IMG/VR virus record: IMGVR_UViG_3300000227_000010
Location: 5,941-41,573 of that record
Source: a virus
Reading direction: 5' to 3' (one strand)
Length of the DNA stretch: 35,633 nucleotides
A program made the translations under genes and the position numbers. Below are positions 1 to 35,633 of this stretch, piece by piece (within the stretch, counting starts at the first letter, position 1; the number at the start of each line of letters is the position of its first letter). The notes under the pieces are model-generated. The model was given only the letters and a program-made list of their open reading frames with translations, did no database searches and was not told the origin of the DNA.

Positions 1-22
1 GAGGCATAAAATCAAGGACCCC

Positions 23-435
23 TTGCCCAGACCGCTATCATGTGACAGCTGCCGTAGCCGCTCCGTCAGCCTCGAGGAGAACTCCGTCCTGTACGGGACG
101 GCTATCGGCAATTGGCCTCTAACCTGGTTCTGTGGCCATTGCAGGGCATCAGTGGGTTGCCATCCCGGGACGGATATCCCACTCGGTAAAATGGCGGATC
201 GAGAAACGAGACAGATGCGTAAAAGGCGCATGAGGAGTTTGACCCTATCTGGAAGCGCGGTAAAATGGATCGGGGCCAGGCATATCAATGGTTGGCTGAA
301 CAGCTTGGGATCGAAGTGGGGGCGTGCCATATATCTTGGTTCGACGCGGCGACCTGCGAGCTAGTAATCAGAATCTGCCGGAAGGCAAGGAGAAAGAAGA
401 GTGTACCTAACAACCGCAAGCGGCCGCGCCATTGA
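23..435 (+). CDS. DUF3268-type zinc-finger protein, frameshifted
   Basis: Role unknown. The first part, from a TTG start behind AAGGA, holds two Cys pairs (C7/C10 and C37/C40) and the segment GCHPGTDIPLG followed by MADRETR, which I recognise as the DUF3268 zinc-finger family common in phages. After the A-run at 221-224 the conserved continuation (AHEEFDPIWKRG, then QAYQWLAEQLGI and CHISWFD) lies in the -1 frame and runs to a stop at 433-435. Adding one A to the run gives a continuous protein of about 137 aa. Without it the frame ends at 364 with an unrelated tail. The corrected end overlaps the next gene by 35 bases. This is probably a sequencing indel, since the site is not a good slippery heptamer. 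Family assignment is from memory. Confidence 0.6.
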
Positions 436-937
436 CATCCAGCGGATAACCCCGGACGACGTCAGCCTTCTGGACATCGCTCACAGCCTGAGCAACCTGT
501 GCCGGTTTGCTGGCCACACACGTGAGTTCTATTCGGTGGCCCAGCACAGTGTTCGGGTCGCCTTGGCGCTCCCTCCGGAGCTCCGCTTGGCCGGACTCCT
601 CCATGACGCGACGGAGGCCTATGTGGTGGACCTACCCCGCCCGCTCAAGTGCCTCTTGCCGGATTACAAGAAGATCGAAGCCAACGTCTGGGAGGCCGTC
701 TCCTTCCGGTTCGGTATTACCCGCTTCGAACATCCATTGATCAAGGAGATGGATGACCGCGCCCTGCGAACGGAGTGGGAGGAGCTTATGCGGCAGCCGC
801 TACCGATGGAGTTCAAGGGGCTGCCCCGCCTCCGGGCGGAGGCCCCTCTCCAACCAAAGGATGCCTACAATCGGTTCCTGTTAACCTTCGCCCAGCTTTC
901 GGATATAAAGCTGCCCCGCTTGGAGGCCCCTCGCTAA
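401..937 (+). CDS. HD-domain phosphohydrolase (YfbR-like)
   Basis: 178 aa, GTG start 7 bases after AAGGAGA. This is a metal-dependent HD-superfamily phosphohydrolase: H49 in SVAQHSV, the HD pair H68-D69 in GLLHDATEAYVVDLP, and a second acidic site near D118/D119 make the usual metal ligands. Members such as YfbR hydrolyse deoxynucleoside monophosphates; phage relatives are usually annotated only as phosphohydrolases. In a phage predicted to carry modified guanine, a role in adjusting the nucleotide pool is possible but is inference. The stop overlaps the next ATG by one base (TAATG), so it is translationally coupled to the nuclease. Confidence 0.8.
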   Translation: MYLTTASGRAIDIQRITPDDVSLLDIAHSLSNLCRFAGHTREFYSVAQHSVRVALALPPELRLAGLLHDATEAYVVDLPRPLKCLLPDYKKIEANVWEAVSFRFGITRFEHPLIKEMDDRALRTEWEELMRQPLPMEFKGLPRLRAEAPLQPKDAYNRFLLTFAQLSDIKLPRLEAPR

Positions 938-1893
938 TGAGCTATACCCCTCGTATCGCAACCCAGACCCTCGCCACTATCGCCGCCCACCTGGAGCGGG
1001 ACCAAGGCGCGGCCTTCCGCCGGCACCTTCGCCACCTCATGCCACAGGCCGAGGACGCCTACCGTGACGAGGAGGATGACTTCCGCTCCTATCTCGGGGC
1101 CTCCCTGATCGGACGCGAGTGCGCCCGGGAGCTCTGGTACTCCTTCCGCTGGACCACCAAGCCCAGCTTCGACGGTCGGATGATCCGACTCTTTAACCGC
1201 GGGCACCTCGAGGAGCCCCGGATGGTGGCCCTGCTCCTGATGATCGGCTGCACCGTCTGGCAGTTTGACGAGGAAGGCAACCAGTTCCGGATCAAGGGAC
1301 ACAGGGGCCACTTCGGCGGCAGGATGGATGGTGTCATCCTCGGTATCCCGGAGATCCCAGACGAGCCAGTGCTCGGGGAGTTTAAGACCCACAACGACAA
1401 GTCCTTCCAGAAGCTGAAGGGGGACGGCGTCCGCGAGGCCAAGTTCGAGCACTATGTTCAGATGCAGATGTACATGGGCAAGAACGGGTTCCGCTGGGCG
1501 CTCTACATGGCGGTCAACAAGAATGACGACGAGCTCTACGCCGAGCTGGTTGCCTTCGACCAAGTGACCTATGACCGGTTCCTGGACCGCTCCGCCATGG
1601 TGATTGACGCCGTCGAACCACCACCCCGGATCAACAACAGCCCGGGCTGGTACAAGTGCAAGTTCTGTGACCACTCCCCGGTCTGCCACGGAGCCGCCAT
1701 GCCCGAGAAGAATTGCCGCACCTGCCGCTGGTCTACTCCTATTGATGAAGGCAAGTGGATATGCGAAAATCCGAAGTGTATAGCGGACGCCGAGGCCCAA
1801 GGATGGGAGGACCCCATCGAGCTCGACAAGGAAGCCCAGCTCCGCGGCTGCGACGACTACGAACTCCACCCATTGATCAAGGCGAAGCAATAG
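937..1893 (+). CDS. PD-(D/E)XK nuclease, Cas4/RecB-like, with predicted Fe-S cluster
   Basis: 318 aa from the ATG at 937, which overlaps the upstream stop; a longer in-frame start at 775 would lie inside the HD gene. The nuclease core shows E92/E93 (RGHLEE), D131 (GGRMDG), E148-x-K150 (LGEFKT) and a Q175-x3-Y179 motif. C63 near the N-terminus plus C241, C244 and C250 match the one-plus-three cysteine pattern of Cas4 and AddB, where they bind a 4Fe-4S cluster. A further C-terminal set, C260/C263 and C276/C281, looks like an added zinc knuckle. Expected role: exonuclease in phage DNA replication or recombination, paired with the helicase next door. The fold is clear; the exact role is inferred. 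Confidence 0.8.
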   Translation: MSYTPRIATQTLATIAAHLERDQGAAFRRHLRHLMPQAEDAYRDEEDDFRSYLGASLIGRECARELWYSFRWTTKPSFDGRMIRLFNRGHLEEPRMVALLLMIGCTVWQFDEEGNQFRIKGHRGHFGGRMDGVILGIPEIPDEPVLGEFKTHNDKSFQKLKGDGVREAKFEHYVQMQMYMGKNGFRWALYMAVNKNDDELYAELVAFDQVTYDRFLDRSAMVIDAVEPPPRINNSPGWYKCKFCDHSPVCHGAAMPEKNCRTCRWSTPIDEGKWICENPKCIADAEAQGWEDPIELDKEAQLRGCDDYELHPLIKAKQ

Positions 1894-1894
1894 A

Positions 1895-3604
1895 ATGAAG
1901 TTCCGCGACTACCAAGACTATGCGATCGAGTCCGTCTTCCGCTACTTCGAAGAAGGCGGGGAGGGCAACCCGGTCGTTGCCATGCCTACCGGCACCGGTA
2001 AGTCCATGGTCATTGGCGGTTTCATTCAGCGGGCCTTCCAGCGCTACCCCGGCCAGCGGATCATGAAGCTGACCCACGTCAAGGAGCTCATCGAGCAGAA
2101 TTTCGAGAAGCTCCTGGCCATTTGGCCGACCGCCCCTGCGGGCATCTTCTCCGCGGGGCTAGGGCGCCGGGACACCTACTGCCCGATCACCTACGCCGGG
2201 ATCGCCACCGCTATCAAGGCGGTGAAGACCTTCGGCCATGTTGACCTCTTGCTGATTGACGAATGCCATCTGGTTTCCCCGAAGGCGGATACCATGTATC
2301 AGGTATTCATCAACGGCCTCAAGAAGGTCAACCCGTACCTCAAGGTGATCGGGTTTACCGCTACACACTACCGGATGGGGCAAGGCCTCCTGATCGAGGA
2401 GGGCGGGCTCTTCACCGACGTTTGTGTCGATATGACGACCCTCGCGGCCTTCAACTGGTTCCTGGCCGAAGGCTACCTCTGCCCGCTGGTCCCACGGCCT
2501 ACCCGCACGGAGCTGGACGTGGAGGGGGTCAAGGTCCAACAGGGCGAGTACAACCTCAAGCAGCTGCAGGCCGCCGTAGACCGGGACGAGGTGACCCATG
2601 CCGCCCTGCTGGAAGCCCTCGAGATGGGGCATGACCGCCAGCACTGGCTGGTCTTCGCTTCCGGGGTGGAGCACGCCATCCATGTTACCGCTATGCTGGA
2701 GAGCCTCGGGATCTCCGCCACCTGCGTCCATTCCAAGATGAGTGACAAGGAGCGGGACCAGCGGTTGGCGGACTACAAGGCTGGTAAGTACCGGGCCATG
2801 GTCAACAGCGGTATTCTGACCACGGGTTTCGATTTCCCGGCCATCGACCTGATTGTCATGCTTCGCCCGACCCAGTCGCCGGGGCTGTGGGTCCAGATGC
2901 TTGGGCGGGGTACCCGTCCACTCTACGCCCCCGGCTTTGACCTGGACACCACCGAGGGCCGGCTGGCCGCCATCATCAACAGCCCGAAGCGCAACTGCCT
3001 TGTGTTGGACTTTGCCGGCAATACCCGTCGCCTCGGCCCGATCAACGACCCGGTCGTTCCGAAGCGCAAGGGCAGGGGCGGGGGCCAGGCCCCGGTCCGC
3101 ATCTGTGAGAACTGCGGCATCTACTGCCATGCCAGCCTGACCCACTGTCCGGAATGCGGCTTCGGGTTTCCGCGGTCCATCAAGTTCGGTTCCCATGCGG
3201 GAACCGAGGCCCTGATCCGTGACGCGCAGGAGTTCCCACAGGTGGAGCTGTTCCGGGTGGACAGTGTGGTCTACAACGAGCACCGCAAGGAGGGGCGCCC
3301 GCCCAGCATCCGGGTCAGCTACTACTGCGGGCTGCGTATGTTCGACGAATGGGTCTGCCTCGAGCATGAGGGCTTCGCCCGCAAGAAGGCCCGGGACTGG
3401 TGGCGTCAACGATCCGCTATATGGAACCTGAGTTATAACGAGGACCCAACCCCACCGCCGGAACCGCCCGAGACCATCGCCGACGCCTTTCAGCGCCTTG
3501 GCGAACTTCGTACCCCGACCCACATCAGGGTCTGGGTTAACAAGAAGCATCCAGAGATTATGAGCTATGAATACGGATCAACAGCACCAAACACAGCGGA
3601 TTGA
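1895..3604 (+). CDS. SF2 DEAD/DEAH-type DNA helicase
   Basis: 569 aa. Motifs in order: Q-like start RDYQDYAIE, Walker A PTGTGKS (31-37), motif II DECH (122-125), motif III TAT (155-157), and C-terminal motif VI QMLGRGTRP. The second RecA-like domain is followed near residues 404-422 by a four-Cys zinc ribbon (CENC then CPEC). Similar phage proteins (UvsW/RecG/type III restriction-like helicases) act on branched or replicating DNA. It follows the nuclease with only a one-base gap, so the two probably work together. Its 3' end overlaps the small gene after it by 38 bases. Confidence 0.88.
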   Translation: MKFRDYQDYAIESVFRYFEEGGEGNPVVAMPTGTGKSMVIGGFIQRAFQRYPGQRIMKLTHVKELIEQNFEKLLAIWPTAPAGIFSAGLGRRDTYCPITYAGIATAIKAVKTFGHVDLLLIDECHLVSPKADTMYQVFINGLKKVNPYLKVIGFTATHYRMGQGLLIEEGGLFTDVCVDMTTLAAFNWFLAEGYLCPLVPRPTRTELDVEGVKVQQGEYNLKQLQAAVDRDEVTHAALLEALEMGHDRQHWLVFASGVEHAIHVTAMLESLGISATCVHSKMSDKERDQRLADYKAGKYRAMVNSGILTTGFDFPAIDLIVMLRPTQSPGLWVQMLGRGTRPLYAPGFDLDTTEGRLAAIINSPKRNCLVLDFAGNTRRLGPINDPVVPKRKGRGGGQAPVRICENCGIYCHASLTHCPECGFGFPRSIKFGSHAGTEALIRDAQEFPQVELFRVDSVVYNEHRKEGRPPSIRVSYYCGLRMFDEWVCLEHEGFARKKARDWWRQRSAIWNLSYNEDPTPPPEPPETIADAFQRLGELRTPTHIRVWVNKKHPEIMSYEYGSTAPNTAD

Positions 3605-3764
3605 GCTCCAGGAACGGATCATCCGCTCCCAGAATTGGACCACCTGCCTCAATTGCGAATACTGGGAAAACGAGGCCAAGCGTTGCTCCCAGTTCAACGC
3701 CCAGCCCCCGCTCGAGGTCATTGTGGTGGGCTGCCCTGAGTGGTTAGGGGAGATCCCGTTCTGA
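3567..3764 (+). CDS. Small four-cysteine protein, function unknown
   Basis: 65 aa, starting inside the helicase 3' end. It has a CLNC pair (C27/C30) and two further cysteines (C40, C56), a pattern that could bind one zinc. The segment between C40 and C56 is hydrophobic and proline-containing. The pattern resembles small cysteine proteins often seen in phage replication modules, but I do not recognise a named family. The overlap with the helicase and the lack of other coding frames support it as real. Confidence 0.6.
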   Translation: MNTDQQHQTQRIELQERIIRSQNWTTCLNCEYWENEAKRCSQFNAQPPLEVIVVGCPEWLGEIPF

Positions 3765-3791
3765 CTTGATCTGGCTTTTCTCTTGCCTCTA

Positions 3792-3805
3792 GAAAGGCGC
3801 CTTTC
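3792..3805 (+). other. Short palindrome after the helicase operon
   Basis: GAAAGGCGCCTTTC is a perfect 14-base palindrome 27 bases after the 65-aa gene and upstream of the next promoter. The position suits transcription termination, but no T-run follows, so a rho-independent terminator is not demonstrated. Confidence 0.25.
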
Positions 3806-3842
3806 GATTCGAACATTCAATCGCTCCCGGGCGCCCAACCTG

Positions 3843-3888
3843 TTACCACCCGATCCGGGGTCCCCTATAATTCAATCATGGTTAGGGG
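3843..3888 (+). promoter_or_regulatory. Sigma70-type promoter with operator-like inverted repeat (copy 1)
   Basis: -35 TTACCA (3843-3848), 17-base spacer, perfect -10 TATAAT (3866-3871). The -10 lies inside CCCCTA-N15-TAGGGG (3862-3888). The same inverted repeat with a similar core (AATCATG followed by RTTAGGGG) recurs over the promoter at 12432. It drives the gene at 3931 after a leader of about 50 bases. Confidence 0.7.
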
Positions 3889-3930
3889 GAATGGGTCCCT
3901 CGGATCATAAACCAGGACAGGAGCAAGATT

Positions 3931-4425
3931 ATGAAATTCTACACCGTTAAATCTTCCGCACACCGCGCCGCTAAGCAGGCTGGTCTGGAAAAGGAACAGT
4001 ACGAAATCATCGAGGTCGACGGCAAATTCGGCTTCCAGGTCACCGCCGAAGAAACCCCGGCCGAAGAAATTGAGCAGCCGGTGGTAGGCGAGTTTGTTAA
4101 CTGTCCCCACAGCGGTATCCACCTGAGCAACGGCGACGATGTAAACGGGGAAACCATCAAGCACGAAGAGTTCGAGTGCCTCGGCTGCGGTAAAGAGTTT
4201 GGCCCCGCCATTAAGAAGGCCCGCAAGACTATGGTCACCGCCCACTCCACCGTTGAACGCCCGACTAAGCTGGTATGGCATATCGCGGACGAGATGTTCA
4301 ACGCTAACCCGGAGGTTCGCCGCAAGGACGTGATCGCCGAGTGCGTTAACCGCGGCATCGCTTTCTACACCGCCCGTACCCAGTACCAGCAGTGGCTGGC
4401 CACGAAGAACGGCACCGCTAAGTAA
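3931..4425 (+). CDS. Zinc-knuckle protein with C-terminal paralogous domain (copy 1)
   Basis: 164 aa, AGGAGC seven bases before the ATG. The N-terminal part (KSSAHRAAKQAGL) is not assigned. The middle has C58, H60/H64 and CLGC (C83/C86), a likely single zinc site. Residues about 109-160 (KLVWHIADEMF to TARTQYQQWL) form a domain repeated in the next two genes at 4438 and 5220. Its pattern is W-x-IAD, a basic R/K-rich middle, then TQY-x2-W, which suggests a small helical, perhaps DNA-binding, fold. It is the first gene after the operator-bearing promoter, so early expression is likely. Function is unknown. Confidence 0.75.
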   Translation: MKFYTVKSSAHRAAKQAGLEKEQYEIIEVDGKFGFQVTAEETPAEEIEQPVVGEFVNCPHSGIHLSNGDDVNGETIKHEEFECLGCGKEFGPAIKKARKTMVTAHSTVERPTKLVWHIADEMFNANPEVRRKDVIAECVNRGIAFYTARTQYQQWLATKNGTAK

Positions 4426-4437
4426 CAGGAGGCCAAC

Positions 4438-5118
4438 ATGCGCGACCTCGTAACCCGGGGTCGCCATCCTGCCGACCCTACCGGGGAGGTGTATGGCGAC
4501 ACCCACTGGCCCCTACCGAACTACTATGATAGGGAACCCACCATGAACATTGCAATCAACCGCGAAACCATGACCTTCATCGGGCTTGGCGAGTACCGGG
4601 TGGTGTGGGCCAAAGCTCTTGACGAGGTTGCGCCCGAAGCCATCGTAATCGGGGAAGCTGCGTCCAGCCGGACGTATAGCAAGTTCACGGACATGGAGCT
4701 CAAGCTCCTGTACCGGAACACCACGGGGTTCCAGCACGAGGGCTTTGACTACAACGCTCTGCTCCAGTCCTGCAAGGTCCTTGGCCTCAAGCTGGAGCCC
4801 CTCCCCACCCCTCCGGGGCTGGTCCGGCTACCCAACCGGCCCACCCCGGAAACCCCGGCCCCCACGCCCCGTAAAACCCCCGTGGCGAGGGCGGAGGGGG
4901 CCACCCCTACCCCAAGTGCCCGGCCCAAGCCCGGGACGGCTACCGGGCGTGTCTGGGATATCGCAGATGAGGTTGCTGCCGCGATGCCGGATGCTGACCA
5001 CAAGGCCCAGCGTGCGGAGATCGTCCGCCGCGCCGTGGCCGAGGGGATCAACCCGGCAACCGTTCAGGTCCAGTACGGCAAATGGAAGGGATCTAAAAAC
5101 CAGGTGGCGGGTGCTTGA
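4438..5118 (+). CDS. Protein with C-terminal paralogous domain (copy 2)
   Basis: 226 aa; start chosen because AGGAGG lies 5 bases upstream. An internal ATG at 4543 has no good ribosome site. Residues 36-120 look like a folded domain I cannot name. Residues about 125-160 are a Pro/Ala/Thr-rich linker. Residues about 165-220 (GRVWDIADEVAAAMP to VQVQYGKWKG) are the same domain found in the genes at 3931 and 5220. It lies 12 bases downstream of the first copy, in the same operon. The -35 of the next promoter overlaps its stop codon. Function unknown. Confidence 0.7.
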   Translation: MRDLVTRGRHPADPTGEVYGDTHWPLPNYYDREPTMNIAINRETMTFIGLGEYRVVWAKALDEVAPEAIVIGEAASSRTYSKFTDMELKLLYRNTTGFQHEGFDYNALLQSCKVLGLKLEPLPTPPGLVRLPNRPTPETPAPTPRKTPVARAEGATPTPSARPKPGTATGRVWDIADEVAAAMPDADHKAQRAEIVRRAVAEGINPATVQVQYGKWKGSKNQVAGA

Positions 5119-5143
5119 CCCCGGTACTGGTGTAGGCTAAGAT
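5115..5143 (+). promoter_or_regulatory. Sigma70-type promoter for the third paralogue
   Basis: TTGACC (5115-5120), exactly 17 bases, TAAGAT (5138-5143). The -35 overlaps the stop codon of the upstream gene. A leader of about 70 bases follows before the ATG at 5220. Confidence 0.6.
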
Positions 5144-5152
5144 TCACGTCAT

Positions 5153-5195
5153 GGGCTGGTGCATGTCGCAACGGCCCCTTAACCGGGCACAGCCC
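5153..5195 (+). other. Structured 5' leader hairpin
   Basis: GGGCTGGTGC (5153-5162) pairs with GCACAGCCC (5187-5195), nine base pairs with one bulged G, enclosing a 24-base loop. It lies in the untranslated leader between the promoter at 5115 and the ribosome site at 5208. Possible attenuator or mRNA-stabilising element; it does not match any riboswitch consensus I know. Confidence 0.35.
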
Positions 5196-5219
5196 ACCAT
5201 CTTATCCAGGAGAAATGCA

Positions 5220-5534
5220 ATGAGTGAGAATCAGACCCCGGCCGCTGCGGCCACCAAGGATATCCAGAACGGCATCACCCGTCCGAAGGCGGGTACCAAG
5301 ACTGGCCGCATCTGGGAGATCGCGGACAGCCTGTCTGCACAGGAAGGCAGTCCGGTCTCCCGCAAGAAGGTCCTCGAGGCTGCCATGGCCGAGGACATCA
5401 ATGCCGCCACCGCTGCGACCCAGTACGGCCGCTGGCGCAAGTACCATGGCCTCGGTGCCGAGCCGAAGGAAGCCGCGCCTGCCGCTGAAGGTGGTGAAGG
5501 CTCCGACGTGAGCACCGAAGCCGACAGCGAGTAA
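5220..5534 (+). CDS. Short protein made mostly of the paralogous domain (copy 3)
   Basis: 104 aa from ATG 5220, with AGGAGA six bases upstream. The in-frame ATG at 5151 sits just after the -10 box and has no ribosome site. Residues about 24-78 (GRIWEIADSLS to TQYGRWRKYHGL) are the cleanest copy of the domain shared with the genes at 3931 and 4438. A short N-terminal stretch and an acidic Ala/Glu-rich tail flank it. It has its own promoter and its own terminator, so it is a one-gene transcription unit just ahead of the deazaguanine cassette, consistent with high expression. Candidate small DNA-binding or inhibitor protein; this is inference. Confidence 0.75.
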   Translation: MSENQTPAAAATKDIQNGITRPKAGTKTGRIWEIADSLSAQEGSPVSRKKVLEAAMAEDINAATAATQYGRWRKYHGLGAEPKEAAPAAEGGEGSDVSTEADSE

Positions 5535-5551
5535 CCTCGGCTGGTTGGTGG

Positions 5552-5585
5552 AGAAAGGGCAGGTTCATCCTGCCCTTTCTTTTGC
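5552..5585 (+). terminator. Rho-independent terminator
   Basis: A perfect 12-bp stem, AGAAAGGGCAGG with CCTGCCCTTTCT, loop TTCAT, followed by TTTGC on the + strand. It closes the single-gene unit at 5220-5534 and separates it from the queE promoter. Confidence 0.88.
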
Positions 5586-5597
5586 TCTAAAATCCCG

Positions 5598-5626
5598 TTG
5601 TGTACACGCCTGTCTGGGCATATAAT
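5598..5626 (+). promoter_or_regulatory. Promoter of the deazaguanine cassette
   Basis: TTGTGT (5598-5603), 17 bases, perfect TATAAT (5621-5626), then GAGGAG and the queE GTG at 5655. The palindrome GTGTACAC (5600-5607) overlaps the -35, and GTACAC recurs beside the ribosome site, so an operator is possible. Confidence 0.68.
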
Positions 5627-5654
5627 AGAGTGACCAACCACGAGGAGTACACAC

Positions 5655-6356
5655 GTGAACCAACCGCTGAACCAGCAGCCCATCGCCAAGCAGAATCTGC
5701 ATGAGCGCGGGCTCCTGGACCTCCACCACATATTCTCGACGATTCAGGGCGAAGGCCCGTTCGCCGGGGTCCCTGCCGTCTTCGTTCGGCTGTTCGGCTG
5801 CAACCTGCGGTGCCCGATGTGCGATACGGATTACACCAGCCACCGCTCGCAGGTCATGCCGCACTTCATCCTGGACTCAGTCAAGGAGATGTCCAGCCCG
5901 TCCAAGCTGGTGGTGTTCAGCGGCGGTGAGCCCATGCGCCAGAACATCGCCCCAGCCGTCCGGCTACTGCTGGAGCATGGCTACCGGGTCCAGATCGAGA
6001 CCAACGGGACCTTGTTTGTCCCGGACCTCCCCTATGACCGGATCACGGTCGTCTGCAGCCCGAAGGCTGGCAAGATCAACGCCGAGCTGGCTCCCCATAT
6101 CACGGCGCTGAAGTATGTACTCCACGCCAACAGCATTGACCCAGAAGACGGCCTGCCCCGCAAGGCGCTGGCGCACCCAGCAGCCCCACGTGTGGCCAGA
6201 CCCCCCGTCGGGTTCAAAGGGACCGTTTACGTGCAGCCCATCGACGTGAACGATCCGATCGAGAATAACCGCCATCTGGACGCCGCCATCCGCAGCTGCT
6301 TGAAGTTCGGTTATACCCTGTGCCTGCAAACGCACAAAATCATCAACCTGGAGTAA
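5655..6356 (+). CDS. queE: 7-carboxy-7-deazaguanine synthase QueE (radical SAM)
   Basis: 233 aa, GTG start 7 bases after GAGGAG. QueE is the radical-SAM enzyme that converts 6-carboxy-tetrahydropterin to 7-carboxy-7-deazaguanine. The substrate loop FSTIQGEGPFAG, the Fe-S cysteines C49, C53 and C56 in FGCNLRCPMC, and the SAM-binding FSGGEP (89-93) are all present. Length fits the family. It is the first gene of a cassette in which all genes lie head to tail with gaps under 10 bases or overlaps. Downstream partners are QueC, QueD and FolE, so the assignment is well supported by context as well as motifs. Confidence 0.93.
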   Translation: MNQPLNQQPIAKQNLHERGLLDLHHIFSTIQGEGPFAGVPAVFVRLFGCNLRCPMCDTDYTSHRSQVMPHFILDSVKEMSSPSKLVVFSGGEPMRQNIAPAVRLLLEHGYRVQIETNGTLFVPDLPYDRITVVCSPKAGKINAELAPHITALKYVLHANSIDPEDGLPRKALAHPAAPRVARPPVGFKGTVYVQPIDVNDPIENNRHLDAAIRSCLKFGYTLCLQTHKIINLE

Positions 6357-6363
6357 TATCATC

Positions 6364-7215
6364 ATGAGTGAGCAACAGTTGGAACTGTTCGAAGGGGAGC
6401 GCAAGCGCACCCGTTCCGAAGTGCCTGTCGCCATCGTTGTCCTGTCCGGTGGCCAGGATTCGACCACTTGCCTCTTCTGGGCTCGCCACTTGGGCTTCGA
6501 AGTGCATGCGGTAACCTTTGACTACAACCAGCGCCATGCGCGCGAGATCGAAGCCGCAACCAAGGTGGCCAAGCTGGCTGGCGTCCTGTCCCACGAGATC
6601 ATCACGATGGGGCCGGTGCTCAAGGGGGCCTCTCCGCTGATCTCGGACAACGAGCTGGAACAATACACAGACCACAAGTCACTGCCGGGCGGGCTCGAGA
6701 AGACCTTCGTACCGATGCGCAACCAGATGTTCCTGACCATCGCGGCGAATCGGGCCTACATCCACAACGCCGAGGCGCTGGTGACCGGGGTCTGTGAGGA
6801 AGACTACGGTGGTTACCCAGATTGCCGGTCGGCCTTCATCCATGCGCTGACCCACGCCTGCAACCTCGGGACCTTTACCGGTGAAGATGGTGCCCCTGCC
6901 TCGCTGGCCATCCTGACCCCGCTGATGCGCCTAACCAAGAAGGCCACCGTGGAACTGGCCCTAACCTTGCCGGGGTGCTACGCTGCGCTGGCCTGGACCC
7001 ACACCAGCTACGACGGGGCTTACCCGCCTGTGGGCCACGACCATGCCACCCTGCTCCGGGCCAAGGGCTTCGAAGAGGCCAATGTGCCGGACCCGCTGGT
7101 GCTGCGCGCCTTCCACGAGGGCCTCATGGACCTGCCGGATTCCCCGAACTACGCGCCGGAGGTGGTCGAGCAGTACCTCGACCTGCTGGCCCTCGATAAC
7201 TGGCTGGAGGTATAA
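6364..7215 (+). CDS. queC: 7-cyano-7-deazaguanine (preQ0) synthase QueC, zinc site lost
   Basis: 283 aa, longer than the roughly 230 aa of bacterial QueC. It makes preQ0 from carboxy-deazaguanine, ammonia and ATP. The PP-loop LSGGQDSTT (27-35), TFDYNQRHA (51-59), TFVPMRNQMF and TGVCEEDYGGYPDCR are all conserved. In E. coli QueC four cysteines bind structural zinc near the C-terminus. Here the matching segment (211-236) keeps SYDG and LRAKGF, but the four positions read S215, V223, D226 and T229. His residues H213, H225 and H227 are nearby. No amidotransferase domain is fused, unlike the Gat-QueC of phage 9g. Function as preQ0 synthase is likely; the lost zinc site is the odd point. Confidence 0.9.
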   Translation: MSEQQLELFEGERKRTRSEVPVAIVVLSGGQDSTTCLFWARHLGFEVHAVTFDYNQRHAREIEAATKVAKLAGVLSHEIITMGPVLKGASPLISDNELEQYTDHKSLPGGLEKTFVPMRNQMFLTIAANRAYIHNAEALVTGVCEEDYGGYPDCRSAFIHALTHACNLGTFTGEDGAPASLAILTPLMRLTKKATVELALTLPGCYAALAWTHTSYDGAYPPVGHDHATLLRAKGFEEANVPDPLVLRAFHEGLMDLPDSPNYAPEVVEQYLDLLALDNWLEV

Positions 7216-7217
7216 AC

Positions 7218-7646
7218 ATGGCTGGCTACAAGGTTCACCGTTATCACGACATCTCCTGCGGGCACCGCGTCTACGGGCATGAAAGCAAATGCCGTCACTT
7301 GCATGGCCACAACTACCGCATCCACTTCACCTGCGTCGCCGAGGACGGGGCGCTGGATGGGATCGGACGGGTCATTGACTTCAGCCAGGTCAAGGCCAAG
7401 CTCTGCATGTGGACCGAGGAGCATTGGGACCACCGCTTCCTCATCTGGGAAGAAGACCCGTTGAAGTCCTACCTCCTGGAGCTGGACCCCACCGTGGTGG
7501 TTGTCCCCTTCAACCCGACGGCTGAGAACATTGCTCAGTACCTCGTGGAAGTCGTCGGTCCGGCCCAGCTGGCCGGCACCGGAATTAAACTCAGCGAAGT
7601 CATGGTCGAGGAGACCATGAAGTGCTTCGCATCTTATGGAGCATGA
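7218..7646 (+). CDS. queD: 6-carboxy-tetrahydropterin synthase QueD
   Basis: 142 aa, two bases after queC. QueD (PTPS family) turns dihydroneopterin triphosphate, the FolE product, into 6-carboxy-tetrahydropterin. Zinc ligands H16 (SCGHRV), H29 and H31 (LHGHNY), the catalytic Cys C25, the WDHRF motif and PTAENIA are all visible. Size fits the family. Its end overlaps the region just before the folE fusion start. Confidence 0.92.
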   Translation: MAGYKVHRYHDISCGHRVYGHESKCRHLHGHNYRIHFTCVAEDGALDGIGRVIDFSQVKAKLCMWTEEHWDHRFLIWEEDPLKSYLLELDPTVVVVPFNPTAENIAQYLVEVVGPAQLAGTGIKLSEVMVEETMKCFASYGA

Positions 7647-7650
7647 ACAC

Positions 7651-8544
7651 ATGTCGAAGCATATTCTGACCAATGCCGCGATCTCGAATCTGGCCATCAC
7701 ATTGGCCGCCCGCATCCACCGTTTGCTGCCGGAGGCCACCAAGGCCTTCGCCATCCCCCGCGGCGGGATTTCGGCAGCCCTTGCAGTCGCTGGCCACCAT
7801 GGTAACCTGCAGCTGGTGGATGACCCGGCCGAAGCGGACCTATTCATCGATGACATCATTGATTCCGGGGCCACCATGCGCCGCTGGTGCGACAAATACC
7901 CGGGCAAACCCTTCTTCGCCTTGATCGACAAGACCGAGAAGGACGGTGAGTTCGGTGACCGCTGGGTGGTCTTCCCGTGGGAGGAGACCGCTGAGGGTGG
8001 GATCGAGGACAACATCCGGCGCCTGCTTCAGTTTGTCGGCGAGGACCCGGAGCGCGGCGGCCTGCTGGAGACCCCTCGCCGTGTGGCCAAAGCATGGGGC
8101 CACTGGTGCAGCGGGTACGGTAAGAATGCCGCGGACATTCTCAAGGTGTTCGAAGACGGTGCCGAGAAGTGCGATGAGATGGTGATCGTCAAGGACATCC
8201 CCATCTACTCCAAGTGTGAGCACCACCTGGCCGACATCTTCGGGACGGTGACCATCGCCTACATCCCGAACGGCAAGATCGTCGGGCTGTCCAAGCTCTC
8301 CCGCTTAGCGGACATGTTCGCCCGTCGGCTCCAGGTCCAGGAGCGGCTCACCAACCAGATCGCCGACGCGCTGGACGAGCACCTGCAGCCGAAGGGGGTC
8401 GGGGTGATTGTCCGAGCCCGTCACATGTGCATGGAATCCCGCGGCATCTGTCAGCAGGGGCACCATACCATCACCAGCGCGCTCCGTGGCGTCCTGAAGG
8501 ACAAGCCGGAGGCCCGCGCCGAGTTCATGGAGCTGGCCAAGTAA
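7651..8544 (+). CDS. folE: Phosphoribosyltransferase-like / GTP cyclohydrolase I (FolE) fusion
   Basis: 297 aa from the ATG at 7651, with GGAG nine bases upstream; an ATG at 7636 inside queD lacks a ribosome site. Residues 1-110 form a type I phosphoribosyltransferase-like domain with AIPRGGI and the PRPP loop LFIDDIIDSGATM (64-76). Residues about 115-297 are GTP cyclohydrolase I, with TPRRVAKAW, CEHH (189-192) and C260 as zinc ligands, and LSKLSRLADMFARR and QVQERLT. FolE makes dihydroneopterin triphosphate for QueD. What the PRTase half does is unknown; a role in purine or GTP supply is speculation. The stop overlaps the dpdA ATG (TAATG). Confidence 0.9.
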   Translation: MSKHILTNAAISNLAITLAARIHRLLPEATKAFAIPRGGISAALAVAGHHGNLQLVDDPAEADLFIDDIIDSGATMRRWCDKYPGKPFFALIDKTEKDGEFGDRWVVFPWEETAEGGIEDNIRRLLQFVGEDPERGGLLETPRRVAKAWGHWCSGYGKNAADILKVFEDGAEKCDEMVIVKDIPIYSKCEHHLADIFGTVTIAYIPNGKIVGLSKLSRLADMFARRLQVQERLTNQIADALDEHLQPKGVGVIVRARHMCMESRGICQQGHHTITSALRGVLKDKPEARAEFMELAK

Positions 8545-9465
8545 TGAAGCTGTATCTCGCGGGTATCTACACTTCGAACTTCCACAAGGAGAGCCAGCTC
8601 TACGCCCGTTTGACGGAGCGCGAGAAGGCCGCCCGGGATGGAGTCCGGTACTACCTGGAGTCCTACCACTATATCCACAAGCAGGCCTACGTCGACAAGA
8701 TCCGGGCCGATGGGGTCAAGGGTGTTTCTGGACTCCGGGGCGTTCTCGGCCTTCACCAAGGGCGTCGAGGTGGATATCCGCGGGTACTGCGATTACATCA
8801 AACGAAACCTAGACATCATCGAAAACGTGGACGGGGCGCTGTGCGCCTCGGTCCTCGACGGTATTGGCGACCCGCTCAAGACCTGGCAGAATCAGATGGC
8901 CATGGAGCAGATGGGGGTCCGCCCCCTCCCCTGCTTCCACTACGGGGAGGATGAGCGGTACCTGGAGTGGTATATCAAGAACTACGACTACATCACGCTT
9001 GGGGGTATGGTACCCATCTCCACCCCGCAGCTGTTCCACTGGTTGGACCGCATCTGGGACAAGTACCTGACCGATGGGTCCGGCCGCCCCCGCCTCAAGG
9101 TCCACGGCTTCGGCCTCACGACACAGACTCTCATGGAGCGGTATCCTTGGTACTCAGTGGACTCGTCTTCGTGGGTGCAGATCGCGGCGAACGGGAATAT
9201 ACTAGTTCCAGGTTTGGGGGCCATGTCGGTGTCCACAAACAGCCCGTCGGCAAAGCAATACAACCGGCACTTGAATACAATCCCAGACCTCCAGCGGGAG
9301 GGGCTAGTCAAACGAATCACGGAGCAGGGATTTGATATTGAGCGCCTCCAGATGGAGTACGTCAGCAGGTGGACTTACAACTGCTGGGCCTTCACCTACA
9401 TCAACGAGAATCTGCTTAACACCATGCCCGGCACCTTCAAGAACGAGCAGATGGAGTTGTTTTAA
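8544..9465 (+). CDS. dpdA: DNA deazaguanine transglycosylase DpdA, frameshifted in this sequence
   Basis: DpdA is a tRNA-guanine transglycosylase relative that exchanges guanine in DNA for a 7-deazaguanine. The first 59 residues (MKLYLAGIYTSNF to KIRADGVK) are encoded from ATG 8544. The remainder (VFLDSGAFSAFTKG onward) lies in the +1 frame from 8722. Dropping one G from the run at 8720-8722 restores a 306-aa protein with the conserved DSGAFSAFT, PCFHYGEDERYLEWY, LGGMVPIS, KVHGFGLTT and YSVDSSSW blocks; Asp in DSGAFS and VDSSSW are the expected catalytic acids. Both halves are well preserved, so a base-call error fits better than decay. Stop and next ATG overlap (TAATG). Confidence 0.85.
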
Positions 9466-10415
9466 TGCTTGACGCCCTTAAATTCGTTCAGGGGGCAGTC
9501 GCCAAGAAGGACTTTGTCCAGGCGCTGACCCACTTCCACATCTCGGGCGGCTTCATCAAGGGCTACAACGGTAGCCTTGCCCTATGCAGCCCGATTGACC
9601 TGGACCTCGAGGTCACCCCGAAGGCGGCCCCCTTTATCAAGGCCATCGCCACCTGCAAGGATACGGTCCAGCTCAACATGACCCCGGCCGGGCGCCTGTC
9701 CATCAAGAGCGGTTCCTTCAAGGCCTTTGTGGACTGCATCGACGAGACCTACCCCGATGTCCAGCCGGAGGGGGAGATCCTGGAGCTGGATGGGACCCTA
9801 CTCAAGGCCCTCAAGAAGCTCAACCCCTTCATCGCGGATGACGCCTCCCGCCAGTGGGCACGGGGCATCATGTTTCGTGGCCCTTCGGCCTTCGCGACCA
9901 ACAACGTGACGCTGGTGGAGTACTGGCTCGGCTACAACTTCCCCGTCGAGGTCAACATCCCAAAGCCAGCGGTGCAGGAGCTCATCCGAATTGGAGAGGA
10001 GCCCACCAAGGTCCAGGTCTGCGAGAACAACGTGACCTTCCACTACGCCTCTGGGCGCTGGCTGCGCACTCAGACCTATTCGACCCAGTGGCCGGACATG
10101 GGCAAGGTCCTGAACCGGGACTCCACCCAGCAGCCGTTTCCGGAGGGGTTCTTCGAGGCGCTGGGGGACTTGCTCCCATTCGCGGATGACTTGCAGCGGG
10201 TTTACTTCCTCAACACTCGTATGGCCACAATTCCCGATGATGGGCTCGGTGCCTCGGTTGATTTGGCGGGCCTTCCCGAGCAGGGTATCTATAATATCAA
10301 ACAGCTCCAGCTCCTCGAGGGCATAGCGGAGACCGTCGACCTGAGCCAGTACCCGGCCCCCTGCCTGTTCTACGGGGACCGTGTCCGCGGCGCGATTGTG
10401 GGGATGCGGGGATGA
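9465..10415 (+). CDS. Possible DNA sliding-clamp-like protein
   Basis: 316 aa, coupled by one-base overlap to dpdA and by a four-base overlap to the polymerase. The sequence has clamp-like features: an N-terminal HFHISGGFIKGYNGSLALCSPI block, a RLSIKSGSFKAFVD strand pattern, and a middle segment ARGIMFRGPSAFATNNVTLVEYW that resembles the DnaN pattern in which a substrate loop precedes an ATD-like turn. Position directly before a polymerase supports a processivity role. I could not confirm the fold by eye, so an uncharacterised replication protein is the alternative. Confidence 0.55.
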   Translation: MLDALKFVQGAVAKKDFVQALTHFHISGGFIKGYNGSLALCSPIDLDLEVTPKAAPFIKAIATCKDTVQLNMTPAGRLSIKSGSFKAFVDCIDETYPDVQPEGEILELDGTLLKALKKLNPFIADDASRQWARGIMFRGPSAFATNNVTLVEYWLGYNFPVEVNIPKPAVQELIRIGEEPTKVQVCENNVTFHYASGRWLRTQTYSTQWPDMGKVLNRDSTQQPFPEGFFEALGDLLPFADDLQRVYFLNTRMATIPDDGLGASVDLAGLPEQGIYNIKQLQLLEGIAETVDLSQYPAPCLFYGDRVRGAIVGMRG

Positions 10416-12424
10416 GGTTTGATGCCATCGGTATGTTTTGGGAGGATGTCCCGGTCAAGTCAGGCAAGCGGGAGACCGTCCGCATCATGCCACCAATCCC
10501 GGACACCGGCTGGCGTCCACCGACCTACCTGCCAGACCTCTCCCGGGCAGCCTGTATCTCGATTGACTGTGAAACCTACGACCCGGACCTCTTAACCCAT
10601 GGCCCCGGCTGGGCTCGTGGCAAGGGCCATATCGTCGGGGTCTCCATCGGGGCTGATGGAGGGGGCCGCTGGTACTTCCCCATCCGCCACGAGGTGGAAC
10701 CGCAGGACAATTGGGACCCAGAAGTGGTCCTCCAATGGCTCCGCCACACGCTCGGTAACCCCCGCCAGCCCAAGGTCGGGGCTAACCTCCTGTACGATAT
10801 TGGCTGGCTCCGCCACGAGGGGGTTACCGTCCGTGGGGAGCTGGTTGACGTGCAATTCGCCGAGGCCCTGCTGGACGAACGGGCCGGCGTGAACCTGGAG
10901 ACCCTTGGCCAGAAGTACCTCGGAGAAGGCAAGGTGTCAAACGTCCTCTACGACTGGTGCGCCAAGTACTACGGGGGCAAGGCGGACGGGAGCCAGCGCG
11001 CGAATATCTACCGCGCCCCGCCCCGATTAGTCGGCCCCTATGCTGAAAGCGACGCCGACCTGCCGCTGCGTGTGGCCAACGTCATGTACCCGCTCCTGGT
11101 CCGGGAGGGGCTCTTCCACTTGTTCCAGATGGAGTGTGCCCTCATCCCGATGCTGGTTGATATGCGCTTCGCAGGGGTCCGTGTCGACGTGGCCCGGGCG
11201 GAAGAACTCCGGGAGGTTCTGGCTGAGAGGGCGAAGGAGGAGCACAAGAAGCTCCGGCACATGACCGGCTTTGATGTCGACATTAACTCCGCCGACAGTC
11301 TAGCTCGGGCCTTCGATACCATCGGCCTCGGGCACGGTCGGACGGCCAAGGGTAGGCCAAGCTTCACGAAGGGGTTCCTCGAGGGGCTCAAGCACCCGTT
11401 GGCGGATTGCATTCGGGAGATTCGGAAGTGCGACAAGCTACGGGGGACCTTCATCGAATCCTACATCCTGAACTCCCACATCAATGGGATGGTCTACGGG
11501 CAGTTCCACCCGCTTCGCGGGGATAGTACCGGCACCCGGTCAGGCCGCTTTAGCTCCAGCACCCCCAACCTGCAGAACATCCCGAGCCGGGACGACGAGC
11601 TGGCCCCTTTGATCCGGGGGCTCTTCATTCCGGACGAAGGCCATGCCGCTTGGCGGAAGTACGACTACAGCCAGATCGAATACCGCTTCCTGATCCACTT
11701 TGCTTGCGGGCCAGGTAGTGACGACGTGCGGGCTCACTTCAATGCCCACCCGGACACCGACTACCATGAGATGGCCCTTGACCTGGTAGCCCCGCAGGCC
11801 GGCTGGGACATCTCTACTAAGGAGCTCCGGAAGCACTGGCGCCGGCCGATCAAGAATATTAACTTCGGCCTGATCTACGGTATGGGAGTGGACAAGCTGG
11901 CCGGGGACCTCGGGTTAACCAAGGCCGAAGGCAGGGCGCTCTTTGCGGCCTACCACAAGGGCGTCCCGTTCGCAAAGGCCACCATGGATGCCTGCGCGGA
12001 GGAGGCCCAGCAGACGGGGATTATAACCACAATCCTCGGGCGCCGTAGCCGCTTCGACCTGTGGGAGCCCTCAAAGTGGGGCGAGGACACCATTGCCCTA
12101 CCCTACGAGCAGGCCATCCTCCGGTACGGGTCCATCCGCCGGGCTTACACCCACAAGGCCCTGAACCGGCGCCTGCAGGGCTCCGCGGCGGACCTGATGA
12201 AGGTCGCCATGCTCAAGTGCTATCGGGACGGGGTCTTCGATGAGACCGGTATCCCGCGCCTGACCGTCCACGATGAGCTGGACTTCAGTGATCCAGGTGG
12301 GAAGGATGAAGCCTTCCGGGAAATGAAGCACATCATGGAGACGGCCATCCCCCTCAGTATCCCGGTCCGGGCGGACGGGGACATTGGACCAGACTGGGGC
12401 CATGTGGAGCCGATCAAAGAGTAG
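10412..12424 (+). CDS. Family A DNA polymerase with 3'-5' exonuclease
   Basis: 670 aa. The N-terminal DnaQ-like exonuclease shows the DxE site (D52, E54 in SIDCETYDPD). The polymerase domain shows motif A DYSQIEYRF (about 417), motif B with KNINFGLIYGMG (about 482-493), LQGSAADLMK, and motif C VHDELDF (about 618-624). No 5'-3' exonuclease domain is present, as in T7-type polymerases. It is the last large gene of the early operon and overlaps the clamp-like gene by four bases (ATGA). It must copy or tolerate a template with modified guanines if the modification pathway is active. Confidence 0.95.
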   Translation: MRFDAIGMFWEDVPVKSGKRETVRIMPPIPDTGWRPPTYLPDLSRAACISIDCETYDPDLLTHGPGWARGKGHIVGVSIGADGGGRWYFPIRHEVEPQDNWDPEVVLQWLRHTLGNPRQPKVGANLLYDIGWLRHEGVTVRGELVDVQFAEALLDERAGVNLETLGQKYLGEGKVSNVLYDWCAKYYGGKADGSQRANIYRAPPRLVGPYAESDADLPLRVANVMYPLLVREGLFHLFQMECALIPMLVDMRFAGVRVDVARAEELREVLAERAKEEHKKLRHMTGFDVDINSADSLARAFDTIGLGHGRTAKGRPSFTKGFLEGLKHPLADCIREIRKCDKLRGTFIESYILNSHINGMVYGQFHPLRGDSTGTRSGRFSSSTPNLQNIPSRDDELAPLIRGLFIPDEGHAAWRKYDYSQIEYRFLIHFACGPGSDDVRAHFNAHPDTDYHEMALDLVAPQAGWDISTKELRKHWRRPIKNINFGLIYGMGVDKLAGDLGLTKAEGRALFAAYHKGVPFAKATMDACAEEAQQTGIITTILGRRSRFDLWEPSKWGEDTIALPYEQAILRYGSIRRAYTHKALNRRLQGSAADLMKVAMLKCYRDGVFDETGIPRLTVHDELDFSDPGGKDEAFREMKHIMETAIPLSIPVRADGDIGPDWGHVEPIKE

Positions 12425-12431
12425 AAAGGCG

Positions 12432-12477
12432 TTGCATTCCTAGACTACTCCCCCTATAATCTAATCATGATTAGGGG
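12432..12477 (+). promoter_or_regulatory. Sigma70-type promoter with operator-like inverted repeat (copy 2)
   Basis: TTGCAT (12432-12437), 17 bases, perfect TATAAT (12455-12460), embedded in CCCCTA-N15-TAGGGG (12451-12477). An inner perfect palindrome CTAATCATGATTAG (12461-12474) covers the expected start site. Closely matches the element at 3843-3888. Confidence 0.75.
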
Positions 12478-12508
12478 AAAGGTTCCTCAACAGAAAGGAG
12501 AATAGCAA

Positions 12509-12661
12509 ATGTTCAAGACCCTGAAAGCCGCTCGTATCGAAGCCCGCCGCCTCCGCGCTGAAGGCAAGGTTGTTAAGATTTTTGAGCACAGCAACGTGTA
12601 TACGCAGCCCGGCAAGGGAATCGCGGTCGCCATCGAATATGAAATCCGTGTTGTGGTTTGA
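12509..12661 (+). CDS. Small basic protein of 50 aa
   Basis: ATG eight bases after AAGGAG, 50 aa. The first half is a basic helix (KTLKAARIEARRLRAEGK). The second half is predicted beta strands ending in IEYEIRVVV. It is the first gene behind the operator-bearing promoter at 12432, which supports it. The next gene's ribosome site begins at its stop. No family recognised. Confidence 0.6.
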   Translation: MFKTLKAARIEARRLRAEGKVVKIFEHSNVYTQPGKGIAVAIEYEIRVVV

Positions 12662-12672
12662 AGGAGGTAACC

Positions 12673-12918
12673 ATGGACCTGATCAAAGACGTGCTGCGCC
12701 GCCCGACCTTCAGGTACCTTGTCCTGATTCTGCTCATTATGGGCTGGATCGGGAACATGGACTTCGAGGACGCCGTGCTCCAGCAAAACCACTACTGTAA
12801 TATGGTGGCTGAAGGGTATTGGCCTGACTACGATAGGATCTATGAAGATGAATGCACGGCTCTTGGGTATCCTGCTGTACCTGCTGATCTCCACCCCGCT
12901 GGCGATACTGATCGGTAA
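12673..12918 (+). CDS. Small membrane protein
   Basis: 81 aa from ATG 12673, AAGGAGG five bases upstream; an in-frame TTG at 12658 overlaps the previous gene. One hydrophobic segment (about residues 15-30, YLVLILLIMGWIG) follows a short basic N-terminus, and a soluble part with NHYCNMV and WPDYDRIYEDEC follows. The pattern is common in small phage inner-membrane proteins of unknown role. It overlaps the next small membrane frame. Confidence 0.6.
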   Translation: MDLIKDVLRRPTFRYLVLILLIMGWIGNMDFEDAVLQQNHYCNMVAEGYWPDYDRIYEDECTALGYPAVPADLHPAGDTDR

Positions 12919-13066
12919 ATGTATCGCCTTTGGGATGGGTTCGGATCTTACGACTTCGGTGGAGGGGGCGGGGTGTAGTCAAAGTCCCAACGATGACGCT
13001 GGAAGGATTCCCTCCCTTCTCGAAGCGAGAAGACCTCCACCCGAACACGGCCCTCATAGGTCGTAG
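12842..13066 (+). CDS. Second small membrane protein, overlapping both neighbours
   Basis: 74 aa (or 72 aa from ATG 12848). Residues about 5-30 are strongly hydrophobic (ARLLGILLYLLISTPLAILIG), typical of one transmembrane helix. It starts inside the 3' end of the previous membrane gene. It runs past 12948 into the antisense of the tail-tip gene, and that C-terminal part looks like antisense sequence rather than protein. The hydrophobic N-terminus supports it; the 3' extent is doubtful. Confidence 0.4.
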   Translation: MKMNARLLGILLYLLISTPLAILIGKCIAFGMGSDLTTSVEGAGCSQSPNDDAGRIPSLLEARRPPPEHGPHRS

Positions 13067-15092
13067 TTAAGGTAGCCCCATTACCGGTGATCCCAGTCAC
13101 CTCGTCGAGTACCGCAGAGGTGTCTACCCGGAGGAGGCGACAGGTGTAGGTGGTGCCGGGCTCCGGCCCTATGTTGCCAGCCGTTGTGTCCAGCAGTGTA
13201 GCCGTTTGCTGCAACCTATCCCGGTGGTACCAGGACACTTCTATAGTGGCGGTCCCGACAGCCGACGGGTAATCGATGTTGTTGATACGAAAACGGCCGG
13301 GAGGATAAGGGCGTCCTGAGCGCCCGCCAATAGCCACAGTCTGGGTCGGGGCGGAGCCGATGGGAAGAACCCCCATACCAGTCGCGGGCAGTAGCCGAAT
13401 GTGGGCGGTCTCCCCGGAGGCATATTCTACCGTGTCTGTTTCAAAATAGGCATCAGAGAAGAACACCCGCGTCCCTTCAGCATGCTCCACAGGGACTGTG
13501 TCCAGGACCCCGCGTCCGACGGTAAGGGTGGTGTCCGTTACGGCGTCGACCCGTACAAGCTCCGGCCCAATCTGCGCATAAGTCCCGACCTGGACAATAT
13601 CCAGATCCACTCCGGATTGAATAGGTAGCACCGTGGTGAGGGGGCCAATGGGAGCGGCCAGAACGGCCGTCGGACAGAAGTCCACTGTGCCAGCTTCTTC
13701 CCAAGCCGTGTTAGTAGGGTTAGTATAAAGCTTGGCGTTACCTGCGTCCCCCGATGGGCGGACCCCCGTGGCCACAACGAACCCGGACAACAGCGGGATG
13801 TTCCTGGCCTCCGTTTCTCCTAGCCGTTGGACTAGCTCCCAGAACGGGGCCTCAATCACGTTGTGGTATGGGCATGGGGCCGGCGCAGAGATTGGGTTCG
13901 TCCACTCGCTAGGGGGAGGAGGAGCATACACCGCTGACTCGAGGGAGAAGACATCCTCAACTGCTTGGATCTTAATGGCGTTACTACCAAGGGAGCCCAT
14001 CTCAATGTTGGCTACCCGCATGACCAGCCTGGTGATCCCATAACGGGGCCAGTTGAGCACAAACACGTCCCCGACGTTAAGGGAGGCCGCCTTGCGATTC
14101 ACGTAGAGAGTACCGCTGGCCAAGGGGGTAGATAGCGCCCGAAGGGACCGCTGCGCCACCCGTGTGGCTATCGCACCGTTCGTGAAACCCGTGAATTGTT
14201 TGGTCGTACCAACGGTGGCCTGCTGCTGGGCCGCCAGAGCAATATCTTGGACGGTAACGGAACCGTTCTTGCCCGTGTTAGCATCCCAATATACCACGGT
14301 GACTGAGTTGATAAGCTCCCCGATCGTGTTTCGCTTGAAATCGGTGATCCGGTCAATCTCTGCTTCCCCTAGAACCAGCAGGGAGTTGATATCATAGCCT
14401 CCGCGGGCTAGCTTGAGGACGAAGCGCCCCGTAAAGCGGTCTACATACAGGGAAGCATCTATGTGTTTAAGAACGGTCTGAATAAACTTCTCTAGCGTCA
14501 CCGACTGATCCCATAGCAAGGACATACCCATCCCCTCGTCGTACATCTGGTCTGCAGCCGCCATGAAGGAAGCATCGTCGATGTCTGCTTCGGGGTAGCC
14601 CATACCCCAGTCGGGGTCGGTCAGACACTCTCGAATGATGTGGGCTGGGTTCATATCCCCGTTGATCTCAGACTTCTCGTCGTACCACTGGGGGATGCCG
14701 TTCTGGCGGACGTGAATGCGGCTGGCCCAGAAGGCCCACCGCTTCAGGTAGGGGTTCAGCCCTACGTAGACCTGCCTGAGGACTGCCCCCAGTACCCCGC
14801 GGTAAGCCGGGATGTCCGCCCCCAGCCGGCCCTGCAGGTAGGTATTACGCCCTTGGAGCGGCCCGCCCATGTCGATGTCCACAGTGCCCTGTATTCCGCC
14901 TTCGCGTTCCTCCCCGCCAAATAGGTTGGGGGAGTTGACGTAAATAGGACCACCGGTGCCATTCCCGCTCCAGGCTGTTTTCCCATCCACCTCGATGCGG
15001 GTGACCTTGTCTACCGGGCCATGGCACAGGATCATGTGCATGCCGAGGTAGTACTTGTACCCGACGGTGGCCTTCTTACTGTTGCCGCCCAC
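12948..15092 (-). CDS. Tail tip / baseplate hub protein (Phage-tail_3, J-like)
   Basis: 714 aa, GTG start with GGAGGT six bases upstream. The N-terminal half (KATVGYKYYLGMHMILCHGPVD, then NPAHIIRECLTDPDWGMGYP) matches the tail-tip hub family seen in phages and gene transfer agents. This family forms the distal end of siphovirus tails and contacts the host. The C-terminal part is rich in beta repeats and ends in proline-rich TPPPPP, suggesting receptor-facing domains. Last gene of the late operon; its 3' end converges on the + strand membrane genes. No terminator is obvious in the 29-base gap at 12919-12947. Confidence 0.82.
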   Translation of the reverse strand: MGGNSKKATVGYKYYLGMHMILCHGPVDKVTRIEVDGKTAWSGNGTGGPIYVNSPNLFGGEEREGGIQGTVDIDMGGPLQGRNTYLQGRLGADIPAYRGVLGAVLRQVYVGLNPYLKRWAFWASRIHVRQNGIPQWYDEKSEINGDMNPAHIIRECLTDPDWGMGYPEADIDDASFMAAADQMYDEGMGMSLLWDQSVTLEKFIQTVLKHIDASLYVDRFTGRFVLKLARGGYDINSLLVLGEAEIDRITDFKRNTIGELINSVTVVYWDANTGKNGSVTVQDIALAAQQQATVGTTKQFTGFTNGAIATRVAQRSLRALSTPLASGTLYVNRKAASLNVGDVFVLNWPRYGITRLVMRVANIEMGSLGSNAIKIQAVEDVFSLESAVYAPPPPSEWTNPISAPAPCPYHNVIEAPFWELVQRLGETEARNIPLLSGFVVATGVRPSGDAGNAKLYTNPTNTAWEEAGTVDFCPTAVLAAPIGPLTTVLPIQSGVDLDIVQVGTYAQIGPELVRVDAVTDTTLTVGRGVLDTVPVEHAEGTRVFFSDAYFETDTVEYASGETAHIRLLPATGMGVLPIGSAPTQTVAIGGRSGRPYPPGRFRINNIDYPSAVGTATIEVSWYHRDRLQQTATLLDTTAGNIGPEPGTTYTCRLLRVDTSAVLDEVTGITGNGATLTTTYEGRVRVEVFSLREGRESFQRHRWDFDYTPPPPPKS

Positions 15093-15282
15093 GAGCCACC
15101 TCCACGGCCGCTACGGCCATTGCGTCATTACCGGAGGCCGCAAGCAGCTTCTCCGCGGAAACACCGTTCTGCAGGAAGTCAGTGTAGTCCAGCCCATAAC
15201 GGGCACAAAACTCCCGGACCCCGCGGGCACAGTAACGGAGGGAGCGCAGGTCTGCCATCCGCACAATAACTTGTTCTGTCAC
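15076..15282 (-). CDS. Small tail-module protein
   Basis: 68 aa, GTG start with GGGAGG upstream, start overlapping the previous stop (TAGTG), and its end overlapping the tail-tip start by 17 bases. The core RYCARGVREFCARYGLDYTDFLQNG is a pattern I recall from small proteins just upstream of phage tail-tip genes. It may act in tail-tip assembly; this is inferred from position. Confidence 0.65.
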   Translation of the reverse strand: MTEQVIVRMADLRSLRYCARGVREFCARYGLDYTDFLQNGVSAEKLLAASGNDAMAVAAVEVARGRQQ

Positions 15283-15512
15283 TACTTGCCTCCCTTCTTC
15301 TTAATCGCGACGGTCCGGAGGTGCCCGTACCATACAACGTTCGGCCCCTCCAGCTTGCGACGCCCGAACAGGACGGGGATTTCCCGCCCGACCTCAGCCG
15401 TCGGGGCTTGAATCTCGTCGAGCCCCGCCGGAGGCCGGGTCTCGGGTTTCGGGGCCATCGTGTAGGCGACGACCAGCGCGACGATGAATACTACAGCATA
15501 GAACCATGCCAT
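15282..15512 (-). CDS. Small tail-tip-associated protein with N-terminal hydrophobic segment
   Basis: 76 aa. Residues 3-18 are hydrophobic (WFYAVVFIVALVVAYTM), followed by AEVGREIPVLFGRRKLEGPNVVWYG. The latter resembles the N-terminal strand pattern of tail-hub proteins and is usually found directly before the tail tip gene. It lies between the BR0599-type protein and the 68-aa gene. Function unknown; tail assembly is likely from context. Confidence 0.65.
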   Translation of the reverse strand: MAWFYAVVFIVALVVAYTMAPKPETRPPAGLDEIQAPTAEVGREIPVLFGRRKLEGPNVVWYGHLRTVAIKKKGGK

Positions 15513-15521
15513 ATCATTCTC

Positions 15522-16331
15522 CTAGACAATTGAACTACCATCGAACGGGTTGCGTCCTGGTATGAAGGGGAAACCCCCGAAGTTGTCCAGATTGTTGAAC
15601 TTATTCTTGCAGGTCTCCTTTAAGTGGTCGCAACCGGGGTAAAGCGCGACGGTGTCCCCAACCGCTAAGTCCGCAAGGGGCCGCGCCAAGGTCACAACCC
15701 CACCCACGTGCCCCGTAATAAAGCGTGGCACCCCCGCCACCGTTACCAGCATGCCCCCCGTATAATAGCCATCGGGTTGGATGGTGGCCCCCGCCACGGC
15801 GACGTTAAGCCCCCCGGTTATGGCGGTAACCTGCCCGTTGAAACGGTAGGCTTCTTTGTCCACACCGCAGCCGCGTAGATACAAGGTGTGCCGGCAGCCG
15901 TACTCAAAGCGAGCGCGTAGACCTGGACGTTTAATCGAGGTGAAAACGGACTCACACTCCACGTCGATTTGATTTCCGGATACCTTGGCCCCTACCACCC
16001 GCCCCTTCCAGTAGACGATGTACTGCTCGTCCGGGTCCCCGTAATGCCCTCGCAGGATGGTCACGGTGGTTACGTCCTCCGGTGCAAAGGCCAGGAACTG
16101 GTTAGCAAAGGCGTCCCCACGGTTAAAACTAAGCTTAACCCCGTCTTTGAAGATGTCCCCCGAAACCTTGACCCGGTCTCGACTAACAGACATCGGGGTA
16201 TAGGAGATACCCAGTCGGCTGATAGGAGAGGAGCAGCTGGTGTAGTACCATTGCTGCGGACCTTGAACGAACTCGTAAAGTTCAACAGGGGCGCCAAGCT
16301 GGGTAGACTCCTCATAGGCGTTGTATGTCAT
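15522..16331 (-). CDS. Phage BR0599 / DUF2163-like tail hub protein
   Basis: 269 aa, overlapping the upstream stop by one base. The C-terminal block YPGCDHLKETCKNKF and NFGGFPFIPGRNPF is the BR0599 signature. The earlier FEYGCRHTLYLRGC gives two more cysteines. In the related lambda gpL and gene-transfer-agent hub, such cysteines hold an Fe-S cluster in the tail tip; the four here (in YGC, RGC, PGC and ETC) are arranged the same way. Expected role: baseplate hub linking distal tail and tip. Confidence 0.85.
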   Translation of the reverse strand: MTYNAYEESTQLGAPVELYEFVQGPQQWYYTSCSSPISRLGISYTPMSVSRDRVKVSGDIFKDGVKLSFNRGDAFANQFLAFAPEDVTTVTILRGHYGDPDEQYIVYWKGRVVGAKVSGNQIDVECESVFTSIKRPGLRARFEYGCRHTLYLRGCGVDKEAYRFNGQVTAITGGLNVAVAGATIQPDGYYTGGMLVTVAGVPRFITGHVGGVVTLARPLADLAVGDTVALYPGCDHLKETCKNKFNNLDNFGGFPFIPGRNPFDGSSIV

Positions 16332-18001
16332 CAGGAGCCCTCCGGGACTTCTCTAACAAGGGCGGACATCGTAACCCGTCCGCCGTAGGTGTGGTTGAGC
16401 TCAATGGAGTCCGTGTCAAAGCGGACGTGACGCATAAAGTTGATGCGGGAGACCTCCCCCATGCTGGCGTCAATACCCAGAGGGCTGTCCAGGTTCAATA
16501 TCTCATCCCCACTAGCGTCCGCGTGACCAGAGAGCACCCTATGGAAGGAGAGGGAGCCATCTAAGAGTTCAATCATAATATCGGTGACCCCATAATATAG
16601 CGGGTACCCAATAGCACGCACGGCGATGGAGACATCTGTCGCATGGAGGTCAGAAGCCAGTACGAGGTCCGTATTCCAGCTCGGGAGCCAGAAGCTCCGT
16701 TGCTTACCGCGGCGGGCGTGAAGCCACCGACGCATAGCCCATAGCCCCGCCCGGTCCAAAGCGTCGAGGCTTAGTGTCTCAGTCCGATCAGGATAACCCC
16801 GCTTGACCTCTGTGGCTATTGGCCCCGAACCGTTATCAAACACATCCACAGACTGTACCACCCGATCTTGCAAGTCCCCGAGGACCACCGACGGGTCTGT
16901 AAGAACATCTACCCCACGGTACTGCGGGTATGGGCTGTTCAGGGTAGCCCCGAGGTCGATGTTGTTGGTGACCAGGAATTGTAGCCGGGCACGCACGATA
17001 TCATGGGCCGCTCTTGTGAACCGGGACCCCTCTAAGGTTAGGGCGAAGCGCAGGGGCATGACATAGGCGTCAGTAAAGCCCATCTCAAGAGGTTGCTTCA
17101 AGGTAACCCCGGACGGGGTTACGTCCGTCGTTTCAAGGGCCAGGCACTTGGTATCGCTTTCCCAAAGCATAACCAGATCATTGGGCCGGTAGTCCGCGTT
17201 GCTGGTATCGAAGACCAGAGAGGTAGCGTTAAGGGCCACTGCCCCCACGTGAGTCGCCTCCCACCAAACTCCAGCGCCGTACACCCTATTAGACCATGAG
17301 AAGGACAGGGCCTTAGCTCGGGTGTATTGCTCCTCAGTCAGCAGGTATTCGTACTGGAAGCTTTGACGAGGGGCAGGGCGTAGGGCTAGGCGTTGCTCCC
17401 CCGAAAAGGATGGGATCACATCGGTGGCCCATTCAAGCCTTTCCTCGACCCGAACTTGAGGTATGAATGGCCACAGGACAACACGTCGCCCCGTAATCTT
17501 CAGGGTCGGGGCATCGCTGGAGAAGTTAAAGGTAAAGGTAGCGTCAATGATCGGTGGACCATTGGTCGAAACGTTTACGATATAGGTGCGCGTCTCCAGC
17601 GGACCGAAGGTGGTCGGGGTCGCCACCGGCTCCGTTAAAACAATCCCTTCGGTAGCTTCTTCTCCTATTGAACTCAAGAGCTGTGGGTCAGGCCAAGCAT
17701 TCCAGACCTCCACCTCGCGAGTCTGGGCGGATAGCATGTTGCCGAGCGAAATCTGGCTAGGGTTAACGTGAACACGAAAATAGAAATCGTCAAAAAAGGA
17801 GTGGGCTATTAGCCCCTGCTTTGGTCTGGCGTAGGAGGAGATTGGCGCATTAAGTATTGCCACCCCAGAGATAGGCTCAGGGTTGCTAGAAGCTTGCCGA
17901 TCTTCATACAGGTGGTCCCCTAGCTGGTCAAGGGGCACCATGTTGAGGTGATCCCTTGTCCAGACCAAGGGCTCCAGGTAGAATCCATTAAGCACCGGCA
18001 T
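16331..18001 (-). CDS. Distal tail / baseplate component
   Basis: 556 aa from the ATG at 18001; two codons upstream a TTG is possible. No named domain is seen for sure. The C-terminal third (WAMRRWLHARRGKQRSFWLP) resembles a motif in phage tail proteins near the tip, where a long basic helix precedes FWLPSW. Beta-rich throughout. Placed between a putative receptor-interacting protein and the BR0599 hub, it probably forms part of the distal tail ring. Assignment is by position and pattern. Confidence 0.65.
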   Translation of the reverse strand: MPVLNGFYLEPLVWTRDHLNMVPLDQLGDHLYEDRQASSNPEPISGVAILNAPISSYARPKQGLIAHSFFDDFYFRVHVNPSQISLGNMLSAQTREVEVWNAWPDPQLLSSIGEEATEGIVLTEPVATPTTFGPLETRTYIVNVSTNGPPIIDATFTFNFSSDAPTLKITGRRVVLWPFIPQVRVEERLEWATDVIPSFSGEQRLALRPAPRQSFQYEYLLTEEQYTRAKALSFSWSNRVYGAGVWWEATHVGAVALNATSLVFDTSNADYRPNDLVMLWESDTKCLALETTDVTPSGVTLKQPLEMGFTDAYVMPLRFALTLEGSRFTRAAHDIVRARLQFLVTNNIDLGATLNSPYPQYRGVDVLTDPSVVLGDLQDRVVQSVDVFDNGSGPIATEVKRGYPDRTETLSLDALDRAGLWAMRRWLHARRGKQRSFWLPSWNTDLVLASDLHATDVSIAVRAIGYPLYYGVTDIMIELLDGSLSFHRVLSGHADASGDEILNLDSPLGIDASMGEVSRINFMRHVRFDTDSIELNHTYGGRVTMSALVREVPEGS

Positions 18002-18003
18002 AA

Positions 18004-18936
18004 TCAAGGCCCATCGTAAGCAAGAGCGACACCGTTAACCCCGGTCGAACGGTTGTCACGAGTGTCCCAGGTTCCATTAGGAACCGTGAAATCGAGTTGC
18101 TTCCAGGGGAAGAGAAGCCACCTCTCGGTGCCCAGCTGGATGATGTCGCCCGGATTGTAGTTTGTCAGCTTGACCCAGCGGAGGTGCCCCACATGGCCGA
18201 TAGGCATGTAGTGGCCGTCGGTGCTCTGGAGTGTGAGCATGAACGGACTCAGTACCGTCTGGCCGTTAAAGGCATTCGGGTTGCGATTGTGGGTTGGCTT
18301 GATGATATAAGGGCAGTGGATCATATTAAAGTCGTTATTCACGTAGGTGCCCTGTTCAAAGCCAGGCCAGACCTCTCCTCGGAGTTCGCAATGAACTTTA
18401 CTGGTCTTGTTGTCGCTAGGCCCACCCCATTCGTAGCTGTCCCGCTGGTTCCAGAATAGGGCACACTCGTTACCGTGCCAGGACTTATACGGGCGGATGT
18501 CTCCATCAACATAGGAGTAACTGTTTAGATCCATGTTGTTAGACGTGTGCTGGGCGTGGAACCACATACCCCCCTCCCATGCTGAATACTTCTGGAGCAC
18601 CCCGAAACCGATATGCATGTAGGTGATAGTGTCAAAGTTGATGGTGCACCAGACGGTGTCCGGGTTCTCAAACACAATCAGGTGGTAAGTGGCCTGAGAG
18701 GGCCAGTTGGTCAATCGGATGCGCGAGTAACGAGGGCACATATCCGGGGTGGCGAAGATACCGTTCCGGGCACCCTCAATCCGCACCTCAGAGGTGTCTG
18801 GGGCGGTGATACGAATATGCGCCCCGTTCTTGTTTACCACATCCTCCGCCAAAGTCCAGCCATTAGCCGCAGCGGTGTTTTTGAGCAGGGTGGCCAGCTG
18901 GGCGGAGGAGTTAACAGAACCAGTAAAATACGCCAT
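18004..18936 (-). CDS. Tail structural protein, beta-rich
   Basis: 310 aa, start overlapping the upstream stop (TAATG). The N-terminus MAYFTGSVNSSAQLATLL is similar in layout to the N-terminus of the 512-aa protein upstream (short strand, then a helix), which may be a common attachment segment. The rest is rich in aromatic and beta residues, with GHVGHLRWVKL and IQLGTERWLLFPW near the end. I recognise the type from other phage tail modules but not a named family. Likely a virion surface component. Confidence 0.6.
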   Translation of the reverse strand: MAYFTGSVNSSAQLATLLKNTAAANGWTLAEDVVNKNGAHIRITAPDTSEVRIEGARNGIFATPDMCPRYSRIRLTNWPSQATYHLIVFENPDTVWCTINFDTITYMHIGFGVLQKYSAWEGGMWFHAQHTSNNMDLNSYSYVDGDIRPYKSWHGNECALFWNQRDSYEWGGPSDNKTSKVHCELRGEVWPGFEQGTYVNNDFNMIHCPYIIKPTHNRNPNAFNGQTVLSPFMLTLQSTDGHYMPIGHVGHLRWVKLTNYNPGDIIQLGTERWLLFPWKQLDFTVPNGTWDTRDNRSTGVNGVALAYDGP

Positions 18937-20474
18937 TATGCTATCCTCTGCGTGAAGAAGTCCGCCAAACCGTTCAAGGCCCCATCCTGCAACACCACGT
19001 GTTCCTGTCCGCCGATGTCAAGGGTATTCTCTACAGCGTTGCCGAAGCCGGTTATGAAGTGGAGCCCATCCAAGGTCCCGTAGGTGTTGTAGTTATCATG
19101 GAGCACTATCGGCATCAGACAGTAGGCACCATTGACGTCGCGGAAGGTGACTGTGCTGCCGTAGCTCTTGGTGTAGGGCCAGGCGTGGGGAGTTCTCCAG
19201 ACCCCTCCGGCATCCCTCAGCACCATCTGCCCACGGTTCCCCTTGTAGGGGAGGGCAATACTGCCCGAGTAACGCGTAGCTGAGGCTGTGGCCAAGGGCC
19301 CCGCCAACAACAAGGGATACGGGTACTGACCCGGCGTCCCGTAGGTGTTGATCTTGCCTGCATACATGCTCACATAGACGGTGTCTACCTTGGCGGTCAA
19401 AATCACCCGCTGCCCGTTAGCCGATAACCAGAACTTGATCGGTTGGTTCCATAGGGTTAGGCCCAGCGCTTCGCGAGCTCCTGGCTGGTTGTCGAAGTCT
19501 GCGGCACCGATGAAGCCAGTGGCCCCCGTTAAGGCAAGGTTGTAGTAGTCATCCGTCGGCCGGTCGTAAAGCTGGAAGTTGATAAAGCAGGGATCCAGCC
19601 CAGTTAGTCCCGGTGCCTTGAGCCAGCTGGCGGGGCGGCGGGAATGATTGAAGTCGGCTGTGAACATAAACTCCGGAAGGAGCACTTGCTGGATAACTAT
19701 GTTAGAGGTGTTCCCATTATTAGAGGCAACAAAGATACGCCAATAGAGTTGCGGGCCGGGGCTGACCCCGTCGACGGCAAATTCCTTAGTTTCGTTCGCA
19801 GCCCAAGTAATATCAGCCCACGACTTACGATCGACCCAATTGACCCCGTCCACCGAGTACTGCAGGGTGAAGGTGTTGGGCGACTGGCTGGCGGTGGCGG
19901 ACCCTCGCAAGCGAAGCCGCGTAATGTCTAAGGGGTTTACCATCTTCCAGCTCAACCACTGGTTGGTGACCTGTCCCGTGGCGGTGGCCCAGCCATTGGC
20001 GTGGTTGTGATAAGGCCCTTTGAAGACGGCGAAGGGTTCCCATCGAGCCTGAAAGGAGCTGGCTTGGATATTTGTGACCCCCGTTAGCCGAAGCACCTGC
20101 CAACGCTCAGCAGAAGGCATAACCCCGACCGTGGTGGTGATGGTAAAGGTATCCCCTACCACAAAGTCCGTGGCGCCGCCCAAAATTACAAAGCGCACTT
20201 TGCCGTTATCATAAAGCTGCCCCACCGTGGCGGGGGAGGTGGCCCCGCTACTAGACCCGGTAACGGAGAAGGTACCCCCGCCCGGGCTGGCGGCGGTGCA
20301 TTCTACCGTCCAGGTCTCCGAGACCGTTGCGGGGTAAGTATCGAGCTCTTCAAGAGTACCAGTCCCTGTCCCTGAGTAGGTAGGGGGTTGCACCGTACCA
20401 TACCCGGCCAGGAACTTCACCACAGTGGTGTGCAAATCTTCGAAGTTATCGGCGATACCAGTCAAGTAGGGCAT
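18936..20474 (-). CDS. Tail protein with discoidin-like (F5/8 type C) domain
   Basis: 512 aa, GAGGAG six bases before ATG. Residues about 150-265 match the discoidin / F5/8 type C pattern: WLSWKMVNPLDITRLRLRG, then FTLQYSVDGVNWVD, then LYWRIFVASNNG. Such domains usually bind sugars, so this may help contact the host cell surface. An N-terminal region with GGTFSVTG and VVGDTFTIT resembles modules seen in other phage tail proteins. It follows the tape measure gene after a 10-base gap. Confidence 0.7.
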   Translation of the reverse strand: MPYLTGIADNFEDLHTTVVKFLAGYGTVQPPTYSGTGTGTLEELDTYPATVSETWTVECTAASPGGGTFSVTGSSSGATSPATVGQLYDNGKVRFVILGGATDFVVGDTFTITTTVGVMPSAERWQVLRLTGVTNIQASSFQARWEPFAVFKGPYHNHANGWATATGQVTNQWLSWKMVNPLDITRLRLRGSATASQSPNTFTLQYSVDGVNWVDRKSWADITWAANETKEFAVDGVSPGPQLYWRIFVASNNGNTSNIVIQQVLLPEFMFTADFNHSRRPASWLKAPGLTGLDPCFINFQLYDRPTDDYYNLALTGATGFIGAADFDNQPGAREALGLTLWNQPIKFWLSANGQRVILTAKVDTVYVSMYAGKINTYGTPGQYPYPLLLAGPLATASATRYSGSIALPYKGNRGQMVLRDAGGVWRTPHAWPYTKSYGSTVTFRDVNGAYCLMPIVLHDNYNTYGTLDGLHFITGFGNAVENTLDIGGQEHVVLQDGALNGLADFFTQRIA

Positions 20475-20484
20475 GTCTAGCTCC

Positions 20485-22953
20485 TCAATAGCCCAACGCG
20501 CGTTGATTGCGTTGGACTATGTTCATAATTAGTTGTTCACCCTCGTCAGAGCCAAGGTAATCACCCACCACGGCCGGGTCTAAAACGTTGATGTTGCGGA
20601 CGTTGACCACAGGGGGCGCTGCTGGGGCAACCTCGCCGCCTCCTTTGAGCATTTTAGCCGTTTCGGCGCGGGACGTCACCTTGGCGGGTCCTTCAATTAG
20701 CTCCGGTCCGTATTCACCAACTAGACCAATCTTACCAGCCGGAATGTTGCCACCCTTGTCGTAGGCCCCGGCGAAGTTCGCTCCGTTGATCTGGGCGATG
20801 ATACCGGCCCCCGTGGCGGCAACGCGTGCCATCTCAGCCAGGTTGGCCGGGAAGCCAAGCTCCTGTGCCTTGGCCAACCCTGTGGCAATCGACATAGCCG
20901 CCTGCGTGACGGAGAAGGCCTTGCTGATAGCGAATAACGCCCGGTAGGCTTGGGACTGCTCCCCGGCGTAGGACTTGGCCAGCCCGGCCAGCCCATCAAA
21001 CAAGGCTGAGGCAGAAGCCAGCTGGGCCTGCAGGCGCTTCTGCTCGAGGGCGGCCATCTCGTTGGAGTATTGCTCCTCCAACCGCTTCATCAGCTCCAGC
21101 CGCTCGGTTTCGGTGACAGCGGTGCTCTCGAGGATCTGGGCCTTGCGGCGCTCGTAGGATTGGAGGATCATCTCCTCCTCGGTCAGCAGGCCGTTGTAGA
21201 GGCTATCCCTCTCGCGCTGCTTGGCTTCCTCCAGCTGCTTTAACTGGCCGTCGTACTCCACCTGCAGTTTAGCGGCCAGCTCCTCACGGATGGCGGAGCC
21301 TTCCGCAGTGTTGTCCAGAATGATCTGCAGACGCCGCTCGTAGCTCTCCTTGATGGCTTCTTCTTCGGACAGCAGGGAGCGCCGGACCTCCTCCAGCTCG
21401 CGGCCCTTGGCCTCCTGGAGCTTGGCCAGCTCCTCAGCGTACTCGGAATCCAGCCGTGCCATGAGGTCCGCTCGCTGCTCAGAGCCCGCGGCGGTGTTCT
21501 GTTCGATGATTTGCTTGCGCTTCTCGTAGGACGCCCGGATGGCCTCCTCCTCGGTGCGCAGGGATTCTACGAGGCGCTGGAACTCGTCTTGGCTCTTCTT
21601 GGTTGCAGCGGCGGCCGCCTTGTCCACACTCGACGAGGCACCGCCGACCGCCCCAACGCGGAAGCGGGCTAAGCGGTCCTGTTCTTTCGCAGCCGCGCGG
21701 GCAGCCTCACGGTTACGGTCGTACTCCTCCCAGAGCTCTTTAAAATTAGCGATAGCCGTGTCGCTGGCCGAGATACTGTCGCCCCCTTCCTGCAGGGCGG
21801 CATCGATGGCTTCAGAACGGGCGTTGTTGATAGCTTCAACGGATTGTAGGTATCGCTGGTAAGCAGCATCAATGGTGTCGTCTGTAAAGACGGCCGCGCT
21901 GGCTTCTTTCCAGTACCGGGCCTTAGCTAGCATCCGGTCTATACCGGAGGCAAACTCTACCGTCAGGATCTTGACCGTCTTCCGCAGGTTGGAAGGGAGC
22001 TTAGTAAAGGCATCAATCAGAAACTGAACCCCCCCCTCGCCCTCGTCTTCCCACTGCCCGAAGTTCTCCTTGATAAACTCGGTAACGCTGGCAATGGCGC
22101 GTTCGATGTCCTCACCCCAGAAGCGCCACTGTACTAGCTGGGACTCCAGCAAGGCTTCCACCTGACCAGATTCGATCCAGGCGGTTAGCTCTTCTAGAGC
22201 GGAGGTGGCGAAGCGCACCGAATCTTCGATAACCTCCCCTACCCCCATCTCGTTGACAGTGCGCCACAGCCCGTCCCAAGTATCCCCCAGTTCAGCGATA
22301 GCCCCGTCAAGGGTGGCCGCCCGCAAAGCCATGGCCCCCGCGAACTCATTCTCACCAAGGTCCATCAGGTATTTTTCAATCTCGGCCGCGTTGTTGCCGA
22401 TGGTTGTGGTCATCCCGCGGAAGGTGAGGGACACCCTGTCCCCCTCCTGCTTGGCCTTGATACCGAACTCCTTCAGGCGCTCGAACTCGCCGGTCGTGGC
22501 GTCGGCCACCGCCTCGACAAGCTGCATGAGGTCCTTGCCCATCGCCGAGGCGGTGTTCCCGTAGGACTCGAGTGCCCGCTCGCTAGGGGTCAGACCAAGG
22601 TTAACTAGTTTGGTGAAGCCCTCGACCGCTTGCTGTAGCCCATAGGGGGTCCGGGCAGCAAAATCCTCAAGGGCTTCAAAGGCGACGGCGGCATCTTCCG
22701 CACTACCAGTGGCGGTGATCAGCCCCGCATTAAGAACGTCAAACTCGCGCTGAACTCTAACTAGCTTGTTCAGGGAGCCCATGACGCTGACGGCCGCTGT
22801 GAGCGGGCCTAGTAGCTTAGTGAAGGCCCCGGTCAGCCCGTCGGTGGCCCGCTCGGCGCAGGCGCCTTTCTTCTCAAGATTGTCAAGGCGCCGGTTGGCA
22901 GCATCGACTTGGTCCGATAGGACCCGGATCTCAAGGCTAGCGGTATCGTTCAT
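20485..22953 (-). CDS. Tail tape measure protein
   Basis: 822 aa. It sets tail length and occupies the tail lumen. The N-terminal helical part includes ATGSAEDAAVAFEAL and FAARTPYGLQQAVEGF, typical of tape measures. Residues about 465-650 hold three tandem 62-residue coiled-coil repeats (see the repeat entry). Hydrophobic segments follow, and the end has the common GLVGEYGPELIEGP block. The start overlaps the end of the frameshifted G-T chaperone, as in lambda-like tails. Confidence 0.93.
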   Translation of the reverse strand: MNDTASLEIRVLSDQVDAANRRLDNLEKKGACAERATDGLTGAFTKLLGPLTAAVSVMGSLNKLVRVQREFDVLNAGLITATGSAEDAAVAFEALEDFAARTPYGLQQAVEGFTKLVNLGLTPSERALESYGNTASAMGKDLMQLVEAVADATTGEFERLKEFGIKAKQEGDRVSLTFRGMTTTIGNNAAEIEKYLMDLGENEFAGAMALRAATLDGAIAELGDTWDGLWRTVNEMGVGEVIEDSVRFATSALEELTAWIESGQVEALLESQLVQWRFWGEDIERAIASVTEFIKENFGQWEDEGEGGVQFLIDAFTKLPSNLRKTVKILTVEFASGIDRMLAKARYWKEASAAVFTDDTIDAAYQRYLQSVEAINNARSEAIDAALQEGGDSISASDTAIANFKELWEEYDRNREAARAAAKEQDRLARFRVGAVGGASSSVDKAAAAATKKSQDEFQRLVESLRTEEEAIRASYEKRKQIIEQNTAAGSEQRADLMARLDSEYAEELAKLQEAKGRELEEVRRSLLSEEEAIKESYERRLQIILDNTAEGSAIREELAAKLQVEYDGQLKQLEEAKQRERDSLYNGLLTEEEMILQSYERRKAQILESTAVTETERLELMKRLEEQYSNEMAALEQKRLQAQLASASALFDGLAGLAKSYAGEQSQAYRALFAISKAFSVTQAAMSIATGLAKAQELGFPANLAEMARVAATGAGIIAQINGANFAGAYDKGGNIPAGKIGLVGEYGPELIEGPAKVTSRAETAKMLKGGGEVAPAAPPVVNVRNINVLDPAVVGDYLGSDEGEQLIMNIVQRNQRALGY
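21004..21561 (-). repeat. Three tandem 186-bp (62-codon) repeats in the tape measure gene
   Basis: Repeat 1 is 21561-21376, repeat 2 is 21375-21190, repeat 3 is 21189-21004. Each starts with a Leu pair or Leu-Arg and (T/S)EEE, then SYE(K/R)R, NTA or STA, an EL-x3-L-x2-(E)Y stretch, and ends in a Glu/Lys-rich helix. The spacing is exact, so this is a true in-frame duplication series that has diverged. Confidence 0.9.
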
Positions 22954-23655
22954 TCTGCACCTTCCAGAAGATGCGGTCCAGCGACCGTATCAGCTCCGCC
23001 TCCCAACCCTGAAGGCGCTTGCCGGTAACCATCGACCAGTGGTGCAGCTCGGTATAGGTCAGGGGCTCCCCCGTACATACCTCGCGATACCACTCCCATA
23101 CATATTCGAGCTCCTGTGGAAGGGCTGGGATCTCGGCGAGTTGCTTCGGCTTCCGTCCCAGCGTCTTCCAAACTTGGATCAGGCTTTCCCGGAGGGTTTG
23201 CTTTGACCCTTTCGGCTTCTGGTCGAGCCGGAACTCGGCTTCGGCGTACTTACCGAGCTGCTCGACCTTTTTGCGAAAAAAAGGGCGCGTTTACTCGCCA
23301 CCTGATCCACGGTATCGGCAATCTGGGGGGCCTGTCGGAAGAACTCCTTGATGTTTTCAGAGGTGCACTCCTTCTCGAAGGACCAGCTGATAACCAGCGC
23401 CGCGATCAGGTCGAGCTTGGCGTCCTGGATGGCCTTGGCACGCTCCACGGGGTCCTCGATGCTGGCCACACGGAAGGCGTCGCGCTTGCTGTTGGCCTCG
23501 GCCTCGCGGAAGGCGTCCGAGTCGACGCCGCGGATGCGAATCCAGTGCTGGGTCTTGGTACCGTCCGGGGTGTAGAGGGGGACTTCAACCCCCTCGTTCG
23601 CCCGCTCCCGAGTGAAGAAGGCCTCCATACCGAGGCCGGTGTTGTTCTTGTCCAT
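22937..23655 (-). CDS. Tail assembly chaperone G-T fusion by -1 frameshift
   Basis: Reading shifts -1 at the slippery heptamer T-TTT-TTC (23281-23275) and continues to a stop at 22939-22937, giving about 239 aa. The T part (KKVEQLGKYAEAEFRL, then YVWEWYREVCTGEPLTYTEL, then LQGWEAELIRSLDRIF) resembles tail chaperone C-terminal domains with a W-x-W-Y and LDRIF-type ending. It ends inside the tape measure start. In lambda-type tails the G and GT products coat and ready the tape measure. The slip is predicted from sequence. Confidence 0.82.
23179..23655 (-). CDS. Tail assembly chaperone G
   Basis: 158 aa in the zero frame, directly after the tail tube gene. The first 125 residues (EVPLYTPDGTKTQHWIRIRGVDSD, a basic helix with KRDAFRVASIEDPVERAKA, then EFFRQAPQIADTVDQVASKRALFF) fit the phage G-type chaperone. 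After the slippery site the zero-frame tail is Ser/Pro/Lys-rich and low in complexity, as often seen when only the shifted product carries the conserved domain. Role: tape-measure chaperone during tail assembly. Confidence 0.85.
   Translation of the reverse strand: MDKNNTGLGMEAFFTRERANEGVEVPLYTPDGTKTQHWIRIRGVDSDAFREAEANSKRDAFRVASIEDPVERAKAIQDAKLDLIAALVISWSFEKECTSENIKEFFRQAPQIADTVDQVASKRALFFAKRSSSSVSTPKPSSGSTRSRKGQSKPSGKA
23275..23281 (-). promoter_or_regulatory. -1 programmed frameshift slippery site
   Basis: Minus strand reads CTT-TTT-TTC in zero frame, so T-TTT-TTC is a classic X-XXY-YYZ heptamer. Slipping by -1 leads into the T frame, which stays open for over 100 codons. Confidence 0.8.
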
Positions 23656-24593
23656 TACGCCGGAGTCCGTTCAATGATGATGTTGGTGTTCGTGGTCGAG
23701 TCCAGCAGGGCCTGGAACGGCATGGACAGGGTGATGGGACCCTCGCCCTGCACGTCCGGTTGGCCACCGTTGTACTTGATCCGCGGCAGGATGAACAACA
23801 GGTTGTTGCCTGCGCCGTCGGGCAAGTTGAACTTGATGTTTGATTCGGTCTCGTTGATAAACTTCTCAAGCAGCAGGCTGTTTTCGAAGTAAGCGGTGAT
23901 CTGGCCGGAGACGTTGGAGCGACCGATGGACGGGCGCAGGGTAGTCTTCGAACCAACCACGAAGCGCGGGTCGAGGCCGTTGTCCAGGTTCAGCTGGATC
24001 TCGGTGATGACCGCGATCGGGGTCCCGTTCTCGTTCAGGGTGCCGGTGAAGGAATCCAGCGGAGAAGTCGTGGTCGCGGGGTTGTAGGTCGCCCCGGTGA
24101 TGATCGCGGTGTCGGTCACCATATCCTTGCCGACCACCCCGATGGTACCGGTGATCATCGCATTGGCGTTGATCTGCAGCTGCAGGGTGTTGAACTCGAC
24201 CCCGGTGAAGCGGTGGAAGGGCTTATCCGCGGTGAGGATGTCACCGAAGTAGCGTTCCACGGTGAAGGAGCGGCGGGTGGTGCCGGCCTTCAGCTGGTCA
24301 GTACCAACGGTCGGTTTGTCGGTGTCCCAAGTACCACCCAGCAGGGCCTCAAGGATAACGTCGAACGAGCCGTAGCTCAGTTCGATGCTGATGTCCCCGC
24401 CGACTTGGCGGGCACCGTGGCGGAAGTCGGTAATCTGCCGGTTATCCCGGATCTCCTCCGACTGCAAAGCTTCTTTCGAGAGGCCCAAGGTAGTGCCGGT
24501 GTGTCGAATGATGTCGAACACCGGGGTTGCCGGGGTCACCCCGTAGGTGACCTCCGGAACGAAGCGCATGCTGTGACGGCTGCCGTCTGCCAT
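23655..24593 (-). CDS. Major tail tube protein
   Basis: 312 aa, GGAGG eight bases before ATG. N-terminal RFVPEVTYGVTPATPVF is the signature of the phage tail tube family (Phage_TTP type), where many such rings stack into the tail tube. It sits between tail-completion genes and the G chaperone, the standard place. A TATAAT box about 130 bases upstream may add transcription. Size and beta content fit the family. Confidence 0.88.
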   Translation of the reverse strand: MADGSRHSMRFVPEVTYGVTPATPVFDIIRHTGTTLGLSKEALQSEEIRDNRQITDFRHGARQVGGDISIELSYGSFDVILEALLGGTWDTDKPTVGTDQLKAGTTRRSFTVERYFGDILTADKPFHRFTGVEFNTLQLQINANAMITGTIGVVGKDMVTDTAIITGATYNPATTTSPLDSFTGTLNENGTPIAVITEIQLNLDNGLDPRFVVGSKTTLRPSIGRSNVSGQITAYFENSLLLEKFINETESNIKFNLPDGAGNNLLFILPRIKYNGGQPDVQGEGPITLSMPFQALLDSTTNTNIIIERTPA

Positions 24594-24609
24594 TTTCGAA
24601 TCCTCCAGG

Positions 24610-25017
24610 TTAACGCGGAATGAGAGCGTACCAGCTGATGGTGATGCTCACCCTATACCAGCCGTCTACCACCCGTCCGGGAGAACGCCCGCAGCTCAGG
24701 ATGACAGCTTCCTGGCCATTATAGGCCGGCCGAGCCCCGGCTGGAAAGGAGGCACGGATGTTTTCAAAATCGGATCTTGCGGCTGAGCCGCCCGACCCGT
24801 CCGGGTAGTTCAAATTGATCTGCACGATACCATCGACCAGGTCCTGACCCTCAGCCCCGAGGGTCTCCACTGACGGGTCGTTTGGCATGAAAAAGACCTC
24901 GGCCCACTTGGTACCCGAGGGCTTCGTGAATTTCTCGTTCTCATAGGCTGCTGGGATGGCCCCGAGACTTGTGGATACCGCCCCGATGATGGCGCGCTGG
25001 ACTTTGTCAAGGCTCAC
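24610..25017 (-). CDS. Tail terminator-like protein (DUF4128-like)
   Basis: 135 aa from the GTG at 25017, six bases after GGAGGG and overlapping the upstream stop (GTGA). A longer upstream frame lacks a ribosome site and lies in the previous gene. Core features include WAEVFFMPNDPSVETLG, DGIVQINLNYPDGSG and WYRVSITISWYAL, which match tail terminator-like proteins that cap the tail tube. Immediately upstream of the tail tube gene, as in many siphoviruses. Confidence 0.7.
   Translation of the reverse strand: MSLDKVQRAIIGAVSTSLGAIPAAYENEKFTKPSGTKWAEVFFMPNDPSVETLGAEGQDLVDGIVQINLNYPDGSGGSAARSDFENIRASFPAGARPAYNGQEAVILSCGRSPGRVVDGWYRVSITISWYALIPR
24718..24747 (-). promoter_or_regulatory. Candidate internal promoter ahead of the tail tube
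   Basis: Perfect TATAAT (24723-24718) with TTTCCA (24747-24742) 18 bases upstream on the minus strand, about 125 bases before the tail tube ATG. The -35 is weak (4 of 6). Confidence 0.25.
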
Positions 25018-25412
25018 AGTCGGCCCTCCCTTACAGCTTCGCGGAGGAGGCGCTGGAAGCGGGCGACGTTGCGCCTCATCATGCCCTGCGGGGCCTTGAC
25101 CTTGGACCAACCGTCAAACTCAATACGGTAGGCATAGGGCAAGTTGTTCCGGAGGATCACGACGTCAGAGCCTTTGCTCCGAGCCGCCATGCTCTGCACC
25201 TCGGTGATGGCCGCGGCTTCATCCCGGATACCGATGACGCCGGTAGCAGGGGAATTGATAGTGGTCTGCCAGTTCCCGCGGAGGCGCCCGGACAGGACCG
25301 GGGTGTCCTTGATGACCGCGGAAAACAGCTTGATGATGACGATACGCCGGGTGCGATCCAAGCTACCCTTGGTTTTCCGGTTGAAGCGGCGCAGGTCGGC
25401 GGAGAAGCTCAT
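25014..25412 (-). CDS. HK97 gp10-like tail-completion / neck protein
   Basis: 132 aa, start overlapping the upstream stop by four bases (ATGA). The pattern TPVLSGRLRGNWQTTIN followed later by NLPYAYRIEFDGWSK is typical of the HK97 gp10 family, which joins head connector and tail. The N-terminal basic helix and the C-terminal basic end also fit. It lies between a head-tail stopper-like gene and the terminator-like gene. Confidence 0.82.
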   Translation of the reverse strand: MSFSADLRRFNRKTKGSLDRTRRIVIIKLFSAVIKDTPVLSGRLRGNWQTTINSPATGVIGIRDEAAAITEVQSMAARSKGSDVVILRNNLPYAYRIEFDGWSKVKAPQGMMRRNVARFQRLLREAVREGRL

Positions 25413-25765
25413 GACCGCACCTGCAGCTTGAAGAGGACCGGGGTGCCGGCTGGGTTGACCGCCTCCACGTCTATGATCGTCCAGGCCCGACCGTCGGCGA
25501 TGAGTTGGTCTTCCTTCGTCGGTGTTACCACCCCGGCCTCAATTAGGGCCTTGCGGTCACCGCGCTGGATCAGGTTGGAGGCCGCGAAGAAATCCTTGTA
25601 GTCGAGCAGCACCCCGTTAACGGTGTAGTCCACAGGGGGCGCCTCGGTCACGGTGCCGGCAGCCGGGTCTCTGGACGTTACGCCCTTGCGCCGGATGGTC
25701 ATCGGCTGGCCCTTGTCGGTCAGCAGTTTGGTGGCGGTGGCCGCCAAGCCACCGTAGAAGGTCAT
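25409..25765 (-). CDS. Head-tail stopper / joining protein
   Basis: 118 aa. Beta-rich, with GQPMTIRRKG, VNGVLLDYKDFF and DGRAWTIIDVEAVNPAG. The pattern, a small barrel with a long loop, fits head-tail joining proteins of the gpFII / gp16-like class. Overlaps by four bases with genes on both sides (ATGA). Function inferred from size, strand pattern and position. Confidence 0.68.
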   Translation of the reverse strand: MTFYGGLAATATKLLTDKGQPMTIRRKGVTSRDPAAGTVTEAPPVDYTVNGVLLDYKDFFAASNLIQRGDRKALIEAGVVTPTKEDQLIADGRAWTIIDVEAVNPAGTPVLFKLQVRS

Positions 25766-26262
25766 ACGCGTATACTCCGCAAGCTACCGAAGAGGCCGCT
25801 CTTGAGGAGGGGCTTCAGTAGGGCTTCCGCCTTGGTGAAGATCGGTTGCGGATTGGAGTTGCCGGATTCCGTATACTGGACCTGGACCACGTCCACCTGC
25901 TCCATGACAACCTCGCGGCCGGTACCGGTGGGCATCAGGTCAGTGTTCTGGGCTTCGACTGCCAGCTGGGCCTGAGCGTCCTTGAGGACCTGCGGGATGA
26001 CGCCCTCGGCCAGCGGGTAGCCGTCGAGGGTGACCCCGGTGCGAGGCCACTGCAAGGGATTGGTTGCGGCGGTCTTGATGCCTTGGAAATCCCCGCGATA
26101 GGCTTCGATGAAGTCCATCGCCTTGATCAGCAGGGTTTCGACGTCACCATCGGCAGTCGGCAGGGTAAGACCCCGCGCGACCGCGTAGGTGCGGGCTGTC
26201 GCCACATCGATGTAGCTGTTGGCCCCGGCTACCCCGGAGCCGTCCTCGATAGTCAGGGCCAT
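25762..26262 (-). CDS. Head-tail adaptor (DnaT-like / gp6-like)
   Basis: 166 aa. The start MALTIEDGSGVAGANSY and LQWPRTGV, and the helical middle (VPQVLKD-type and AVEAQNTD), match the phage DnaT-like adaptor family that attaches under the portal. The annotation DnaT-like is historical; the role is as a connector. It is the first of four connector genes with overlapping ends. Confidence 0.78.
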   Translation of the reverse strand: MALTIEDGSGVAGANSYIDVATARTYAVARGLTLPTADGDVETLLIKAMDFIEAYRGDFQGIKTAATNPLQWPRTGVTLDGYPLAEGVIPQVLKDAQAQLAVEAQNTDLMPTGTGREVVMEQVDVVQVQYTESGNSNPQPIFTKAEALLKPLLKSGLFGSLRSIRV

Positions 26263-26273
26263 GGTGGGCTACC

Positions 26274-26591
26274 TTACATCTTCGTGGCGGGGGCCGAGGC
26301 CGGGGCCGCGGGCTTGGGTTGGGCCGAGGCGGCCGGGGCTTGTGGCGAGGGTGCCACCGGGGCCGTTTCCTTCTTCGGTTCTTCCGCCTTCACGTCCAGG
26401 ACCTTGACGCCCTTCAGGTTCTTGTAGCTTTCCGGGACCAGCCCAGCAACCTCGTCGCACTTCTCGATGGTATCGTTCTTGGCCAGGTTAGCATTGCGGA
26501 AACGGGTAGTACCCAGCTTCTCAGCAGCTTCGCGTTCGGCATCGGTGGGAGTCGTCCCGGCGGTGAAGAACAGGGTGACTTTCTTGCTCAT
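26274..26591 (-). CDS. Small virion-module protein with Ala/Pro tail (paralogue of next)
   Basis: 105 aa, GGAGT seven bases before ATG. The N-terminal part (VTLFFTAGTTPTDAEREAAEKLG) is related to the adjacent 125-aa protein (ILYFTAGEQATSYELEE). Residues about 70-105 are an Ala/Pro/Lys-rich disordered tail. Placement between major capsid and connectors suggests a head-associated or accessory protein. No known family. Confidence 0.6.
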   Translation of the reverse strand: MSKKVTLFFTAGTTPTDAEREAAEKLGTTRFRNANLAKNDTIEKCDEVAGLVPESYKNLKGVKVLDVKAEEPKKETAPVAPSPQAPAASAQPKPAAPASAPATKM

Positions 26592-26593
26592 AT

Positions 26594-26971
26594 TTATACT
26601 CCAGCAGCGTAGACGACGCTGGTGATGACACCGTCTTCAATAGTCAGGGTAACAGTACCGCCATCATCCGCACCCAGAACCTGCCCGTCGGATACGATGG
26701 CCTGTGTGGCCGGCAGGGTTGGGGGAGCGGGTGGGGTAGTGATATCGAAGACCGGGTAGATCGGGTCTTCCCACTCATCCTTGTAGGCGGCTGGGATCGT
26801 ACCGGCGAGGAAGTCGCCAGCGATCGGGCTAGCCCCATAGTTCGGGGATTGCAGGGCGTTCAGGACTCGGACTTCGTAAGGCTTCTCGGCCAAGGCGTTG
26901 AGCGTGGCGATTTCCTCAAGCTCGTAGCTGGTGGCTTGCTCCCCTGCGGTGAAATATAAGATGCGTTTCAT
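26594..26971 (-). CDS. Small virion-module protein with C-terminal beta domain
   Basis: 125 aa, AAGGAG upstream. The N-terminal 70 residues share the FTAG start and a later AAYKDEWE/ESYKNL-type segment with the 105-aa neighbour. The C-terminus is a short beta module (VLGADDGGTVTLTIEDGVI) joined by a Pro-rich linker. It is the first gene after the major capsid. A decoration or head-fibre-like role is possible but unproven. Confidence 0.6.
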   Translation of the reverse strand: MKRILYFTAGEQATSYELEEIATLNALAEKPYEVRVLNALQSPNYGASPIAGDFLAGTIPAAYKDEWEDPIYPVFDITTPPAPPTLPATQAIVSDGQVLGADDGGTVTLTIEDGVITSVVYAAGV

Positions 26972-27025
26972 TTCGGGTTCTCCTTAGTAGTGAAGAACGG
27001 GGGCCGAAGCCCCCGTCCATTTAGC

Positions 27026-27985
27026 TTACTGCGCCTTGACGAGGACGCCGGCCAGGTCCTTATCGGACGTGGCGTAGCGATCCCAGTTGGTCGCGGCACC
27101 CAGCGCGGCGTTGGGCGGGGACTTGCCACCGTTGGTCTTGTCCCACGCGAAGCCCTGAATACTGACGTTGTACGACCACTCCGCCTGGTAGGTGCGGATG
27201 ATGTTCTCGTCGCCGTTCTTGGTCTCCACGTTGTCGGTGAAGTCCCCGTTCTGGGAGACCAGCACCGCGCCGGGGGTCAGACCGAGGGCCGCGTAGGTGT
27301 CCGGGGTGCCCGCGGTGATGAGGTTGGGGCTGTCGGTGACCACAAGGGGCCGGCCAAAGCCATCCTCAATGACGCGCACGTTGCCGAACACGAACAGGCG
27401 GTTGGAGTTGGCCAGAGCTTCACCGTAGATGTCGAAGGCCGACTTGGAGTGCATGACCCAAGCCACGATCGCACCAGCGCGGTCACCGAACTTGGCGGCA
27501 CCCTTGTTGAGCGCGATCAGGGACATGGTACCAGTCAGACTGTGGTCATAGACCACGCTGCTCACCTGGCCCACAGCGGCGGTGTAGCACATTACCGCGG
27601 TGTTGAGCATGTCGGCGATGGAGTCCTCCGCCATCTGCTTGCCCACCACGACACCGGCTTCTTCCGGGCTACGCTGAATCCACTTCATCATGCCCGGGTC
27701 GATACGGACCGGCGGGGTACCGGCGGCCACCTTGACCGAGGTCTCGGTCAGGTGTTCCAGCACCTTCTCGGCCACGGTGCCGGAGCCGTAGGCGTTACGA
27801 CGACGGACCAGACCGCTGATCTTGGCCCACATGGCCTCTTCAGAGTAGTCGCCTTGGTGGTTACCCGACTGCAGCACGAGGCCGCCGCGGGTAGCCGCGT
27901 TGAACAAACCGATCTGCTGATCTTGCATCTCGGTCATGGTGGAATAGGTGTATTCGGAGAATACCGCCAGGTCAGAGAGTGCCAT
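27026..27985 (-). CDS. Major capsid protein
   Basis: 319 aa, GGAGGT upstream. Directly downstream of the scaffold gene, as expected. SDLAVFSEYTYSTMTEMQDQQ, the middle IDPGMMKWIQRSPEEAGVVVGKQ and a C-terminal beta/loop pattern fit HK97-fold coat proteins of this phage type. A possible promoter lies inside the scaffold gene about 145 bases upstream. No obvious cleaved N-terminal delta domain, since scaffold is a separate gene. Confidence 0.85.
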   Translation of the reverse strand: MALSDLAVFSEYTYSTMTEMQDQQIGLFNAATRGGLVLQSGNHQGDYSEEAMWAKISGLVRRRNAYGSGTVAEKVLEHLTETSVKVAAGTPPVRIDPGMMKWIQRSPEEAGVVVGKQMAEDSIADMLNTAVMCYTAAVGQVSSVVYDHSLTGTMSLIALNKGAAKFGDRAGAIVAWVMHSKSAFDIYGEALANSNRLFVFGNVRVIEDGFGRPLVVTDSPNLITAGTPDTYAALGLTPGAVLVSQNGDFTDNVETKNGDENIIRTYQAEWSYNVSIQGFAWDKTNGGKSPPNAALGAATNWDRYATSDKDLAGVLVKAQ

Positions 27986-27987
27986 GA

Positions 27988-28704
27988 TTAACTACCTCCA
28001 GATTCTTTCTGTGCTTTGATGTGAGCAGCGATCTCTTTGGGAGATGCTTTCGCGTAATCGAGCTTACCCGGAGCACCGCTCCCGCCATGGCCGCCCTCAG
28101 CACCGCTGCCGGAGGCCTTGCTCCCGATAATTATAGGCGCAAAGGAGGGATTGGCAACCAGTTCTTTCTCCAGGTCGTCGATGCTGAAGGCCGACGGGTT
28201 ACCGTCCTTGTCCAGCACGCGGGTGACTGCCTTACCTTCGTTAAACTCCGCCTTGAGGCGCGCCTTGATATGGGGCAGGATCAGCTCGGGGGCCTTACTG
28301 ATCTTGCTGGCCATGGTCTGGGCGACATTGTCGACCAGCATGGTCTGGAGGTTGCCGGTCAGGGCGCTGATCTGGTCGGTCAGCTCCTTCTCGCGCTTGG
28401 CCAGCTTCTCCTTGTAGCTGTTCTCCAGCTTCTCGACATCACCCTTCGGGATCGCTCCCTTGAGGATGCCATCGCGCTCCTCGGTCAGGGCGTCCAGCTG
28501 GGCCTGCAAATCACTGAGCTGCTTGGCCACCTTCTGCCGCTCGGACTTCTCGTAGTCCTTCGCTCGCTTCAGCGCACCAACGCTCGGGTGGTCGTCGATG
28601 CCCTCCACGTCCAGGTGGAACTTGCCGTCATCACCCTTTTTGTATTCGGACTTGACTGCGTCGGGGAGTCCGTCAAGGGACTCGAGGATTGCTTTCAAAG
28701 CCAT
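27988..28704 (-). CDS. Capsid scaffold protein
   Basis: 238 aa from the ATG at 28704, which has AGGAGT seven bases upstream; the in-frame extension to 28764 lacks this. Long Glu/Lys-rich coiled coil (residues about 45-130, with QKVAKQLSDLQAQLDALTEE), a Gly/Ser-rich linker near 205-218, and a basic C-terminal helix (SPKEIAAHIKAQK) that probably binds the coat. It sits just before the major capsid gene with a two-base gap. Typical phage scaffold. Confidence 0.85.
   Translation of the reverse strand: MALKAILESLDGLPDAVKSEYKKGDDGKFHLDVEGIDDHPSVGALKRAKDYEKSERQKVAKQLSDLQAQLDALTEERDGILKGAIPKGDVEKLENSYKEKLAKREKELTDQISALTGNLQTMLVDNVAQTMASKISKAPELILPHIKARLKAEFNEGKAVTRVLDKDGNPSAFSIDDLEKELVANPSFAPIIIGSKASGSGAEGGHGGSGAPGKLDYAKASPKEIAAHIKAQKESGGS
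28130..28157 (-). promoter_or_regulatory. Candidate internal promoter ahead of the major capsid gene
   Basis: TTGCCA (28157-28152), 16 bases, perfect TATAAT (28135-28130) on the minus strand, inside the scaffold gene and about 145 bases before the capsid ATG. Match is 11 of 12 to the consensus. Confidence 0.4.
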
Positions 28705-28917
28705 GAGCACTACTCCTAAGTTTTGGGTCACTGACCCGGGTTGAAGGGATCGAATTTGACCCACTTAAAAAAAAAACTCTATGAGCTCTTCTTTCGATTT
28801 GGCCGCGAAGTTATGCTTCGCAACCCCCTTGCGAAGAAGGTCCATCGGTCATTTACGGCGGCGTCTGCTTGCTTCCAGGCCTCGGTGAAATTCTCCGGTT
28901 TGGTTAAAAACCTCGTA
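28705..28917 (-). other. 213-base gap between MuF-like gene and scaffold, with hairpins
   Basis: On the minus strand it has an 8-bp stem CTTCGCAA/TTGCGAAG with a G5 loop (28816-28836). A competing stem uses the same GCGAAG with a second CTTCGC (28805-28821). A 10-base T-run lies at 28776-28767. GGGTCAGTGACCC (28729-28741) is a short perfect hairpin just before the scaffold ribosome site. No intact gene is found here. Confidence 0.5.
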
Positions 28918-30012
28918 CTACCGTGGCCGCTTCACCTTTGGTTGAAGGGGTAAACCAGCCCTCTGGAAGGCAACCGGTTCGAGCTCCTGCATTTCGGATA
29001 GGGTCAGTGGGCTGAAATTGCGCCCGAGGTTGAGCCGGGCGAACTCCTTGGCAGTCAAGCCTCCATCCCGGAGCAGCTTGCCGCGGGTCGGGCCGAGGAC
29101 CGAATCTTGAAAGGCTTCAGGCTGGGTTTTCAACCACTCGTAATAGGTAAGATCACCATCCACATAGCCGCTTGCGCTGGATCGGGTAGCCCCCTCGTCC
29201 AGAAAGTCATACTTAGGATCAACCTCTGCCACAGTTGTACTGCGGCATCGAATATGGGCCGGGGGCCTCGGGCCTCGCCCCAGCTTAAAGACCTGGCCGT
29301 CCAGAGATCGGCAGATAGGGGTCGTCTTGATATCCAGAGTGGAGACCCATCGGTATCCCTCGATAATATCGGCATTCGCAGCCCAAGTCTCCATGCGGGC
29401 AGTCGAAGCAACGTGCTGGATAGCCGTGCGGACCACGGCATCAGCGTTGCGCCCGATACGAGCGATGATCCCATCGGAGTAGTTGAGCTTCTTGGTGCCG
29501 CGAATCGCCTGCACCAGTTGTTGATTCGTCCAGCCATCGGCATACCCCTTGCGGACCAGATTGTTGACCGCAGTGACCTCCTTGGCAATCCAGCCCTTGA
29601 GGAAGGGCTCCAGGAGCTCGCCTGTGGCCGATATGGGTTGCTTGAGGGCGGCTTGGTAGGCAGCACTGGCCACAGGTACGGTCAGGCTGACCGCCGCGAC
29701 GGCTTGCTCGATGGACTTGGCTTCAAACTCCGCTTCATAGCCCGCCAGCTTCTCGAGGGCCGGCATGAGGTCATCCAGCATTTCCAGCATGACCTTGGCC
29801 TGAGCATTGCGAAGGTTGGCCAAAGTCTCGTTGAGTTGCTTCTTGGTGAGGTCCGCCATGTTGGTGGCGCCAAGGCCACCGACCACCTCGGTGATGGCCT
29901 TCTCCAGCCGACGCAAGGCGGTACCCATGCTCTTGACCTGGCCAGACTTCAGGCGCTCTAGGTAGACCTGGTGCCTTGTCGCGATGTCCAGCAGGTGCTT
30001 GTCAGAAGCCAT
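28918..30012 (-). CDS. Head morphogenesis protein (MuF / SPP1 gp7-like)
   Basis: 364 aa from ATG 30012; a GTG at 30027 would add five residues and the ribosome site is weak for both. The long N-terminal helical part is followed by the MuF-type block (VRTAIQHVASTARMETW, TPICRSLDGQVF, PPAHIRCRSTTV). The Cys/His residues around ICRS and HIRCRS are the conserved family motif. These proteins enter the capsid in small numbers with the portal. The C-terminus ends ELEPVAFQRAGL, as is usual. Confidence 0.87.
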   Translation of the reverse strand: MASDKHLLDIATRHQVYLERLKSGQVKSMGTALRRLEKAITEVVGGLGATNMADLTKKQLNETLANLRNAQAKVMLEMLDDLMPALEKLAGYEAEFEAKSIEQAVAAVSLTVPVASAAYQAALKQPISATGELLEPFLKGWIAKEVTAVNNLVRKGYADGWTNQQLVQAIRGTKKLNYSDGIIARIGRNADAVVRTAIQHVASTARMETWAANADIIEGYRWVSTLDIKTTPICRSLDGQVFKLGRGPRPPAHIRCRSTTVAEVDPKYDFLDEGATRSSASGYVDGDLTYYEWLKTQPEAFQDSVLGPTRGKLLRDGGLTAKEFARLNLGRNFSPLTLSEMQELEPVAFQRAGLPLQPKVKRPR

Positions 30013-30268
30013 TAGCGTACGCCCCACATTCCCGGCAGCGGCAGCCGTCGGATACGATATAGAACAGAAGGGAGCCGCAGTTGCACTCGAAGAACGCCTC
30101 CGGTGAGTATGGGTGCTCCCACAACCCCTTCATGGTCTTGCATTGTGGGCATTGTAACTGCCAAGTCCCCACCTCGGCAACCGCCACCCACTTATGCGGG
30201 CAGCAGGAGCAGACAGCAGGCCCCGACAGGTGGGGCCTCCTATCACTCAGCCGGATTATCTCGGCCAT
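30002..30268 (-). CDS. Zinc-ribbon protein between portal and MuF-like gene
   Basis: 88 aa from ATG 30268, after GGGAGA; the in-frame extension upstream is inside the portal gene. It has paired cysteines CSCC, CPQC, CNC and CRCREC, ten in all, enough for two zinc sites, with GLWEHPYSPEAFFEC between. Such a zinc protein in a head module is unusual, though I recall small zinc proteins in this slot in some phages. It overlaps the portal 3' end by 26 bases and the MuF-like start by 11 bases. Confidence 0.65.
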   Translation of the reverse strand: MAEIIRLSDRRPHLSGPAVCSCCPHKWVAVAEVGTWQLQCPQCKTMKGLWEHPYSPEAFFECNCGSLLFYIVSDGCRCRECGAYANGF

Positions 30269-31727
30269 CTTCGTCTCCCGATTCCTGCTGCTGCATCTGC
30301 TGAGCATAGACCAGTGCGGCCCCGGCCCCCATGCCAGAAGCCAGCTCCTCCTCGATGGCATCCTTCGCCTGCTCGTCGTCCAGATAGGCGACGTTGGCCC
30401 GGCGGAGGTTGAAGCGCATCTCCTCGAAGGCGATGGCGCCAGCCTGCCACTCGGCGATCAGCTGGGCGCGGTCCTGAGCGGACATCCGGCCGATCTCGAA
30501 ATCTGTGTTCAGGTCGAAGTGCGGCTCTTGGTCGGTGCCGAGGAAGACCCCACACCATGTCAGGGCCGTCCGGTAGGCCGCGGCCACGTTCTTCGCACAT
30601 GTGGCCAGAATGGACACCTCGGAAGCCTCCTCCTGCCGGGCTTCGGTGGCCGTCCGCTGGACAGCCGCCTGTTCGACCAGCTTAGCGCCGAGGGCGACCA
30701 TCTGGCGCTCCTTCAGCTCCATGGCCTCCTTCGGCATGGTGTTCGGGTTGGCTTGCAGCAGCCCCGCGGTTCCACCCTGCGGGAGCGGGATGGCCGCCCG
30801 GGAGCCGAGGTGCACCTGGCCCTTGAGGACCTCCTCCACCCAATCCCTCGTCAGGCCGGCAAGGTACGGGGTCGGCTGCCCGACAATGTAGCAGGCCTCC
30901 TCGTAGTCGGCACTGTTCCGATAGTGGGCGATGTTGAGGGTGGCCAGGTCATAGAGCGGCGGGATGTCCACATTCGGGTCGTTGTTAACCGCCCCGACGA
31001 AGGTGAATGGGACCTCTTTGAGGTTGTTCCCGGCAGCATCCAGCGGGTAGTAGTGCTCGTACTCCCGGTGTGTACCATTCGCCTCGCGCCAGATTTCGAC
31101 CCGGTAGACCCCGGTCTTTTCCTCAAGGCGGAGGACACGCCACTGCTTGTCCAACTTTGCCTCGAAACCATCGTCCTCTACCACGTAGGACTCGGCGATG
31201 ACCACAAGGGACAGTAGCTTCTTCGCGCCGACCGTCTTGGTCCGCCAGTTAATGATGTCCCACGGTTCATACAGGATGATGGTCGGGCGTACCTTACCGT
31301 CCAGCAGGTCCTGCCGACTAGCGGCGCCTTCCACCTTCGGGTAGTCGACAAACAGGCCGCACCGGCCGTAGCCGAGCACCTCGCCTAGTGCCTTCTTCGA
31401 CTGTTGGTCCAGTGCTACGCCGGCCCCATCGGTGTCGATAAGGAGCGGTTCCATCAGGGCGGGCAGCTCGACAATCGGGTCCTGCTGGAAGACCTGGCCC
31501 ACCAGCCCTGCGTGGGTTCGCTGGGTCACATTATAGAAGACCGCCCGTTCGACATACTGGTCGTACCGCTTCTTGTTCTCCTCGGAGAGGTCAGTGGGGT
31601 TGGGCTTTGGCAGGTACTTCTCGCGGGCGTCCTTGATGGCCTTCTGGCCACTCAGGCAGTCCCTGACAAGGTCCCACCGGCCCTTCATCTTGGCGACTTC
31701 GTCGCGTACAAAGCTCACGTTCGGCAT
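30243..31727 (-). CDS. Portal protein (DUF4055 type)
   Basis: 494 aa, GAGGAG before ATG. Features of the DUF4055 portal family include YLPKPNPTD, RTHAGLVGQVFQQDP, YEPWDIINWR and the helical GLTRDWVEEVLKGQVHLGS to ERQMVALGAKLVEQ region. The portal forms the 12-fold ring through which DNA enters. It sits between the large terminase and head genes with a 10-base gap. The C-terminal end is Glu/Asp/Gln-rich. Confidence 0.9.
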   Translation of the reverse strand: MPNVSFVRDEVAKMKGRWDLVRDCLSGQKAIKDAREKYLPKPNPTDLSEENKKRYDQYVERAVFYNVTQRTHAGLVGQVFQQDPIVELPALMEPLLIDTDGAGVALDQQSKKALGEVLGYGRCGLFVDYPKVEGAASRQDLLDGKVRPTIILYEPWDIINWRTKTVGAKKLLSLVVIAESYVVEDDGFEAKLDKQWRVLRLEEKTGVYRVEIWREANGTHREYEHYYPLDAAGNNLKEVPFTFVGAVNNDPNVDIPPLYDLATLNIAHYRNSADYEEACYIVGQPTPYLAGLTRDWVEEVLKGQVHLGSRAAIPLPQGGTAGLLQANPNTMPKEAMELKERQMVALGAKLVEQAAVQRTATEARQEEASEVSILATCAKNVAAAYRTALTWCGVFLGTDQEPHFDLNTDFEIGRMSAQDRAQLIAEWQAGAIAFEEMRFNLRRANVAYLDDEQAKDAIEEELASGMGAGAALVYAQQMQQQESGDEDGRDNPAE

Positions 31728-31737
31728 CTTCAGCTCC

Positions 31738-33240
31738 TCAAATTGGTAGTGTGACCTTGATCGAGGTCGCGAAGCGGTTGCTGCCGGCTAGCACGCGGTA
31801 ACGAACATCGTCATAAACGTGATCTTCGGCTTCAGAGTCCACATCGTCCTCATTATCCTCGTCCCGAGGGAGAACAGGCAAGGTGGCAATGGCGGCCCGG
31901 CAGTTGTCCATGAAGTACAGCCCCGGCCCTTCCTTCGTCTTGGACGCCTCAAGGCGGTCCCGGATCAGTTGCAGGCCGTTGATGCGGGAGCCGGGGCGCT
32001 TGTCGGACTCAATCCAGTCCACCCCCTCGTCGGCCATCTTCTTCTTGATGGACTCGACGTCCTTCTCGTTGACGTTGCTGATCTGGTTATCCGCCGGCCC
32101 AGCCCGGACCCGGGACTCAATCCACCCCTGCTCCATTAGCATCTTCTCCCGCTCCTTGATACCCTTCGCGATCTCCTTGGCGGACAGGCGCAGGCCCTTG
32201 TTCAGGCCGATCTCTTGGGCGCCATACCACTCCGCGATACGGATCAGAGTACCGGGCGGCGGGCAGAAGATGGAGCCGTCCGGCAGGGTGGCTTCCTCGC
32301 CGTTGGCCTCAGCCCACCAGCCCACGCTGAACGGGTGACTGGAGCCCCAGTCGAAGGAGCGGTCGACGCGCCAGGTCTTCGGGACCTTGAAGCGCGGCAG
32401 GATGAGGTGCGGACCCCACAGGTCGTCAAGGGCGCCACCGGCCACGATGTCCCAGTCGCCCCACAGCCACGCTCGGCGCTTGTTCTCTTCCTTGATGGAT
32501 TCGAGCTCGGCGACATACTCCGGGCTAAGGTAGCGGTTCTCCTTGTAGGAGCCGAAGATGCGGACCTGCGTCTTGACGATGGTTTCGCGCTGTTGGGTCC
32601 GCGGGTTGAAGACGTCGATCTCCTTGCGGACCACCTGGCCCGGCTCGGCGACATCGATAAAACGGGCCTTGACCCAGTTATGGCCAGCGCCATACGGGTT
32701 GGTGGTGCTGAAGACCACGAGGGGGATGGGAGGCAGGATCTCGCGCTCGCCCCGGTCGTTGATGGGGCTGTGCTCCTCGGGCAGGAAGGAGGAGCGGTTA
32801 CAGCTCATCATCGCATCGTAGAGCTCCGGAGTCGGGTACTTGGACAGCTCATTCCAGCCGATGAACGGGAACTCCTGACCATGGTAGTTCCAGTAGTCGG
32901 AGATACGTTTGATCTGGCGGAACAGGAGCTCCTCCCCGGTCGGCCAAACCCACTTGTAATCGCTCTTGGAGGCCAGGAACTTGGCCCCGTCGAAGAACTT
33001 CGGGTACCAGCGCTGGGATTTGGCAATCAAGTCGTCTAGGTTCTTGTATTCACGGTCGAAGATGATCCCGCGCCAGAAGGCCCCATAGCCCCGGCCCACC
33101 ATTTTCCGGAAGAACATGACCTGCGCGTCGGTCTTACCCGGACCGCGGGTGCCCTCATACAGGATGTGATGGCACGGGCAGGACATGGCCAGGCTCTGTG
33201 AGCCCGGCAAGGGTTGCCAAACAATGTTAGGTGCGGACAT
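31738..33240 (-). CDS. terL: Terminase large subunit
   Basis: 500 aa from ATG 33240, overlapping the small-subunit end by 14 bases. Packaging ATPase and nuclease. Walker A GTRGPGKT (30-37), Walker B-like PFIGWNE (about 125-131), coupling motif VFSTTNPYG, and the nuclease domain with RSFDWGSSHPFSVGWW (about 293, first acidic residue of the RNase H-like site). Length and neighbours are standard. Confidence 0.93.
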   Translation of the reverse strand: MSAPNIVWQPLPGSQSLAMSCPCHHILYEGTRGPGKTDAQVMFFRKMVGRGYGAFWRGIIFDREYKNLDDLIAKSQRWYPKFFDGAKFLASKSDYKWVWPTGEELLFRQIKRISDYWNYHGQEFPFIGWNELSKYPTPELYDAMMSCNRSSFLPEEHSPINDRGEREILPPIPLVVFSTTNPYGAGHNWVKARFIDVAEPGQVVRKEIDVFNPRTQQRETIVKTQVRIFGSYKENRYLSPEYVAELESIKEENKRRAWLWGDWDIVAGGALDDLWGPHLILPRFKVPKTWRVDRSFDWGSSHPFSVGWWAEANGEEATLPDGSIFCPPPGTLIRIAEWYGAQEIGLNKGLRLSAKEIAKGIKEREKMLMEQGWIESRVRAGPADNQISNVNEKDVESIKKKMADEGVDWIESDKRPGSRINGLQLIRDRLEASKTKEGPGLYFMDNCRAAIATLPVLPRDEDNEDDVDSEAEDHVYDDVRYRVLAGSNRFATSIKVTLPI

Positions 33241-33754
33241 CTTCTTTGAGCTGCTTCTGCGCGCCGGAGGCTTGGGCCTCCCAGTCATCGACGCTGGCCG
33301 CCATCGGGACCATCATAACGCCGCCCTTGTGCTCGACCTTGGCCTGGATCTTGGTTGGGGCCTCGTAGCCCATGACCTTGGCCAGCAGGCTAGAGGCGCC
33401 GACTCGAGCACCGCCCTGCTCGCGATCATCGAAGGCGATGGACTTGACGTTCAGAATGAGCTCCTTGCGGGTGATGAGGTTCTCCTCCTCAATCGCTTCC
33501 CGTAGGGTCCGGAATCGCTCCTGCACATAGGGTTCGCAGTACAGGTTGCTACCTTCCTTGTGGGCGCTGCGCGGCGGCACCCCGGCATAGATGGCAGCCT
33601 GGTACTTGGACATACCCATGATGAGGGCATCCACAAAACGGTCGCGGCGCTCGAGCATCTCGGGCGACATGTTTTCTTTCGTGCGGCGGGCGAGCCGCTT
33701 TTGGTTCGCGCTATCTGCGCGCTTGGCGTTGGGGCCTGACTTAGGCGCACCCAT
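33227..33754 (-). CDS. terS: Terminase small subunit
   Basis: 175 aa from ATG 33754 with GGAGG six bases upstream; a longer frame to 33961 crosses the terminator. Basic N-terminus, then a helix-turn-helix-like segment (RRDRFVDALIMGMSKYQAAIYAGV), a helical oligomerisation part (QERFRTLREAIEEENLITRKEL), and a C-terminal tail. It recognises phage DNA for packaging. The overlap with the large subunit is typical. Confidence 0.85.
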   Translation of the reverse strand: MGAPKSGPNAKRADSANQKRLARRTKENMSPEMLERRDRFVDALIMGMSKYQAAIYAGVPPRSAHKEGSNLYCEPYVQERFRTLREAIEEENLITRKELILNVKSIAFDDREQGGARVGASSLLAKVMGYEAPTKIQAKVEHKGGVMMVPMAASVDDWEAQASGAQKQLKEDVRT

Positions 33755-33768
33755 CTGGAACCTCCAGT

Positions 33769-33802
33769 CAAAAAACAAAGGGGCCAGCACTGCTGACCCC
33801 TT
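33769..33802 (-). terminator. Rho-independent terminator between lysis and packaging genes
   Basis: Minus strand: 11-bp stem AAGGGGTCAGC / GCTGGCCCCTT (one T-G pair), loop AGT, followed by TTTGTTTTTT. It lies after Rz1 and just before the terS ribosome site, so it should limit read-through from the lysis operon. Confidence 0.85.
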
Positions 33803-33836
33803 GATGATAGGTGGCGAGGGAGGCGCTTGGCAACAG

Positions 33837-34100
33837 TCACTGCCGCGGACTATTGTACCATCCCTTGAGCCGGAGTACACGCGCCGCGCATTCTTGATAG
33901 GCGGCATCTGCGGCCAGCCAGTTGTCGATGATGTCCCACGTGATGGCCACAGGCCGTTCAATCGGGGGCTCGCAGGGCCGCAGGAGCTCCTCCGGGGGCG
34001 CCTCCCGAACGTACTCAGTCCGGACGAGGGTTTCGGTCGTTGAGCAACCCGCGCAGATCGTCAGGCACAGGCTGCTGCAGATAGTCGTTAACAGCTTCAT
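33837..34100 (-). CDS. Rz1: Outer-membrane spanin lipoprotein (Rz1-like)
   Basis: 87 aa. Signal peptide with lipobox-like ICAGCS, so C19 or so would be lipidated after cleavage. Proline-containing mature part (EAPPEELLRPCEPPIERP). The gene starts inside the 3' end of the Rz-like gene in another frame, an arrangement typical of spanins. With Rz it fuses inner and outer membranes at lysis. This shows that the host is Gram-negative. Confidence 0.88.
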   Translation of the reverse strand: MKLLTTICSSLCLTICAGCSTTETLVRTEYVREAPPEELLRPCEPPIERPVAITWDIIDNWLAADAAYQECAARVLRLKGWYNSPRQ

Positions 34101-34422
34101 TGGTAGCTCCGAGGTTCTTGACAGCCGAGTGGGTGGCCCCGGTGGTGCGGCGGATATAGGCCACGTCTTCTGCCAGACCGACCAGAGCCTCGGAGTCGCG
34201 CCTGCGTTGCTCCTGCAGGTCCTTGATGGTCTGTTGGTTGATGGCGTTAGCTGTAGAGGCGGCGGACAGCTGGACGGCCAATTCGTGATTGCGGTTCAGC
34301 GCCGCCTTGGCCTGAAGCCGGTACCCCCATGCCAAGGCGGCCATGGTAATGACCGCGGCTATGAGGGCGTACTCCAGATACAAGCGAAGGCCGCTGAACT
34401 TAGCGAGGATTGTCTTGATCAT
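34015..34422 (-). CDS. Rz: Inner-membrane spanin (Rz-like)
   Basis: 135 aa from ATG 34422, AAGGAGA seven bases upstream; the upstream in-frame extension lies in the holin gene. One N-terminal transmembrane helix (YALIAAVITMAALAWGY), then a long coiled coil (about residues 35-100, LNRNHELAVQLSAASTANAI). Overlaps the Rz1-like gene by 86 bases and the holin by 23. Partner of Rz1. Confidence 0.85.
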   Translation of the reverse strand: MIKTILAKFSGLRLYLEYALIAAVITMAALAWGYRLQAKAALNRNHELAVQLSAASTANAINQQTIKDLQEQRRRDSEALVGLAEDVAYIRRTTGATHSAVKNLGATNEAVNDYLQQPVPDDLRGLLNDRNPRPD

Positions 34423-34765
34423 CTCGGATCTCCTTAGCGACGTCAACGTCCGCCTTGGCAATCCCTAACTTCTTGTATACCAGGATCTCCAGCACGCGGA
34501 TGGTGGCCTGAGCCCCCAGCCACCCGGATACCCCGACAATGACCCCGGACCACAGTGGGTCCAGCTGCATTGCCATACAGGTGAGTATGACTAGTGCCCC
34601 GACGAACCCGGCGCCTACGGCTTCCAGAAAGGCCCGACCATAACTGACCGGCTGGCCCCGGTCAACTGCTCGCATGAGGTAGCCCATAAGACCCCCAAAG
34701 GCAGCAAAGAGTGAATACATCACGGTCTGGAACCAGCTAAAGTGGTTCGGGTCTTTCCACGGCAT
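34400..34765 (-). CDS. Holin
   Basis: 121 aa, GGAGGA five bases before ATG. Three hydrophobic segments: MYSLFAAFGGLMGYL, FLEAVGAGFVGALVILTCMAM and a third around WSGVIVGVSGWLGA, then a charged C-terminal tail. Size, topology and position between endolysin and spanins fit a holin of the phage holin 3 type. It would form the inner-membrane holes that release the endolysin. Confidence 0.8.
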   Translation of the reverse strand: MPWKDPNHFSWFQTVMYSLFAAFGGLMGYLMRAVDRGQPVSYGRAFLEAVGAGFVGALVILTCMAMQLDPLWSGVIVGVSGWLGAQATIRVLEILVYKKLGIAKADVDVAKEIRDDQDNPR

Positions 34766-34767
34766 AG

Positions 34768-35173
34768 CTAGTCCTCCATCAACTCGAAGTGAGGGCCATC
34801 AAAGAAACGCTCATCCCGCCAGTCCCCGTTCTGGTTCCAGTCCCCACCCCAGCGCAGGCGAACTCCCAGCTCAGCAGCACACTCCATTATCACCTTGGCT
34901 TGGTCTGCCCAGACCTGCAGGTCCTTCCAGTATTCGCTCTTGAAGGGGTGGGGGGTAGATGTCAACCGCATGGGAGGGGTAGCGGTTGTGCTTGCTCTTG
35001 GGCCACGGGGTCTTGCTGAAGCCATCCCGGACAGCGGCATCCTGAGCGGCCTTGCTGCGATAGCCCTCGCGCACGGAGAAGTCGATGCGCTGGATGGCCA
35101 GCTCCATAACCCGAACAAGGCGGGGGTCACAGGTCTCCAGTCGCTCGCGCGACTTCTTCGAAAATACAGGCAC
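34768..35173 (-). CDS. Endolysin, M15 (VanY-like) peptidase, frameshifted in this sequence
   Basis: From GTG 35173, seven bases after GGGAG, the frame reads VPVFSKKSRERLETCDPRL, FSVREGYRSKAAQD and the zinc motif SKHNRYPSHAVD. After the C-run at 34955-34950 the conserved rest (HPFKSEYWKDL, WGGDWNQNGDW, FDGPHFEL) is in the +1 frame. Removing one C gives about 134 aa with His, Asp and His zinc ligands of M15_4 peptidases, which cut peptide cross-links of peptidoglycan. Lysis would fail without it, so a base-call error is more likely than a real mutation. Confidence 0.82.
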
Positions 35174-35205
35174 CGTTGCACTCCCATAACAGTCCAACGG
35201 GAGCC

Positions 35206-35234
35206 ATTATAGGGGTGCAATTTGCGCCTGGCTA
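35206..35234 (-). promoter_or_regulatory. Late promoter of the lysis operon
   Basis: Minus strand TAGCCA (35234-35229), 17 bases, perfect TATAAT (35211-35206), 32 bases before the endolysin GTG. It shares the CCCCTATAAT context with the promoters at 3843 and 12432 but lacks the TAGGGG half. Confidence 0.65.
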
Positions 35235-35303
35235 GGGTCGGCTTTTACCATCCGGCCGCTCGGTAGGATAGTCAAGCGATTTTTTCACCATGTTTTCGGT
35301 CCT

Positions 35304-35317
35304 GCCCATCCATGGGC
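35304..35317 (-). other. Short hairpin downstream of the right-edge gene
   Basis: GCCCAT CC ATGGGC palindrome, lying 16 bases past the stop codon of the partial gene on the minus strand. No T-run follows directly, so termination is only possible, not shown. Confidence 0.25.
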
Positions 35318-35332
35318 CGAGGTGATCAATTA

Positions 35333-35633
35333 TCATTGAGAAAGTTCGTTAAACAATCGGACGTATTTGTCAGGATTAAACCCCGCGAGTATTTTTGCGG
35401 CGGCCCGCGCATCATCATCGTTGATCGGATTGAGTGGGCTGTCGTTTCTGGTCCGCAGTTTTCTAGACGCCATCTCTGCCACGGCGTGGCGCAAACTGCC
35501 GTCAATCAGAACATTGTCTGACTCGTCAGGTTCCATCGCTGCCGCATATGCAGTGACGCTGCCAGACGCTATCATGTCTCTGATCGAGAATGCATTTTCG
35601 ATCCACTCATCAGCGTCCCATACCTGGACACAG
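35333..35633 (-). CDS. Partial gene at the right edge, function unknown
   Basis: The frame ends at 35333 and stays open to the window edge, so its start lies outside; an internal ATG at 35575 would give 80 aa. The visible ~99 residues (VWDADEWIENAFSIRDM, then DGSLRHAVAEMASRKLR, then DDDARAAAKILAGFNPDKY) are mostly helical and acidic. The coding segment seems richer in A and T than the structural genes. No family recognised. It runs in the same direction as the late genes but ends before their promoter. Confidence 0.6.
   Translation of the reverse strand, partial: CVQVWDADEWIENAFSIRDMIASGSVTAYAAAMEPDESDNVLIDGSLRHAVAEMASRKLRTRNDSPLNPINDDDARAAAKILAGFNPDKYVRLFNELSQ

Follow-up and report, generated by a model that had tools for sequence, protein, structure and literature searches.

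A conserved domain of putative DNA-binding type in three phage genes adjoining a 7-deazaguanine modification cassette

Phage DNA modification has been studied through its enzymes, with little attention to the way in which a phage reads and regulates its genome when as much as a quarter or more of the guanines are replaced. Three adjacent genes, here named A, B and C, lie between a helicase gene and the queE-queC-queD-folE-dpdA genes of a 41.6-kb IMG/VR phage record, and their products have a domain of about 50 residues in common. What these proteins do beside such a cassette is the question raised by the locus. The window analysed comprises bases 5941-41573 of the record (35,633 nucleotides), and its replication/modification region is 92-95% identical to six sequenced phages (Stenotrophomonas, Pseudomonas, Variovorax). 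The genes of this region follow the order HD-domain gene, Cas4-type exonuclease, helicase, 65-aa gene, A, B, C, queE, queC, queD, folE, dpdA, clamp and DNA polymerase A, with the features of interest listed in Table 1. The reading favoured here, to which a probability of roughly 0.45 is given, is that A, B and C serve the 7-deazaguanine cassette as DNA-binding regulators or as DNA-organising proteins. The domain family offers a concrete handle on the question: it accompanies que/dpdA in many phages, is absent from que-less relatives, is untouched by the published genetics that was found, and is carried by CAjan and 9g, phages already in laboratory use.

Table 1. Positions of genes A, B and C, their domains and the neighbouring elements in the window
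Feature	Position	Strand	Description
Sigma70-like promoter of A (TTACCA-17-TATAAT)	3843..3871	+	Sequence pattern
Palindrome-like site TCAATCATGGTTAG	3872..3885	+	Directly after -10 of A
Gene A	3931..4425	+	164 aa; residues 1-37 alpha-beta-beta, then a zinc-ribbon-like loop (degenerate) and the C-terminal domain
Zinc-ribbon-like segment of A (CPHS...CLGC)	4102..4200	+	pLDDT 54-70
C-terminal domain of A	4261..4419	+	Helices 111-125, 131-140, 145-163; pLDDT 94-98
Gene B	4438..5118	+	226 aa; conserved N-terminal extension 4438-4542
N-terminal alpha/beta domain of B	4543..4791	+	Residues 1-83 counted from 4543; confident fold, pLDDT 94-98
C-terminal domain of B	4939..5109	+	Helices 133-147, 153-166, 171-189 counted from 4543; pLDDT 96-98
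Sigma70-like promoter of C (TTGACC-17-TAAGAT)	5115..5143	+	A-promoter spacer element inverted (GACCCCGG)
Gene C	5220..5534	+	104 aa within 127-aa frame; domain with charged/low-complexity tails
Domain in C (TGRIWEIAD...TQYGRWRKYHG)	5301..5456	+	Profile match
Terminator-like hairpin after C	5550..5583	+	14 bp stem, T-rich tail; -23.6 kcal/mol, z -4.8
queE-queC-queD-folE-dpdA cassette	5655..9465	+	Context of A, B and C

A domain common to three old paralogues

An HMM was built from the C-termini of A, B and C and then iterated, and profile search identified the C-terminal ~50 residues of the three proteins as one homologous domain. The window's own 41.6-kb record contains exactly three matches (E 1.6e-31, 1.8e-30 and 1.2e-24), which excludes chance similarity; the common C-terminal domain that the original prediction had described in these adjacent genes, and had proposed to check by such a search, is thereby borne out. 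Approximately 240 copies of the domain, duplicates included, were detected by the iterated HMM in the fetched loci. In the numbering of the aligned C segment, conservation falls on W18, D22, R34, V37, G45, T50, T53, Q54 and W58, with R, T, Q and W near-invariant across A, B and C and with T50 and Q54 essentially invariant in all paralogues. Positions 49, 52, 56 and 57, the last three of which lie in helix 3, are paralogue-specific. The domain has a median net charge of +3 to +4 and a pI of 9.4-9.7. A fixed scaffold combined with variable helix-3 positions may represent the pattern typical of sequence-specific helix-turn-helix (HTH) domains. The common target that had been suggested for the three proteins is made plausible by the near-invariance of helix-3 residues, with the neighbouring positions differing by paralogue.

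Distinct N-termini accompany the domain in A and B, as had been noted at the outset. That of A had been taken for a zinc knuckle, a label which does not hold: in the window the motif is degenerate, with one cysteine missing (CPHS...CLGC vs CPHC...CxxC in relatives), the two CxxC pairs of a zinc ribbon or knuckle are not found in window A, and the zinc-ribbon-like module is absent from several A orthologues. The start of B is placed at 4438 because its extension (RGRHPADPTGE.YGDTHWPLP) is also present in four distant phages (L011, L014, L022 and L059), and the N-terminal alpha/beta domain of this protein matched no family in Pfam or NCBIfam. C had been described as having no N-terminal part; in it, charged tails flank the domain on both sides.

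In a tree of 143 distinct domains, with few columns and rough supports, A (40 rows, support 100/94) and C (49 rows, 97/99) each form a clade, and B is a grade between the two. The order A-B-C recurs in many phages, and among the 44 que-bearing viral loci there are three domain genes in 25 and two in 17, usually before queE. The clades and the recurrence of two or three genes before queE indicate that A, B and C are old and have been kept, and have not been recently shuffled. Recent duplication is ruled out by the tree, where A and C are old orthologous clades, and the earlier picture of duplicated early genes with swapped N-termini was therefore mistaken in its timing. Relative to a Stenotrophomonas phage (L030, 92.6% identical), dN/dS is 0.24 for A, 0.024 for B and 0.16 for C; the values for B and C are within or below the range of the que genes, clamp and helicase, and A is less constrained. 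As judged from these ratios, all three genes are under purifying selection.

Predicted fold and nearest known families

AlphaFold2 models of A and B were obtained from alignments of 108 sequences. In A, an alpha-beta-beta N-terminus (pLDDT 93-97) is followed by a poorly defined middle and by the three-helix C-terminal domain (94-98), and in both models the C-terminal domain is three-helix and HTH-like (pLDDT 94-98). Structure prediction had been recommended in search of a winged-helix-like fold, and it has returned this HTH-like domain, with no Foldseek match for either model at E<0.001. The PDB neighbours of the domain in VIA-align include many HTH and winged-helix proteins, all weak (Z 3-6.7), and the rows (the MCM chain of the OCCM complex, a Pax paired domain, BlaI, PhnF, TetR types and a cullin) are tied between HTH-like folds and other helical ones. 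Matches to many folds are usual for small helical domains. The structural neighbours fit a tri-helical HTH without proving it, and the lack of a clear structural match is no evidence for a new fold. A PDB sequence search with the domain profile returned nothing.

When compared to Pfam and NCBIfam, A, B and C gave nothing significant, with no NCBIfam family at E<=0.1 and a lone insignificant Pfam match, zf-Mss51 on A (E 0.14). The nearest known relative of the domain appears to be the DNA-binding N-terminus of plasmid KfrA repressors, at a level below the family cut-offs. With hhalign, the whole domain was aligned to KfrA_N (PF11740) with a score of 23.9 (P 7.5e-4); none of 100 column-shuffled controls reached this score (highest 14.6) and the reversed control gave 9.9, but an unrelated ORF of the window reached 21.3, so the similarity is a lead and not proof. 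A bacterial relative (L088), the best of the relatives, matches KfrA_N weakly on the same residues (hmmscan E 0.007), with 17.5 bits vs a gathering cut-off of 26.1; the window proteins (P0001, P0003 and P0004) gave no match to KfrA_N at E<=10 and stay below the gathering cut-off. On plasmid RA3, KfrA acts as an HTH autorepressor, binds repeats over its own promoter and has its HTH at residues 29-52 (PMC7783346). The apparent likeness to KfrA of broad-host-range plasmids, a protein that autoregulates and binds the DNA of its own replicon (PMC7783346), extends along the three-helix domain in profile similarity, whereas the HTH of KfrA is N-terminal with a long coiled tail and the domain described here is C-terminal in A and B and mid-protein in C. 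Ala/Lys/Glu-rich tails precede the domain in some relatives (CAjan gp46, Iggy). Since the KfrA_N cut-off is not reached and the architecture is different, A, B and C have not been filed as KfrA. A plasmid search yielded one weak record.

The homing-endonuclease-associated repeat HNH_repeat (PF18780) gives weak matches on the same residues in some relatives, but the best of these has 18.5 bits vs a cut-off of 26 (L149) and none is in the window proteins; it was rejected as a parent family, the profile comparison being near chance and on a single sequence only. B matches PHROG 7864 (E 8.3e-20), and C matches 18634 (E 6.4e-25) and 11298 (E 6e-15). These three and PHROGs 22313 and 21588 contain the domain, but all five are of 'unknown function' and neither unite A, B and C nor link them to the cassette. 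In CAjan (gp46), HD01 and Iggy, the same proteins at the same position before queE bear the label 'transcriptional activator' or 'FtrA domain'. This GenBank label was not adopted, as no Pfam or NCBIfam regulator model matches A, B or C; literature searches on the FtrA label and on NsnA/NsnB gave nothing useful, and the basis of the FtrA annotation was not found. The domain is a real, conserved and undescribed family, of putative DNA-binding type.

Co-inheritance with que/dpdA and the modification chemistry

Genes of the que/dpdA type are present in 44 of the 53 viral loci that were found by the domain motif alone. Most of the remaining nine are contig edges or second copies in records carrying DpdA, and one locus (L080) looks like an integrated element without DpdA. 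Among 50,697 phage records, 152 match C and 228 match DpdA, 154 of the latter over at least 80% of its length. By organism name, in lists that were not matched record by record, the counts for C and DpdA are 40/40 in Escherichia, 30/30 in Pseudomonas, 23/23 in Vibrio and 14/14 in Rhizobium; the DpdAs of 52 Mycobacterium phages are distant ones, and the ten organism names that occur most often in the domain search do not include Mycobacterium. The domain is present, in two to five copies, in all ten DpdA-positive phage records tested (9g, CAjan, Iggy, HD01, VpKK5, ART, S0112, M39, Erebus and cyanophage Yong-L2-223). Neither DpdA nor the domain is present anywhere in the five relatives sharing the helicase-clamp-polymerase module (Septimatrevirus PA16b, Beaumontvirinae Salva and BUCT626, Lokivirus Halfdan and Xanthomonas Langgrundblatt1), in which one to a few small genes separate the helicase from the clamp and polymerase. 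In two cyanophages, DpdA is present and the domain copies are located beyond polA and elsewhere, not before queE, so the link between domain and DpdA is more than a constant arrangement of genes. Common descent in a single phage lineage could account for this co-inheritance, which limits what co-occurrence proves. The co-inheritance of the family with the cassette appears to be a new point; it makes the link to the modification genes stronger than the original prediction had it, and suggests that A, B and C may help the phage to use or control its modified DNA.

One way to account for this pattern would be that A, B and C are accessory subunits, recruiting DpdA or the preQ0 enzymes to the DNA of the phage or setting which contexts are modified. 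The domain is gained and lost with the cassette, all five que-less relatives are without it, and cyanophages keep copies though at another place; moreover, as quoted in PMC8306585, the CAjan modification is site-specific, in GA and GGC contexts. In E. coli, however, plasmid DNA has been reported to acquire 790 dPreQ0 per 1e6 nt from DpdA of phage 9g alone, and 45,000 dG+ per 1e6 nt together with protection from EcoRI (GAATTC) from DpdA plus Gat-QueC, in both cases without proteins of the A/B/C type (PMC6884629). The EcoRI site contains the GA context quoted for CAjan. Given plasmid modification and EcoRI resistance without A, B and C, base insertion and at least the GA context do not depend on them, and a requirement of the three proteins for base insertion is ruled out by these experiments (PMC6884629). 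The DpdAs of mycobacteriophages are also apparently unaccompanied by the domain, and accessory subunits are on balance rather unlikely. The regulator or DNA-organising reading is favoured because, in this published work, DpdA inserts the base without A, B and C.

Two observations concern dpdA itself. The gene of this contig (window 8544-9465) has one extra base near 8720 when compared to the intact gene of phage ply2008005c, and its frame is split after about residue 59, by either a sequencing error or a real loss. In phage Baskent_P4_1 (L140:7107-8027), an intact DpdA that is unannotated in GenBank is 99.7% identical to that of ply2008005c.

Proposed mode of action, control elements and bacterial copies

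Under the regulator or DNA-organising reading, A, B and C would be three ancient paralogous DNA-binding proteins belonging to the phage 7-deazaguanine cassette. Each would dock on DNA through the same C-terminal three-helix, KfrA-N-like HTH domain, with VWxIADxL as helix 1, RKxVxxxC as helix 2 and TAxTQYxxW as the recognition helix, and the N-termini may add partner or oligomer contacts by means of an alpha-beta module with zinc ribbon (A) and an alpha/beta domain (B). Made early from their own promoters, the proteins would act, presumably in concert, as site-specific regulators or DNA organisers in the replication/modification region, where they would time expression and maintain function during guanine exchange by DpdA, as KfrA autoregulates on plasmids. 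The DNA-binding role contemplated in the original prediction is supported by the predicted fold, the basic pI, the KfrA_N similarity and bacterial fusions to nuclease-type and AbrB-like parts, from which we infer DNA binding itself.

Early and strong expression of A, B and C is plausible from the signals in the sequence. AGGAG-type ribosome sites precede all three genes, the region contains 3 promoter-like sites vs 0.7 expected, and the spacer element CCGGGG(T/C)C of the A promoter is conserved in eight phages. The hairpin after C is annotated as a terminator in phage Bhz54, and in 9g and CAjan extra domain copies lie close to where the early rightward genes begin. The candidate operators are few in number and were picked post hoc. 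A perfect palindrome version of the site in the A promoter, CTAATCATGATTAG, occurs at 12461-12474 after polA (2 sites vs 0.44 expected) and is its only recurrence, and a search of viral contigs for a longer promoter pattern gave no further site. A 16-nt element of the A and C promoters, CACCNGNNCCGGGGTC, was rejected as a common operator: its exact form is confined to these two sites, but the element was chosen after the sites had been seen, and the core CCGGGGTC is common throughout the genome (12 vs 3.8 expected). The promoter after polA (window 12455-12477) has TATAAT and CTAATCATGATTAG in common with the A promoter, and could hold an operator of an early repressor.

Copies of the domain in bacteria are rare, with 14 loci from 84,980 species by the strict motif and 3 of 398 Pseudomonadota genomes positive by profile search, two of them marginal. 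One protein (L086) consists of an HSDR_N-like part, the domain and a SeqA-like part; in four loci (L087-L090) the domain is joined to a part that is AbrB-like by eye; another (L149) combines a weak domain match with HNH_2; and in a Vicinamibacterales MAG (L091:9923-12741) the domain forms the N-terminus of NsnA (DUF262/GmrSD_N), adjoining NsnB. These fusions to DNA-acting domains favour DNA binding. Copies without a DpdA of this type occur in bacterial genomes and integrative elements of Azoarcus (L093), Vulcaniibacterium (L096) and Thiobacillus (L098), where L093 (by eye) and L096 belong to integrative elements carrying integrase and primase-like genes.

The near one-to-one occurrence of domain and DpdA and the fusions to nuclease-type HSDR_N, GmrSD_N (NsnA) and HNH_2 would also suit readers or protectors, in which the domain prefers the 7-deazaguanine base, so that the DNA of the phage is located by its own proteins, and such phages by the bacterial nucleases that bear the domain. 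This looks improbable, given the bacterial copies without such a DpdA and a three-helix domain that gives no hint of a base-reading pocket. There is a slight chance that the domain is a dedicated reader of 7-deazaguanine DNA whose two to five phage copies regulate and organise the genome and which was captured by some bacterial nucleases targeting such phages; if the domain does read the modified base, the bacterial nuclease fusions would also be explained. The placement of A, B and C between clamp-PolA and the helicase gene, which is itself preceded by a Cas4-type exonuclease, lends a similarly slim prospect to replication or recombination accessory proteins, acting for example in origin binding or in helicase or clamp loading, but que-less relatives with the same arrangement of helicase, clamp and polymerase manage without the domain. 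Proteins countering host defence, by action on a host nuclease or regulator, had been raised as well and are very unlikely: A, B and C are small and probably early and some extra copies lie near the head of the early operon, but orthologues hold their position and conserved core across phages of hosts that include Escherichia, Pseudomonas, Vibrio and Rhizobium, nothing found supports this role directly, and searches of Pfam, NCBIfam and PHROGs gave no likeness to any known anti-defence protein.

The NsnA/NsnB genes of the Vicinamibacterales MAG represent a defence pair with an added domain of DNA-binding type. Near-identical pairs of domain genes were also observed in contigs labelled as different proteobacterial genera (L080, L094, L095, L096 and L098), which reflects either a widely shared mobile element or contamination; the pair in L096 adjoins an integrase, a primase-like ATPase and a DNA methylase.
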